From positions 1 to 57,860 of the forward strand of contig JAVKGX010000003.1 of the NCBI GenBank assembly GCA_031432545.1: DNA of 57,860 nt, in the 5' to 3' direction. The notes under the pieces were generated by a model, which saw only the letters and a list, made by a program, of their open reading frames with translations, was not told the origin of the DNA and searched no databases. Positions 1-57,860 of this stretch are shown piece after piece (position 1 is the stretch's first letter; each line of letters starts with the position of its first letter). The DNA comes from Armatimonadota bacterium (lineage in GTDB: Bacteria; Sysuimicrobiota; Sysuimicrobiia; Sysuimicrobiales; Sysuimicrobiaceae). The translations under genes were made by a program, and so were the position numbers.

Positions 1-1
1 C

Positions 2-277
2 GCACACGCGGCGATGGAGGTCGGGCCTTCCATCGAACTGGGAGAAGACCTGTGGGCGAAGATGGTCTACGACTTCGCCGTGGGGTTTCACCGAGAGGAT
101 CTCGACCCCGACGAGGTGGTCGGCGCACTCGTACCGATCTACTTCGGCCGGATCGCGGCATTCGCCGCCGAGACCGATTCGAAGACCACCGCCCAAGCCG
201 AAGAGGTGATCGAGCGGCAGGCCCGGGTGTTCGAAGAGTTGAAACCGCGGCTGATCCAGGCGTGGGACCGGGGTTGA
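2..277 (+). CDS. Glycosyltransferase, C-terminal fragment (5' end outside window)
   Basis: The reading frame is open to the left edge, so only the last 91 residues are visible and the internal ATG at 14 is unlikely to be the true start. The fragment is helical and charged, with phrases such as LWAKMVYDFAVGFH and FEELKPRLIQAW. These resemble the C-terminal tail of family-2/GT78/GT81-like glycosyltransferases that make mannosyl- or glucosylglycerate. That reading is from memory of the family and is tentative, because the catalytic domain is missing. The following gene makes a glycerate kinase, and a GpgS fusion and a GH63 hydrolase lie further along, which supports a role in glycosylglycerate metabolism. 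It could also be a glycosyltransferase of another specificity. Confidence 0.5.
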   Translation, partial: AHAAMEVGPSIELGEDLWAKMVYDFAVGFHREDLDPDEVVGALVPIYFGRIAAFAAETDSKTTAQAEEVIERQARVFEELKPRLIQAWDRG

Positions 278-315
278 TGTAACCGTAGCGTGCAGTCCGC
301 GCGGCTGACCTCGTC

Positions 316-1674
316 ATGTGGCAGGACGACCGCTGGATGCGATCCGGTGCCGATCCGGATCTGCGACGCGACGCGGCCGCGATCCTGGAAGCCGCCATAC
401 GCGCCGTCGATGCTCAGGAAGCCGTTCGCCGGTTTGTGCGGCGCGAAGGGGACGTCCTGTGGGTCGGGGCGTCGACCTACGATCTCAGTCGCATTCGACG
501 GGTGTGGGTCGTGGGTTTTGGGAAAGCTGCGGCGTCGATGGCCCGGGGACTGGAGGATGTCCTGGGAGACCGGATCGCCGGCGGGGTCGTCGTGGTGAAG
601 CACGGGCACCTGTCGGATCTGCGCTGCGTCGAGATCGTGGAGGCCTCACACCCGCTGCCCGATCGCGACGGCGAGGCGGGTGCACGCAAGATCGTGGAAG
701 TGCTCCGAGAGGCCGCAGACGGCGATCTGGTGGTTTGCGTGATCTCCGGAGGGGGATCGGCGCTGCTCCCGCTGCCGGCGGAGGGTCTCGGGCTCGAAGA
801 CAAGGTCGCCACCACCGACCTGCTGCTGCGCAGCGGTGCAACGATCGTCGAGGTGAATGCTGTCCGCAAGCACCTGTCGGCGGTCAAGGGCGGACGGCTG
901 GCGGCGGTCGCCTACCCGGCGCAGGTTGCGGTCCTCGTGCTCAGCGACGTCATCGGCAACCCGCTGGACGCCATCGCGTCCGGGCCGTTTGCTCCGGACC
1001 CGACCACCTACGCGGACGCCCTGGACATCCTGGGGCGCTACGGCCTCGAGGAACGCGTGCCGAAGACCGTGTTGGCGCGCCTGCGGCGCGGAGCATCGGG
1101 TGAGGTCGAAGAGACGCCCAAGCCCGGAGATCGGGTCTTCGAGCGGGTGACGACTACGATCGTCGGAAGCGTGGTGCAGGCGGCCGAGGCCGCGCAGGCT
1201 GAGGCTGTGGCGCGCGGGTACGCTTCCATGATCCTGAGCACGAGTGTCGAAGGAGAAGCTCGCGAGGTGGCTCGCGTCGTCGCCGCTCTCGCCAGGGAGG
1301 AACGCCAATACGGCCGTCCGGTGCCCCTTCCGGCCTGCCTGATCCTGGGTGGTGAGACGACGGTCACCGTGCACGGCAGCGGGCGAGGCGGGCGGAACCA
1401 GGAACTGGCGCTGGCTGCTGCCCTCGGGTTGGAAGGATGTGAGCGGACACTCGTCGTCAGCTTCGCAACGGACGGAACCGACGGGCCGACGGACGCTGCT
1501 GGTGCGGTGGCCGACGGCGACACGCTCCGACGCGCGCGGGACCAGGGGTTGAATGCGCACCGATATCTTGTGGACAACGACGCCTACACCTTCTTTGACG
1601 CGTTCGGAGACCTCCTGCGCACCGGCCCCACGAACACGAACGTCAACGACTTGATCCTGGTGATGGCGAAGTGA
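316..1674 (+). CDS. Glycerate 2-kinase (MOFRL family)
   Basis: This enzyme phosphorylates D-glycerate to 2-phosphoglycerate with ATP in the cytoplasm. The 452-residue protein has the two-domain layout of the class: an N-terminal DUF4147 domain (about residues 20-250) with the glycine-rich stretch VISGGGSALLPLP, and a C-terminal MOFRL domain with GGETTVTVHGSGRGGRNQE and the terminal TNTNVNDL signature. Length matches the family. Start ATG 316 follows the preceding gene by 38 bp; no strong SD is visible, and ATG 337 is a possible alternative. Glycerate could come from glyoxylate or from the GH63 hydrolysis of glycosylglycerate encoded at 19972. The family call is firm; the in vivo source of glycerate is inference. 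Confidence 0.9.
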   Translation: MWQDDRWMRSGADPDLRRDAAAILEAAIRAVDAQEAVRRFVRREGDVLWVGASTYDLSRIRRVWVVGFGKAAASMARGLEDVLGDRIAGGVVVVKHGHLSDLRCVEIVEASHPLPDRDGEAGARKIVEVLREAADGDLVVCVISGGGSALLPLPAEGLGLEDKVATTDLLLRSGATIVEVNAVRKHLSAVKGGRLAAVAYPAQVAVLVLSDVIGNPLDAIASGPFAPDPTTYADALDILGRYGLEERVPKTVLARLRRGASGEVEETPKPGDRVFERVTTTIVGSVVQAAEAAQAEAVARGYASMILSTSVEGEAREVARVVAALAREERQYGRPVPLPACLILGGETTVTVHGSGRGGRNQELALAAALGLEGCERTLVVSFATDGTDGPTDAAGAVADGDTLRRARDQGLNAHRYLVDNDAYTFFDAFGDLLRTGPTNTNVNDLILVMAK

Positions 1675-1693
1675 GGGTCTTGCCCCGGGCTGG

Positions 1694-3151
1694 TCAGGAG
1701 GAGGGGGAGGAGGTACGCTGGCCAGCGCGGTGGATGGGGATCACGCGGGCGCTGTGGCTAGGTGCTGGGGCGACGGTTTCCTCCGCCGGCGGCTCGATCG
1801 CAGCCGGGATGATCGGTCCCTTCAGTACGCCGCGGGCGATGAGTTCGTCTTCGAGCGCGCGGACCACCGAGAGGTCGTACTCCTTGCCGGCAACACTGTA
1901 TAGTTCCCGGACGGTGGCCTCCGGAGTCTTCGCCGGGCGGTAGGGGCGGTCGGTGGTCATCGCATCGTAGGCGTCGGCCACCGCCAGGATTCGCGCAGGG
2001 TAGAGGATCTCCTCGCCCTTCAGGCCCTGCGGGTAGCCCGAGCCATCGAGCCGCTCGTGGTGCTGGTGGAGGACGTCGAGGGCCGGCCGGTAGAGGCTGA
2101 TGCGTTCGAGGATACGTACCCCGGCTTCGACGTGCTCTTGCATCTCTCCGAGCTCGTCGGCGTCCAGTTTCCCCCGCTTCTGGAGTACGGCGTCCCGGAC
2201 CGCGACCTTGCCCACGTCGTGCACCCGGGCGATGACTTCCAGGTTGTGCAGGTCCTGACTGCTGATTCCCAGGCGCCGACCCAGCGCCGTCGCCAGCTCG
2301 GCCACCCGCTGGGAGTGCTGCGACGTATATGGATCCCGAAGGTCGATGGCGTCGGCCAGGGCCTGGATGAAGCTATCGGTCTCCGTGCGCAGACGGACGT
2401 AGTTCTCGTAGGAGAGTTTGGTGGCGATCATTGGTGGAATCAGGAGGAGCAATGCGGCCGGATGCAGGTTCCAAAGAAGCACAGCGATAACCGCGAGGCC
2501 AATCATTGCTCCAAACACCGGGGCCACGACGGACATATTCTGAAAGAGCACTGGAGGCAATGACAGGCCCTGGGCTACCGAGATTACCATTGCGATCATG
2601 CTACTGTTTGCAACAAAGAAGACACCGCCCGCAAGAAGTGCAGCAATGATGCTATGCGGCAGGGCATTCTGAAAGGCAGTGTTGCCCGCAACACTTTGAT
2701 AGGCGGTCCCAGCGAGAAACACTGAGACCCCGTACGTGGCGACGTTGTAGACCGTCTTAAACCAAGGCTTGCCGGCTTGAATGTGCGTTGTGGTTGCGGC
2801 AAACACCAGTAAGAGAAAGGCCACTGGCCATCCGTAAAGAATGAGAACAGGAAGGGCGATGATAATGGTAAGGGTTACCTCGGTGCCTTCCTTACCAATG
2901 TTGAACCTCGTAGGCCGAAGCTCAGTTAGGATTGCAGCGAAGGTCGCAGACATTAGCACAGCGACGTCCTGATGGAGAACCGGTACTCGATCACTGACCA
3001 ACAGCAAGACAACGTGGACGGCAAGCATGCCGAAGCCTGCTGTAACGACAGCAATCAGCAGCTTTAACTGCGGGCGCACCGGAGCATTTCCTCCGCTCGA
3101 GGGGCGGTACCCGCCCGTCGAGGGGAAGTTAGGGAGCAAATCGCGTGCCAC
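1694..3151 (-). CDS. Membrane-bound HD-GYP domain phosphodiesterase
   Basis: Predicted cyclic-di-GMP phosphodiesterase or related sensor. The N-terminal half (about residues 25-235) is a chain of hydrophobic segments resembling a MASE-type membrane sensor. The C-terminal half (about 250-440) is an HD-GYP domain: SQHSQRVAELA, the HD pair in ARVHDVGKV, then HHERLDGSGYPQGLKG, which carries the GYP signature, and DAYDAMTTDRPYR. All expected metal ligands seem present, so it should be catalytically competent. The start is GTG 3151; SD support is weak. It is the first long gene downstream, on the same strand, of the mini-ORF array at 3259-3580, and may be co-transcribed with it. The membrane domain reads more AT-rich than neighbouring genes. 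The ligand is unknown. Confidence 0.88.
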   Translation of the reverse strand: MARDLLPNFPSTGGYRPSSGGNAPVRPQLKLLIAVVTAGFGMLAVHVVLLLVSDRVPVLHQDVAVLMSATFAAILTELRPTRFNIGKEGTEVTLTIIIALPVLILYGWPVAFLLLVFAATTTHIQAGKPWFKTVYNVATYGVSVFLAGTAYQSVAGNTAFQNALPHSIIAALLAGGVFFVANSSMIAMVISVAQGLSLPPVLFQNMSVVAPVFGAMIGLAVIAVLLWNLHPAALLLLIPPMIATKLSYENYVRLRTETDSFIQALADAIDLRDPYTSQHSQRVAELATALGRRLGISSQDLHNLEVIARVHDVGKVAVRDAVLQKRGKLDADELGEMQEHVEAGVRILERISLYRPALDVLHQHHERLDGSGYPQGLKGEEILYPARILAVADAYDAMTTDRPYRPAKTPEATVRELYSVAGKEYDLSVVRALEDELIARGVLKGPIIPAAIEPPAEETVAPAPSHSARVIPIHRAGQRTSSPSS

Positions 3152-3258
3152 TTAGAACTACAGCCCCTCTGGCCTAGAAGATACAGAAGTGCCGTGTCAT
3201 CAGGGAGTGCGGAGAACTCTGGCTTTATCCCCTGGCGCAGGCACGATGTGCGGAAGCG

Positions 3259-3300
3259 CTAGGCCCAGCGCTCACACTTGGTACGACCCCACTTGTTCAT
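3259..3300 (-). CDS. Mini-ORF copy A, 13-residue peptide MNKWGRTKCERWA
   Basis: ATG 3300 to TAG 3259 encodes MNKWGRTKCERWA. A near-ideal SD, GAGGAGG (3306-3312 on the minus strand), sits 5 nt before the ATG. The peptide has two Trp, one Cys and a net positive charge. It is the copy nearest the HD-GYP gene, whose start lies 107 bp downstream. It matches no family I know. It could be a signalling peptide, a regulatory leader or an untranslated repeat. Confidence 0.55.
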   Translation of the reverse strand: MNKWGRTKCERWA

Positions 3301-3354
3301 GCCGCCCTCCTCAACACTGGGGTAGTCATGACGGTGAACTGAGAACTGAAGGTT

Positions 3355-3396
3355 CTAGGCCCAGCGCTCACACTTGGTACGACCCCACTTGTTCAT
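3355..3396 (-). CDS. Mini-ORF copy B, identical 13-residue peptide
   Basis: Exact duplicate of copy A at 96 bp distance, with the same SD GAGGAGG and 5-nt spacer and the same TAG stop. A 54-bp spacer separates its stop from the next start. The sequence is identical to copy A at DNA level, so this copy alone cannot show selection on the peptide. Confidence 0.55.
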   Translation of the reverse strand: MNKWGRTKCERWA

Positions 3397-3450
3397 GCCG
3401 CCCTCCTCAACACTGGGGTAGTCATGACGGTGAACTGAGAACTGAAGGTT

Positions 3451-3492
3451 CTAGGCCCAGCGCTCACACTTGGTACGACCCCACTTGTTCAT
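3451..3492 (-). CDS. Mini-ORF copy C, same peptide with a diverged upstream region
   Basis: Encodes the same MNKWGRTKCERWA. Upstream of the start, homology to the other copies ends right after the SD (GAGGAGG, then GCGCT instead of GCGGC). The shared block is therefore SD, ORF and downstream spacer, which favours translation as the conserved property. Confidence 0.55.
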   Translation of the reverse strand: MNKWGRTKCERWA

Positions 3493-3562
3493 AGCGCCCT
3501 CCTCTGGTTTGGTGTGCAGTGCCGGTACCACCGCGTCCGTACGATCCGTCGATGCGTAACGG

Positions 3563-3580
3563 CTAACCCCACTTGTTCAT
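3563..3580 (-). CDS. Mini-ORF copy D, truncated five-residue version MNKWG
   Basis: ATG 3580 followed by AAC AAG TGG GGT TAG. Only the SD region (AAGGAGT, 6 nt from the ATG) and the first five codons match copies A-C. Flanking sequence is otherwise different, apart from a similar CCAAACC block just upstream of the SD in copies C and D. It may be a decayed copy or a minimal regulatory ORF. Confidence 0.4.
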   Translation of the reverse strand: MNKWG

Positions 3581-3680
3581 GGCGCACTCCTTAATCCGGT
3601 TTGGCACGGTAGTTGCTCTTGCAGCACTGCGGCTACAAGTGCCAGCGGCCCGAGCCTCCGGCGTGCTGGGTACTACCTGT

Positions 3681-3716
3681 GTCTGGCGAGGGGGTCAGTG
3701 TGCCCTCGCGTCAGAC
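3681..3716. other. Strong hairpin 1 of the intergenic cluster
   Basis: GTCTG-GCGAGGG (3681-3692) pairs with CCCTCGC (3703-3709) and CAGAC (3712-3716), giving about 12 base pairs with a 2-nt bulge and a 10-nt loop. No T-run follows on the plus strand. It lies within 4 nt of hairpin 2. Confidence 0.6.
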
Positions 3717-3750
3717 AAAACAACCGACTGCGTCCGTCACAGTCGGTTGT
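3716..3750 (-). terminator. Perfect 11-bp hairpin with minus-strand T-run; candidate intrinsic terminator
   Basis: ACAACCGACTG (3720-3730) and CAGTCGGTTGT (3740-3750) are perfect inverted repeats around a 9-nt loop. On the minus strand the stem is followed by TTTTGTCT, as in a rho-independent terminator. Transcription from the 3750-4330 side would stop here before reaching the mini-ORF array. No clear minus-strand gene precedes it, so it may end a small RNA or act as an attenuator. Confidence 0.55.
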
Positions 3751-3782
3751 CCGGCACTTTCCTTGAAGTTAGCTGGAGATTT

Positions 3783-3810
3783 GACGCACACCCCGTCTGG
3801 GGTCGGCGTC
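3783..3810. other. Strong hairpin 3 of the intergenic cluster
   Basis: GACGC (3783-3787) with GCGTC (3806-3810) and ACCCC (3790-3794) with GGGGT (3799-3803) form a two-part stem with a GTCT tetraloop and a small internal loop. It lies 32 bp from hairpin 2, so three hairpins occupy about 130 bp. Confidence 0.5.
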
Positions 3811-4334
3811 CAAACTCCAAGCGTCAATCCGAGTTCGATTGTCCTGGAAGCTGAAAAGACCCTATCACCCCTGCAGCGCCAGCATGCGGCCTCTACCGCT
3901 GTGCTGTCAAGAAAGTTCGTTTTTCCGGCTGTCCCCCGCTTTCTATATCGGACTCCGTTATAAATGCATGGGCTACGGTTCTGGACAAAGAACGTGCGCT
4001 CGGCCTTCTTCCGCCGCATGTGGGGCGCGGCTCTCCGTAGGCCGGTCCAATGCATGGAGGTTGGCCGCTGGCACAAGCCGAGCGCTGGAGTTCGCTCGGC
4101 GGTGGCAGCGGTGCCTGCTATCATGACCCGGGACGGCCTGGATGGCCTAACGGGTCCATATTGCACTGCACGTGTCGCCACCGGACGGGGCGCACCACCC
4201 GGTCGTGACCGCCTCGAGACTTGATCCCCGTCCGGGGCTTTCAAGCGTGTCATGGGCCGCCGGCTTAAGGTCCGATCGAGGCCGCCGCACGGTTGACCAC
4301 CGGCACCGACCATTGGCTTTCGTGGGGTGACGCC
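3811..4334. other. Intergenic stretch before glgA without a convincing gene
   Basis: About 520 bp with several ORFs of 85-116 codons on both strands. None has a recognisable domain, and I accept none. The AT-rich site TTATAAATGCATGG near 3958-3971 looks promoter-like, and a plus-strand ORF of 86 codons starts there (ATG 3964). That ORF is Arg/Trp-rich and unsupported by homology. A TGCTATCAT element near 4116-4124 could be an extended -10 for glgA. Confidence 0.4.
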
Positions 4335-5798
4335 TTGCGGGTGCTGTTCGTCTCCTCGGAAGTTGCACCGTTCGCGAAGACCGGCGGACTCGCGGACGTG
4401 AGCGCCGCGCTGCCGGCTGCTCTGGCCCGAGCGGGGATCGACGCGAGGATCTGCATGCCGCGGTATGGTTCCATCCCCATCCCTGCGCCCTCAAGCCTCG
4501 TGCGCGAGAGCGGTGGGGAGATCGTCGAAACCTCGTTGGGTGACGTCACGGTCTGGATGGTGGATCATCCGGGCTACTTCGACCGTCCGGGCCTGTATGG
4601 GGAGGGCGGGCGCGACTACGAAGACAACCTGGAGCGGTTTGCGTTCTTCTGCCGCGCGGCGCTGGCATGGTGCCGGCAAAGCGGCTGGATCCCCGACGTG
4701 GTCCACTGCAACGACTGGCAGACCGCGCTGATCCCGGTCTACCTGAAGATCGCCCATTGTGGCGATCCCGATTTGCGGGACGTGGCCAGCCTCCTGACGG
4801 TCCACAACCTGGCCTACCAGGGCGTGTTTCCAGCCGAACGCTTCTCGGCCACGGGCCTGCCGCCGGAGCTGTTCAGTTCGGCTGCGTTGGAGTTCTGGGG
4901 CAAGGTCAACCTGCTCAAGGGCGGGCTGGTGTTTGCCGATCTGTTGAGCACGGTCAGCCCGACGTACGCGCGCGAGATCCAGACCCCTGAGTTCGGGTGC
5001 GGTCTCGACGGTGTCCTGCGCGAGCGGGCGCACGATCTGTACGGCATCCTCAACGGGGCTGACTACACGGTGTGGGATCCCTGGGTGGACGAACTCATCC
5101 CGGCCCGCTACAGCGCAGCCGACCTCAGCGGCAAGGCGGTCTGCAAGGCAGAGCTGCAGCGGGAGTTCGGTCTGGACCCGGCGCCAGAAGCGCCACTGTT
5201 GGGGGTGGTGTCGCGGCTCACGGATCAGAAGGGGCTGGACCTGATCGCGGCGTGCCTAGACCGGATCGTCGCGGCCGGCGCCCAGTTCGTCCTCCTCGGC
5301 ACGGGGGATCCCAAGTACCAAGACCTCTTCCGCAACGCTGCCCGGTCCCATCCGGGTTCGGTCGGCGTTCGGATCGGGTTTGACGAGCGGCTGGCGCACT
5401 GGATCGAGGCCGGCGCCGACATCTTCCTGATGCCGTCTCGCTACGAACCTTCGGGGCTGAATCAGCTCTACAGCCTCCGATACGGCACCGTCCCGGTCGT
5501 GCGCAGGACGGGCGGACTGGCCGACAGCATCACCGACGCCACACCGGATGCGATCGAGCGAGGTGAGGCCACGGGGTTCGTCTTCGTCGACTACACGGCC
5601 GATGCGTTGTGGACGGCCATCGAGCGAGCACTGGCTGCCCACCGGGACCCCGAGATCTGGTCCAGGTTGGTGCAGGCCGGGATGGCGGCGGACTTCTCGT
5701 GGGATCGGGCAGCGGCGGGCTACGTCGAGCTCTACCGTAAGGCGGTCGAGCGGCGCAGGGCCGGGCGGGACTTTGGCGACCGCGGATACGGAGGGTAG
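4335..5798 (+). CDS. glgA: Glycogen synthase GlgA (GT5)
   Basis: Transfers glucose from ADP-glucose (or UDP-glucose) to the non-reducing end of alpha-1,4-glucan. About 487 residues, the family norm. The nucleotide-sugar site KTGGLADV is near the N-terminus, HNLAYQG is mid-domain 1, and the second Rossmann domain has SRLTDQKGLDL, LGTGD and the catalytic region PSRYEPSGLNQLYSLRYGT. I chose TTG 4335 because known GlgA proteins begin directly with (M)RVLFVSSEVAPFAKTGG; GGGGTGA sits 5 nt upstream. An in-frame TTG at 4293 would add 14 residues. The ADP-glucose source, GlgC, is encoded at 17822. galT follows 116 bp downstream on the same strand. Confidence 0.93.
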   Translation: MRVLFVSSEVAPFAKTGGLADVSAALPAALARAGIDARICMPRYGSIPIPAPSSLVRESGGEIVETSLGDVTVWMVDHPGYFDRPGLYGEGGRDYEDNLERFAFFCRAALAWCRQSGWIPDVVHCNDWQTALIPVYLKIAHCGDPDLRDVASLLTVHNLAYQGVFPAERFSATGLPPELFSSAALEFWGKVNLLKGGLVFADLLSTVSPTYAREIQTPEFGCGLDGVLRERAHDLYGILNGADYTVWDPWVDELIPARYSAADLSGKAVCKAELQREFGLDPAPEAPLLGVVSRLTDQKGLDLIAACLDRIVAAGAQFVLLGTGDPKYQDLFRNAARSHPGSVGVRIGFDERLAHWIEAGADIFLMPSRYEPSGLNQLYSLRYGTVPVVRRTGGLADSITDATPDAIERGEATGFVFVDYTADALWTAIERALAAHRDPEIWSRLVQAGMAADFSWDRAAAGYVELYRKAVERRRAGRDFGDRGYGG

Positions 5799-5914
5799 TA
5801 TGGGGGCGTTCCCCGGCGCACGGTTGTCCCGATCACAGCGGAAGCCACCGCTCGTCGGACGGCCCGCGCGGACGGGGTGAGGGGGCAAACAAGGCAGGTA
5901 TCTGGAGGCCGCAG

Positions 5915-6991
5915 GTGCCCGAGTTGCGACGTGATGTCGTCTCCGGCCGCTGGGTGATCATCGCCACCGAGCGGGCCGCCAGGCCCACGGACTTCACGAA
6001 GTCGCGGGAGGCGGTGCTGGAGGACCGTGAGCGATGCCCGTTCTGCTACGGTCGCGAGAGCCGGACGCCGCCGGAGATTTTCGCGATCCGGCCCGACGGG
6101 ACCGCTCCTGATACCCCCGGCTGGCAGGTACGCGTGGTGCCCAACAAGTTCCCCGCACTGCGCATCGAAGGCGAGGTGAACCCCGACGGCGGTCCCCTCG
6201 CCGAGCACATGGACGGCGTGGGAGCCCACGAGGTCATCATCGAGACTCCTGACCACGATGCCCACCTCGGGCTGCTGTCGGCAGACCAGGTGGCAACGGT
6301 GCTGCGCGCATATCGGGAGCGCTACGTCGACCTCAGCCGCGATCCCCGCTTCCAGTACGCGTTGCTGTTCCGCAACCACGGCCGGTCGGCCGGCGCGAGC
6401 CTTTCCCATCCTCATTCGCAGCTGATCGCCCTGCCGGTGCTGCCGCGCCGGGCCGAAGAGGAGCTGGAAGTGGCGCGCACCTACTTCGCCGAGCACGCGC
6501 GCTGCCTGTACTGCGACGTCGTCGCGAGGGAGCTACGCGACGGAGGGCGCATCGTGCTCGCCAACGAGCAGTTCGTCGCCTACGAGCCCTACGCGTCTCG
6601 GTTCCCGTTCGAGACGTGGGTCGTCCCGAGGTTCCACCAGGCGTCGTTCGGTGATCTTGCCGACGACCATCTCCTGCCGATGGCCGAGGCTCTGGGTGCG
6701 ACGCTGCACAAGTTGCACGCGGCGCTGGACAACCCGCCCTACAACTTCATCCTCCACACCGCACCGTACAAGCTCCTGCCCAGGCACTACTACCACTGGC
6801 ACATCGAGATCATGCCCAGGCTGACCCACGTAGCGGGCTTCGAATGGGGAACCGGCTTCTACATTAACGTGGTGCCGCCAGAGCACGCGGCGCGCTACCT
6901 ACGCGAAGCCCCGGCGCGCGTGTCGGCAACGGAGGTGGCCGGGCCGCCCAAGGAGCCCCTCCGGGTGCACGGGGAGGTCGGCGGGAGATGA
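5915..6991 (+). CDS. galT: Galactose-1-phosphate uridylyltransferase GalT
   Basis: Exchanges UMP between UDP-glucose and galactose-1-phosphate in the Leloir pathway. The 358-residue protein begins PELRRDVVSGRWVIIA, typical of the family. It has the zinc-site CxxC in CPFCYGRES (about residues 47-55), the nucleophile motif SHPHSQLIALP (about 165-175) and a second CLYCD element. The C-terminal half keeps HYHWHIEIMPR. Start GTG 5915 has TGGAGG 7 nt upstream. No galK or galE is nearby, so it may serve general interconversion of hexose-1-phosphates and UDP-sugars beside glgA rather than galactose breakdown. Confidence 0.93.
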   Translation: MPELRRDVVSGRWVIIATERAARPTDFTKSREAVLEDRERCPFCYGRESRTPPEIFAIRPDGTAPDTPGWQVRVVPNKFPALRIEGEVNPDGGPLAEHMDGVGAHEVIIETPDHDAHLGLLSADQVATVLRAYRERYVDLSRDPRFQYALLFRNHGRSAGASLSHPHSQLIALPVLPRRAEEELEVARTYFAEHARCLYCDVVARELRDGGRIVLANEQFVAYEPYASRFPFETWVVPRFHQASFGDLADDHLLPMAEALGATLHKLHAALDNPPYNFILHTAPYKLLPRHYYHWHIEIMPRLTHVAGFEWGTGFYINVVPPEHAARYLREAPARVSATEVAGPPKEPLRVHGEVGGR

Positions 6992-7026
6992 CCACGTCGA
7001 CGTCGCAGTAGTTGGAGAAGACGACG

Positions 7027-8613
7027 ATGAGGATCGTTTCGCCATCGGGTGTGGAGGTACGCGGTCCCGAAGTTCCGGGTGCCGAGCGGGTCCTCACCCC
7101 AGAAGCCCTGGACTTCGTCGGCGCGCTGCACTTGGAGTTCCGCGCCAGGCGCGGCGCGCTGCTGGAGCGCCGGTCGCAGAGGCAGGTGGAGATCCTCGCC
7201 GGCGCGATGCCCGACTTCCTCCCCGAAACCGCGGCTGTACGCGACGGCGCGTGGCGGGTGGCGCCGGCACCTCCCGATCTCGAGGACCGGCGCGTGGAGA
7301 TCACCGGTCCCGTCGAGCGCAAGATGATGATCAACGCGCTCAACTCCGGCGCGCGCGTCTTCATGGCCGACTTCGAGGACGCGCTGTCGCCGACCTGGGC
7401 GAACGTCGTCGCGGGCCAGCAGAACCTGATCGACGCCGTGCGCCGCACGATCACCTACACGAGTCCGGAGGGCAAGCGCTACCGGCTGAACGAGACGACC
7501 GCCACGCTGGTGGTGCGGCCCCGGGGATGGCACCTGGTCGAAAAGCACGTGTGGGTGGACGGCGAGCCGATCTCGGCCAGCCTGTTCGACTTCGGGCTGT
7601 ACTTCTTTCACAACGCGCGGGAGCTGCTGGATCTGGGCAGCGGTCCGTACTTCTACCTCCCCAAACTCGAGAGCCACCTCGAGGCGGCTTTGTGGAACGA
7701 CGTGTTCCAGTATGCGCAGGACGCGGTGGGCATCCCGCGGGGGACGATCCGGGCCACGGTGCTGATCGAGACGATCCTGGCGGCGTTCGAGATGGATGAG
7801 ATCCTCTACGAACTGCGGGACCACGCATCCGGGCTGAACGCTGGGCGCTGGGACTACATCTTCAGCGTGATCAAGAAGTTCCGCCACCGTCCCGACTTCG
7901 TGCTCCCTGACCGTGCGCAGGTCACCATGGTGGTGCCGTTCATGCGCGCCTACACCGAGCTGCTGGTCAAGACGTGCCACCGCCGCGGCGCGCACGCGAT
8001 CGGCGGCATGGCGGCGTTCATCCCCAGCCGCAAGGACCCGGCGGTCAACGAGGTGGCGCTGGCGAAGGTGCGCGAAGACAAAGAGCGGGAGTCGGGCGAC
8101 GGGTTCGACGGGACCTGGGTGGCACATCCGGACCTGGTGGCGGTGGCGCAGGATCCGTTCGACCGCGTGCTGGGCGGCCGCCCGCACCAGAAGGAGCGGC
8201 TGCGGGAGGACGTGCAGGTGACCGCGCGAGACCTGCTGGACATCCGCGTCCCCGGCGGCTCGATCACGGGCGACGGGGTGCGCAACGACGTCAGCGTGGC
8301 CCTGCAGTATCTCGATGCCTGGCTGCAGGGCACGGGAGCGGCCGCGATCTACAACCTGATGGAAGACACGGCGACCGCCGAGATCTGCCGCGCCCAGCTG
8401 TGGCAGTGGATTCGCCACGGCGCCAGATTGCACAAGGACGGCGCGGTGGATGAGGCGCTGTACCGTTCATTGCGGGAAGCGGAAGTCGAGCGCCTGGTCC
8501 GCGAGGGAGCCGCCGGATCGAAGGTAGGCGAGGCCGCAGAGATCCTCGACGCACTCGTGCTCAGCGAGGAGTTCGTGGAGTTCTTGACGGTGCCGGGGTA
8601 CGAGCGGCTATAG
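7027..8613 (+). CDS. aceB: Malate synthase A
   Basis: Condenses glyoxylate with acetyl-CoA to give malate and CoA. About 528 residues, the size of the AceB class rather than the longer GlcB. Motifs seen: [21 protein letters not shown] with the catalytic Arg, [13 protein letters not shown], and near the C-terminus [18 protein letters not shown] with the catalytic Asp. Start ATG 7027 is preferred because GGAGAAG lies 6 nt upstream; an in-frame TTG at 7012 overlaps that SD. glcDEF follow on the same strand, so glycolate-derived glyoxylate can go straight to malate. Isocitrate lyase is not in this window. Confidence 0.94.
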
Positions 8614-8656
8614 GAGCGCGACTCACCCCTCCCTGACGCCCGTCGGTCATGAAACC

Positions 8657-10042
8657 GTGAGCACGTTCGACATCCGATCATCGCTTCGGGAGATCTACCC
8701 ACCCGCTCGGATCCTGACGCGACCGGCCGAGCTGGCGCCGTACGAATCCGACGCGCTGACGGCTTTCCGCGCCCGGCCGGTCGCCGTCGTCCTGCCGCAG
8801 ACGCAGGACGAGGTCGTGGCCACCGTCCGCTGGTGCAACCGTACGGGTGTACCGTTCGTGGCGCGGGGCAGCGGCACCAGCCTGTCGGGCGGCTCGCTTC
8901 CCGTGCCCGACGGGATCGTGATCGCCCTCAACCGATTGAACCGCATCCTGCGCCTGGACCCGACCGAACGCCTGGCCGTGGTGGAACCGGGCGTCATCAA
9001 CAGCGACGTCTCGCGGGCGGCCGCGCCCCATGGTCTGTACTACGTGCCCGATCCGAGCAGCCAGCCGGTCTGCACGATCGGGGGCAACGTCGCGTTCAAC
9101 TCCGGCGGGGCCCACTGCCTGAAGTACGGGATGACCACCAACCACGTGCTGGCGATCAAGGCCGTGCTGGCCGACGGCGAGGTGGTGCAGCTGGGGGGCG
9201 GCAGCGTCGAGGGCGTCGGGCCGGACCTGGTTGGGATCTTCGTCGGCTCCGAGGGGCTGTTGGGCATCGCGCTGGAAATCACGCTCCGGCTGCTGCCCAA
9301 GCCCGAAGGCTACCGCACGGTGCTGGCAGCGTATCGCACCCTCGAGGCGGCGGGCGAGGCGGTGGCCCAGGTGGTGGCGGCGGGGTTGCTGCCCGGCGCG
9401 ATGGAGATCATGGATCGGCTGGCCATCGAGGCCGCGGAAGCCGCGGTTGGGGCGGGGTATCCGTTGGACGCGGCGGCCATCCTGATCGTCGAACTCGAAG
9501 GCGAACTCCCCGAGATCGAAGCCGAACTGGCGCACCTGATGCGGGTCATCAAGGTTTCGGGGGCCTACGAAGTCCGCCTGGCGCGCGACGAGGCGCAGCG
9601 GCAGGTGATCTGGAAGGGGCGTAAGAGCGCGTTCTCCGCGGTGGGGCGACTGAGCCCCGATTACATCGTCCAGGACGGCGTCGTCCCGCGCGGCCGGCTC
9701 GCAGAGGCGCTCGCGGAGATCGAGCGGTTGAGCCGCGAGTCAGGCATCCGCGTCGCCAACGTGTTCCACGCCGGCGACGGCAACCTGCACCCGCTCATCC
9801 TCTACGACGGACGCCAGCCGGGCGCGCTGGCACGGGCGGAGGAACTCGCCGGCGAGATCCTGCGGCTGTGCGTGCGTCTGGGGGGATCGATCACCGGCGA
9901 GCACGGCGTGGGGATGGAAAAGCGCGACTACCTGCCGCAGATGTTCGGCCAGGCGGACCTGGAGGCGATGCGGCGGTTGCGGCGGGCTGTCGACCCGCTG
10001 GAACTGTCCAACCGGGGCAAGATGTTCCCATCGCGCGAGTGA
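8657..10042 (+). CDS. glcD: Glycolate oxidase subunit GlcD (FAD-linked)
   Basis: FAD-binding catalytic subunit of the glycolate (or D-lactate) dehydrogenase complex. The 461-residue protein has a PCMH-type FAD-binding domain with [19 protein letters not shown] (about residues 73-91) and [19 protein letters not shown]. The C-terminal cap domain contains [11 protein letters not shown] and [14 protein letters not shown], typical of GlcD. The start is GTG 8657. Its stop TGA overlaps the glcE start (GTGA at 10039), which implies translational coupling. Product glyoxylate would feed the malate synthase encoded immediately upstream. Confidence 0.93.
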
Positions 10043-11127
10043 GCCTGCGCATGATCTGCCGCCCACGCAGCATCGACGATGTGCAGGAGGTGGTGCGCGA
10101 GCGTACGCGGATCAGGCCGCGCGGGGGCGGCACCAAGACCGCGCTCTCGGCTCCCGCCGACGGCGAGACGGTCGTGGACATGTCGGGCCTGACAGGGGTC
10201 GTGGAGTACGATCCGGGCGAGTTCACCTTCAGCGCGCTGGCTGGCACGCCGGTGCGCGAAGTGGAAGCACTGCTTGCACAGCACGGTCAGTACCTACCCT
10301 TCGACCCGCCGCTCGCCGCGGCGGGGGCCACGCTGGGTGGGACCGTCGCCGCGGGTTTGAGCGGGCCCCGGCGGTATCGCTACGGCGGGGTACGGGACTT
10401 CGTGCTCGGCGTGCGATTCGTCGACGGCGAGGGGCGCGTCGTGCGTGGCGGCGGCAAGGTCGTCAAGAACGTCGCCGGTTTCGACTTTCCCAAGCTGATG
10501 GTCGGGAGCCTGGGGCGGTTGGGTGTGCTGGTCGAACTCTCGTTCAAGGTCTTCCCGAGGCCACGGTCGTACGCAACGGTGCACGTCGAGCGCGCCGACA
10601 TGAGCGCGGCGGTGGAGGCGCTGAAAGACCTCTACGTGAGTCGGTTCGACATCGAGGCGCTGGACCTGGAGCCGCCGGGCGTTCTGTGGGTACGAATCGG
10701 GGGCCTATCCGAGTCCCTGGACGTGCGGCTGCAGCGGCTGCTGGAGTTCTTGGGGCGGGCGGCGCGGGTTTTGCGCGGCGACGAGGAAGTTGCGCTGTGG
10801 GAGTCCGTCCGCGAGTTCTCGTGGGTTCCCGCCGGATGTTCCCTGGTCAAGGTGTCAATCACACCGGGACGGGTTACGGCACTGGAGGAGCGACTGGCAG
10901 CGAGGGAGCCTGCGCGCCGGTACAGCGTCGGCGGCAACCTGGCATGGGTAGCGTGCCCCGGTGACCTCGGAGACCTGGACGCGATCCTGACGTCTGTTGG
11001 ACTGGCGGGCCTGTGCGTTCTGGGTCCTCCGGGGCGGGTGCGCCTGGGCGCGTGGGGCGACGGTGTGTTCGCCGAGAGGGTGAAGCGCGCCCTCGACCCT
11101 GGGGGGCGCTTCGGGAGAATTGCCTAG
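10039..11127 (+). CDS. glcE: Glycolate oxidase subunit GlcE (FAD-binding)
   Basis: Second FAD-domain subunit of glycolate oxidase. About 362 residues with the shortened PCMH domain of Glc[13 protein letters not shown] near the N-terminus, then [21 protein letters not shown] and [22 protein letters not shown] (about residues 140-165). I chose GTG 10039, which overlaps the glcD stop by 4 nt; ATG 10051 is the alternative. The frame is open further upstream but only as a shadow of glcD. The stop TAG at 11125-11127 shares a base with the glcF GTG start, continuing the tightly coupled operon. Confidence 0.9.
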
Positions 11128-12395
11128 TGCAGCATAAGATTCCGCTGGGGCGGTACGGAGCGGCCGGTGCGCACATGGCCCAGGCCGTGGAGACGTGCGT
11201 GCACTGCGGGTTCTGTCTTCCCGCCTGCCCCACGTACCGTGTGCTCGGCGAAGAGATGGACTCCCCGCGCGGCCGCATCTTCCTCATGAAGGAAGTCCTG
11301 GAGGGCAGTCTGGCACCGGACGAAGCGGCGCCGTTCGTCGACAGGTGCCTGGGGTGCATGGCCTGCGTGACCGCATGCCCTTCCGGAGTCCGGTACGGCG
11401 AGCTGCTCGTACCTTTCCGCGATCATGCCGAACAGCACCGCCGCCGGCCCATCGGCGAGCGGGTGCTGCGTCGGGTGGTGATGGCGACGCTGCCCCATCC
11501 GGGGCGGTTCCGTCTCGCCGCGTGGGCAGGACGCCTCGCGGGCCCGTTGGCCCATATCCTGCCGTCACGCCTGCAGGCGATGGTGGAACTGCTCCCGTCT
11601 TCCCTTCCCTCGGCATTGCCGTTGCCTGAGGTCGTTCCGGCGCAGGGAACGCGTCGCGCGCGCGTGGCGCTGCTGTCGGGATGTGTGCAGGAGGTGCTCG
11701 CGCCCGAGATCAACCGGGCGACGCTGCGTGTGCTGAGCCGCAACGGCATCGAGACCGTGATCTCCAAGGAGCAGGGATGCTGCGGCGCTCTCCCGATGCA
11801 CGCGGGAGAAGCGAAGCTGGCGCGCGCTCTGGCTCGCCGCAACCTCGCAGCGTTCCCTCCCGACGTGGATGCGGTGGTGACGAATGCGGCCGGATGCGGA
11901 TCGGCGATGCGCGAGTACGGCCTGCTGTTTGCCGGCCACCCCGAAGCGCCGACCGCCGAGGCGTTGGCGCGCAGGGTGCGCGACGTGAGCGACTTCCTCG
12001 CCGAAGTCGGCATCGTGCCTTCAGGCTCGCTTGGTGCTGGGGTACGGGTGGCCTACCACGATCCCTGCCACCTCGCTCACGCGCAGGGGGTACGCGAGGC
12101 ACCGCGGCGGCTGCTGTCAACCGTCGCCAACCTGAGTCTATTGGAGCCGGAGGAGTGGGAGATCTGCTGCGGGTCGGCTGGGATCTACAACCTCGAACAG
12201 CCGGACATCGCCCAAGACCTCGGCCGCCGCAAGGCCCACAACCTGCTGGCCACCGGTGCCGAGGTGGTGGCCACCGGCAACGTCGGGTGCATCGTGCAGA
12301 TCCGGGCGCACCTCGCGAGGCTGGGCAGATCCCTGCCCGTCTTGCACACCATGGAGATCCTCGACCGGGCGTATTCTGGGCTTCCCCTCGCGTAG
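11127..12395 (+). CDS. glcF: Glycolate oxidase iron-sulfur subunit GlcF
   Basis: Electron-transfer subunit that passes electrons from GlcD/GlcE to the respiratory chain. About 422 residues. There are two 4Fe-4S ferredoxin motifs in the first third, [12 protein letters not shown] and [12 protein letters not shown]. Two CCG-type cysteine-rich domains follow: [12 protein letters not shown], then [11 protein letters not shown] with [13 protein letters not shown]. Start GTG 11127 overlaps the glcE stop by one base. It ends the glcDEF operon; the convergent lyase gene begins after a 64-bp gap that holds a strong hairpin. Confidence 0.93.
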
Positions 12396-12411
12396 GTGCC
12401 AGCCACGGTGG

Positions 12412-12445
12412 TGGCACGGTGGTCAGACCATCAGACCACGTGCCA
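12412..12445. terminator. Bidirectional hairpin between convergent glcF and the CitE-like gene
   Basis: TGGCACGGTGGTC (12412-12424) pairs with GACCACGTGCCA (12434-12445), 12 bp with one bulged G and a 9-nt loop. Further GTGCC/GGCAC elements continue to about 12470 (GTGCCAGGCAC, GGTGTCAGGCACC). It lacks a T-run, so it may be a factor-dependent terminator or 3'-end protector, or part of a dispersed palindromic repeat. Confidence 0.5.
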
Positions 12446-12459
12446 GGCACGCAACGGTG

Positions 12460-13386
12460 TCAGGCACCCACGTCGCGTATCTGCCGGGCCTTGTGCACCA
12501 CCGCCTGCGCCATCCGGACCGAGGCCGCATCGACCATCCGGCCGTCGACGGCGAGGACCCCGCGTCCGTCGCGCCGCGCCTGTTCGTAGGCCTCCAGCAC
12601 ACGCCGTGCCCAGATGACTTCGGCTTCGGTCGGGGAGAAGACTTCGTTGGCGATCGGAACCTGCGCTGGGTGGACGCACCACTTGCCGTCGAACCCCATC
12701 GCCCGCGCCACCTCGCACGAACGCCGGAAGCCCTCGAGGTCGCGAACGCCGGCAAACGGGCCGTCCTGCGCGCGCAGCCCACGGGCGCGGGCGGCGACCA
12801 CGATGCGGTGCATCGGATAGTGCCAGCGGTGACCGGGATATCGGGCATCCCACTCGTCGGGCACACCGATGGCCGTCGAGGGCATGCCCATCGATGCCGC
12901 ATAGTCTCCCGGACCGAAGACCAAGGCTTCGAGTCGATCGCTGGCCGCCGCGATGAGGTCGACGTTGACCACACCCAGCGCCGTCTCGATCTGTGCCTCG
13001 ATCCCGATCCGACGGCCGCCTCCCGCAGCGAGCTCGAGCTGATCGAGCAGCGTCGCGACAAACGTAACGTCCTCGATGCGCCCGACCTTGGGCACCATCA
13101 CGCAGTCGACGACGGTTCCGGCCGATTCCAAGATCTCGACGAGGTCGCCGTACGCCCAGGGTGTGTCCAGGGCGTTGATGCGGAACATGCACACCCTTCC
13201 AGTCCAGTCCAGGTCCTGCAAGGCGCGAACCACGTTGGCCCGGCTCGGCGCTTTGTGCTCGGGCGGGACCGCGTCCTCGAGATCGACGAGTACCGCGTCT
13301 GCGCCGGAAGCCAGGGCCTTCTCGATCATCCGTGCGCTCGAGGCGGGGACGACGAGGATCGACCGCTCGAGCCTGGGTGGGACCAT
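12460..13386 (-). CDS. HpcH/HpaI aldolase/citrate lyase family protein (CitE-like)
   Basis: Mg2+-dependent TIM-barrel lyase of about 308 residues, probably acting on a malyl-CoA or citramalyl-CoA type substrate. Motifs: RSILVVPASSARMIEKAL at the N-terminus, DAVLVDLEDAVPPEHK with the acidic metal ligands, ALVFGPGDYAASMG, and MGFDGKWCVHPAQV. Start ATG 13386 has GAGGAGGT 5 nt upstream. The open frame extends far upstream but would overlap the divergent MFS gene. Convergent with glcF and close to malate synthase, it could supply or consume glyoxylate and acetyl-CoA as a malyl-CoA lyase. The exact substrate cannot be read from sequence. Confidence 0.82.
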   Translation of the reverse strand: MVPPRLERSILVVPASSARMIEKALASGADAVLVDLEDAVPPEHKAPSRANVVRALQDLDWTGRVCMFRINALDTPWAYGDLVEILESAGTVVDCVMVPKVGRIEDVTFVATLLDQLELAAGGGRRIGIEAQIETALGVVNVDLIAAASDRLEALVFGPGDYAASMGMPSTAIGVPDEWDARYPGHRWHYPMHRIVVAARARGLRAQDGPFAGVRDLEGFRRSCEVARAMGFDGKWCVHPAQVPIANEVFSPTEAEVIWARRVLEAYEQARRDGRGVLAVDGRMVDAASVRMAQAVVHKARQIRDVGA

Positions 13387-13450
13387 GCCGACCTCCTCGA
13401 TATCTGTGTGACAATGAGTTCGCAAACGCGTGGGCGGGATCCTACGGAGT

Positions 13451-14944
13451 ATGAAGATCGTCGTGACGCGTCCTGAGCTGGACACGATGACCGGCCGCGA
13501 CCGCTGGCTGGTGACGTACGCCGTGATGCTCGGCATGTTCCTGGCGGCGCTGGATACGACGATCGTCGCGACGGCTCTGCCCACGATCGCCCGCACGCTG
13601 GACGGCATCGAACTGTACCCGTGGGTCGTCGCCGCATACTCGCTAACGATGACCGCGGGGACTCCTGTGTTCGGTCGCCTCAGCGACCGGTATGGACGTC
13701 GGCGCGTATACCTGTTCGGGATCGCGGCGTTCCTCGCAGGCTCGGCGCTGTGTGGTGCGGCGCGGACGATGCCGCAGCTCGTCGTGTTCCGGGCGATCCA
13801 GGGGATCGGGGCTGGGGCGCTGCTGCCGATCGCCATCACGATCATCGGCGACATCTACACCGTGGAGGAGCGCGCGCGCATCCAGGGGCTGTTCAGCGGC
13901 GTGTGGGGCGTGGCGAGCATCGTCGGTCCCGTCTTGGGCGGCGTGATCGTGAACTTCTGGTCGTGGCCGTGGATCTTCTATGTGAACCTTCCGATCGGGG
14001 CCGTAGCGCTGTGGGTCGTGTGGAGAGGGTATCCGGAGCGTCCCGCGGCCGCCGAGGGCGACGTGGACGTGCCGGGAGCCGTGCTGCTGGTGGCTTCCGT
14101 GGTGCTGCTGCTGGTGAGCCTCGAGCGGGGAAGCGTGCACTGGGCCGGTGTCGGGGCGAGCGTGCTGCTGGGGGCTGTGTTCGTGTACAGGGAAACACGG
14201 GTGGCGCACCCAATCCTGCCCCTGGAGTTGTTTCGCAACCGCGTCGTGGCGGTGACGTCGATCAGCGGGTTGCTGATCGGGGCCGCGTTGTTCGGGAGTT
14301 TGTACTACATTCCTCTGTTCGTCCAGGGCGTGCGGGGTGGGGCGGCGACCGACGCGGGGTTTGCGCTGATGCCGCTGATGCTGTCGTGGACGGTCGCGAG
14401 CACGATCGGCGGCCGCCTGATATTGCGGATCGGTTTCCGCGCGATCGCCTCCGTTGGGCTTGCGCTGCTGGCCGGCGGCTTCGTGTTGCTGACACGCATG
14501 AACCCGCAGATGTCTGTCGCGGCGGTGCAGTTCGCGACCGCCCTGCTCGGCACGGGCATGGGACTCGCGATCCTGGTGTTCGTGCTCGCCGTGCAGACTT
14601 CGGTCCCCTACGCGCAGCGTGGTCTCGCCACGTCGCTGACCCTGTTCTTCCGGACGATCGGCGGCGCGATCGGTGTGAGTTTGCTGGGTAGCCTCCTGCT
14701 CGCGCGTCTGGCGGCCGACGGGTTTCCCGCGCGGGCGGTGCAGACGGTCCTCGACCCGGTCAGGCGCGCGGCGCTGCCCGGCGCCACGCTGAGCGCGATG
14801 CAGGATTCGCTCGCCTCCGGGCTCGGCACGCTGTTTGCGGTGTCGCTGGTCCTGGTGCTTCTCGCGCTCGTCTCGCTGCGCTGGCTGCCGGCCGGACGGG
14901 CGGTTGACCTCCGCGCGTCGGTCGCTCCGGAAGCCGCCGAGTAG
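13451..14944 (+). CDS. MFS transporter, DHA2 (14-TM drug:H+ antiporter) family
   Basis: Inner-membrane proton-coupled exporter of about 497 residues with around 14 hydrophobic segments, as in EmrB/QacA relatives. Motif A is GRLSDRYGRRR (after TM2). The antiporter motif C appears as GVWGVASIVGPVLGG in TM5, and LDTTIVATALPTIA marks TM1. ATG 13451 is chosen; GTG 13430 in frame adds seven residues. The gene is divergent from the CitE-like gene and convergent with arsM, with 22 bp between the stops. No TetR-type regulator lies beside it, and the substrate is unknown. Confidence 0.88.
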   Translation: MKIVVTRPELDTMTGRDRWLVTYAVMLGMFLAALDTTIVATALPTIARTLDGIELYPWVVAAYSLTMTAGTPVFGRLSDRYGRRRVYLFGIAAFLAGSALCGAARTMPQLVVFRAIQGIGAGALLPIAITIIGDIYTVEERARIQGLFSGVWGVASIVGPVLGGVIVNFWSWPWIFYVNLPIGAVALWVVWRGYPERPAAAEGDVDVPGAVLLVASVVLLLVSLERGSVHWAGVGASVLLGAVFVYRETRVAHPILPLELFRNRVVAVTSISGLLIGAALFGSLYYIPLFVQGVRGGAATDAGFALMPLMLSWTVASTIGGRLILRIGFRAIASVGLALLAGGFVLLTRMNPQMSVAAVQFATALLGTGMGLAILVFVLAVQTSVPYAQRGLATSLTLFFRTIGGAIGVSLLGSLLLARLAADGFPARAVQTVLDPVRRAALPGATLSAMQDSLASGLGTLFAVSLVLVLLALVSLRWLPAGRAVDLRASVAPEAAE

Positions 14945-14966
14945 CAAAGACCCCAGCAGCCCGAAC

Positions 14967-15764
14967 CTACGTGTCTGTGGGCTTCGGCTGGCCTTGAGAT
15001 CCCCGTGCCCCCGCTGGCCGGCGATCGGTGGGCTTGACTGCGATCACCGTCGCGGTGAACACCGGCGCCGCCGAACAGCACCCGGCTTCGCCGCATCCGT
15101 CGGACAGGCCGCGCGTCAGGCGCACGCCCACGAACCCCGCCTCCCGGACGGCCCGCAGGTACTCCGCCACGGGGAGCGCCCCCGCCAGACACGCGCTCCA
15201 AGCTTCCGGATCCTCGCGCAGTTCTTGCGGCAGCGCCGCCGACGCCAGGATGTCGGAGACGACGAGCCGACCGCCGGGCCGCAGCACCCGGTACGCTTCT
15301 CGGAAGACGCGGGCCTTGTCCGGTAAGAGGTTGATCACGCAGTTGCTCAGGATCACGTCGGCAAACGCGTCCGGCAGCGGCAGCGCCTCAATGTCCCCCA
15401 GCACGGACGAGACGTTGCGCACGTCCAGGCGCCGGGCATTGCGTTCCGCTCGCTCGATCATCTCCGGCGTCATGTCGACGCCGACGACGTGCCCTTCCTC
15501 CGTGACCGCCCGCGCCGCCAGGAACAGGTCCAGCCCCGCACCCGAGCCCAGGTCCACAACCACCTCGCCGGGCTTGAGGCCCGCGGCCGACACGGGGCTG
15601 CCGCATCCGAGCGAGGTGTTGCGCACCTCTTCTGGGACCCCCGCCAGGACTGCGGGATCGTAGCCCAGTGGCTCCGGACCGCAGCAGCACCCACATCCCG
15701 CATCGCGTGTGGCCTGCTGAGCGTACCGGGCCCGAACCGCCCGTTTCAGGTTGTCTGGTTGCAT
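14967..15764 (-). CDS. arsM: Arsenite S-adenosylmethionine methyltransferase ArsM
   Basis: Methylates trivalent arsenic to volatile or less retained species. About 265 residues. The AdoMet-binding motif is VVDLGSGAGLDLFLAARAV, followed by GVDMTPEMIERA. The conserved arsenic-binding cysteines are present: GCGCCCG near the N-terminus, NTSLGCGSPV, LSNCVINLLPD and WSACLAGAL; a CGEAGCC cluster lies near the C-terminus. Start ATG 15764 has GGAGGT 6 nt upstream. It overlaps the end of a 63-codon ORF upstream (stop at 15746), suggesting coupling. The arsR gene lies about 340 bp upstream on the same strand. Confidence 0.93.
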   Translation of the reverse strand: MQPDNLKRAVRARYAQQATRDAGCGCCCGPEPLGYDPAVLAGVPEEVRNTSLGCGSPVSAAGLKPGEVVVDLGSGAGLDLFLAARAVTEEGHVVGVDMTPEMIERAERNARRLDVRNVSSVLGDIEALPLPDAFADVILSNCVINLLPDKARVFREAYRVLRPGGRLVVSDILASAALPQELREDPEAWSACLAGALPVAEYLRAVREAGFVGVRLTRGLSDGCGEAGCCSAAPVFTATVIAVKPTDRRPAGARGSQGQPKPTDT

Positions 15765-15937
15765 GGGCACACCTCCACGCTTAAGGTTTGCCGAAACCAC
15801 CGCACGGACGGTTGTGCACAGTGTACGGCGGTGCGCCGGCGGGTCGCCTCGTGGACGAGGGTGTCTTGTCGCCGCTCGCGCAGGATCTCCCGGGTCCCCT
15901 CGCCTGCCCACGCTTCCGACAGCAAGGGGTGCATCAT
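15746..15937 (-). CDS. Small hypothetical protein upstream of arsM
   Basis: A 63-codon ORF (ATG 15937) with a strong SD, GAGGAGG, 5 nt upstream. It starts MMHPLLSEAWAGEG and ends VEVCPCNQTT; the first half is helical and charged. Its last 19 nt overlap the arsM start region. The N-terminal MHPLL pattern followed by a charged helix resembles short unnamed proteins I recall in high-GC bacteria, but I know no function. The ArsR-like operator at 15955-15975 lies just upstream, so it is probably transcribed with arsM. Confidence 0.5.
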   Translation of the reverse strand: MMHPLLSEAWAGEGTREILRERRQDTLVHEATRRRTAVHCAQPSVRWFRQTLSVEVCPCNQTT

Positions 15938-15954
15938 CTTCGCCTCCTCGATCA

Positions 15955-15975
15955 TCATCGACGAATATCGATGAA
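15955..15975 (-). promoter_or_regulatory. Candidate ArsR operator upstream of the small ORF and arsM
   Basis: Perfect 7-bp arms TCATCGA and TCGATGA with a 6-bp spacer. The 21-bp site matches the site before arsR (16477-16497) at 14 of 21 positions, aligned without gaps. It sits 18 bp before the small ORF start, a normal place for a repressor that blocks transcription. Confidence 0.55.
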
Positions 15976-16101
15976 TGTACCCCACAGGGAACTGCCGCAC
16001 AGCAAGGGCGATCAACACCGCGCTGTCCTCGCAGGCGCCCTGGAACTGGGCGGAGGCGGTCAGCCGCGGAGGGCTGTGCCCGTCGGATGCTGATGCGGCG
16101 T

Positions 16102-16446
16102 TCACAGCACTTCCACCAACCCCTGGGCCAGCCGCTTGACGGTGTCGCGGCGCAGGGAGTAGTACGCCCACGTCCCGCGGCGGGCGACCTCGACCAGGCC
16201 GGCGTCGCGCAGGACCTTCAGGTGGTGGGAGATCGTCGGCTGGGCCAGGTCGAAGGCTCCCTGGATTTCGCACACGCACAGCGCCGGATGGCGGGCAAGA
16301 AGCCGCGCGATGGCCAGCCGGACGGGGTCGCCCAACGCCGCGAACACCCGCGCATCGCGCTCGGCCGCCTGGCTGTCGGGCGCGGGCAATCTGACGACGC
16401 AGCAACCCGGCGGTTCCATGCGCGGCAGTGTGGTCGCAGTGCTCAT
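16102..16446 (-). CDS. arsR: ArsR-type arsenic-responsive repressor
   Basis: Winged-helix metalloregulator of about 114 residues. The helix-turn-helix region is DLAQPTISHHLKVLRDAGLV, followed by the wing RRGTWAYYSL. The metal-sensing cysteines appear as LCVCEIQ (C57 and C59), matching the classical ArsR As(III) site; an extra pair, C15 and C16, is near the N-terminus. Start ATG 16446 has GGAGG 7 nt upstream. A palindromic site at 16477-16497 fits autoregulation, and a related site precedes the arsM operon. No ArsB or Acr3 pump gene is seen in the window. Confidence 0.93.
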   Translation of the reverse strand: MSTATTLPRMEPPGCCVVRLPAPDSQAAERDARVFAALGDPVRLAIARLLARHPALCVCEIQGAFDLAQPTISHHLKVLRDAGLVEVARRGTWAYYSLRRDTVKRLAQGLVEVL

Positions 16447-16476
16447 CTTCGGCCTCCTGCGCCCAGCGTAGGGGAT

Positions 16477-16497
16477 GTATCGATATATGTCAATGAA
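16477..16497 (-). promoter_or_regulatory. Candidate ArsR operator/promoter upstream of arsR
   Basis: AT-rich element GTATCGATATATGTCAATGAA in a GC-rich surrounding, 31-51 bp before the arsR ATG. It shares 14 of 21 positions with the site at 15955-15975. The ATATAT core could include the -10 box. Confidence 0.5.
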
Positions 16498-16535
16498 ATA
16501 TTTGGCGCCCCGGCGCCGGGCCGTGTGCAGGTGGC

Positions 16536-17678
16536 CTATGGGAGCCCGTGGCGTGCGAGCGTGCCGGCCAGCCATCCCGCTCCGGCGGCGAGGAGCGTCG
16601 TGCCCACCGAAAGGTGGATGGACCAGCCCAGACCGGTCAGGTGCGCTCCCGGATGCCCACCCCCAGTCCCGTACAGGACGTCGATCGCGGGCAGTTGCGA
16701 CAGGACAAGGAAGTACAGCAGGCAGTAGACAGTCGGGATCGCCGCGGTCACTAGCGGCAGCTCGGACGCCCGCGGCGGGTGGGCCGCCTTCTGGGCCAGG
16801 GAATCGGTCAGCAGTCCGGCGCCGGCAGCCACTGCGAGGAACGGATATCGGTCCTGCAGCGCGACCATCAGCAAGCCGTTCAGCCCAAACGCGATCGTGA
16901 AGGTGCCGAAGGGAGGTCGGCGGCGGCGGAGGATCCAGGCGGCGGTCGCGGCCAGCAAAGTCGCCTGCAGCAGGATGCTCAGAACGCCCATCGCCTCCCC
17001 GAAGAAGAACCGGTTGTAGCGATACGTCTGCAGCCCCGTGCGCATGAACCCGATCGAGGGCCACGGGTCCGTGAGCGGGTGTGCGAACTGGGTGACGAAG
17101 GTGACCACCGAAAGCCCGAACGAAATCGACAGCGCCGCGGGCAGCCAAGATCCCGCCTGGGTCGACCACCCGCCGACCCACGCGCTGCGCAGCGGCCCCG
17201 TGACGACGAACAGCAGGCCCGCTGCCTGGAGGATGTGGGCGGGGCCGAGCATGCCGGTCAGGGACTCGAACCGGAACGCTGCCCCCGGCGTCTGGATGCC
17301 GGTTCCCGGCCACAGGGCACCGGCAGCGGTCGCTGCGGCGCACAGCACGGCACCGATCAGGGACTGCGAGTAGGCGGGCCCGAGTGTCTGCTGCCAGGAG
17401 GCGGCGTCACGCTGCCGCAGCAGCGGCGCGGCCAACACGATACAGGTGATCGCCAGCGCCGCGTGAAACGGCGCGTGCCACACCGTGAGGGCCGCCGGGA
17501 TCTCGGGCGGTGCCAGCGGTGGCGGCGAGGGCATACCGGGCAGCAGGGGCCGGTCGGGGATGCGCCGGTTGTGTGCCCACCCGTCGAGGTAGAGCGCACC
17601 TATGAGCAGCGCGCCCAACCCGGCGACAAGCCAGTCGAAGCGGCGGCTGGCATGCCCGGTTGCGGGGTTCGTGGGCAT
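16536..17678 (-). CDS. Multi-pass membrane protein of unknown function
   Basis: About 380 residues with roughly eight to nine hydrophobic segments. I do not recognise a named family. Features seen: YLDGWAHNRRIPD after TM1, WHAPFHAALAIT, then RFESLTGMLGPAHILQAAG and VVTGPLRSAWVGG. I recall comparable DGWAH and THLLL/GPLR patterns in unnamed membrane proteins of high-GC bacteria. ATG 17678 is chosen, with AGGTGG only 2 nt upstream, so the start is uncertain and an in-frame GTG at 17702 is an alternative. It lies between glgC and arsR on the same strand, separated by 143 and 89 bp, with no functional link evident. Confidence 0.7.
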   Translation of the reverse strand: MPTNPATGHASRRFDWLVAGLGALLIGALYLDGWAHNRRIPDRPLLPGMPSPPPLAPPEIPAALTVWHAPFHAALAITCIVLAAPLLRQRDAASWQQTLGPAYSQSLIGAVLCAAATAAGALWPGTGIQTPGAAFRFESLTGMLGPAHILQAAGLLFVVTGPLRSAWVGGWSTQAGSWLPAALSISFGLSVVTFVTQFAHPLTDPWPSIGFMRTGLQTYRYNRFFFGEAMGVLSILLQATLLAATAAWILRRRRPPFGTFTIAFGLNGLLMVALQDRYPFLAVAAGAGLLTDSLAQKAAHPPRASELPLVTAAIPTVYCLLYFLVLSQLPAIDVLYGTGGGHPGAHLTGLGWSIHLSVGTTLLAAGAGWLAGTLARHGLP

Positions 17679-17821
17679 TGCCACCTGTCGTTCGTCGGTC
17701 ACGGACGGAGGACCGCCTGCCACCTCCACCTCCGCGCTGCAGGCGCCTCTGCCCTGCGGTCGGTCTGTGGCGACCGCCCGCGGGCCCGGAAGGGTATGCC
17801 CGGCACGGATGCGGCGCTGCC

Positions 17822-19090
17822 CTACAGGGCCCGGGTGGCGCCGCGTCCGAGGACGACGATCCCCGATCGGTCCACGTGGTAGTGGGCCGCGTCGACGTCG
17901 GCGTCGAAACCGATCCACGTACCGGGCTCGATCGTGTTGAACCGGTCCACGATCGTCCGTCGCAGGCGGCTGCCCCGCCGGACGATCGTGAAGTCCATGA
18001 CGATCGACTCCTCGATCTCGACGTCGGCCTCGACGCGCACGCCGCGCCCGAGGATGGACCGCCTGATGCGCCCGCCGGAGACAATGCTCCCCTCGCCGAC
18101 CAGTGAGTCCGTGACGTCTCCGTGCACGATCCGGGCCGGCGGACCCGGGTAGGGCGCGCCCATGATCGGCCACAGGTGATTGGCTAGATCCAAGCGCGGT
18201 TCGGTCCCCAGTAGGTCCATGTGCGCGTTCCAGTACGCTTCGATCGTCCCCACGTCGCGCCAGTAACCCGGCTCCTCGTAGTCGCGGACGCCGGGGATCC
18301 GGTTCGCGTGGAAGTCGTAGGCGAACACCCTCTGGTGGGCCACCATGCTGGGGATGACCGTGCGGCCGAAGTCGTGGTCGGTGTCCTGCCGGGCGTTCTC
18401 GATCAGTGTCTGGACGAGCAGGTCGGCGTTGAAGACGTAGTTGCCCATCGACCCCAGAGCGTGCGTGGGACGGCCGGCCATCGTCTTCGGCTCAAGGGGT
18501 TTCTCCTCGAAGCCCAGCACGCGGCCCTCGTCGTCGGCTTCGACGATGCCCAGCCCGGACGCCCGGTCCAGGGGAACGGGCAGCGCCGCGACCGTCACGT
18601 CGGCCTCACAGTCCAGGTGGAACTCCACCATCTGGGAGATGTCCATGCGGTAGATGTGGTCGGCGCCGAAGATCGCGACGAGCGAAGGCCCGTAGTCGCG
18701 AATCAGGTTCAGGTTCTGGTAGACAGCGTCCGCAGTCCCCCGGTACCAGGAGTCCCCCCATCGCATCTGTGGCGGCACGACCAGGATGAAGTGGTCCTCG
18801 TGCACGCCGCTCGCGCGCCAGGCGTGCCGGAGGTGGTCGATCAGCGATTGGGACTTGTACTGGACCAGGATGTACAGCGAGAAGACGTTCGAGTTGACGA
18901 AGTTGCTCAGCACGAAGTCCACGATGCGGTACTTGCCTCCGAACGGGACGGCGGGTTTGCTGCGCTCACGGGTGAGCGGGTGGAGGCGCTCGCCGCGCCC
19001 GCCGGCGAGGATGATGCCGAGGGTTCGTCGCCGCCCGCCGGGATAGCCGGCGCGGCTGGCGGCGGTTTTGGGGGTGGTCACGCCGTACAC
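17822..19090 (-). CDS. glgC: Glucose-1-phosphate adenylyltransferase GlgC
   Basis: Makes ADP-glucose from glucose-1-phosphate and ATP, the committed step of glycogen synthesis. About 422 residues: an N-terminal nucleotidyltransferase domain with LAGGRGERLHPLTRERSKPA and the substrate region WYRGTADAVYQN, and a C-terminal left-handed beta-helix. FGADHIYRMD and GFEEKPLEP are also typical. GTG 19090 is chosen because GAGG lies 5 nt upstream; GTG 19108 would overlap mscS by 11 nt and has no spaced SD. It is the last gene of the gpgS fusion-GH63-mscS-glgC operon, tying osmolyte and glycogen pools to the same sugar phosphate. Confidence 0.94.
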   Translation of the reverse strand: MYGVTTPKTAASRAGYPGGRRRTLGIILAGGRGERLHPLTRERSKPAVPFGGKYRIVDFVLSNFVNSNVFSLYILVQYKSQSLIDHLRHAWRASGVHEDHFILVVPPQMRWGDSWYRGTADAVYQNLNLIRDYGPSLVAIFGADHIYRMDISQMVEFHLDCEADVTVAALPVPLDRASGLGIVEADDEGRVLGFEEKPLEPKTMAGRPTHALGSMGNYVFNADLLVQTLIENARQDTDHDFGRTVIPSMVAHQRVFAYDFHANRIPGVRDYEEPGYWRDVGTIEAYWNAHMDLLGTEPRLDLANHLWPIMGAPYPGPPARIVHGDVTDSLVGEGSIVSGGRIRRSILGRGVRVEADVEIEESIVMDFTIVRRGSRLRRTIVDRFNTIEPGTWIGFDADVDAAHYHVDRSGIVVLGRGATRAL

Positions 19091-19097
19091 ACCATCC

Positions 19098-19955
19098 TCA
19101 CTGCGCACCTTCCGACGGTGCGATGGCCTGCAGAGGGATTCCGCGCTCGGCCAGCGCCCGCCTCACCCGCACGCGCAATTCGCGTTCGGCCTCCCAGTGC
19201 AGCAGTGGCTTCACCGGGATCGACAGGCGCAGCGTCGCAGAAGACCCGGAGATCTCCATCGGTCCTTCCACGCGGACGGGGCCGAGCGCGCGGTCGGGGT
19301 TGCGCGCCGCCCAGGTCTCGCCGACTTGCGCGAGCACGGCGGCCACTCCTTCCAGGTCCGCGTCGGCGGGGACCGCGACCGTGAGCATCGCCCGCATGTA
19401 CCCGCGGTTGAGGTTCGCAAACCGCAAGATCTCGCCGTTGGGGATCGTGACGAGTTCGCCGGTGAAGCGTCGGATCTGCGTTGTGCGGATGCCGATCTGC
19501 TCCACCTGCCCCGTATCAGGTCCGACGCGGATGACGTCGCCGACCTGGATCGCTCCGTCCAGGATCAGAAAGAAACCGCTGATGGTGTCCCGGATCAGGT
19601 ACTGGGCGCCGAAACCGATCGCCAGGCCCACAACGCCGGCGCTTGCGAGGATGGCCGTCACGTGGACGTTGAGCTGGGCGAGAATCGTCACTGCCGCGAC
19701 AAAGTACAGCACGTAGCGGAACGCGCTGTGCAGCAGCGGGACCAGCGTGCGCGCCCGTGCCGCACGGCCGGCGTAGTCCCTTGCCCCTTCGCGTGGCTGC
19801 AGCGCACGTTCGAGGGCCCGCCGCGAGAGGTTGTTGAGCATACGCACGCCCACCAAGATCGATAAGACCACGACCGCACTTCGCACGGCTGCCGCGAGAG
19901 CGGCCGGCGAGAGCAGCTGCATCAGGGTCTCGCGCACGACGTCGATGGCGGCCAC
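19098..19955 (-). CDS. Small-conductance mechanosensitive channel (MscS family)
   Basis: Inner-membrane channel that opens on hypo-osmotic shock to release solutes. About 285 residues, the size of E. coli MscS. TM1 and TM2 lie in the first 100 residues. The pore helix region reads AGVVGLAIGFGAQYLIRDTI, the beta domain has GDVIRV and VTIPNGEI, and an alpha/beta C-terminal domain follows. The start is uncertain: GTG 19955 is next to AGGAG, while GTG 19937 and ATG 19922 are alternatives. Its stop lies only 7 nt before the glgC start, and its start is 16 nt after the GH63 hydrolase stop. In this operon it may vent the glycosylglycerate made and degraded by its neighbours. Confidence 0.88.
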   Translation of the reverse strand: MAAIDVVRETLMQLLSPAALAAAVRSAVVVLSILVGVRMLNNLSRRALERALQPREGARDYAGRAARARTLVPLLHSAFRYVLYFVAAVTILAQLNVHVTAILASAGVVGLAIGFGAQYLIRDTISGFFLILDGAIQVGDVIRVGPDTGQVEQIGIRTTQIRRFTGELVTIPNGEILRFANLNRGYMRAMLTVAVPADADLEGVAAVLAQVGETWAARNPDRALGPVRVEGPMEISGSSATLRLSIPVKPLLHWEAERELRVRVRRALAERGIPLQAIAPSEGAQ

Positions 19956-19971
19956 CTCCTGCGAGGCGAAC

Positions 19972-21765
19972 CTAGATCTCCTGCCGCGTGCGGCGGATCG
20001 CCAGGTCGATGAACAGCGCCGCGGACCACCCGAACCCGGGCGCTGCTTTCTCGGGTACCTCACCGGTCTCCGGGTGATAGTACTCCTTGATGTCGGCGTG
20101 CCGGGCTACCAGCCCCAGCGTACGGTCGCACAGATCGCGCGCCAGTTGCCGCTCCCCGCAGCGCATCAACGCCTCGACGAGCAGGTAGTTGATGTTGACC
20201 CATACCGGGCCGCGCCACATCTGGTTGGGGTCGTAGCGCGGGTCGGACCGGGCGACCGTTGGCACGGGATAAAGCGTCCAGAACGTCTTGGGATCGCGCA
20301 GGCGCGCGAGGAGCTGCCGATTGACCTCCGGCGGCAGGCGGCCGGTCCACAGCGGCAGCAGGCTCATCGGCGTGAGCACCGGCACGGGTTCGTGTCCACC
20401 GTCGGTCATCCGAAGAGCGCGGAAGATCCCGGCAGCACGATCGTACAGATGCGCCAGCAGACTCCGGGCGGCGGCGTCGGCCTGCTCCCGCCAGCGCGCG
20501 GCGTCGCGGGTCTCGCCGAGCACTTCGGCCATGTTCGCCAGAGCCTCCGCCTGCAGGCACAGGTATGTGTTGAGATCCGGGGACTCGACCGGCATCCCCC
20601 AGTCCCACAGTGGGCTGTCGTCCAGCCCGGAGGAGTAGGGATGGTCGTACTGACAGACGCCGTCGCGGTCCGCGTCGCAGTGCTCGAACCACCACTGCTG
20701 CCAACGAGCGATCGGTTCGTACATCTCGGCCAGAAAGTCCCGGTCGCGGGTCACCTCGTACACCCGCCAGGCCGCCCACCCCGCGACCGGCGGCTTGGTG
20801 ACTTTCGCGTCGACGGGGTAGCTGAGCCGCTCGACGATCCCCTCGTCGAAGACTGCGTCCGGCACCATGCCGTCCGGTCGCTGGTGGTCGAACATGACGC
20901 GGAACTGGTCGTGCGCGAGTTGCGCGTCGACGTGGCGGTAGGCGAGGGCGTGGAAGAACGCGTCCCACTGCCACAGCCCGACGTAGTGCACCTTCGAGGG
21001 AACCATCGCCTCCCGCGTGAGGTAATATCGGCTGCTGATCAGCCCCGCGCGCATCAGGTACCAGGCGTAGTAGTACGTCGACACCCAGGGTTCGACGACC
21101 GCGGGGACGGCCGCGAACCAGTTGCGCCAGCGACGCTCGGCCTCCTCGAACGTCGCGTCCGGATGGACGCGGCGGTCGAAGCCCAGCCTCGGCGTGATGT
21201 TCAGCGTGACCATCCCGTCGGCGACCGGTTCGACCAGCAGCGTGGCCCGCCAGCGGTTGTGGTCCTCATTGTGGATCTCGTTGTGCACGATGGGGGCGTT
21301 GGTGGTGTAGGCGACGTGCCGGATCCCGCGCGTGTGGCCGCCGCGGCGGTCGGTGGCAGCGGACTCGGCCCGCACCACCAAGCGCAGCCCACACCGCGCG
21401 GCGGGCAGGCGGATGGCGATCAGCTCGGGTGTGGCGAAGGCCATCTCGAACCGCCCGAGGCGGGTTTCGACGACGAGCTTGTGCGGGTAGGTGACGAGAC
21501 GGAAGGACAGGGCCTGTCCGGCCCCGTCGAGGAACTCGATGTCGCGCACCAGCGGCGGCCGCACCCGGTAGTGCCCTTCCGTGTACTCGAACTTCGGCCA
21601 GCGTTCGCAGACGCGGACGTACAACCGGTCGGCGCCGTTCTCCCGGAACACGAGCAGCCGGCTGCCCCGATCGGTGAACGGGACCACCCCGATGTCGAGC
21701 CGGTTGCGCAGGACCTCGATCGGGTCACCAAGGCGGGTCGCGGTCGGGGCGTCGCCCATCGTCAC
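19972..21765 (-). CDS. GH63-type glycosylglycerate hydrolase (glucosyl-/mannosylglycerate hydrolase)
   Basis: Predicted to hydrolyse glucosylglycerate or mannosylglycerate to sugar and glycerate. The 597-residue protein has an N-terminal beta-rich domain (to about 200) and an (alpha/alpha)6 barrel with LWQWDAFFHALAYRHVD, RPDGMVPDAVFDEG, DDSPLWDWG, NQMWRGPVWVNINYLL and EYYHPETGE, features of GH63 proteins such as MgH/GgH. Start GTG 21765, with ATG 21759 two codons inside. It lies 9 bp after a gene whose C-terminal domain is GpgS-like, so glucosylglycerate is the more likely substrate. Released glycerate could be used by the glycerate 2-kinase at 316. Family call firm; sugar specificity inferred. 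Confidence 0.82.
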   Translation of the reverse strand: MTMGDAPTATRLGDPIEVLRNRLDIGVVPFTDRGSRLLVFRENGADRLYVRVCERWPKFEYTEGHYRVRPPLVRDIEFLDGAGQALSFRLVTYPHKLVVETRLGRFEMAFATPELIAIRLPAARCGLRLVVRAESAATDRRGGHTRGIRHVAYTTNAPIVHNEIHNEDHNRWRATLLVEPVADGMVTLNITPRLGFDRRVHPDATFEEAERRWRNWFAAVPAVVEPWVSTYYYAWYLMRAGLISSRYYLTREAMVPSKVHYVGLWQWDAFFHALAYRHVDAQLAHDQFRVMFDHQRPDGMVPDAVFDEGIVERLSYPVDAKVTKPPVAGWAAWRVYEVTRDRDFLAEMYEPIARWQQWWFEHCDADRDGVCQYDHPYSSGLDDSPLWDWGMPVESPDLNTYLCLQAEALANMAEVLGETRDAARWREQADAAARSLLAHLYDRAAGIFRALRMTDGGHEPVPVLTPMSLLPLWTGRLPPEVNRQLLARLRDPKTFWTLYPVPTVARSDPRYDPNQMWRGPVWVNINYLLVEALMRCGERQLARDLCDRTLGLVARHADIKEYYHPETGEVPEKAAPGFGWSAALFIDLAIRRTRQEI

Positions 21766-21774
21766 AACGGCGTC

Positions 21775-23607
21775 TCAGCGAGAGCTTGACAGGGCGCGCT
21801 GCCGAGCCAGTTCGCTCCGGCGTGCGCGGTACTCGGGCAGCGTGACCATCGGAGGGCGCTCCCACTCCACCACCTCGCGCTCTTCCAGCGCGAGTTGCCC
21901 TTCGGCGGACCGGATCAGCTTCATGGTGCGCGTGGCGTCTCCGAGGAAGGGGACGCTGAGCCGGTCCTCGAGCCGCCGCATCACCACCTGGACGATCTGG
22001 AACGACATCATCGACAGAGTCTGCAGCGACTGGTTGCGGTGGATCCGCTGCTCGAGATCCACCTGGCCGATCGCACCCAGCCCGAAACGGGTCAGGATGT
22101 CGATCAGCATGCCGGTCTCCACGCCGTAGCCGGTGAAGAACGGGATCTGCTCGAGCACCTCGCGCCGCCCGGCGTATTCGCCGGCCAGCGGCTGGATCAG
22201 GCCGCTCAACTCGGGGAAGAAGAGATTGAGCAGCGGCCGGGCGGTGAGCTCGGTGACGCGGCCGCCTCCCGTCTCGTACATGCGGCCGCCGACCTGTACC
22301 GGCCGACGGTAGTAGCCCTTGACGAACTGGATCCGCCCTTCGCGCAGCAGCGGCCCGATGAGCCCGTAGACGAACTTCGGATGCATGTTCCGGATGTCGG
22401 TGTCCACCCAGACCACGATGTCGCCGCGCAGGACGTACAGGCTCTTCCACAATGCCTCGCCCTTGCCGCGGTAGGTGCCGTACTGGGGCAGGATCTGCGC
22501 GTGACGGTAGACCGAGACGCCTTCGTCGTGGGCAATCTCGCGCGTGCGGTCGGTGGAGTCGCTGTCGATGAGGGCGATCTCGTCGAGCAGTGGGACCTCG
22601 CGCATCAGGGCGTCGCGCAGGACCCGGATGATCTGGCCGATCGTCTCCTGTTCGTTCAGCGCCGGCAGGCCCAGGCTGATGGTCACGCCGCGTTGCTCCT
22701 TCAGGGCCAGCAGGCGATCCAGGTCGGCGAACTCGCGTGCGTGGAATGTGTTCTCGGCGAACCACTTCTCGACCTCGGGGAGAGACCATCGCGAGGGGAG
22801 GCGGGCCTGGCGGGCCATCCACGCCTCCACCGGCTGCGCGCTGCTGACGACGATCAGCGGCCGAATCCTCCGGAACGCCGGCTGGATCGCGGGGCGCTGT
22901 GGGTCTGCGGTCGCCCCCACCACGACGGCCGTGTAGCCGGCGGACTCGCGGGCGATGACATCGGCTGCGCTGCCGGCGGCGATCCGCTTGCGGACCGTCC
23001 CCTCCGCGTGCTCCATGACGGCGATGTAGGGCCGTTCCTCCCGCCAGCGGTCGCGTTCGGGGATGTCGTCCCGGAAGACGTGCAGCCCTGTGACCTCGCC
23101 CCCTTCCGGTTGGGCCAGGGCCGTGGCGACGCGCAGCGCCAGCTCGGCGTTCGGGCCGCCGCGCACCCCGACGAGGATGCGGTGAAACGCCTCCGGGGGC
23201 ATGGCCGGCATCAGCACGAGGTCGCAGGGCGGGTGGTGCAGGACGAAGTCGACGGTGCGTTCGAACAGATGGGACCGTTCCGCGCCGTCCTCGAGCAGGA
23301 CGAGTAGCGCGGCGTCGTGCTCGAGGCAGGCGGCGACGACCTCCTCCCAGGGTTCGCGTCCCACCCGGACCAGCGGGTGCACCCGGACATCGGAAGCCTC
23401 GGCCGCGGCAGCCTCGAGTCTCTCACGGGCGCGTTGCGCTTCGATCGCACCCTGGCTCAGCGGCGCGGGCGGCGGGACGGCCACCGTGTACAGCAGCAAC
23501 AGCGGCGCCTGCCAAGCGCGCGCGAACCGCCTGCCCACTTCGGTAGCCGCGCGTGCCTGGTGCAAGTCGGCCAGCGGGAGGAGAATCGGGCGCGTCACTG
23601 TCTCCAT
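21775..23607 (-). CDS. gpgS: Fusion: UspA-like tandem domains + glucosyl-3-phosphoglycerate synthase
   Basis: A 610-residue protein. Residues 1 to about 280 look like two universal-stress-protein folds (RPILLPLADLHQA..., then HRILVGVRGGPNAELALRV), but the usual GxxG-9x-G(S/T) nucleotide motif is not clearly intact. From about 290 to the end it is a GpgS-type GT81 transferase: SLGLPALNEQETIGQII, DSDSTDRTREIA, YRGKGEALWKSL, the metal-site VWVDTDIRNMHP, GGGRVTELTARPLLN and PFFTGYGVETGM. GpgS transfers glucose from NDP-glucose to 3-phosphoglycerate. Start ATG 23607 begins the minus-strand operon and is divergent from the PGI/PMI gene. No GpgP phosphatase is adjacent. The fusion may let a stress or nucleotide signal control synthesis. 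Confidence 0.88.
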   Translation of the reverse strand: METVTRPILLPLADLHQARAATEVGRRFARAWQAPLLLLYTVAVPPPAPLSQGAIEAQRARERLEAAAAEASDVRVHPLVRVGREPWEEVVAACLEHDAALLVLLEDGAERSHLFERTVDFVLHHPPCDLVLMPAMPPEAFHRILVGVRGGPNAELALRVATALAQPEGGEVTGLHVFRDDIPERDRWREERPYIAVMEHAEGTVRKRIAAGSAADVIARESAGYTAVVVGATADPQRPAIQPAFRRIRPLIVVSSAQPVEAWMARQARLPSRWSLPEVEKWFAENTFHAREFADLDRLLALKEQRGVTISLGLPALNEQETIGQIIRVLRDALMREVPLLDEIALIDSDSTDRTREIAHDEGVSVYRHAQILPQYGTYRGKGEALWKSLYVLRGDIVVWVDTDIRNMHPKFVYGLIGPLLREGRIQFVKGYYRRPVQVGGRMYETGGGRVTELTARPLLNLFFPELSGLIQPLAGEYAGRREVLEQIPFFTGYGVETGMLIDILTRFGLGAIGQVDLEQRIHRNQSLQTLSMMSFQIVQVVMRRLEDRLSVPFLGDATRTMKLIRSAEGQLALEEREVVEWERPPMVTLPEYRARRSELARQRALSSSR

Positions 23608-23693
23608 TTTAGTCGGTAGCCCAGAACGGGTAGCGACGGCGACGGGATGGTGCGCGACAGGGACCTCGCGCGCCAGGAGCGAACCCTATCGGT

Positions 23694-24773
23694 ATGCCGC
23701 ATTTGCTGGACGACGCAGACCGCAGGCGCGCGCTGGACCCGCAGGACATGCTGGGGCTCGCGCTGCGGCTGGGCGAGACGCTGCGCGAGGGGTGGGCGCT
23801 CGGCCTCGAGGCGGACGTCGGTGGCGCACCGGACGCGGTGGACCACGTCTTGGTCATGGGCCTGGGCGGGTCGGGGATCGGGGGCGATCTCCTCCGAAGT
23901 GTGCTGTTCGACTCCGCTCCGTTCCCCGTCGTGGTCGTCAAGGACTACGCTCTGCCGGCATGGGTTGGTCCGCGGACTTTGGCATTCGCCTGCTCGTACT
24001 CCGGCAACACCGAGGAGACACTGGCCGCCTACGCCGCGGCCCGGAGGGCGAAGGCGAGGTGTGTGGCGATCACTTCCGGGGGTGAACTCGCTCACCGCGC
24101 GCACGCCGACGGCGTGCCGGTGATCTCGATCCCCTCCGGTTGGCCACCGCGGGCCGCGCTGGGATACCTGTTCGCGCCGTTGCTGGCGGTCCTCGAACGC
24201 TGGGAGGTCGTCCGAGGTCACGCCGCAGGGTTGGAGGAGGCCGCGTTGCTGCTCGCCGCGCTGGGCGCGGCCTGGGGTCCGGAGAGGCCGCAGTCGGACA
24301 ACCCGGCCAAACAGCTTGCGCGCAGCCTGCTCGGCCGGGTGCCCGTCGTCTACGCCGCGTCCCGCTTCACCGAAGCGGCGGCGCTGCGCTGGAAGTGCCA
24401 GCTCAACGAGAACGGCAAGGTGTACGCGGTCTGGAACACCTTCCCCGAACTGAACCACAATGAGACCGTAGGGTGGGGGCTGAGCGGTCAGCCCGACGGG
24501 CTGTTCGAGGTCGTCGTGCTGCGCGACGCGTCCGACCCGCCGCGCCTTGCGCAGAGGGTCGAGATCACGCGGGAGATCGCCCTCGGCGGAGCCGCGGGGT
24601 TCCACGAGGTACACAGCGAGGGTGCAGATCCGCTGGCCCGGTTGATGTCCCTGATCCTGTTCGGTGACCTCGTGAGCGTGTACCTGGCGTATTCGAACGA
24701 GGTGGATCCCTATCCGGTGCCGGTGATCGACGAACTGAAGCGTCGGTTGGGGGAGGCAGGGACGCCCCCCTAG
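23694..24773 (+). CDS. Bifunctional phosphoglucose/phosphomannose isomerase (SIS domains)
   Basis: Interconverts glucose-6-phosphate, fructose-6-phosphate and mannose-6-phosphate. The 359-residue protein has an N-terminal SIS domain with VMGLGGSGIGGDLL and CSYSGNTEETL, and a second C-terminal SIS domain. QLNENGKVYAVWNTFPELNH is followed by NETVGW, which carries the catalytic acid/base region of the PGI/PMI family. Start ATG 23694 lies 86 bp from the divergent gpgS fusion gene. It would feed hexose phosphate to glgC and gpgS, fitting the local sugar-phosphate theme. Length and motifs match the family. Confidence 0.9.
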   Translation: MPHLLDDADRRRALDPQDMLGLALRLGETLREGWALGLEADVGGAPDAVDHVLVMGLGGSGIGGDLLRSVLFDSAPFPVVVVKDYALPAWVGPRTLAFACSYSGNTEETLAAYAAARRAKARCVAITSGGELAHRAHADGVPVISIPSGWPPRAALGYLFAPLLAVLERWEVVRGHAAGLEEAALLLAALGAAWGPERPQSDNPAKQLARSLLGRVPVVYAASRFTEAAALRWKCQLNENGKVYAVWNTFPELNHNETVGWGLSGQPDGLFEVVVLRDASDPPRLAQRVEITREIALGGAAGFHEVHSEGADPLARLMSLILFGDLVSVYLAYSNEVDPYPVPVIDELKRRLGEAGTPP

Positions 24774-24818
24774 CTCGACGGGGGCGCGCGTGGCCCGAGG
24801 CGGTGGAGGAAGGACGGT

Positions 24819-25919
<1,101 letters not shown>

Positions 25920-25987
25920 CCACACCGCCGTTCGCATGGCCCGTCGTCGGCGCGTTCGCGCGGCCGGGGATCCCGGCAGGTTTCCCG

Positions 25988-27109
25988 TCAGCGCGCGGGG
26001 CCTTGCTGCTGCTCGTATGCGGTCGTCGTCCTGATGCCGACCGCCCGGACGTGTTCGAGGCCGATGCGTTCCGGTCGCGTCACGCCCAGCAGCGTCATCG
26101 CGTTCACCAGTTCCTCCCGGAGGATCTGGAGCACGCGTGCCACGCCGGCCTCGCCGGCCACAGCCAGGCCCCACAGGTAGGGACGCCCGACGAAGACGGC
26201 CCGGGCACCTAGTGCCAGGGCGGTGACGACGTCCGTGCCGCGGCGTATGCCGGAGTCCACGTACACCTCGGCGCGACCACCAACCGCATCGACGATCTCC
26301 GCGAGCGCGTCGATCGCCGCCACCGCTCGGTCGAGCTGCCTGCCGCCGTGGTTGGAAACCCACACCGCCTCGACCCCGTGCTCTACGGCCTGCTGCGCGT
26401 CTTCCGCGGTCAGGACCCCCTTCAGCACGATCGGCAGCCGGGTCAGCGACCGCAGCCACGCCAGGTCGCCCCACGACAGGGAGCGGTCGAAGTGCAGCGA
26501 GACGGTGTCCATCAGGTCGCCTTCGGCCGGTAGGTTCGCCGGCTTGCACCGTGACAGGTCCAACGGTTCGCGGAGTTCGCGCTCGCGATAACCGGGGACG
26601 GGCAGGTCCACGGTGAGCACGATTGCCGTGTAGCCGGCAGTCTCCGCGCGGCGCACGAGTGCCTCTGCGACTGTGCGGTCGCGGTAGACGTACAGCTGGA
26701 ACCAGCGCGGTCCCGGGCGGACGGCGGCGACGTCCTCGATCGTCCGGCTCGCCAGCGTCGACAAGCACATTAGGACGCCGGCCTCGGCCGCCGCGCGTGC
26801 TGTCGCGACTTCCCCTTCCGGGTGGGCGAGCCCTTGCAGCGCGCACGGCGCCAGCCCGACCGGCATGGCCACCGGCGTCCCGAGCACGGTCGTCTGGGGA
26901 TCGACGCGGGAGACGTCCACCAACACCCGCGGCCTCAGCCGGTAGCGGGTGAAGGCCCAGACGTTGTCCCGCAGCGTGACTTCGTCGGCGGCGCCGCCCG
27001 CGTAGTACGCCCACGTGGCGGAGTCCATGTGGTCCCGGGCGAGCGCCTCCAGATCACAGACGCTGTGGATCCGATCGAGGTCGGTGCGGTCGGCCCCAGG
27101 CACGGTCAC
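25988..27109 (-). CDS. FMN-dependent alpha-hydroxy-acid oxidizing enzyme
   Basis: TIM-barrel FMN enzyme of the lactate/glycolate oxidase family that oxidises L-2-hydroxy acids. The 373-residue protein has YYAGGAADEVTLRDN (about residues 35-50), WFQLYVYRDR, the FMN-site Lys in VLKGVL, the catalytic VSNHGGRQLD (about 252-261) and DSGIRRGTDVVTALALGA. Start GTG 27109 overlaps the stop of the upstream stomatin gene (GTGA), implying translational coupling. The substrate cannot be fixed from sequence; L-lactate, glycolate or mandelate-like acids are possible. With glcDEF it gives the window two hydroxyacid-oxidising systems. Confidence 0.88.
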   Translation of the reverse strand: MTVPGADRTDLDRIHSVCDLEALARDHMDSATWAYYAGGAADEVTLRDNVWAFTRYRLRPRVLVDVSRVDPQTTVLGTPVAMPVGLAPCALQGLAHPEGEVATARAAAEAGVLMCLSTLASRTIEDVAAVRPGPRWFQLYVYRDRTVAEALVRRAETAGYTAIVLTVDLPVPGYRERELREPLDLSRCKPANLPAEGDLMDTVSLHFDRSLSWGDLAWLRSLTRLPIVLKGVLTAEDAQQAVEHGVEAVWVSNHGGRQLDRAVAAIDALAEIVDAVGGRAEVYVDSGIRRGTDVVTALALGARAVFVGRPYLWGLAVAGEAGVARVLQILREELVNAMTLLGVTRPERIGLEHVRAVGIRTTTAYEQQQGPAR

Positions 27110-27972
27110 GAACCGTCTTTGTCGCCGAAGGCCTTTCCGGTCAGTTCACCGAGCGGCCCGAGCAGCCTCGTGAACTCCATCGGGAAGATGAACTTCGTGG
27201 CCGGGCCTTCCCCCAACGCCTTCAACGCCTCAAGGTACTGCAGGGCCATCGTCTTGCTGTCGACGTTGCGGGCGACGGCGAAGATCTTGTCCAGCGCCAG
27301 CGCGAACCCCTCCGCCCGGAGGATGGCGGCCTGGCGGTCTCCCTCGGCCTTGAGGATCGCGGCCTGCTTTTCGCCCTCGGCGACCTTGATCGCCGCCTCG
27401 CGCTTGCCGTCAGCCTCGGTGACGACCGCCCGCCGGTTGCGTTCGGCCGACATCTGGCGCGTCATCGCCTCCTGGACCTCGCGCGGCGGCAGGATCTCGC
27501 GGATCTCGACCGCGGTCACCTTCACGCCCCAACGCTCGGTCACCTCGTCCAGCTTTGCCCGCAGCACCTGGTTGATCTGCTCGCGGCGGGCCAGCACGTC
27601 GTCCAGGCTGATGTCGCCGATGACGGCCCGAAGCGTCGTCGTCGCGATGCCCCTCGCCGCACCCGCGAAGTCGGCGACCTGGATGACCGACGACTCAGGG
27701 TCGATCACCTTCCAGTAGATCAAGAAGTCGATGTTGATCGGCGCGTTGTCCTTGGTGATGCAGGTCTGGGAAGGGATCTCCAGGAAGGCTTCCCGCAAAT
27801 CCACCCACACCGCGCGGTCCACGATCGGGATCAGGAACACGATACCGGGACCCCGCTGTCCGATCGAGCGCCCGAGGCGGAACACGACCAGGCGCTGGTA
27901 CTCCCGGACGATCTTGATGGCCGACACCAAGATCCACAGAGCGACGACCGCCCCACCGATCACATAGACCAT
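27106..27972 (-). CDS. SPFH/Band 7 membrane protein (slipin/stomatin-like)
   Basis: Membrane-scaffold protein of 288 residues with one N-terminal hydrophobic segment (about residues 3-20), then the SPFH domain: EYQRLVVFRLGRSIGQRGPG, DLREAFLEIPSQ, and GVKVTAVEIREILPP. A helical, Ala/Glu-rich segment follows with repeated EGEKQAAILKAEGDRQAAIL units, typical of stomatin oligomerisation. Start ATG 27972 has GGAGGTG 5 nt upstream. No NfeD partner is adjacent, unlike many bacterial slipins; instead the gene overlaps a hydroxyacid oxidase gene by 4 nt. Confidence 0.92.
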   Translation of the reverse strand: MVYVIGGAVVALWILVSAIKIVREYQRLVVFRLGRSIGQRGPGIVFLIPIVDRAVWVDLREAFLEIPSQTCITKDNAPINIDFLIYWKVIDPESSVIQVADFAGAARGIATTTLRAVIGDISLDDVLARREQINQVLRAKLDEVTERWGVKVTAVEIREILPPREVQEAMTRQMSAERNRRAVVTEADGKREAAIKVAEGEKQAAILKAEGDRQAAILRAEGFALALDKIFAVARNVDSKTMALQYLEALKALGEGPATKFIFPMEFTRLLGPLGELTGKAFGDKDGS

Positions 27973-28085
27973 TCGCGCACCTCCACCCGCTTGCGTAACT
28001 TGGAGACGGACGTCTCGGTCTCCTGCTGGCGGGGTTCGGGCCGTCGGGCGCGAACACGAATCCAGGCGTCCTGGGGAGGTGCGCG

Positions 28086-29039
28086 GTGGGCCGATGGGTG
28101 TGGGGCGTGGACATCGGTGGGACGAAGCTGCGGGTCGGCCTGGTAAACGACTCCGGCACGGTGGCCGACACCGAGCTGCGACCGACGCCGCAGTCGGGGC
28201 CGGAGGCGGTCGTGGAGGCGATCGCCGACGCCGTCGAGGCGTTGGCCTCGCGGACCCTCCAGTCTCCGCGGCGCATGGGGGTGGGGGTGCCGGGTCCTCT
28301 CAGCATCCGCGAGGGTGTGGTCTTCGAGCCTCCGAACCTGAGAGGGTGGCACGACGTCCCCCTGCGTGAGACGCTCGAGCAGCGGTTGGGTCACAGCGTG
28401 GTGTTGGAGAACGACGCCAACGCCGCCGCGTGCGGGGAGTGGTGGCGGGGCGCGGCGCGGGGCGCACGCCACGCGCTGTACGTCACCGTCAGCACCGGGA
28501 TCGGCGGCGGCTTGATCCTCGACGGGCGGATCTACCGGGGCGCTTCGGACACCGCCGGGGAGATCGGCCACACGGTGGTAGACCCCAACGGCCCGGTCTG
28601 CCCGTGCGGCCGCGTGGGACACCTCGAGGGGATCGCTGCCGGGCCGGCGATCGTGCGGTGGGTCCGCGACCAGATCACGCTCGGCCGCCGCACCGCGCTG
28701 GGGGACCGCAACGAACTGTCGGCGCACGATGTGGCCGCGGCGGCCACAGCCGGCGACGAACTCGCGCGCGAGGCGTTCGCCCGCGCCGGGCGGTACGTGG
28801 GCTACGCGGTGGGCAGCATGCTCAACCTCCTCAACCCCGAGGTCGTGGTGATCGGAGGCGGTGTGGCGCGAGCGGGCGACCTGCTCATGGCACCGCTGAT
28901 CGAGATGGCCCAACGCACCGCATTCGAAGTGCCATTCCGCGCCGCCCGGATCGTGCCCGCGGCCCTGGGTGACGACGTGGGGGTGATCGGGGCCGCCTAT
29001 GTGGCGCTGCACGAGGCAGAGATGGACGAGGAAGGATGA
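28086..29039 (+). CDS. ROK-family glucokinase
   Basis: Phosphorylates glucose (or a related sugar) with ATP. The 317-residue protein has the phosphate motif [11 protein letters not shown] at the N-terminus, GVGVPGPLS, the substrate region [25 protein letters not shown] and the zinc-site [10 protein letters not shown]. The usual third cysteine of CxCGxxGCxE is His here; I recall other ROK kinases with His at that place, so function may be kept. Start GTG 28086 has GGGGAGGTG upstream. It is divergent from the stomatin gene and 16 bp before the macro-domain gene. Glucose from the GH63 hydrolase could be its substrate. Confidence 0.87.
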
Positions 29040-29055
29040 CGGCCGGAGGTCGACC

Positions 29056-29640
29056 ATGCGCATCGTGGTGGGCAAGACTTCGATCGAGATCGTGCAGGGC
29101 GACATCACCAAGCAGGAAGTCGATGCGATCGTCAACGCGGCCAACCCGTCACTGATGGGAGGCGGCGGGGTCGACGGTGCGATCCACCGGGCCGGCGGCC
29201 CGGCGATCCTGGAGGCGTGCAAGCGGATCGTCCTGACCTTGCCGGACCGCAGACTGCCGCCCGGGCAGGCGGTCATCACCACCGGGGGAAACCTACTGGC
29301 CAGGTTCGTCATCCACACCGTCGGTCCGGTATGGGAGGGCGGCGGCAAGGGCGAAGACGACGTGCTGGCCAGCGCCTACCGCAGCAGCCTGCGAGTCGCC
29401 CACGAAAGGGGAATGCGCACCGTGGCGTTCCCTTCGATCAGCACCGGCGCCTACCGCTTTCCGATCGACCGCGCGGCGGACATCGCACTGCGGACGATCC
29501 GTGACTTCGTGGAGGCGAACCCGGACGCGTTTGACACGGTGCGCATGGTGCTGTTCGGGGAACGGGACCTGCAGGTATACCGGCGGGCGCTGGAACAGCT
29601 GCGGAGCGCGTGGGGAGGTGTCGGGGATGCGGATCGGTGA
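29056..29640 (+). CDS. Macro-domain protein (ADP-ribose binding, O-acetyl-ADP-ribose deacetylase-like)
   Basis: About 194 residues. The macro domain spans most of the protein: [56 protein letters not shown], and [17 protein letters not shown]. These are the ADP-ribose-binding and catalytic loops of the MacroD/YmdB type, which hydrolyse ADP-ribosyl adducts. Start ATG 29056 has GGAGGT 5 nt upstream; the open frame begins earlier but overlaps the glucokinase gene. The gene lies in a likely operon after the glucokinase. Its 3' end overlaps the start of a broken merR fragment by 14 nt. Confidence 0.9.
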
Positions 29641-29791
29641 ACTCGCGGCACGTTGCGGGGCGAACGCGCGCACGATCCGATACTACGAGGCCCGGAGGCT
29701 CGCGTCCTCGTCGCGGTGGGGCTCTGGCAGGTCGCGTCCGCGGTGTGGGCGAAGTGGTTCGCGCAGGTCTTCCCGGTCTAGATTTCAGTAG
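29627..29791 (+). pseudogene. merR-family regulator relic, truncated and joined to a membrane-protein tail in another frame
   Basis: ATG 29627, with a good SD (GGGGAGGTG), begins [20 protein letters not shown], the start of a MerR helix-turn-helix. After about 27 residues homology stops and the frame becomes a Ser/Arg-rich string ending at 29791. From 29704, another frame reads as a hydrophobic peptide VLVAVGLWQVASAVWAKW, ending at TAG 29781, like the last helix of a membrane protein. The simplest reading is a deletion that joined the 5' end of a merR gene to the 3' end of an unrelated gene. Confidence 0.6.
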
Positions 29792-29803
29792 GATGTAGAC
29801 GGG

Positions 29804-30709
29804 ATGCGGATCGTCTCTCTGCTGCCCAGTGCCACCGAGATCGTGTGCGCCCTCGGGCTGTCGGACGCGCTCGTCGGTGTCTCCCACGACTGCGACCACC
29901 CACCGGAGATCTTCGGCAAGCCGGTGCTGAGCGAGGCGGTCGTTACGACCGACATGCCCAGCGGCCGCATCGACGCGGTCATCCGCGAACGGGTGCATCG
30001 GGGCCGAAGCGTTTACCACCTCGACGCCGCCCAGCTGGCGGCACTCCGACCGGACCTCATCCTCACGCAGGAACTGTGCACGGTATGCGCGCCCTCGTAC
30101 ACCATGGTCACCGAGGCGGCGAAGGTGCTGGACGCAGACACGACGATCGTCTCGCTCGAACCGCTGGGGTTGTTCGACATCCTCGAGACCATCCGGCTTG
30201 TCGGCCACAGGACCAGGCGCTCGGCGCGGGCCGAGGCGCTGGTGGCCGAGCTGCGCGCCCGCATCGACCGCGTGCGCGAGCGCACCACCTCGCTGCCCCG
30301 ACCGCGGGTCGTGTGCATCGAGTGGCTGGAACCCATCTACGTCGCCGGGCACTGGATCCCCGAGATGGTCGAGCTGGCCGGGGGCCAGGATGTGCTGGGC
30401 CGGCCGAGGGAACCCTCCTTCGCCGTGCCCTGGGAGCGCGTCGTGGCCGCGCAGCCCGAGGTGGTAGTCGTGATGCCGTGCGGGTTCGACGTCCCCCGCA
30501 CGCGCGAGGAGATCCACCTGCTCACCCGCAGGCCCGGTTGGCGGGATCTCCCGGCCTTCTGCAGCGGGCGCGTCTACCTGACGGAAGCGACCTCGTACTT
30601 CAGCCGTCCCGGCCCTCGCATCGTCACGGGCCTGGAGATCCTCGCGGGGATCCTACACCCGGAAGAGTTCGCGCAGGTGACTGCGCCGGGGGCGGTCGAG
30701 ACGCTGTAG
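29804..30709 (+). CDS. Cobalamin/metal-chelate binding protein, BtuF-like, without signal peptide
   Basis: The 301-residue protein has the periplasmic-binding-protein fold of COG0614: MRIVSLLPSATEIVCALGL at the N-terminus, VGVSHDCDHPP, LDAAQLAALRPDLILTQELC, VAGHWIPEMVELAGG and PCGFDVPRTREE. There is no signal peptide or lipobox, so it should be cytoplasmic. This is typical of the stand-alone family often annotated cobalamin-binding protein, and no ABC permease genes are adjacent. The start is ATG 29804; a TAGGAT box (29789-29794) lies 9 nt upstream. Ligand unproven: corrinoid or other iron or metal chelate. Confidence 0.78.
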   Translation: MRIVSLLPSATEIVCALGLSDALVGVSHDCDHPPEIFGKPVLSEAVVTTDMPSGRIDAVIRERVHRGRSVYHLDAAQLAALRPDLILTQELCTVCAPSYTMVTEAAKVLDADTTIVSLEPLGLFDILETIRLVGHRTRRSARAEALVAELRARIDRVRERTTSLPRPRVVCIEWLEPIYVAGHWIPEMVELAGGQDVLGRPREPSFAVPWERVVAAQPEVVVVMPCGFDVPRTREEIHLLTRRPGWRDLPAFCSGRVYLTEATSYFSRPGPRIVTGLEILAGILHPEEFAQVTAPGAVETL

Positions 30710-30724
30710 AAGAAGACGAGACGT

Positions 30725-31921
30725 TCAGCCCAGCAACAGGATTGGATTCTCCAGCAGCCGCTTGACCTCGACGAGGAACTCGGCGGCCCCCACGCCGTCG
30801 GTGACGCGATGGTCCGCAGAGACCGTGATCGCCAGGACCGGACGCACGACGACCTGGCCGTCGCGCACGACGGGGCGCTCCTGCGCGCGCCCCACCGCGA
30901 GGATGCCGGCCTGCGGAGGGTTGATGATCGCGACGAAGTTCACCACGTCGTACATGCCCAAATTGCTCACGGAGAAGGTGGCGCCGGTGTACTCCTCCTG
31001 CTTGAGGCGGCGTTGGCGGGCACCCTCGATCAGGCGGCGTGCCTCGCGGGCGATCTCGAGCACCGAACGCCCATCGGCGTCCCGCAACACGGGCGCGATC
31101 AGCCCGTCGGGCGTGGCGACCATGATCCCCAGGTGGATCCGACGGTGGCGGCGCAACGTGCGGTCGTCCACGACCTGCGCGTTCAAGTCCCGGTGGCGGC
31201 GGAGGGCGAGGGCCGTGGCCTTCAGGATCAGGTCGTTGACGCTGACCCTTCCTTCGTCCTCGCCGTAGGCCTCGAGGAGCTGGCGGCGCAGTTCCAGCGC
31301 GCGTGTCATGTCCACTTCGGCGGTGACGTAGAAGTGCGGCGTCGTCTGCTTGCTCGCGACGACGGTGCGGGCGATGGCCTGCCGCATCCGCGACAGGGCC
31401 ACGTCCTCGTAGTCCTCGGCCGGCGCGGCCAGGCCGGCCGGCCCGGTGCGCACCCGCGCCAGATGGGCTTCGATGTCCCGCTCCACGATGCGCCCCCCCG
31501 GGCCAGTGCCGGTCAGCTGCGACAGGTCGATGCCGCGTTCGGCGGCCAGCCGCCGGGCCAGCGGAGAGGCCTTGATGCGTTCCTCGCGTTCGGCCGGCTT
31601 GTGGCGCGTCGGCTCGGGGGCCCGGGCCACCTCGTCCGAGGGGGCGGCGGGCTGGGCGGCCGGCTCCTTGGGGGGCTCGGCGCGCCGCTTGCCGTCGATG
31701 TAGGCGATGACCTGTCCTACCGGGACGGTGCTGCCCTCGGCGGCCACGATCTGAGTGAGCGTGCCAGCGGTCTCGGCCTCGATCTCGACGTTGACCTTGT
31801 CGGTCTCAATCTCCGCGATCACCTCGCCCTTTGCGACCCTGTCGCCCTCCTTCTTGCGCCAGGCCAGGATCTTCCCCTCGGTCATCGCGTCGCCCATCTT
31901 GGGCATGATCACTTCCGCCAT
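30725..31921 (-). CDS. pdhC: Dihydrolipoamide acyltransferase (E2) of a 2-oxoacid dehydrogenase
   Basis: Core E2 subunit, which transfers the acyl group from lipoamide to CoA. The 398-residue protein has one lipoyl domain (residues 1-80; the lipoylated Lys is in EIETDKVNVE), a Pro/Ala-rich linker, a peripheral subunit-binding domain (ASPLARRLAAERGIDL) and the catalytic acyltransferase domain ending with the active-site ADHRVTDGVGAAEF. The start is ATG 31921, 28 bp after the E1-beta stop. Pyruvate is the likeliest substrate because the operon continues from the acc genes. No E3 (dihydrolipoamide dehydrogenase) is in the window. Confidence 0.92.
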   Translation of the reverse strand: MAEVIMPKMGDAMTEGKILAWRKKEGDRVAKGEVIAEIETDKVNVEIEAETAGTLTQIVAAEGSTVPVGQVIAYIDGKRRAEPPKEPAAQPAAPSDEVARAPEPTRHKPAEREERIKASPLARRLAAERGIDLSQLTGTGPGGRIVERDIEAHLARVRTGPAGLAAPAEDYEDVALSRMRQAIARTVVASKQTTPHFYVTAEVDMTRALELRRQLLEAYGEDEGRVSVNDLILKATALALRRHRDLNAQVVDDRTLRRHRRIHLGIMVATPDGLIAPVLRDADGRSVLEIAREARRLIEGARQRRLKQEEYTGATFSVSNLGMYDVVNFVAIINPPQAGILAVGRAQERPVVRDGQVVVRPVLAITVSADHRVTDGVGAAEFLVEVKRLLENPILLLG

Positions 31922-31949
31922 GACGACCCCCGGGCGGCGCTGACGCCGC

Positions 31950-32924
31950 CTACGCTGTGACCCTCCGCACCGCCTCGACGATCTTCTCCTCGTTGGCGAA
32001 GGCCAGCAGCTCCAGGTTGCGCGCGTACGGCGCCGGGACGTCCTCGCCGGTCACCCGCTCGACGGGCGCGTCGAGGTCGTCGAAGCAGTGTTCGTATATG
32101 GCTGCGGTGATCTCGGCAGCGGCGCCATACGGCTTCCATTGCTCCTGCACGACGACCGCACGGTGGGTGGCGCGGACCGACGCCGCGATCGTCTCGACGT
32201 CCAGCGGCCGCAGCGTGCGCACGTCCACTACCTCGCACTCGATCCCGTCCTGCGCGAGCCGCTCGGCCGCTGCGAGCGCCAGGTGCAGCATGCGGCTGTA
32301 GGCTACGACGGTGGCGTCGCTGCCGGCGCGCACCACGGTGGCACGGCCGAACGGGACGGCGTGGTCGCCGTCGGGGACCCGTCCCCTCGTGCCGTACAGG
32401 GCGGCGTGCTCCAAGAAGATCACCGGGTCGCGGCCCCGGATGGCCGTGCGCAGCAGACCCTTGGCGTCCGCCGGCGTAGCGGGCGCGGCGACCTTCAGCC
32501 CCGGAAAGTGGCCGTAGAAGGACTCGAACGACTGGGAGTGCTGCGCCGAGAGCTGCACGCCGGCGCCGTTGGGGCCGCGGATGACCATCGGCACGTCGAC
32601 CTGCCCGCCCGAGAAGTAACGCACCTTGGCGGCGTTCTGGAGAATCTGGTCCGCGGCCGGCAGGGAGAAGTTCCACGTCATGACCTCGACGACCGGTCGC
32701 AACCCCAGCATCGCCATCCCGATCGCGGCGCCGATGAACCCCAGTTCGGAGATCGGCGTATCGATCACACGCTTGGGCCCGTACCTTTCCAGCAACCCCT
32801 CGGTGATGCGGAAGGTGCCCTGGTAGATCCCGATGTCCTCGCCGAGCAGCAGAACGCTCGGATCGCGGTCCATCTCCTCGACGAGCGTCGTCTTGATGGC
32901 GTCTCGGTAGGTCATCTCGACCAT
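31950..32924 (-). CDS. pdhB: Pyruvate (2-oxoacid) dehydrogenase E1 beta subunit
   Basis: The 324-residue protein pairs with E1-alpha to decarboxylate pyruvate and acetylate E2. N-terminal MTYRDAIKTTLVEEMDRD, then LLGEDIG, RVIDTPISELGFIGAAIGMA, RYFSGGQVDVPMVIRGPNG and the C-terminal transketolase domain VVDVRTLRPLDVETI and VVVQEQWKPYG. ATG 32924 is chosen, with GAGGTG 4 nt upstream; a longer frame exists upstream but overlaps pdhA. Gaps are 44 bp to pdhA and 25 bp to pdhC, consistent with one transcript. Confidence 0.93.
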   Translation of the reverse strand: MVEMTYRDAIKTTLVEEMDRDPSVLLLGEDIGIYQGTFRITEGLLERYGPKRVIDTPISELGFIGAAIGMAMLGLRPVVEVMTWNFSLPAADQILQNAAKVRYFSGGQVDVPMVIRGPNGAGVQLSAQHSQSFESFYGHFPGLKVAAPATPADAKGLLRTAIRGRDPVIFLEHAALYGTRGRVPDGDHAVPFGRATVVRAGSDATVVAYSRMLHLALAAAERLAQDGIECEVVDVRTLRPLDVETIAASVRATHRAVVVQEQWKPYGAAAEITAAIYEHCFDDLDAPVERVTGEDVPAPYARNLELLAFANEEKIVEAVRRVTA

Positions 32925-32968
32925 CGGCCACCTCTGCTCCGCGGTCGGTCCGAGGCCGTCAGGGGACC

Positions 32969-33982
32969 CTAGTCTCCGTACACATCCGTGTACAGCTCCT
33001 CCGGCGGGGGTTGGGGGCTGGCCTCGGCGAACGTGACCGCTTCTTCGACCACCCGATCCGCCCACGCGCCGATCTCATCAACCTTCTGGTCGTCGAGCGC
33101 GCCCTGGCCGCGCAGCCTCTGCTCCAGCAGGACGATGGGGTCTCGCGCCTTCCATGCCTCGATTTCTTTCCTGTCCCGATAGGGCTGGAAGAGGTCGGCG
33201 GCCCCGTGCCCGGCGAAGCGGTAGGTGATCGCTTCGATGCCGTACGGCCGTCCGGTTCGGCGCACGTCGTCGACGATCCGGCGTGCCGCCTCGTAGACCG
33301 CGATCACGTCCATGCCGTCGCACTGCTCGTTGGGGATGTCGTAGGCGTCAAACCGACGCGCCAGGTGCCTGACCGCCGACGAACGCTCCACCGAGGTGCC
33401 CATCGCGTACTGGTTGTTCTCGATGACGAACACGACGGGACACAGGCCCTCCCGTCCCCACAACCCGGCCAAGTTGGCGGCCTCGTGGAACGCACCGCAG
33501 TTGACCGCGCCGTCGCCCAGAAAGCACAAGCAGACGCGGTCGGTGTCGCGGTATCGCAGGGTGTAGGCGGCGCCGACGGCCAACGGGATGTGGCCACCGA
33601 CGATGCCGTAGCCACCGTAAAAACCGCGCTCGACGTCGAACAGGTGCATCGATCCGCCCTTGCCCTTGCAGACGCCCGTTGCCTTGCCGTACAGCTCGGC
33701 CATCACGGCGCCAGGGTCCGTGCCGCGCACCAGGGCGTGGGCGTGATCGCGGTAGCCGGTGAAGTAGATGTCGTCGGGGCGTAGGGCGGCCAAAAAGCCC
33801 GTGGCCACGGCTTCCTGCCCGGTGTAGACGTGGAGGTAGCCGCCGATCTTGCCGCGGCGGAAACTGCGCTCGGTCTGCTCTTCGAAGCGCCGGACGAGCA
33901 CCATCGTCCGGTACCAGTCGAGCAAGAGCTCGGCGCTCAGCGTCTGGTCGAGTTGCCTCATGCGTGTGTCCTGCTTCGTCAC
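32969..33982 (-). CDS. pdhA: Pyruvate (2-oxoacid) dehydrogenase E1 alpha subunit
   Basis: Thiamine-diphosphate subunit of 337 residues. The ThDP motif runs from [20 protein letters not shown] to [14 protein letters not shown] (about residues 158-205); [16 protein letters not shown] and [12 protein letters not shown] are also typical. Start GTG 33982 overlaps the accC stop by 4 nt (GTGA), which directly couples translation to biotin carboxylase. A preference for branched-chain 2-oxoacids or acetoin cannot be excluded, but linkage with acetyl-CoA carboxylase argues for pyruvate. Confidence 0.92.
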
Positions 33983-35337
33983 CGTGGCAGGGCCGCCAGG
34001 TCGATCCGGCGTTGCACGAAGTTGGTATAGACCTCGCCGCGCCGGAAGAACGCGTTGTCGAGCAGCAGTCGGTGGAACGGAATCGTCGTCCGAACCCCGG
34101 CGACCTCGAACTCCCGCAGCGCCCGCTCCATCCGCGCGATCGCCTCGGGGCGGTCGCGACCCCAGGCGATGATCTTCGCCATCAGTGAATCATAGTACGG
34201 CGGAATCGTGTAGCCGGCATAGACGTGCGTGTCCACGCGGATCCCGGGTCCGCCGGGCACGATGAACCCGCTCACACGTCCGGGCGAGGGGCGGAAGTCG
34301 TGGGTCGGGTCTTCAGCATTGATCCGGCACTCGATCGCGTGCCCGCGGAATTCGATGTCCTTCTGTTGCCAGCTCAGCCGCTCGCCGGCGGCCACGCGGA
34401 TCTGCTCGCGCACCAGATCGAGTCCCGTCGTCATCTCCGTCACGGGGTGCTCGACCTGGATTCGGGTGTTCATCTCCATGAAGTAAAAGTTCTCGTCGCG
34501 GTCGACCAAGAACTCGATCGTGCCGGCGTTCGTGTAGCCGATCGCCTGGGCGATGCGCACGGCGGCGCGGTGGAGGCTGGCGCGCAGACGCCCGGAGATC
34601 CCCGGCGCAGGGGCTTCCTCCAGCAGCTTCTGGTGGCGGCGCTGGATCGAGCACTCCCGCTCGCCCAGGTGCACGACGTTGCCGCGGGTGTCGGCGAGGA
34701 TCTGCACTTCGACGTGGCGCGGCTCGTCCAGGTACTTCTCGATGTAGATCTCGGCGCTGCCGAATGCGGCCTCGGACTCCTGTTGGGCCAGCTGCAAGGC
34801 CCGCGGCAGGTCCTCGCGGGTATGGACGTAGCGCATGCCGCGCCCGCCCCCGCCGGCCGACGCCTTGATGATCAAGGGGTATCCGATGCGGGCGGCGACG
34901 GCCTCGGCTTCGGCCTCGGTGCGCACCGGCCCAGGGCTGCCCGGGATCACCGGCACACCGGCCCGTTGGGCGATCTCGCGGGCCCGGGACTTGTTGCCCA
35001 TCGCCTCGATGGCCTCGGGCGTGGGCCCGATGAACGCGATCCGCACATCGCGGCAGATCTCGGCGAAGTGCGCGTTCTCGGCCAGGAACCCGTACCCGGG
35101 GTGGATCGCGTCCACCCCCAGCAGTTCGGCGGTGCTCATGATGTTCGGGATGTTCAGGTAGCTCTCGACGGCCGGAGGCGGCCCGATGCAGAACGCTTCG
35201 TCGGCCAGCTTCACGTGCAGGCCGTTCCGGTCGGCCTCGGAGTACACCGCAACCGTGCGCACACCCAGCTCGCGGCACGCACGGATCACGCGGACCGCGA
35301 TCTCTCCGCGGTTGGCGATGAGAACCTTTTTGAACAT
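33979..35337 (-). CDS. accC: Biotin carboxylase AccC
   Basis: Carboxylates biotin on AccB using ATP and bicarbonate. The 452-residue protein has an N-terminal domain [23 protein letters not shown]-grasp region with [14 protein letters not shown] (about residues 159-172), [20 protein letters not shown], and [19 protein letters not shown] with the catalytic Arg and Glu. The C-terminal domain ends after the typical [13 protein letters not shown]. The start is ATG 35337, 22 bp after accB. Its stop overlaps the pdhA start. Length matches AccC alone, without a fused BCCP. Confidence 0.96.
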
Positions 35338-35359
35338 CAGGGATTCGGGGTCATGGGTT

Positions 35360-35833
35360 TCACTGTCCCCGCGGGTCGATCAAGAACAGAGGTTGGCCGT
35401 ACTCGACGGGTGCTCCGTTTTCCGCCAGGATCCGCACGACGCGGCCGCTCACGTCCGCCGGGATTTCATTAAACATCTTCATGGCCTCGATGATGCACAG
35501 CGTCCGCCCCTCCTCGACCCAATCCCCCTCGTTGACGAAGGGCGCCGCCTCAGGGGAGGGAGCTCGGTAGAACGTGCCGACCATCGGCGCGGTCACCGGC
35601 ACCCAGTGCGCGGGCATCGTGTCGGGCGGGGCAGCGGCCGGCGCCGGACCAGGGTTGTCGACCGTCGCCGGGGGCAGAGCTGGGGCGGGGGGAACAGGCG
35701 CGGCGGCTTTGCGGATTGCGACCCGTAGGTGACCCGCCTCCACCTCCAGTTCGGTGATGTTGGCCTCGCTGGCGATCCGCACGAGTTCGCGGATCTCTTC
35801 GAAGTTCAGGGCCCCGCGTTCGTTGTTCTCCAT
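35360..35833 (-). CDS. accB: Biotin carboxyl carrier protein AccB
   Basis: Carries biotin between AccC and AccA/AccD. About 157 residues: an N-terminal helical segment [20 protein letters not shown], a flexible Ala/Pro linker (about 50-85), then the biotinyl domain with [19 protein letters not shown] and the biotinylation site [12 protein letters not shown], where Lys is the target. Start ATG 35833 has GAGGGGAG 4-5 nt upstream. It sits 16 bp after accA and 22 bp before accC. Confidence 0.95.
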
Positions 35834-35849
35834 GGGCTCCCCTCGACGG

Positions 35850-36821
35850 TCAGCTCCCCACATACTTTCCCATGCGGCGGTACTTCTCGTAGCGGCCCGC
35901 GCACAGCGTCTCGGTGCTGAGACCTCGCAGCGACCCGAGGGCGTTCCGCAACGCCTCCCGCAGCGCGTTCATGACGGAGTCCGGGTCGAGGTGGGCGCCG
36001 CCGGGCGGCTCCGGCACGATCTCGTCGATGAGCCCCAGCTGCAGCAGGTCGGGCGCGGTGAGCTTCAGCGCCGCCGCCGCCTCCTCCTTGCGGGAGGCGT
36101 CGTGCCACAGGATCGCCGCGCACCCCTCCGGCGGGATCACGGAGTAGATGGCGTACTGCAGCATCAGAATACGGTCGCCTACGGCGATGCCCAGCGCGCC
36201 CCCGCTGCCCCCCTCCCCGGTGATTGCCACCACGATCGGCGTGCGCAGCTGCGACATCACCATGATGCTGCGCGCGATGGCCTCGGCCTGCCCCCGCTCC
36301 TCCGCCTCGACGCCCGGGTAGGCGGCCGGCGTGTCCACCAGCGAGATCACCGGAAGGCGGTGCTTTTCGGCCAGCCGCATGATCCGCACCGCCTTGCGGT
36401 AGCCTTCCGGATTCGGCATTCCCCAGCGGCGCTCGATGTTCTCGCGGGTCTCCCTGCCCTTGTAGTGGCCGATCACCGCGCACGGCGTCCCGTCGAAACG
36501 CGCCAGCCCGCAGAACATGGCGGGATCGTCGGCGAACAGGCGGTCGCCATGCAGTTCGGTGACGTCGGTGAACAGGCCGGCCAGGTAGTCGGCCAGCTTC
36601 GGCCGCTGGGGGTGGCGCGCCGCCTGGACGATCTGCCAGGCCGTCGGGTCCCGCCAGACCGCCTCGCGGAGCTCGTTCGCGCGTTCGGTCAGCGCGGTGA
36701 TCTGGGAGCGCAGATCAACCCCCTCGTCCCGCTGCACCCGGGTCAGGCGCGCGAGTTGCTCTTCGACCTCTTGCAGCCGTCGCTCGAGTTCGGTTCTACT
36801 GGGCGCCGGGTGAGCGGTCAC
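35850..36821 (-). CDS. accA: Acetyl-CoA carboxylase carboxyltransferase alpha subunit AccA
   Basis: Transfers the carboxyl group to acetyl-CoA together with AccD. The 323-residue protein has an N-terminal coiled segment (about residues 9-60), then [30 protein letters not shown], the loop [20 protein letters not shown], and [20 protein letters not shown] plus [14 protein letters not shown] in the crotonase-like core. Start GTG 36821 overlaps the accD 3' end by 26 nt and has GGAGGT 5 nt upstream, so the two carboxyltransferase subunits are translationally coupled. Confidence 0.95.
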
Positions 36822-37683
36822 CGTCGACCTCCGGTTGCTCGGGAAGGGTTTCGGGTGAGCACCCCAGCAACTGTAGCAGATCGGCGACGGCGTCCTTCAG
36901 CTCGGCACGCGGCACGATGCGGTCGATCATCCCGTGCTGCAGGAGGAACTCTGCCGTCTGGAACCCCTCCGGCAGCTTCTGGCGGATCGTCTGCTCGATT
37001 ACCCTCGCGCCGGCGAACCCGATCAGGGCCCCGGGTTCGGCGATGTGGACGTCGCCCAGCATGGCGAACGACGCGCTGGTCCCGCCCGTCGTTGGATCAC
37101 AGAGCACCGAAACGAAGGGCAGCCTGGCGTCGTGCAGTCGCTGCACGGCCGCGCTGGTCTTCGCCAGCTGCATCAGCGACAGCGCTCCTTCCTGCATCCG
37201 TGCGCCGCCGCTGGCGCTGAACGTGACGACCGGCAGCCCGCGCGCGACCGCCCGCTCGAACATGCGCGTGACCTTCTCGCCCACCACGGACCCCATGCTG
37301 CCGCCGAAGAACTCGAAGTCCATGAATGCCGCGGCCACACGGACGCGGAGGATCAACCCCTCGCCCGTGATCACCGCGTCGTTGCGGCCGGTGCGCTGGC
37401 GCACCTCCTGGTACCGGCGCGCGTAGTTCGGAAAGCCCAGCGGGTCGGTGGACGCCAGTTCCGCGTCCCACTCCTCGAACGTCCCCTCGTCCACGATGAG
37501 TGCGAGCCGCTCCGGGCCGCTGATCCGGTGGTGGTGCCCGCACTTGGGACAGACCTTCAGGTTGCGCTCCAGTTCCTTACGATACACGAGCTGGGCGCAC
37601 TTCGGACACTTCACCCACAGGCCGGCCGGCAGTTCACGCCGCTCCACGGCGTTGTACTTGGGCCGTCGCAGCCAGTTCAGCAT
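36796..37683 (-). CDS. accD: Acetyl-CoA carboxylase carboxyltransferase beta subunit AccD
   Basis: About 295 residues. The zinc ribbon KCPKCAQLVYRKELERNL with a second CPKC (about residues 25-50) precedes the crotonase-fold domain with GFPNYARRY, FEFFGGSMGSVVGEKV, SASGGARMQEGALSLMQ and VLCDPTTGGTSASFAMLGD. Start ATG 37683, with AAAGG 8 nt upstream; a longer frame upstream lacks support. It is the first gene of the accDABC-pdhABC run, so the promoter should lie in the 80-bp gap shared with the divergent secreted-protein gene at 37764. Confidence 0.95.
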   Translation of the reverse strand: MLNWLRRPKYNAVERRELPAGLWVKCPKCAQLVYRKELERNLKVCPKCGHHHRISGPERLALIVDEGTFEEWDAELASTDPLGFPNYARRYQEVRQRTGRNDAVITGEGLILRVRVAAAFMDFEFFGGSMGSVVGEKVTRMFERAVARGLPVVTFSASGGARMQEGALSLMQLAKTSAAVQRLHDARLPFVSVLCDPTTGGTSASFAMLGDVHIAEPGALIGFAGARVIEQTIRQKLPEGFQTAEFLLQHGMIDRIVPRAELKDAVADLLQLLGCSPETLPEQPEVDGDRSPGAQ

Positions 37684-37752
37684 CGTATGGCCTTTCTTTG
37701 CGCGCGCGGCCTTATCCTCTCGGTCTGCCGTTCGGCGGCGGTCACGGGGTGC

Positions 37753-37758
37753 TAGAGT
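37753..37758 (+). promoter_or_regulatory. -10 box for a likely leaderless transcript of the gene at 37764
   Basis: TAGAGT followed by only five bases (GATGT) before the GTG at 37764. Transcription starting at the usual distance would begin at or within the start codon. No SD lies between. No clear -35 box is visible. Confidence 0.45.
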
Positions 37759-37763
37759 GATGT

Positions 37764-38903
37764 GTGAGGGTCTGGTCGATGCGGCGGATCCTGCTGCTGT
37801 GTACGCTCGCGCTCGTCGCCGTACCGGTGGGGGCACAGAGCCCGCCGCCACCGGAGATGGTCGAAGTGTACCGGGTGCGGTTGGACCACCAGGCCGGCGG
37901 TGCGATCGAGGCCAGCGTGGATCGCGGCGCGACGTGGCGCGCCATCGGGCATGTCGCGCGTCCGGCGGAGGACGTCGCGGTCGGGTTCAACGCCGCGCGC
38001 TGGGGCACGCCGGGGACCGTGGTGGCGAGCGGCGCGAACGCGGTGCACATCAAGGTGGGCGACTCGCCGGAAGGCCGCGGCCTCATCGTCAGCTTGATGC
38101 CGCGCGGTGCGCCGGGCGGGCGGCACGTCGTCGGCACCGACATACCGGGCGGCACCGCGATCTTCGGGGGCCGGTTCGCCCCGTTCGTCGGCAACCCCGT
38201 CGTCGTCGAGCGGCCCGACGGCGTGGTACCGCTCGCCGAGCAGGCGCCGCGGATCGGCGACCGGATGGTCATCACGGTGCAGCGGCCCGCCCGCTATCCG
38301 CTGGAGATCGAGTTCGAGAATCGGTTCGGCGGGTTGGTCCGAGCGCGGTACGCGGACCGCAGCGAGCGGGTCGTGGCCGTCGTCCTGCGTCCGGTGGCCG
38401 GTGTCGGGCGGTTCGGGGGCACGGAGTACGTGGGCGTCGGCCGCGTCCGCGCCAACCACCCCGGTGTCATCGACATCTCCACCTCGCCCATCGGCCAGGT
38501 GGGAGGCTTCCAGATCATTCCGCGGGACCACGCGCACAGCGCGGAGCTGATCGGCGCGATCCTGGGGACGCAGTGGATGGTCGTCGGCCCGGTCAACCCC
38601 CTCGATCCGTCGCCGCAGGGTACGCAGCCGCTGTTCTCCTCGTTCATCATGCCGCGCTACGAGAGCGCCGACCTCACCGACGAGGAGTGGATGCGGCGGA
38701 TGGCGGAGCGGTTCCTCGTGATGGTGCGGCTGCGAGAGGGGCCGTGGCAGCTCATGCCGCCGCTGGTGGGCAAGGACAACGGCGCGCTGCTGGAGATGAC
38801 CCACTTCAAGATCCTGTTGGGGCTTTGGGCCGGCGCCGGGGCCGGGCCCCCGACGCCCGCTGCGACGCCGTCACCGTGGATCGTTGACTTCCACGGCCGG
38901 TGA
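37764..38903 (+). CDS. Secreted protein of unknown function
   Basis: A 379-residue protein with a Sec signal peptide: MRRILLLCTLALVAVPVGA (starting at the internal ATG 37779) and an Ala-x-Ala-like cleavage region before QSPPPPEM. The mature part is beta-rich and repeats regions such as EASVDRGATWRAIGHVARP, PGGTAIFGGRFAPFVGNP and VGVGRVRANHPGVIDISTSP. I know no family with these. The C-terminal part has ADLTDEEWMRRMAERF and ends with a short Gly/Pro/Ala-rich tail. GTG 37764 fits a leaderless transcript; ATG 37779 is an alternative. It is divergent from accD and convergent with the RDD gene, and is probably monocistronic. Confidence 0.75.
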   Translation: MRVWSMRRILLLCTLALVAVPVGAQSPPPPEMVEVYRVRLDHQAGGAIEASVDRGATWRAIGHVARPAEDVAVGFNAARWGTPGTVVASGANAVHIKVGDSPEGRGLIVSLMPRGAPGGRHVVGTDIPGGTAIFGGRFAPFVGNPVVVERPDGVVPLAEQAPRIGDRMVITVQRPARYPLEIEFENRFGGLVRARYADRSERVVAVVLRPVAGVGRFGGTEYVGVGRVRANHPGVIDISTSPIGQVGGFQIIPRDHAHSAELIGAILGTQWMVVGPVNPLDPSPQGTQPLFSSFIMPRYESADLTDEEWMRRMAERFLVMVRLREGPWQLMPPLVGKDNGALLEMTHFKILLGLWAGAGAGPPTPAATPSPWIVDFHGR

Positions 38904-38943
38904 CGGGGCTCCTGCGCCGCCCGTACGGACCGGGCCGGCTCGG

Positions 38944-39684
38944 CTAGGCGTTGTGGCCCGATCCACCCCCGCGGTGGGATGCCGCCAGCGCCTCCAGCAG
39001 TTCCTCGGCACTCGTACCGGTGTCGCCGTCCACCCCCAGCGCCTGCGCGATCTCCCTCGCGCGCTGCGCCCGCGCGTCGGGTGCGAGTTCGGTGCGTCGC
39101 AGCAGGAAGCGGCGGACGAGTTCGTACTCCTGCGGACGCAACCGACGCGGGGGCACGCGTCCGGGGGGCACCGGCGTCGTCCGCAGGGCGCGGGGCCGCT
39201 GTGCGACCGCATCGTGGATCACGATCGTCCCGGCGGCGAAGTCGCCCAGACGGCGCTGTGCGCGGTTGAGGAGCATCGTGATCACGCCGACCCCGTAGGA
39301 TAGCGGCAAGAAGTCCACGAGCCGCACGACGTTGCGGATCGCGGCCTGCGCAAAGCCCACCGGTCGACCGTCGTCGCGCACCACGCGAATCCCGACCGCC
39401 CGCTTGCCCGGCGTCTGCCCGTTCCACGCCGTTTCGAAGAAGATGAAGTACCCGGGGAAGATCGCAAACACCGCGAGCAGGACAATCGCAAGCTGCCACC
39501 ACACGTAACCCCGCAGGGCACCCTCGATCTGTGCCGTGGAGGCGAATCCGATCAGGAGTGCGGCCAGGACCGCGAGTTGGACGACCGTGTCGATGAGCGC
39601 GGCGACGAACCGAGAGCCCAACCCGGCGATCTCGTAGGAGATCTCCACCTGTTCGGGTGTTAGGATGGTGGCGCGGTCCTCCAC
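38944..39684 (-). CDS. RDD-family membrane protein
   Basis: The 246-residue protein has three to four membrane segments in the first 130 residues. The RDD signature is visible: GLGSRFVAALIDTVVQLAVL at the first helix, then FFETAWNGQTPGKRAVGIRV and VRDDGRPVGFAQAAIRNVVR. The soluble C-terminal part (after about 140) contains PRRLRPQEYELVRRFLLRR and may interact with partners. The start is GTG 39684. It is divergent from the SpoIIM-like gene 56 bp away; RDD and SpoIIM-like genes commonly accompany MoxR/DUF58 clusters, such as the one at 43.4-48.5 kb. Confidence 0.88.
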   Translation of the reverse strand: MEDRATILTPEQVEISYEIAGLGSRFVAALIDTVVQLAVLAALLIGFASTAQIEGALRGYVWWQLAIVLLAVFAIFPGYFIFFETAWNGQTPGKRAVGIRVVRDDGRPVGFAQAAIRNVVRLVDFLPLSYGVGVITMLLNRAQRRLGDFAAGTIVIHDAVAQRPRALRTTPVPPGRVPPRRLRPQEYELVRRFLLRRTELAPDARAQRAREIAQALGVDGDTGTSAEELLEALAASHRGGGSGHNA

Positions 39685-39691
39685 AGTACGC

Positions 39692-39697
39692 AGTATG
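39692..39697 (-). promoter_or_regulatory. -10-like box for a likely leaderless RDD transcript
   Basis: On the minus strand CATACT is followed by seven bases (GCGTACT) and then the GTG start at 39684. No SD can fit in that gap. It is one of several genes here with a -10-like hexamer 5-7 bases before the start codon. Confidence 0.35.
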
Positions 39698-39740
39698 GAA
39701 CACGCACCGGACCGTCACAAGGCGCCGCGCGGACCCTCCC

Positions 39741-40712
39741 ATGACCGTCGACCGTTTCATCGAGACCCGGCAGGCCGCCTGGGACCGGCTCGAGGCGCTC
39801 GTCCGCAAGGCGGACCGCGGCCGCGTGTGGCGCCTGTCAGAACCAGAACTGGCTGAACTCGATCGCCTGTACCACCGGACGGCCGCCGACCTGGCCCGTG
39901 CGAGGGCTGCCTATCCCGACCTCGTCCCCTACCTGAACCGACTGGTTTCTGGTGCGCACCACGTGATCTACCAGCCTCCTTCGCAGGGGATGCGCGGGGT
40001 GTGGCGGTTCTACCGTGACGAAGCCCCGCGGGTGGTGCTGCGCACGTGGCCATTCTGGTCGGTGGCGGTGGGGTTGCTCGCCGCCGGCTTCGCCGTGGCG
40101 TTCGCCGTCGGCGGTTCGGACCCGCAGGCGTTGCGGGCGTTCGTCCCGGATTTCTTCGAGGAAGTGGTCGAACGTGTAGAAGCCGGTCGCGCCGGCCCTG
40201 ACGTGGTGCGCGAGCAGGCCCCGTATCTGACCAGCGCGGTGCTGACCAACAACCTGCGCGTGGCCATGCTCGCCTTCGGCGGAGGGATCCTCTTCGGTGG
40301 CCTGACCGCGTACGTCCTGGTGCTCAACGGCCTGATGTTGGGCGCGGTGAGCGCGGTCTTCCACCAGTACGGGTTGGCGTTCCCGTTCTGGTCGGCGATC
40401 TTGGCCCACGGATTCCTCGAACTCACGGCGATCGTCCTGGCGGGCGGGGCGGGGCTCGTCATCGGCTGGGCGCTCGTTGCACCCGGGATGCACACACGCA
40501 AGGACGCGCTCGTGGTCCGCTCGCGCGAGGGCGGCCGACTTCTCGCCGTCACCGTCCCGCTGTTCGTGGCCGCCGCGGTCATCGAAGGCTTCTTGAGTTT
40601 CTTTCCGGGCGACAACGCGACCAAGCTGGCGGTGGGCGTTCTGTCGGAAGCGGTCTTCGTGATCTACGTGCTGCGCGGGCGTGTGCCGCCCGCCGCCCGG
40701 CCGGCGGGGTGA
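39741..40712 (+). CDS. Stage II sporulation protein M-like membrane protein
   Basis: About 323 residues. The N-terminal soluble part has FIETRQAAWDRLEALV and LYHRTAADLARARAAYPD, typical of the SpoIIM/DUF95 family outside spore formers. Several transmembrane helices follow: SVAVGLLAAGFAVAFAVG, VAMLAFGGGILFGGLTAYVL, and SAILAHGFLELTAIVLAGGAG with the conserved HGFLEL motif. The start is ATG 39741; the earlier open frame has no support. Its 3' end overlaps the convergent P-type ATPase gene by 49 bp. The family name does not imply sporulation here. Confidence 0.88.
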   Translation: MTVDRFIETRQAAWDRLEALVRKADRGRVWRLSEPELAELDRLYHRTAADLARARAAYPDLVPYLNRLVSGAHHVIYQPPSQGMRGVWRFYRDEAPRVVLRTWPFWSVAVGLLAAGFAVAFAVGGSDPQALRAFVPDFFEEVVERVEAGRAGPDVVREQAPYLTSAVLTNNLRVAMLAFGGGILFGGLTAYVLVLNGLMLGAVSAVFHQYGLAFPFWSAILAHGFLELTAIVLAGGAGLVIGWALVAPGMHTRKDALVVRSREGGRLLAVTVPLFVAAAVIEGFLSFFPGDNATKLAVGVLSEAVFVIYVLRGRVPPAARPAG

Positions 40713-42787
40713 GCGGCAGATCGGCCCTGCCGCAGCAGACGCGAGGAGTTGGCGAGGATGCCGATGTCGGGCAGCGACTGCGCGGCGGCGGCGAAGATCG
40801 GGGGCAGGTAGCCCAGGGCGGCCAGTGAGATCCCGACCAGGTTGTAGAGGGTCGTGAAGCCGATGTTCAGCCGAACCACCCCCATCGTCCGGCGCGCGAT
40901 CTCGAACAGGGCGGGCACCAGGTGCCAGTCGTCGCGCAGCAGCGCGACGTGCGCGGCCTCGATCGCGACGTCGTGCCCCGCGGCACCCAGCGCGATCCCG
41001 ACGTCAGCGCGTGCCAGCGCCGGCGCGTCGTTGACCCCGTCGCCGACCATCACGACGGTGTGTCCGGCGGCCTGGTATTCCCCGACGACGGCGAGTTTGT
41101 CTGCGGGTAGCAGGTTCGCGCGGTAGGGGATGCCGACTGCATCGGCGACGGTGGCGGCGGATGCTTCGTTGTCGCCGGTGAGCAACTCGATCGTGCGGAT
41201 TCCCGTGGCCTGCAGCGCCCGTATGGCGCCCACCGCGTCGTCGCGGACGGAGTCACTGGCGGCCAGAACGCCGATCAGTTTTCCATCGCGTACCACGTAC
41301 AGCGGCGTCTGGCCGTCCCGCAGCTGGGTCCGTGCCGCCGCGTCCGGTTCCGGGACGATCCGCTCGCTGCCGACGGCGACCAGATGGCCGTCCACGCGGG
41401 CGCGGACGCCCGCACCGGGCAGCGCCTCGAACGCCTCGACCGGTAGCGATGCCAGGCCGCGGTGCTGTGCCGCGTGGCGCACCGCTCGGGCGAGCGGGTG
41501 CTCGGAGTCCCGTTCAGCGGAAGCCGCCAGGGCCAGCACATCGTCCGGCGAGGCGCCGTTCATCGCCAGCACTTCGGTGATGCGCGGGCGCCCGGTCGTG
41601 AGCGTGCCGGTCTTGTCTACGAGCACGACGTCGGCGCGTGCCAGCGCCTCGAGGTAGCGGCCGCCCTTGACGAGGACGCCCCGCCGGGCGGCGGCGCCGA
41701 TCGACGCGAGCATCGCGATAGGTGTCGCCAGCGCGAACGAGCAAGAGCAGGCGACTGCGAAGACCGCCGCCATCGCCAGCGGGTCGCGGCGCACCAGGAG
41801 CGTGAGACCGCCGATGGCCGCCACGACCGGGAGGTAGTAGGCTGCGAACCGGTCCGCGGTGCGGTGGACTTCGGCCTTGTGGGCTTCGGCCTCTTCCACC
41901 AGGCGGATCACGCGGCCGAACGTCGAGTCCGATCCCACATGGGTCGCCCGGATGCGAAGGCTGCCCAAGGTGGCGATCGTCGCGGCGAATACCTTCGAGC
42001 CGGGTCCGACCTCCGCGGGCATCGCCTCGCCCGTGATGGCGGCTTGGTCCACTGTGGCGGTCCCGGCGACGACTTCGCCGTCGACCGGGATGCGCTCACC
42101 GGGGCGGACGACGACGATCTCGCCGACCCGCACGCCCTCGACGGGGATCTCGACTTCGCGGCCGTCCCGCTCCAGCCGTGCCATCTGGGGGGCCATGGCC
42201 GTCAGATCACGGATCGCACTGCGCGCTCGGTCGGTGGTGAAGCGCTCCACGTAGTCGCCGAGGCGAATAAAGAAGACCAGCACCAGGGCGGTGGCCCACT
42301 CCCCGACCGCCAGCGCCGCCACCACGCCCAGCGTCATCAAGGTGTGGGCAGTAATGCGACGGCGCAGCGCTGCGCGGACGACGTTCCGAAAGACGGGATA
42401 GCCGGCCCCGAGCGCGATCGCCGCGCCGACCGGCCAAGGCACGCGGGCGGTGAAGCGGTCGAACAACCCGAGCCACTCGCCGGCGGCGACGGCGAACAAC
42501 ACGATCCCAAAGACCACGCCGAGGGCGGTCAAAAACGGCCGGTGCAGCGCGCCCTCGGCCGCCGGGGGACGGGTCGGCGCGGAATATCCCGCGGCTTCGA
42601 TCGCTCGGCGCACGGCCGCCGGCGAGACGCGCGCCGGATCCAGCCGGACGACGGCCTTGCCCGCTCCCAAGAGGACGCGGACGGACTCGACGCCGGGCAG
42701 CTCCTCCACGGCCCGCCGGACGTGTGCGGCGCACTCGCCACAATCCATGCCCGACACGGGGATCTCGATCGTGTGGGTTCGCCCCAC
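40664..42787 (-). CDS. Heavy-metal translocating P1B-type ATPase with CSC motif
   Basis: Inner-membrane metal exporter, 707 residues. N-terminal HMA domain with GMDCGECAAHVRRAVEELPG; actuator domain with the TGE motif in QAAITGEAMP; the TM metal-site reads AVACSCSFALATPIAM, so CSC replaces the usual CPC; phosphorylation site DKTGTLTTGRP; HP motif SEHPLARAV; nucleotide and hinge MVGDGVNDAPALARADVG. Late TM region NIGFTTLYNLVGI. Start GTG 42787 has GGAGGTG 8 nt upstream and lies 6 bp after the metalloregulator gene. The CSC motif sets it apart from Cu (CPC), Co (SPC) and standard Zn/Cd classes. With a CmtR-like regulator, Cd/Pb or another soft metal is the likely substrate. Confidence 0.9.
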   Translation of the reverse strand: MGRTHTIEIPVSGMDCGECAAHVRRAVEELPGVESVRVLLGAGKAVVRLDPARVSPAAVRRAIEAAGYSAPTRPPAAEGALHRPFLTALGVVFGIVLFAVAAGEWLGLFDRFTARVPWPVGAAIALGAGYPVFRNVVRAALRRRITAHTLMTLGVVAALAVGEWATALVLVFFIRLGDYVERFTTDRARSAIRDLTAMAPQMARLERDGREVEIPVEGVRVGEIVVVRPGERIPVDGEVVAGTATVDQAAITGEAMPAEVGPGSKVFAATIATLGSLRIRATHVGSDSTFGRVIRLVEEAEAHKAEVHRTADRFAAYYLPVVAAIGGLTLLVRRDPLAMAAVFAVACSCSFALATPIAMLASIGAAARRGVLVKGGRYLEALARADVVLVDKTGTLTTGRPRITEVLAMNGASPDDVLALAASAERDSEHPLARAVRHAAQHRGLASLPVEAFEALPGAGVRARVDGHLVAVGSERIVPEPDAAARTQLRDGQTPLYVVRDGKLIGVLAASDSVRDDAVGAIRALQATGIRTIELLTGDNEASAATVADAVGIPYRANLLPADKLAVVGEYQAAGHTVVMVGDGVNDAPALARADVGIALGAAGHDVAIEAAHVALLRDDWHLVPALFEIARRTMGVVRLNIGFTTLYNLVGISLAALGYLPPIFAAAAQSLPDIGILANSSRLLRQGRSAAHPAGRAAGGTRPRST

Positions 42788-42793
42788 CCCTTG

Positions 42794-43156
42794 TCACCTC
42801 CGCGAGATGTGGCGCGGCGGGGTGTTTGCGGCGTAGCGCGTGCACTCATAGACGCCGCGGGCGACTTCGGCCAGCACCTCGTCGGCCGTCCGGAGTAGAG
42901 TCTCGACCCGGCGCTCGGCCAGCCGGTACCGGGTATGCCGGCCGCGGGGCTCCCGCACGACCAAACCGCAGTCACGCAGGCAGGCCAGGTGGTTCGATAC
43001 GTTCGACTGACCCAGTCCGGTTAGACCGACGAGCTCGGTCACGGTCAGTGGCCCGGCGCGCAGCGCCTCGAGGATCGCCAGGCGCGACGGATCGGCAAAC
43101 CCCCGAAACAACTTCGCCTTCAGGCCGACGGCCTGCGGCTGGGCGATCATGAGCAT
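42794..43156 (-). CDS. ArsR/SmtB-family metalloregulator, CmtR-like
   Basis: Winged-helix repressor of 120 residues. The recognition region reads SNVSNHLACLRDCGLV, with C59 and C63 in the DNA-binding helix, and C105 lies near the C-terminus (VYECTRY). This spacing matches the three-cysteine Cd/Pb site of mycobacterial CmtR (C57, C61, C102) as I recall it. Start ATG 43156 has AAGGAG 7 nt upstream. The P1B ATPase gene follows after 6 bp, forming a two-gene metal-resistance operon. Palindromes at 43176-43201 are probable operators. Confidence 0.9.
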   Translation of the reverse strand: MLMIAQPQAVGLKAKLFRGFADPSRLAILEALRAGPLTVTELVGLTGLGQSNVSNHLACLRDCGLVVREPRGRHTRYRLAERRVETLLRTADEVLAEVARGVYECTRYAANTPPRHISRR

Positions 43157-43175
43157 GACCTGACTCCTTATATTA

Positions 43176-43201
43176 TTAGATCTAAATGTAATGATATTAC
43201 A
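43176..43201 (-). promoter_or_regulatory. AT-rich palindromes upstream of the CmtR-like gene: candidate operator/promoter
   Basis: TTAGATCTAA (43176-43185) is a perfect 10-bp palindrome. TGTAATGATATTACA (43187-43201) has perfect 6-bp arms around GAT. Both lie 20-45 bp before the regulator ATG in an island of very AT-rich sequence, as expected for a metal-repressor operator overlapping the promoter. Confidence 0.6.
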
Positions 43202-43442
43202 TGACATGCTTGCAGTCCACACCCGCCCACCGCCCTCGCCAAGCATGTGCGGGCAGCGTCGGGAGCGTCCCCACGCGCCGGTAGAGTCTCGGCGGGTATC
43301 AGGAGGATCGGCGCGGCGGTGACGACGGGTACCGCTGGGGGCCTTAATGTGCCTCGCCCCTTGGGAATGACGGACTGCGCAGCGTGACCCCGCAGGGGGA
43401 GGAGCAGAAACGGCGATCGTCCACACGGTGGACGCGGCGGGT

Positions 43443-44750
43443 CTAGGCCCTGGCCGTCCCCTTGATCTCCAGGTACTTGTTGATGACGGCGATCGAGAGC
43501 GCCTCCGGCGGGCGGTCGACGACCGGGATGCCGCGAGAGTGGAGTAAGGCCACCGCGCGGTCGCGCTGCCGCAGCGCGGAGGCCGCTAGGGCCTTCTCGT
43601 ACGCCTCGACTGCATCCTTGGGCAGGCGGTGCCCGAGGGCGACCATCGGCGGATCTTGCACCATGACGCAGACCACCTGGTGGCGCGCAGCCAGACGCAC
43701 GAGCGGCCGCAGGATCGTCTGCGAAGCCTCGGGGTCGATCAGTTCGGTGAAGACCACGACCAGCGAGCGCTGGCGGTTTCGGACCCACAGGTCTGTCAGC
43801 GCGTGCTCGTAGTCCGGCTCGACGCGTTCGGGTTGCAGGTCGTAGATCGCTCGTAGGATGCGACCCACCTGGGAGCGCCCCCTGCGGGGCGGAACGTAGA
43901 TGGCCCGGCGGGGCCCGAACGCGAGCAGGCCCACCTTGTCGCCGTTGTCGGCGGCGACCTGCCCGACGAGGACCGCCGCATTGATCACCAGGTCCAGCTT
44001 GCGCACGTCGCCGATCCACGACGCCATCAGCCTCCCGGTCTCCAGGACCAGGATCACGTTGCGGCTGCGCTCGATGTCGTACTCGTTGGTCATGGGCCGC
44101 CCGCGCCGCGCGGTCGCCTTCCAGTTGATGCGGCGCACGTCGTCCCCGGCGACGTACTCGCGCACCGACTCGAACTCGGTGCCGGTGCCGAAACGGCGCG
44201 CGGCGCGCAATCCGATCTCTGCCAGCCGGTTCCGGCGGCTGAGCAGTTCGTACTTACGCAGCTCCCACAGGTTGGGGTAGACGCGCACGGACCGGGAGGC
44301 TGACACACGGCCGGTCTTCTGTAGGAGTCCGAGCGTGCCCCACAACCGGAAGTGGATGTCGCCGAAGCGGTATGCGCCCCTGCGCCTGGGTCGAACGGTG
44401 TAGGCGACCTCCCCGCTGGTCCCGGGCGCCAGGTGCAACGTCGGCTGCGTCGCCGATGCCTCGAACTCGTGCGGGAATTCGTCGCGCACCACCAGGCGGA
44501 CGGGCCTGCTGGCGCGGTTCGTTGCGGTCAGCACGACGCGGTTGGCCGCGCCGTTGGACAGCACCGACGGCACGGTGCGCCGCACTGCGACCTGCTGGGG
44601 CCGGGGCGGCAGGAGCGCGTCGACGATCACGAGTAGGGCGAGGGCGGTGTTGTAGGCGGCCAGCACGCCGATCCCCGTCCCCTCGGGCGCGATCCACACG
44701 GCCGCGGCACCCGCGGCGGCGAGGGCCACCAGACGGGCAGAGGGGATCAT
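43443..44750 (-). CDS. DUF58 domain protein (VWA-like, MoxR partner)
   Basis: The 435-residue protein has two N-terminal hydrophobic segments (about 5-45), a beta-rich segment (PHEFEASATQPTLHLAPG and RRRGAYRFGDIHFRLWG) and the DUF58 signature VAGDDVRRINWKATARRGRP (about residues 215-235). A von Willebrand-A-like fold with VILVLETGRLM and LVVVFTELIDPEA follows. These proteins work with MoxR AAA+ ATPases in envelope or cofactor maturation; the exact role is unknown. The gene lies 49 bp after the MoxR gene. The 286 bp between its stop and the CmtR-like gene contain no gene that I can support. Confidence 0.9.
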   Translation of the reverse strand: MIPSARLVALAAAGAAAVWIAPEGTGIGVLAAYNTALALLVIVDALLPPRPQQVAVRRTVPSVLSNGAANRVVLTATNRASRPVRLVVRDEFPHEFEASATQPTLHLAPGTSGEVAYTVRPRRRGAYRFGDIHFRLWGTLGLLQKTGRVSASRSVRVYPNLWELRKYELLSRRNRLAEIGLRAARRFGTGTEFESVREYVAGDDVRRINWKATARRGRPMTNEYDIERSRNVILVLETGRLMASWIGDVRKLDLVINAAVLVGQVAADNGDKVGLLAFGPRRAIYVPPRRGRSQVGRILRAIYDLQPERVEPDYEHALTDLWVRNRQRSLVVVFTELIDPEASQTILRPLVRLAARHQVVCVMVQDPPMVALGHRLPKDAVEAYEKALAASALRQRDRAVALLHSRGIPVVDRPPEALSIAVINKYLEIKGTARA

Positions 44751-44799
44751 CCGGCTCCCTCACGCATCCGTCGTCGACGTCGGGGGATGGCACGCACCG

Positions 44800-45765
<966 letters not shown>

Positions 45766-45774
45766 GATAGGTCG

Positions 45775-46971
45775 TCAGCGGTTCTCCGTCAGTGTTCGCG
45801 GCTTCGTGCTCTGGGATCTCCGGACGTAGGGTACCGCGCCCTCTCCCAGGATCTGCCTGCGCAGCTTCTCTAGGGTGGCTGCGAACTCCACGAGGTCGGC
45901 GTCGGACCGCACCCCGGCTTCCAGCACCTGCAGCGCGCGGCGGAACCCCCCTCGGTCGCGTTCGGACAGGCGGGACGCGATGACCTCGGGTCCGGATGCG
46001 GCGCTCAGCCCGAGTCTGGGCGCCACCTCCCGGCGCCAGTGGTCCCACAGCGCAGTGGCGGCGGCACGGCGCGCTCCGGCACGGCGATACAGGCTGGCCA
46101 TGGAGTGCACGTACTCGACCGCGTAGCGGGTGCGCTCCGGCTCAGGCAGCGGCACCGGAGGCCCCAGGTGGGACCCGGCCGACAGTGCGAGCAGCGCGGC
46201 CGCGAGGGCGACCTGCACCAGGCCCCAACCCACGTTGCCTCCGAGCAGGCGCGACCAAGGGCTGCGCGGCTGGCCTCCGAAGCCGTGGACCACCTCGTCG
46301 AACGCGACCGCTCGCCCGTCTGCGTAACGGAAGAGCAGGTTGGCGGCCAGGACTGCGTTGTCTTCGGCGGCCAGGTGGCGGTTGGTGAACAGGTGGCTGT
46401 CGGCGATCACAACGACCCGGCCGGCCCCCAGACGGTGCTCGGTGATCAGCGGACCCGCTGAATCGGCCAGCAGCACCGTCCCCGGCCGCCCGCGCACGCC
46501 CGTGGTGACCCAGACCCGGCGCACGTCGCGCGCCACGTCGGGTGTGCCCCACACCTGGCGGACACGACCGGCCGGCGGTGCCAGCGCAGCCGCCCGCCGG
46601 TTGGAGGGTTCGCCGAGGAAGGGCGCCTGGTCGGGGTGTCCCTGGTAGATCAGCGTCCCACCGCTGCGCACCCAACGCGCGATCGCCGGATCACGCGAGG
46701 GGACGGTCGCCGGCGTCGTCCACAGTACGGCGATGCGCGGCGCGAGCTCGTCGTAGGGATCGCGCCAGGCGAACGCGCGGATGCCCATGCGCTGGGCCAG
46801 CAACAGCACAGCGCGCATACCGCTTTCGGTGCTGTTGAACGTGCTGAAGGGTACAGGCGCCTGCACGGGCGGGCGCTGCTGCACGATGCGGGCGTTCAGC
46901 CACCACAGGGCGGCCAGGGCTCCTGCCACCAGGAGCATCTGCGCGATCCCGATCTTCTGACGTATGGTCAT
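45775..46971 (-). CDS. DUF4350 domain membrane protein
   Basis: The 398-residue protein has an N-terminal membrane anchor (IGIAQMLLVAGALAALWWLN), then an extracytoplasmic domain with PFSTFNSTESGMRAVLLLAQRMG, VRSGGTLIYQGHPDQ and DSHLFTNRHLAAEDNAVLAANL. A second hydrophobic segment follows (VGWGLVQVALAAALLALSAG, about residues 255-275) and then a helical cytoplasmic tail with EYVHSMASLYRRAGARRAAA. The layout matches DUF4350 proteins of MoxR clusters. Start ATG 46971 overlaps the stop of the upstream DUF4129 gene by 4 nt (ATGA). Confidence 0.83.
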   Translation of the reverse strand: MTIRQKIGIAQMLLVAGALAALWWLNARIVQQRPPVQAPVPFSTFNSTESGMRAVLLLAQRMGIRAFAWRDPYDELAPRIAVLWTTPATVPSRDPAIARWVRSGGTLIYQGHPDQAPFLGEPSNRRAAALAPPAGRVRQVWGTPDVARDVRRVWVTTGVRGRPGTVLLADSAGPLITEHRLGAGRVVVIADSHLFTNRHLAAEDNAVLAANLLFRYADGRAVAFDEVVHGFGGQPRSPWSRLLGGNVGWGLVQVALAAALLALSAGSHLGPPVPLPEPERTRYAVEYVHSMASLYRRAGARRAAATALWDHWRREVAPRLGLSAASGPEVIASRLSERDRGGFRRALQVLEAGVRSDADLVEFAATLEKLRRQILGEGAVPYVRRSQSTKPRTLTENR

Positions 46972-47585
46972 GCCGCAGCCTGTGCACGTTCGACCGCGTC
47001 GCACAACCGGTCCGCCTGCGCGTACGTCTCCGGCCCGGCCTGCGCCATGCCGTACCACACACGCTCGAACACCGTCGTCGCCTCCCACAGCGGCGCGCCG
47101 ACCGGTTCTGTCCGCAACACCGCCACCGCCTCCCAGTTCGTCCGCGCCGGACAGGGCGGCAGCGCACCTCGTCGCTCCAGTTCCGCCAGCATGGCGCGGT
47201 AGCGCGCCCGTACGGCGTCCCGGTAACGTCCCGCCGCAGCGAGCGCCGCCGCGGCGGCCCGGGCGACCTCCGGGTCACCGTCCTCGGTTTCAGGTTGGGG
47301 CGAGGTATGCGCCGCGCGCGACCTGTGGGCCATCCGAATGTGCGTGCGGCGGAGCAGCAATGCGACGGCGACCACCGAGAGCAACGCGACCACCACCGCC
47401 GCCGCGCCGCCGGCGGACAGCCCGCCGGTGGGCAAGACGATCGTGTCCCACCACCGCGCGACCTGCTCGAGCAGCTGCTGCCACAGACTCTGGACCGGGT
47501 CGGGCCGCAGCCCCTCCACTGCTTCGGCGGCCCAGCGCCGGATCTGGTCCGCAGCGGGGCGCGCCGCAGCCGCCACCGCGATCAC
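46968..47585 (-). CDS. DUF4129 domain membrane protein
   Basis: The 205-residue protein has one central transmembrane helix (AAAVVVALLSVVAVALLLRR, about residues 60-80). The cytoplasmic C-terminal helical domain contains AGRYRDAVRARYRAMLAELE and NWEAVAVLRTEP, ending with a TTVFERVWYGMAQAGPETY segment typical of DUF4129. It is short for the family because no transglutaminase domain is attached. Start GTG 47585 overlaps the upstream gene by 4 nt, and its stop overlaps the next start. Function unknown; linked to the MoxR complex by position. Confidence 0.8.
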   Translation of the reverse strand: MIAVAAAARPAADQIRRWAAEAVEGLRPDPVQSLWQQLLEQVARWWDTIVLPTGGLSAGGAAAVVVALLSVVAVALLLRRTHIRMAHRSRAAHTSPQPETEDGDPEVARAAAAALAAAGRYRDAVRARYRAMLAELERRGALPPCPARTNWEAVAVLRTEPVGAPLWEATTVFERVWYGMAQAGPETYAQADRLCDAVERAQAAA

Positions 47586-48472
47586 CCTGCCACCTCGGGC
47601 GCCCCCCGCCGCAGGTCCCGCGCGAGGATCTGCAGATCCAAGCCTTCCTTGCGCACGCGCAGGTCGTAGTACAGCAGTGTCATCCCCGCCATCCGCATGG
47701 GCTCCAGCACGACGCCGATCAGCGCGTACAGCAGCTGTCCTGCCCCGGCGACGTCCTCCGTCCGCACGCCCACTGCGGCGAACCGCAGCGCCAGCGTGCC
47801 CACGGCGACGGCTGCGACCTGTACGACGGAGATCAGCAGCGACAGCAGCAGCAGGATGGCGAACGCCTTCCAGCCGAAACCCGCGGTCAGCCGCCAGGAC
47901 CGCTGCAGGGATGCCACCGCACCCAGACGTTCGACGACGACCGCCTGCGGAAACAGTTGCCAGCGCACGTAGATCAGCACGATCGCCACCAGCGCGGCCG
48001 CGGCCGCCAGCGCGGCGATCGCGACGGCGCCCGGCAGAAAGCCGGGTACGAGCGCACCGGCCGCCATCGGCGCGACGAACAGCAGCACGGTCGTGCCGAG
48101 GATCGCGCTCACCGACAGCACGAGCAAAAAGACGACCGCCAGCAGCGTGGTGGCGTGTCCCAGCATCCGGCGCAGGGCGTCGCCGACCCGCACGGTGCGG
48201 CCGAGCACGTGTTCGCTGGCGGCGTAGGCGAGCATCCCGGACCCGAGCGGGTAGGCGGTGAAGAAGAACAACAGGGACGACAACCCGCCCGCTTGCGATG
48301 CGATCTCCGGCAGGTTCACGCGCGGTGACAGGGTGCCGACCAACAGGTAGACGAGGACGTAAAACGGCAGGTAGACGGCCGCGGTCATCAACACGAACGG
48401 GACAAAATTGTCACGATACAGACGCACCGCACCGTCGAGGATCTCTCCGATCCGCAGCGGCCGCAGATGCAT
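47582..48472 (-). CDS. Multi-pass membrane protein heading the MoxR operon
   Basis: The 296-residue protein has about six hydrophobic segments. The N-terminus LRPLRIGEILDGAVRLYRDNF is typical of the membrane domain seen in GlpQ-type phosphodiesterase/UPF0259-like proteins. Further: RVGDALRRMLGHATTLLAVV and QAVVVERLGAVASLQRSWRL, where the VxEx3AxxRS-type stretch is characteristic. The start is ATG 48472. It is the first gene of the operon and its stop overlaps DUF4129 by 4 nt. It lacks any catalytic domain, and its role is unknown. The htrA gene is divergent, 110 bp away. Confidence 0.78.
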   Translation of the reverse strand: MHLRPLRIGEILDGAVRLYRDNFVPFVLMTAAVYLPFYVLVYLLVGTLSPRVNLPEIASQAGGLSSLLFFFTAYPLGSGMLAYAASEHVLGRTVRVGDALRRMLGHATTLLAVVFLLVLSVSAILGTTVLLFVAPMAAGALVPGFLPGAVAIAALAAAAALVAIVLIYVRWQLFPQAVVVERLGAVASLQRSWRLTAGFGWKAFAILLLLSLLISVVQVAAVAVGTLALRFAAVGVRTEDVAGAGQLLYALIGVVLEPMRMAGMTLLYYDLRVRKEGLDLQILARDLRRGAPEVAG

Positions 48473-48582
48473 TCATCACCTCTTCACGGGGGATGTTCAA
48501 CAGTAGTGATATCGCCTCGGGCAGAGTGGGCATCTCGCCCGGGCCCGTGAGATGATGCAATTGTGTGAGGTGGATGGATCCC

Positions 48583-49758
48583 ATGTCTACGACACCGTAC
48601 CGAGTCTACACACCGCCGCCGCCGGAGGCACCGCCCCCGCCCCCTCCGCCCAGGCGCGGGATGGGATCGGGGACCGTCGTCCTGATCGTGCTGCTGTCCC
48701 TCGTCGGGGGTGCCCTCGGTGGCTACTTCGCCCCCCGGGCGCTCCCGCAGGCCCCACCGCAGTGGTCGCCCGGTCAACCCGCCTCGCCTGTGACGCCCGG
48801 CGCCGGTGTTACGCGCGTCGAGCGCGAGGAGTCGGTCGTCATCCGGGTGGTCGAGCAGGTGCGGCCCGCGGTGGTGAACATCCGAACCGTGGCGGTCACG
48901 CCCGACTTCTTCGGCCAGCTCTTCCCGCGGCAGGGTGCCGGCTCCGGCGTCATCGTCAGCCCGGACGGCTACATCCTCACGAACGACCACGTCGTCCGCG
49001 GCGCGCGGGAGATCAAGGTCACGCTGCTCAACGGCCGGACGCTCGACGGGCGGATCGTGGGGACCGATCCCCTGTCCGACCTCGCCGTGCTCAAAGTCGA
49101 CAGCCAGGACAGGCTGCCGGCCGCCGAGCTGGGCGATTCGCAGGCCCTCAAGGTTGGCCAGATGGCCATCGCCATCGGCAACCCGTTCGGTCTGGGCAGC
49201 ACGGTGACGGTCGGCGTGGTCAGCGCCCTGAACCGCACGATCCGCGACCCCGCCAGCGGGGTCTCGCTGGACAACCTGATCCAGACGGACGCGCCCATCA
49301 ACCCCGGCAACAGCGGAGGTCCGCTGGTCAACAGCGCCGGCCAGGTGATCGGCATCAACACCGCGATCATCCCGCAGGCGCAGGGGATCGGCTTTGCGAT
49401 CCCTTCGTCGGTCGCCCGCACGATCATGGATCAGCTGATCCGCACCGGAACGGTGCAGCGCCCGTTTTTCGGCATCGCCTACATCGAGATCACCCCCGAG
49501 GTCGCCTCCGCTTACGGGCTCGCCGCAGACCACGGCGTGCTCGTGCAGCAGGTCGTGCCCGGCAGTGGGGCGGAGCGGGCCGGCATCCGTCCGCTGGACA
49601 TCCTCGTGGAACTGGACGGACGGAAGATCGAGCGCGGTGCCGACTTCCAGGGAGAGATCTTCAACCGCAAGGTGGGCGACACCGTCCGGGTCACCGTCCT
49701 GCGCGGTGGGCAGCGCCTGTCGCTCGACGTGACGCTCGGCCAGCGGCCGCCCCAGTGA
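48583..49758 (+). CDS. HtrA/DegP-like serine protease with PDZ domain
   Basis: Membrane-anchored extracytoplasmic quality-control protease, about 391 residues. A short Pro-rich cytoplasmic start is followed by one TM helix (VVLIVLLSLVGGALGGYF, about residues 33-50), a Pro-rich linker, then a trypsin-like domain with the full triad: His in ILTNDHVVRGA, Asp in DPLSDLAVLKVD, Ser in PINPGNSGGPLVN. One PDZ domain follows (FGIAYIEITPEVA to LGQRPPQ, with VPGSGAERAGIRPLDILVEL). ATG 48583 is chosen with GAGGTGG 9 nt upstream; GTG 48565 is an in-frame alternative. It is convergent with glpX. Confidence 0.93.
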   Translation: MSTTPYRVYTPPPPEAPPPPPPPRRGMGSGTVVLIVLLSLVGGALGGYFAPRALPQAPPQWSPGQPASPVTPGAGVTRVEREESVVIRVVEQVRPAVVNIRTVAVTPDFFGQLFPRQGAGSGVIVSPDGYILTNDHVVRGAREIKVTLLNGRTLDGRIVGTDPLSDLAVLKVDSQDRLPAAELGDSQALKVGQMAIAIGNPFGLGSTVTVGVVSALNRTIRDPASGVSLDNLIQTDAPINPGNSGGPLVNSAGQVIGINTAIIPQAQGIGFAIPSSVARTIMDQLIRTGTVQRPFFGIAYIEITPEVASAYGLAADHGVLVQQVVPGSGAERAGIRPLDILVELDGRKIERGADFQGEIFNRKVGDTVRVTVLRGGQRLSLDVTLGQRPPQ

Positions 49759-49798
49759 GGGGACGCGCCATCGAGGGTCGGCGGCCCGCCGTCTGCGG

Positions 49799-50770
<972 letters not shown>

Positions 50771-50844
50771 GAGGCGCCCCCCTGACCGTCAGCGGTCCTC
50801 TTTGGTATTCGACGGAGCGCGGTGGCTTCCCGCCGGGCCGGTGG

Positions 50845-52674
50845 CTACATCATCTCCGGTGCAGGGACTCCGAGCAGGTCCAGTCCGGTGCGCAGGACGT
50901 CGCGCACCTGACGGGTGAGAGCGAGGCGCGCGCCGCGCAACCCGGGCGGCGCGTGGATCACCGAGGTGGCCGAGCTCCCGTCGGGGTTGCGGGCGTTGTA
51001 GTAGGCGTTCCAGGCGGCGCTGAGGTCGAGCAGATACTGGGCGAGGATGTGCGGCGTGCGTTCTGCGGCCGACGAGAGCACCGCTTCGGGGAACCCCAGC
51101 AACGCCTTCGCCAGCCCGACTTCGTACGACGTCACGAGGTCGTAGTCGGGGGCTTCTGTCGACAGCCCCGCGTCGGCGGCCTTTCGGAGGATCGAGTCGG
51201 CGCGGGCATGCGCGTACTGCACGTACGGCCCGGAGTCACCGTCGAACGACAGCGCCTGCTCCCAACGGAAGTCGATCTGCCGTCGTGGCTCCGTCTTGAC
51301 CATCGCAAACCGCAGCGCACCGATGCCGACTGTCTCGGCCACGCCGTCGGGGTCGGGATGGTCAGGGTTTTTCTCGGCAACCACGGTTCGAGCCCGTCGG
51401 ACCGCCTCCGCGACGAGGTCGTCGACCGAGATCGTATGCCCCCGTCGACCGGAGATGCGCCTGCCCTCCAGCGTCACCGTCTCGTAGGCGAGGTGGTGGG
51501 CGCGCTGGGCCAGATCGGGACGGCCGGCCACCGCGAGCGCGGTGCGGACGACGAGCTGCGGATAGCTCTGGGTCACGTCGATGACGTTGATCGTCTCGTC
51601 GCAGCCGCCGAACGGCATGTCCGGCTTGCCCTCGGGCACCGTCGTGTACAGCGGCCTTCCCGACGGCTGCGTGTCGAACCGCGCGTAGGCCAAGCCTCCC
51701 AGCAACCCCATCTTCCAAAACTGGAACGCGATGTCCTTGGCCGGATACGTTGCGGTCCCGTCGGACCTCAGCAGTACGAGGTAGGGGTCTTCCAGCCCTG
51801 CCACGAACGGGGAGGTGTCCATCACCAGCGCGCCGGCGTACTTGCCCTCGGTGGGCCGGAAGACGTGCGGGTTGCGTTCCAGCAGGGCGATCGCCTGGTG
51901 CAGGAGCCCGCTGCGGACGATGTCGGACTCCCACACGAGCAGGTCGTACTCGGCGCCCAGGCGCCATATCGTCTGCAGTTGCGCCCGGAGGATCCGCTCG
52001 ACCTCCCCGCGCAGTTCACCCGACTCCAGACGGTGGATCGTCTGGCGGATCCCCGGTTCCAGCTCGGCGAGGCGTGCTGCGTCCTCCATGTCGCGGTGCA
52101 ACCGGACGTAGGCTTCGCCCACCCAGTGGTCGTACTTGCGGGTCCCGTCGTGGCGCAGTCCGTAGTGGCGGACGGCGAACAGCGACTCGGCGACCTGCCG
52201 ACCGGTGTCGTCGATATAGTTCGTGACCTCGACGCGGTGGCCGGCGTAGGCCAGGATGCGGGCGATCGCGTCACCCAGCGCCACGTTGCGCAGGTGGCCC
52301 ACATGCAGCTCCTTGTTAGGGTTGACCGAGGAGTGCTCGACCATGACCTTGCCGGGCCGGTGCGGGAATGGCTCCAGCGGTCGCGCTGCGGCTTGCGTGA
52401 GGTGGCCGGGTTCGAACGTGAAGTTCAGGTAGCCCCCGGCGGCCTCGACGCGGCGCACGCCGTGCGGGGGCTCGATCGCGGAGGCGAGTTCGGCCGCGAT
52501 CTGTGCCGGTGGTCGGCGCAGCATCCTGGCGAGGGTGAAAGCGACCGGCGTGCCGTAGTCTCCGGGTCGCTCGGGGGGTGTGGGCTGGAGTCGGATCTCG
52601 ACGGACGCATCCGCGCCGATCGCCGCGACCGCACGCCGGATCGCTTGTCGGAGGTCGGCCTGCACGTCGTGCAT
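50845..52674 (-). CDS. argS: Arginyl-tRNA synthetase
   Basis: Charges tRNA-Arg. About 609 residues. N-terminal Arg-S domain to about 110, then VEHSSVNPNKELHVGHLRN with the class I HIGH motif, NYIDDTGRQVAESL, FGGCDETINVID, and a KMSKS-like loop at RRISGRRGHTISVDDL, where Ile replaces the Met. The anticodon-binding DALR domain forms the C-terminus. The start is ATG 52674; the longer open frame is a shadow of the opposite-strand gene. A TACGAT box lies 7 nt before the ATG, suggesting a leaderless transcript. It is divergent from the coiled-coil protein gene. Confidence 0.95.
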   Translation of the reverse strand: MHDVQADLRQAIRRAVAAIGADASVEIRLQPTPPERPGDYGTPVAFTLARMLRRPPAQIAAELASAIEPPHGVRRVEAAGGYLNFTFEPGHLTQAAARPLEPFPHRPGKVMVEHSSVNPNKELHVGHLRNVALGDAIARILAYAGHRVEVTNYIDDTGRQVAESLFAVRHYGLRHDGTRKYDHWVGEAYVRLHRDMEDAARLAELEPGIRQTIHRLESGELRGEVERILRAQLQTIWRLGAEYDLLVWESDIVRSGLLHQAIALLERNPHVFRPTEGKYAGALVMDTSPFVAGLEDPYLVLLRSDGTATYPAKDIAFQFWKMGLLGGLAYARFDTQPSGRPLYTTVPEGKPDMPFGGCDETINVIDVTQSYPQLVVRTALAVAGRPDLAQRAHHLAYETVTLEGRRISGRRGHTISVDDLVAEAVRRARTVVAEKNPDHPDPDGVAETVGIGALRFAMVKTEPRRQIDFRWEQALSFDGDSGPYVQYAHARADSILRKAADAGLSTEAPDYDLVTSYEVGLAKALLGFPEAVLSSAAERTPHILAQYLLDLSAAWNAYYNARNPDGSSATSVIHAPPGLRGARLALTRQVRDVLRTGLDLLGVPAPEMM

Positions 52675-52681
52675 ACCCAGG

Positions 52682-52687
52682 ATCGTA
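52682..52687 (-). promoter_or_regulatory. -10 box for a likely leaderless argS transcript
   Basis: On the minus strand TACGAT is followed by seven bases (CCTGGGT) and the argS ATG. The hexamer fits TANNNT, and no SD lies in the short gap. Confidence 0.4.
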
Positions 52688-52740
52688 GCAGACGGGACGG
52701 CCGCGCCGTACCGAGACAGTGCCCGCCGGGGTGGGGATGT

Positions 52741-52746
52741 TATAAT
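52741..52746 (+). promoter_or_regulatory. Consensus -10 box TATAAT, likely leaderless start for the gene at 52753
   Basis: A perfect TATAAT in GC-rich surroundings, followed by GCGACC and then GTG 52753. Normal start-site spacing puts the first transcribed base at the start codon. No obvious -35 hexamer is visible 16-18 bp upstream. Confidence 0.55.
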
Positions 52747-52752
52747 GCGACC

Positions 52753-53103
52753 GTGGCGATGGCCCGCGAGTTTTTGGACAAGGTCGTCCGGTCGGTCAAG
52801 GAGGGGGCGACCTCGGTGGCGCGCGAGTCGGAGAGGCTCGCGCGCATGGCGCGCGTGCGGCTGGAGATCGGAAACCTGCAGGCCAAGCTGAACAGCCACT
52901 ATGAAGAGATCGGCCGTCTGGTGCACGCGCGGTTCCGGTCTGGGTCGCTCGCCGATCCCGATCTCGCCGGGCTGTGCGCGCAGGCCGAGGACGTCGACCG
53001 GCAGATCCAGCGCCTTGAGCACGAACTCGGAGAGCTCCGGGCTTCGGAGGGCAAGCCCGAGGCGCAGGCTGCCGACGCTGCAACCGAGTCGCGCGAGGAC
53101 TGA
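52753..53103 (+). CDS. Small coiled-coil protein of unknown function
   Basis: About 116 residues, almost wholly helical and highly charged. Phrases such as REFLDKVVRSVKEGATSVAR, ARVRLEIGNLQAKLNSHYEE and VDRQIQRLEHELGELRASEG have heptad character. The layout resembles small cytoplasmic proteins with a short zinc-ribbon-like tail in other genomes, but no CxxC pair is present here. The start is GTG 52753 or ATG 52759; a perfect TATAAT six bases upstream of the GTG favours a leaderless message. The SLH-BsuPI gene follows after 64 bp on the same strand. Confidence 0.75.
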   Translation: MAMAREFLDKVVRSVKEGATSVARESERLARMARVRLEIGNLQAKLNSHYEEIGRLVHARFRSGSLADPDLAGLCAQAEDVDRQIQRLEHELGELRASEGKPEAQAADAATESRED

Positions 53104-53167
53104 CCGCTCGCGGCCCGCTCGATCCCCCAGTCGCGACGTTTCGAAACCCAGGAGGACCGTGGAAGCG

Positions 53168-54424
53168 ATGAAGCGTCTTGCCGTTCGCACGCTAGTAGCC
53201 CTGCTGGTCACCGCGCTCGCGGGAGCAGCGGTGGCTGCACAGATCTACACCGACGTCGCCGGCCGGCCTGAGCAGCGGATGCTCGAGAAACTGGCGGCCC
53301 GGGGTGTCTTCGAGATCCCCCAGGACCGACGGTTCCGCCCTGACGACAAGATCAACCGGCTGGACTTCGTCCTGGCGCTGGGCCGTGCGGTGGGCCTGCG
53401 GGAAGGTGGAGGCACGCTGCCGGAGTACCGGGACCTGAACGAGATCCCCGCGGCGGCCCGCGGGATGCTGGCGGCGCTCGTCCATTCCGGGACGGTGAAC
53501 CAGACCACCGCGGTGCGGCGCACGCAGGAGATCGAGGTCATCATGGAGACCGACAAGGGTACCTATGGCCCGGGAGAGAACATCCGCCTGCGGCTGTGGG
53601 TGCGCAACACGTCGGGCCGGGCGGTCGAGCTGGAGTTTCCGACCTCGCAGCAGTTCGACTTCATCATCCGCAACCAGGCCGGCGCGGAGGTCGCCCGCTG
53701 GTCGCTGGGCCAGCAGTTCACGACGCAGGGGTTGCGGCTGACGGTGCAGCCCAACCAGCGGGTCCTAGTGGGCGAGACAGCGGGGTGGCGGCAGCTGGAT
53801 CAGAACGACCGGCCCGTCCCACCCGGACGCTACGAGATCATCGGCGTGGTGACCTCCCGGCCCCAGCTCGCGCCGGTGACGATCTTCTACACGAAGGGGT
53901 TCGTTTCTGCATTTCCGGACAACACCTTCCGTCCGCGCGCCGACATCTCGCGCGCTGAGGTCGCCGAGTACGCGATCCGGGCTTCGGGGCTGGAGCAGGA
54001 GGCGATGGCCAAGCGCGGCAGCACCATCCAGGCCGCCGACGCCGCCGACGTGAAGGCCGAGCACCGGGGCTACGTGGCTTTGGGGATCGAGCGCAGGATG
54101 CTGGCGCTGGCCAACAACCGGGTGCGGCCCAACGAGCCGGCCACGCGCCTGGACGCCGCGGTCGCCCTCGACGTCGTGATGGAGGTGCTGGGCCGCTACA
54201 ACTTCATCAAGGGACGGCTGCGCGCCATCCAGCCCGGCAACCCGGCCATCCTGTCGATCTCCGAGGGGGCCACCATCCGCAACTTTCGACTCTCGCCGGT
54301 CCTCGCCGTCTATCGCAACGACCGGCCGGCGCAGCTGGGCGACTTGAAACCGAACGACGAATTGGCGATGCTGGTGCAGGGAGACGTCGGGGACGTGACG
54401 TATATCGAGGCGAAGGGTCCGTAG
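53168..54424 (+). CDS. Secreted SLH-BsuPI-SLH protein
   Basis: The 418-residue exported protein. Signal peptide MKRLAVRTLVALLVTALAGA plus VAA; SLH domain at about 26-105 (YTDVAGRPEQRMLEKLAARG, DRRFRPDDKINRLDFVLALG); BsuPI-like beta domain at about 120-225 (YGPGENIRLRLWVRNTSGR and PVPPGRYEIIGVV); second SLH region at about 230-335 (FVSAFPDNTFRPRADISRAE, RVRPNEPATRLDAAVALDV); C-terminal small beta region. SLH domains bind pyruvylated cell-wall polymers, so it is probably a surface protein. The BsuPI domain sits as an insertion between SLH units. Start ATG 53168 has GGAGG upstream. The transaldolase gene follows after 3 bp. Confidence 0.85.
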   Translation: MKRLAVRTLVALLVTALAGAAVAAQIYTDVAGRPEQRMLEKLAARGVFEIPQDRRFRPDDKINRLDFVLALGRAVGLREGGGTLPEYRDLNEIPAAARGMLAALVHSGTVNQTTAVRRTQEIEVIMETDKGTYGPGENIRLRLWVRNTSGRAVELEFPTSQQFDFIIRNQAGAEVARWSLGQQFTTQGLRLTVQPNQRVLVGETAGWRQLDQNDRPVPPGRYEIIGVVTSRPQLAPVTIFYTKGFVSAFPDNTFRPRADISRAEVAEYAIRASGLEQEAMAKRGSTIQAADAADVKAEHRGYVALGIERRMLALANNRVRPNEPATRLDAAVALDVVMEVLGRYNFIKGRLRAIQPGNPAILSISEGATIRNFRLSPVLAVYRNDRPAQLGDLKPNDELAMLVQGDVGDVTYIEAKGP

Positions 54425-54427
54425 GCG

Positions 54428-55105
54428 ATGAAGTTCTTCCTGGACACCGCCAACGTCGAACAGGTCCGCACGGCGGCCTCGTGGGGCATCCTGGACGGTG
54501 TGACGACCAACCCCACGCTCGTCGCCCGGGAAGGGCGGGAGCACAGGGCTTTGATCCAGGAGATCGCGCGCTACGTGCGGGGGCCGATCAGCGTGGAAAC
54601 CACGAGCCTCGACGCCGAGGGCATGGTCCGGGAGGCAGAGGAGTTCGTGGGCTGGGTGGACAACGTGGTGGTCAAGGTCCCCATGACCCCGGAGGGGTTG
54701 CGGGCGGTCGTGGCGCTGCGTGACCGCAACATCCGCACCAATGTGACCCTGGTGTTCACGCCGATGCAGGCGTTGCTGGCGGCCAAGGCGGGTGCGTACT
54801 TCGTGAGCCCGTTCGTGGGCCGCCTGGACGACATCGGCCACGTCGGCATGGACGTCGTGCGCGACGCGGTCGAGATCCTCCAGTCGTACGGTTACGACAC
54901 GCAGGTGCTGGCCGCCAGCCTGCGCAGTCCCCTGCACGTGCTGGAGGCAGCCCGAGCCGGCGCCGACATCGCGACGATGCCGTTCGCCACGCTGGAGTCG
55001 CTGTTCCGACACCCCCTGACTGACCAGGGGATCGAGCGGTTCTTGGCGGATTGGCGCAGACTGCAGGCGGAGCTGGAAGACCGCCGCGCGAAGGTCGGCA
55101 GCTAA
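54428..55105 (+). CDS. tal: Transaldolase, small TalC/FSA type
   Basis: Moves a dihydroxyacetone unit in the non-oxidative pentose phosphate pathway. The 225-residue TIM-barrel protein begins [20 protein letters not shown]; it has [13 protein letters not shown], the Schiff-base Lys in [12 protein letters not shown], and [14 protein letters not shown]. In [12 protein letters not shown] a Glu stands where fructose-6-phosphate aldolase has Gln, which favours transaldolase over aldolase (from memory of the family). The start is ATG 54428, 3 bp after the SLH gene; rho follows 109 bp downstream. Confidence 0.92.
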
Positions 55106-55214
55106 CCTCCGACGGAGTTTCGCCGCAGGCGATCCCGAACACTCGCATCGAGAAGGACACCGACCGGGCGGGATGGCTCCGCGCCGGGTCGCCGCCTACG
55201 GAGGTGGGGTCAAC

Positions 55215-56480
55215 TTGGCACTGGCAGAGCTGGAAGCCAAGAACCTGAGTGAACTGCAGGAGATGGCGAAGGAGCTCAACATCGCCAACTTCCGGCGGTA
55301 CCGCAAACAGGAACTGGTGATGCGCATCCTCCAGGCGCAGACCGAGCAGTCGGGGCTGATGTTCCGCTCCGGCATCCTCGAGATCATGTCGGAGGGCTAC
55401 GGCTTCCTGCGCGCTGCCGGATACCTGCCCGGCTCGGAGGACATCTACGTCTCACCGTCGCAGATCAAGCGGTTCGGGCTGCGCGTGGGGGATGAGGTGT
55501 TGGGCCAGGTACGGCCGCCCAAGGACAACGAGAAGTACTACGCGCTGCTGCGTGTCGAGGCGGTGAACGGCCTCGATCCCGAGCAGGCCCGAAACCGCCC
55601 CAACTTCGAGAGCCTCACCCCGGTTTTCCCCTACGAGCGGTTCAAGCTGGAATCCAACGGCGACCTGACCACGCGGATCGTCGATCTGTTCGCCCCCATC
55701 GGCAAGGGGCAGCGGGCGATGATCGTCTCCCCGCCCAAGGCTGGCAAAACGACCTTCCTCAAGAAGATCGGCCAGGCGATCGTCCAGAACCACCCTGAGG
55801 TCTACCTGATGGTGCTCCTGCTGGACGAGCGGCCGGAGGAGGTCACGGACATGCGCCGCTCGGTCGAGGCGGAGGTGATCGCGAGCACCTTCGACCGGCC
55901 GCCCGAAGAGCACGTGCAGGTCGCCGACCTGGTGCTGGAGCGCGCCAAGCGCATCGTCGAGGGCAAGCGCGACGTGGTCGTTCTCCTCGACAGCCTGACA
56001 CGGTTTGCGCGCGCCAACAACCTGGTGATCCCGCCATCTGGACGTACGCTGTCGGGTGGATTGGACCCCGCGGCGCTGCACCGCCCCAAGCGCTTCTTCG
56101 GGGCGGCGCGGAAGATCGAAGAAGGCGGCAGCCTGACGATCGTCGCTACCGCCCTGATCGACACCGGCAGCCGCATGGACGACATGGTGTACGAGGAGTT
56201 CAAGGGTACGGGCAACATGGAAGTGCACCTGAACCGGCGGCTGCAGGAGCGGCGCACGTTCCCGGCGATCGACCTCAAGATGTCCGGCACTCGGCGCGAC
56301 GACCTGCTGCTGACCGAAGAAGAGCTGCGCAAGGTTTGGGTGCTGCGGAAGTCCCTGGAGCAGCTGGACACGGTCGCGATGACCGAGCTGATCCTCGACC
56401 GCATGCGCAAGACCCCCAACAACTCCGCGTTCTTGCGCTCGATCGTCAAGTCCTCCGAGGAAGATGTGCGCGTCGGCTGA
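55215..56480 (+). CDS. rho: Transcription termination factor Rho
   Basis: Hexameric RNA helicase that ends transcription. About 421 residues: N-terminal Rho-N helical domain ([20 protein letters not shown]), RNA-binding cold-shock-like domain with [20 protein letters not shown], then the ATPase: Walker [29 protein letters not shown], Walker [15 protein letters not shown], and the Q/R-loop regions with GALDPAAL-like [21 protein letters not shown] chose TTG 55215, with GGAGGTGGGG upstream, giving a normal N-terminus; a frame from 55173 would add 14 unusual residues. No extra insertion domain is present. rpmE lies downstream, as in many bacteria, but after one intervening gene. Confidence 0.95.
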
Positions 56481-56716
56481 CGGCTCCCGCCGGCGCGGCG
56501 TCCGCAGCGGCCATCGGGTGTGCCTGCCCCCCCCGAGTCGACATCGCCATGGCCATCCCCATAGACGGGCTCCGACCAGCGAAGCGGGCGACGATACGTT
56601 CGGGTCTATGCGCAGTTGACGACTCCGGTTAGAATCAGGCTTGGTTCGTCTCGGTCTGTCGCCCACTGACACCGAACTCCGAGACAATCTGGATCGCTCC
56701 GGGGAGGGAATGGCAG

Positions 56717-57757
56717 GTGCCCATATCCCCTGCTCGTGCGGCTGCGTGTTTGTTGCTCGGCAGTGCGGTCTTTCTCCCCGGCCCGACGATCAGCGAAGGC
56801 AGCCCCCAGCCCTCATCCCCGTCCGTCGGCCAGCCGCGTCCGTTCCTCCCTATACCCGATCCCGCGCAGGCGATCCCCCAGATCCCGATGGACATCGGGC
56901 TGCGCAAGCCCATGGCCCCGCAGAAGGCAAAGACACCGTCGGCCCCCCAGCGCAAGCAGAGCGCGTCGCACACCTCCCCGCGGCCAGCCGCGGCGCAGAC
57001 GACGGCCTACACCGTGTCGGAGGGGGATACCCTGTGGGATCTGGCGCGGCGGTTCGGCACCACCGTCGAGGCCATCGCATCCGCGAGCGGCGTCTCTGAA
57101 AGCCAGTTCCTACGACCCGGGCAGCGGCTGCAGATCCCGGTGGGCGGCCGAACAGCGGCCGGCGCCGCCGCGACTGCCCCGTCCACCTACACCGTGCGCA
57201 GCGGAGACACGCTGTGGGCGATCGCCCTGAAGACCGGTGTGGACGTCGATTCGCTCGCGCGCACCAACAACATCCAGGGCGACATGCTGCGCGTCGGACA
57301 GAGGCTCGTGATCCCCGCGCCCGGGGCTGCCGCCGGCCCTCGTCGCTCGACGGCCGGCGCGCAGAGGGAGATTGCTGCCCGACGCGCCCAGGCATCCTGG
57401 TTGTGGCCGGCACGGGGCGTGCTGACCTCGCGGTTCGGCATGCGGTGGCGCCGCCACCACGACGGCATCGACATCGCCGCCCCCTACGGCACCCCGATCT
57501 ACGCCGCGCGCGACGGCCGCGTGATCCGGGCCGCTTGGTTCGGCGGGTACGGCCGGCTCGTCGTCCTGGACCACGGGGACGGGATGCAGACGTGGTACGC
57601 GCACGCCTCGCGCATCCTCGTGCGGGTCGGAGAGCACGTCCGCCGCGGCCAGCAGATCGCCACGGTGGGATGCACCGGCGCCTGCTCCGGCTCCCACCTC
57701 CACTTCGAGGTGCGCATTGAGGGCAACCCGGTCGACCCGCTGCGGTATCTGCGGTAG
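56717..57757 (+). CDS. Secreted LysM-LysM-M23 peptidoglycan endopeptidase
   Basis: The 346-residue exported protein. A weak signal sequence (ARAAACLLLGSAVFLPG, about 6-22) and a Pro-rich linker precede two LysM domains, YTVSEGDTLWDLARRFG (about 97-140) and YTVRSGDTLWAIALKTG (about 156-200). The C-terminal M23 domain has the zinc ligands in HHDGIDIAAPYG and GSHLHFEV, giving the HxxxD...HxH set. It should cut peptide cross-links in the wall. Start GTG 56717 has GGAGGG 8 nt upstream. The 236-bp gap after rho holds a TAGAAT box near 56629 but no gene. It separates rho from rpmE. Confidence 0.93.
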   Translation: MPISPARAAACLLLGSAVFLPGPTISEGSPQPSSPSVGQPRPFLPIPDPAQAIPQIPMDIGLRKPMAPQKAKTPSAPQRKQSASHTSPRPAAAQTTAYTVSEGDTLWDLARRFGTTVEAIASASGVSESQFLRPGQRLQIPVGGRTAAGAAATAPSTYTVRSGDTLWAIALKTGVDVDSLARTNNIQGDMLRVGQRLVIPAPGAAAGPRRSTAGAQREIAARRAQASWLWPARGVLTSRFGMRWRRHHDGIDIAAPYGTPIYAARDGRVIRAAWFGGYGRLVVLDHGDGMQTWYAHASRILVRVGEHVRRGQQIATVGCTGACSGSHLHFEVRIEGNPVDPLRYLR

Positions 57758-57782
57758 GGGCGGACGCCGGTGCGCGGCGTGC

Positions 57783-57788
57783 TATAAT
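57783..57788 (+). promoter_or_regulatory. Consensus -10 box upstream of rpmE
   Basis: TATAATGCG, the same nine bases as at 52741. Here the start codon is 42 bp downstream and a strong SD (GGGAGGT at 57818-57824, 6 nt from the ATG) is present, so this message is leadered. Confidence 0.5.
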
Positions 57789-57830
57789 GCGCTGGATCGC
57801 CCGGCGGCTGCCGGTGTGGGAGGTGCGGTG

Positions 57831-57860
57831 ATGAAGCAGGGGATCCATCCCGAATACCAC
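57831..57860 (+). CDS. rpmE: 50S ribosomal protein L31, first ten codons (3' end outside window)
   Basis: ATG 57831 encodes MKQGIHPEYH, matching the conserved start of L31 (MKxGIHPxY). Only ten codons are inside the window, so the zinc-cysteine content (C+ or C- type) cannot be judged. Position after rho supports the call. Confidence 0.85.
   Translation, partial: MKQGIHPEYH

Follow-up and report, generated by a model that had tools for sequence, protein, structure and literature searches.

Four mini-ORFs flanked by glgA and a membrane HD-GYP gene

The window analysed here is a stretch of 57,860 nucleotides from a contig (JAVKGX010000003.1) of a Sysuimicrobiaceae bacterium. It carries a glgA-like glycogen synthase gene on the plus strand (4293-5798; named from its sequence without a family search, start codon uncertain) and a membrane HD-GYP gene on the minus strand, and between the two lies an array of four mini-ORFs. 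The array occupies positions 3259-3593 of the minus strand, and each of its ORFs is led by a Shine-Dalgarno (SD) site. The first to be read, copy D, encodes MNKWG followed by a stop (3563-3580, ATG at 3580; SD GGAG at 3587-3590, within AAGGAG). It is followed by three copies of MNKWGRTKCERWA and a stop, each with an SD GGAGG that is part of a longer GAGGAGG: copy C (3451-3492, start at 3492; SD 3498-3502), copy B (3355-3396, start at 3396; SD 3402-3406) and copy A (3259-3300, start at 3300; SD 3306-3310). Spacing across the array is 96, 96 and 88. The 96-bp units of A and B are identical, while unit C keeps the same ORF and SD but has diverged in its upstream flank, so that identity over the unit is 69%. 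The initial annotation had described exactly this arrangement of three 13-mers, one pentapeptide version and an identical pair of repeats, and the sequence bears it out.

The array is real. The SD followed by ATGAACAAGTGGGG, with up to three mismatches, is found at four places in the window, where 0.02 would be expected, and MNKWG is the sole repeated start among the window's 14 SD-led mini-ORFs of 2-15 codons. Tandem Repeats Finder recovers the same array, a whole-genome scan confines its motif to a single locus in the 2.19-Mb genome, and Rfam scans of the region gave no match above threshold. The genome is assembled in 21 contigs and probably metagenome-derived, so that the existence of identical 96-bp units is firmer than their number, and the exact count could be an assembly outcome. 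The identity of A and B suggests recent amplification of the coding unit.

Upstream of the HD-GYP gene, the array lies at a distance of 170-500 nt. Its product is a membrane protein with a MASE9-type sensor, 461 residues long from a GTG at 3079 (1694-3079; an alternative ORF call gives 485 residues from 3151). In a Pfam search it matched HD_5 (E = 9.7e-36) and, above that model's cut-off, MASE9 (E = 6.4e-6). The protein carries HDVGK and HHERLDGSGYP, the signature residues of an HD-GYP c-di-GMP phosphodiesterase, and shares its HD and GYP signatures with the HD-GYP phosphodiesterases of PDB entries 4mcw and 4r8z. Resemblance to these solved structures is limited to the catalytic part; the MASE9-type sensor part finds no counterpart in them. 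An AlphaFold model from a two-sequence input was uninformative (pLDDT 41).

A pentapeptide ORF that changes only at synonymous positions

The comparison drew on 43 genomes of the phylum, probably CSP1-3/Sysuimicrobiota (compare PMC11604079), all from one class and order. Each of the five other family genomes with good coverage, which belong to two genera, carries an SD followed by [A/G]TGAAYAAGTGGGGN-TAR at the same place, between glgA and the membrane HD-GYP gene; the same glgA-like neighbour stands beside the locus in the relatives. In the sixth other family genome, which is 72% complete, the locus is absent. This mini-ORF, termed ORF1, is the counterpart of copy D. No match to the intergenic DNA of the window locus could be detected in the other genomes, yet the SD, start, codons 2-5 and stop of MNKWG are kept in six genomes of three genera. 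Across these six, a small sample of related genomes, substitutions in the 18-base mini-ORF fall at synonymous positions only: the first base of the start, the Asn wobble, the Gly wobble (where all four bases occur) and the third base of the stop. A translated pentapeptide under selection is expected to change in this way, an expectation that a pure DNA or RNA motif does not share. The MNKWG starts are therefore likely to be translated, as judged from their pattern of substitution.

In five relatives a second SD-MNKWG follows 44-81 nt after the mini-ORF and opens an ORF of 28-32 codons (ORF2), and in each family genome the MNKWG motif occurs at this locus only. ORF2 encodes a signal-like micropeptide that runs from MNKWG through a hydrophobic stretch to GKWG, for instance MNKWG-KLVLLLSTLASLLVSAGA-HGKWG in G040 and MNKWG-VYVVRLALALSTLASLLVAGGA-GGKWG in G036. 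Its pN/pS ratio within genera is 0.12-0.21, and ORF2 is thus coding. Codon substitution, a check proposed with the initial annotation, gives synonymous-only change in the mini-ORF and purifying selection on the gene opened by the second MNKWG copy in five of the six genomes. That annotation had also argued for translation from the conservation of initiation signals. The argument holds for the MNKWG start, with its synonymous-only change in six genomes; it does not carry over to the 13-residue sequence, which was found nowhere else.

Few conserved translated ORFs would be shorter than this mini-ORF, whose size annotation pipelines ignore. No MNKWG-like mini-ORF precedes the peptide at 23 loci outside the family. 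Beside three family loci, a further search for SD-MNKWG-stop matched two Streptomyces sequences and one archaeal sequence; these were rejected, as they have neither the neighbourhood nor a second copy.

Very short ORFs upstream of genes can act in cis, and leader peptides of attenuation or ribosome arrest, such as TnaC and the erm leaders, are familiar examples. At this locus ribosome stalling or re-initiation on MNKWG-stop could set downstream translation or transcript stability, with no role for the peptide in trans. The ORFs are, like those leaders, SD-led and conserved in their codons, Trp included. In each of the five relatives 44-81 nt separate the mini-ORF from the peptide gene that follows it, the KWG-stop codons are conserved in ORF1 and again where ORF2 ends, and a long leader extends from a conserved TTGACA. 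On the other hand, the six genomes share no hairpin that would hide the next SD and no common pattern of sequestration, Rfam returned no match, no Trp-related or antibiotic-related target gene is present, and leaders are not usually amplified in tandem as entire coding units. We regard a purely cis-acting role as a possible but rather unlikely account. As for the signalling look noted initially, the gene neighbours suggest that the peptides may have such a role.

The TTGACA, resembling a -35 element, lies at 3905-3910 on the minus strand upstream of the array and is present in six of six family genomes, at -236 to -330 from ORF1. Between it and the first mini-ORF (3600-3910, minus strand), and likewise in loci L038, L039 and L040, the leader is rich in hairpins. 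A strong one in the window, ACAACCGACTG/CAGTCGGTTGT at 3720-3750, is followed by a TTTTGTC-like T-rich sequence and has no Rfam match.

A micropeptide family beside membrane c-di-GMP enzymes

The ORF2 peptide extends beyond the family. A first outside member, noticed by eye ahead of an HD-GYP homologue in G015, was added to the profile, which then recovered members in G020, G041, G005 and G006 with an MRWK start, the same core and a GKW tail. These four all lie beside HD-GYP and DUF5317 genes, a setting in which the profiles placed relatives in three further families. In a whole-genome profile search blind to neighbours, the peptide was present at ten of ten loci in the order where DUF5317 stands beside HD-GYP, and in none of twelve genomes with DUF5317 elsewhere. 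A contig break splits the HD-GYP gene in G038 and G039.

Members also occur in other phyla. A plasmid of Natranaerobius thermophilus (Bacillota) carries an unannotated SD-led peptide of 28 residues, MNKVVLILVTLLGVVLAGGASFTWGGGG (L096:3586-3672), just before HD-GYP and DUF5317 genes. This member was chosen by eye and left out of the profile used on Actinomycetota. In a tblastn search, other plasmids gave no peptide or DUF5317 match. The HD-GYP and DUF5317 genes of the Natranaerobius plasmid look split, each being annotated as two ORFs. A sample of 397 Actinomycetota genomes yielded nine profile matches, eight of them peptides of 24-30 residues directly before a membrane HD-GYP gene or, once (G276), a GGDEF gene. 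In one class the peptide is found in 22 of 36 genomes, with an adjacent HD-GYP gene in 21 and a contig end in the remaining one, and its pN/pS ratio in that class is 0.14-0.18. The peptide family thus adjoins membrane c-di-GMP enzymes in at least three bacterial phyla.

At the GGDEF locus (G276:C164; L109 / L138) the sensor of the enzyme is weakly MASE9-like, and a divergent DUF5317 gene lies on the other side. Judging from this genome, the micropeptide seems to track the type of sensor rather than the output domain, which would point to the sensor as the partner of the peptide.

The consensus is roughly M-K-x-R-hydrophobic-L-A-x-L-x-L-x-G-G-A, followed by a tail of 3-7 residues with Trp, Arg or Lys, such as GWRW, HWRW, GGRLG, HGKWG or GTKWSN. 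Among 15 aligned sequences the Ala that ends the core is invariant and position -3 usually holds A, S or G, with I in two cases; the invariant Ala would suit signal peptidase I. Conservation of the core exceeds what a plain signal sequence needs, as if its helix made a specific contact, for which the MASE9-type domain and DUF5317 are plausible partners. None of the micropeptide sequences tried matched Pfam or NCBIfam models, AgrD-type and other named autoinducer families included. Full-text literature searches found no relevant paper on MNKWG, DUF5317, MASE9 or TM0504, and none on the micropeptide family, in agreement with the early impression that no described family fits. The literature searched also offers no stimulus for the MASE9 sensor or DUF5317; the neighbouring micropeptide is a concrete candidate ligand or subunit. 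The real discovery at this locus is an unnamed family of micropeptides of 25-33 residues, of which the 13-mers, seen in one genome, would be an altered form.

Outward-facing sigma-54-like sites

The array is flanked by sigma-54-like -24/-12 sites found by a motif scan: TGGCACGCGATTTGCT at 3135-3150 on the minus strand, facing the HD-GYP gene, and TGGCACGGTAGTTGCT at 3602-3617 on the plus strand, facing glgA. Both match TGGCAC-N5-TTGCW perfectly, as no other site in the window does, and both face outward. The site toward glgA is perfect in six of six family genomes and the one toward the HD-GYP gene has 0-2 mismatches, and RpoN is encoded in seven of seven family genomes. The pair, kept in six family genomes, would tie glgA and the c-di-GMP enzyme to RpoN.

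The sites, RpoN and the conserved arrangement make a serious rival of the idea that the repeats are enhancer DNA, bound by an activator of two divergent sigma-54 promoters, with the ORFs incidental. Variation confined to synonymous positions, the retention of SD spacing and stop, and the peptide family beside HD-GYP genes in G005, G006 and G015, where RpoN was not found (two of these genomes are incomplete), speak for a lower rating. Moreover, the repeat has no dyad and its motif occurs at this locus only in each genome. We consider that the repeats are quite improbable as mere enhancer DNA.

The 13-mers of the window genome

Among the well-covered family genomes, the window genome alone has neither DUF5317 nor the hydrophobic peptide: a search of the genome for the former and a profile search of the locus for the latter were both negative. 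The position of ORF2 is occupied by MNKWGRTKCERWA, in three copies of which copy C takes the place of the relatives' gene. Related genomes were the proposed place to look for the 13-mer, and an exact back-translated scan of the genome contigs returned nothing; what is conserved instead is MNKWG and a hydrophobic peptide ending in GKWG. Neither MNKWG nor MNKWGRTKCERWA has a hydrophobic core ending in (G/S)GA. The window ORFs are relatives of the micropeptide family in position and MNKWG only. The RTKCERWA tail of the 13-mer could be a shortened micropeptide without its core (compare GKWRDW in G006), although homology beyond MNKWG is not demonstrable.

The 13-mers could also be a decaying or neutral tandem duplication, functionless since the hydrophobic peptide and DUF5317 were lost. 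The loss of these two genes here, the identity and hence recency of A and B, and the lack of conservation of the 13-residue sequence all fit this. Copy C fits it less well, for it keeps its SD and all 14 codons identical despite a diverged flank, a pattern that recent duplication or gene conversion could also produce. Overall, a functionless remnant seems to us a doubtful explanation, and any function of the 13-mers would be a prediction from neighbourhood and conservation.

A proposed rewired micropeptide/c-di-GMP locus

Taken together, these data give about even chances that the array is a rewired variant, peculiar to this lineage, of a translated micropeptide/c-di-GMP locus. The ancestral module would have had two core parts. 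One is a peptide of 25-33 residues that opens with basic residues, continues in a conserved hydrophobic core closed by (G/S)GA and finishes in a short tail with many aromatic and basic residues; the other is a membrane c-di-GMP enzyme carrying a MASE9-type sensor, encoded immediately downstream or with one gene in between. A DUF5317 membrane protein is often encoded close by. In the family of the window genome the peptide gene starts with MNKWG and ends with GKWG, and a separate MNKWG-stop mini-ORF precedes it; the window genome itself lacks the hydrophobic peptide and DUF5317, whose place a three-copy MNKWG-led gene of 13 codons would have taken. In the relatives the micropeptide would insert into the membrane, where signal peptidase may cut after GA to release a pentapeptide of the xGKWG type, and the peptide would tune the sensor and thereby c-di-GMP breakdown, through a contact to which gene order points. 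For MNKWG and MNKWGRTKCERWA, encoded at the same locus, the scheme foresees no export: they would remain in the cytosol and act in the same circuit. Three points stand against this scheme: the 13-mers were seen in one genome only, they show no demonstrable homology to the hydrophobic peptide apart from MNKWG, and the repeats lie where sigma-54 enhancer DNA would sit.

A broader proposal is more tentative, and we hold it with considerable doubt. Micropeptides or their signal-peptidase products could serve as MASE9 ligands or subunits across phyla, with DUF5317 as a helper, and one lineage could have turned the signal into penta- and tridecapeptides that stay inside the cell and have minigenes of their own. 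The locus may belong to an unstudied peptide-controlled signalling module.

Several known systems invite comparison. Short linear peptide pheromones arise from precursors that bear a signal peptide. The micropeptides share with such precursors a basic start, a hydrophobic core and a small residue before a tail of 3-7 residues; they differ in having a core more conserved than a plain signal sequence and no known receptor family next door, and their cleavage is putative. MgrB and SafA are small proteins encoded beside a sensor which they tune. DbfQ, encoded beside dbfRS in Vibrio cholerae, is reported to be a small protein that tunes its neighbouring sensor (PMC12714742). As with these three, the present loci encode a tiny product, predicted to be directed to export or to the membrane, beside the gene of a membrane sensor. 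They differ in that the micropeptides adjoin a MASE9-type c-di-GMP enzyme as candidate partner, often with DUF5317, and have 25-33 residues with a conserved GGA core, while the MNKWG mini-ORFs and 13-mers lack any hydrophobic segment.

DUF5317 itself has a second context, in f5 genomes: at L082-L092 it lies just upstream of mraZ/rsmH-like genes (identified by eye), with neither the peptide nor an adjacent HD-GYP gene. DUF5317 is also present in Thermotoga maritima and Thermus composti. At two Actinomycetota loci (L107:2922-4187 and L108:2977-4269), the first membrane HD-domain gene is succeeded by another whose sequence is more divergent.
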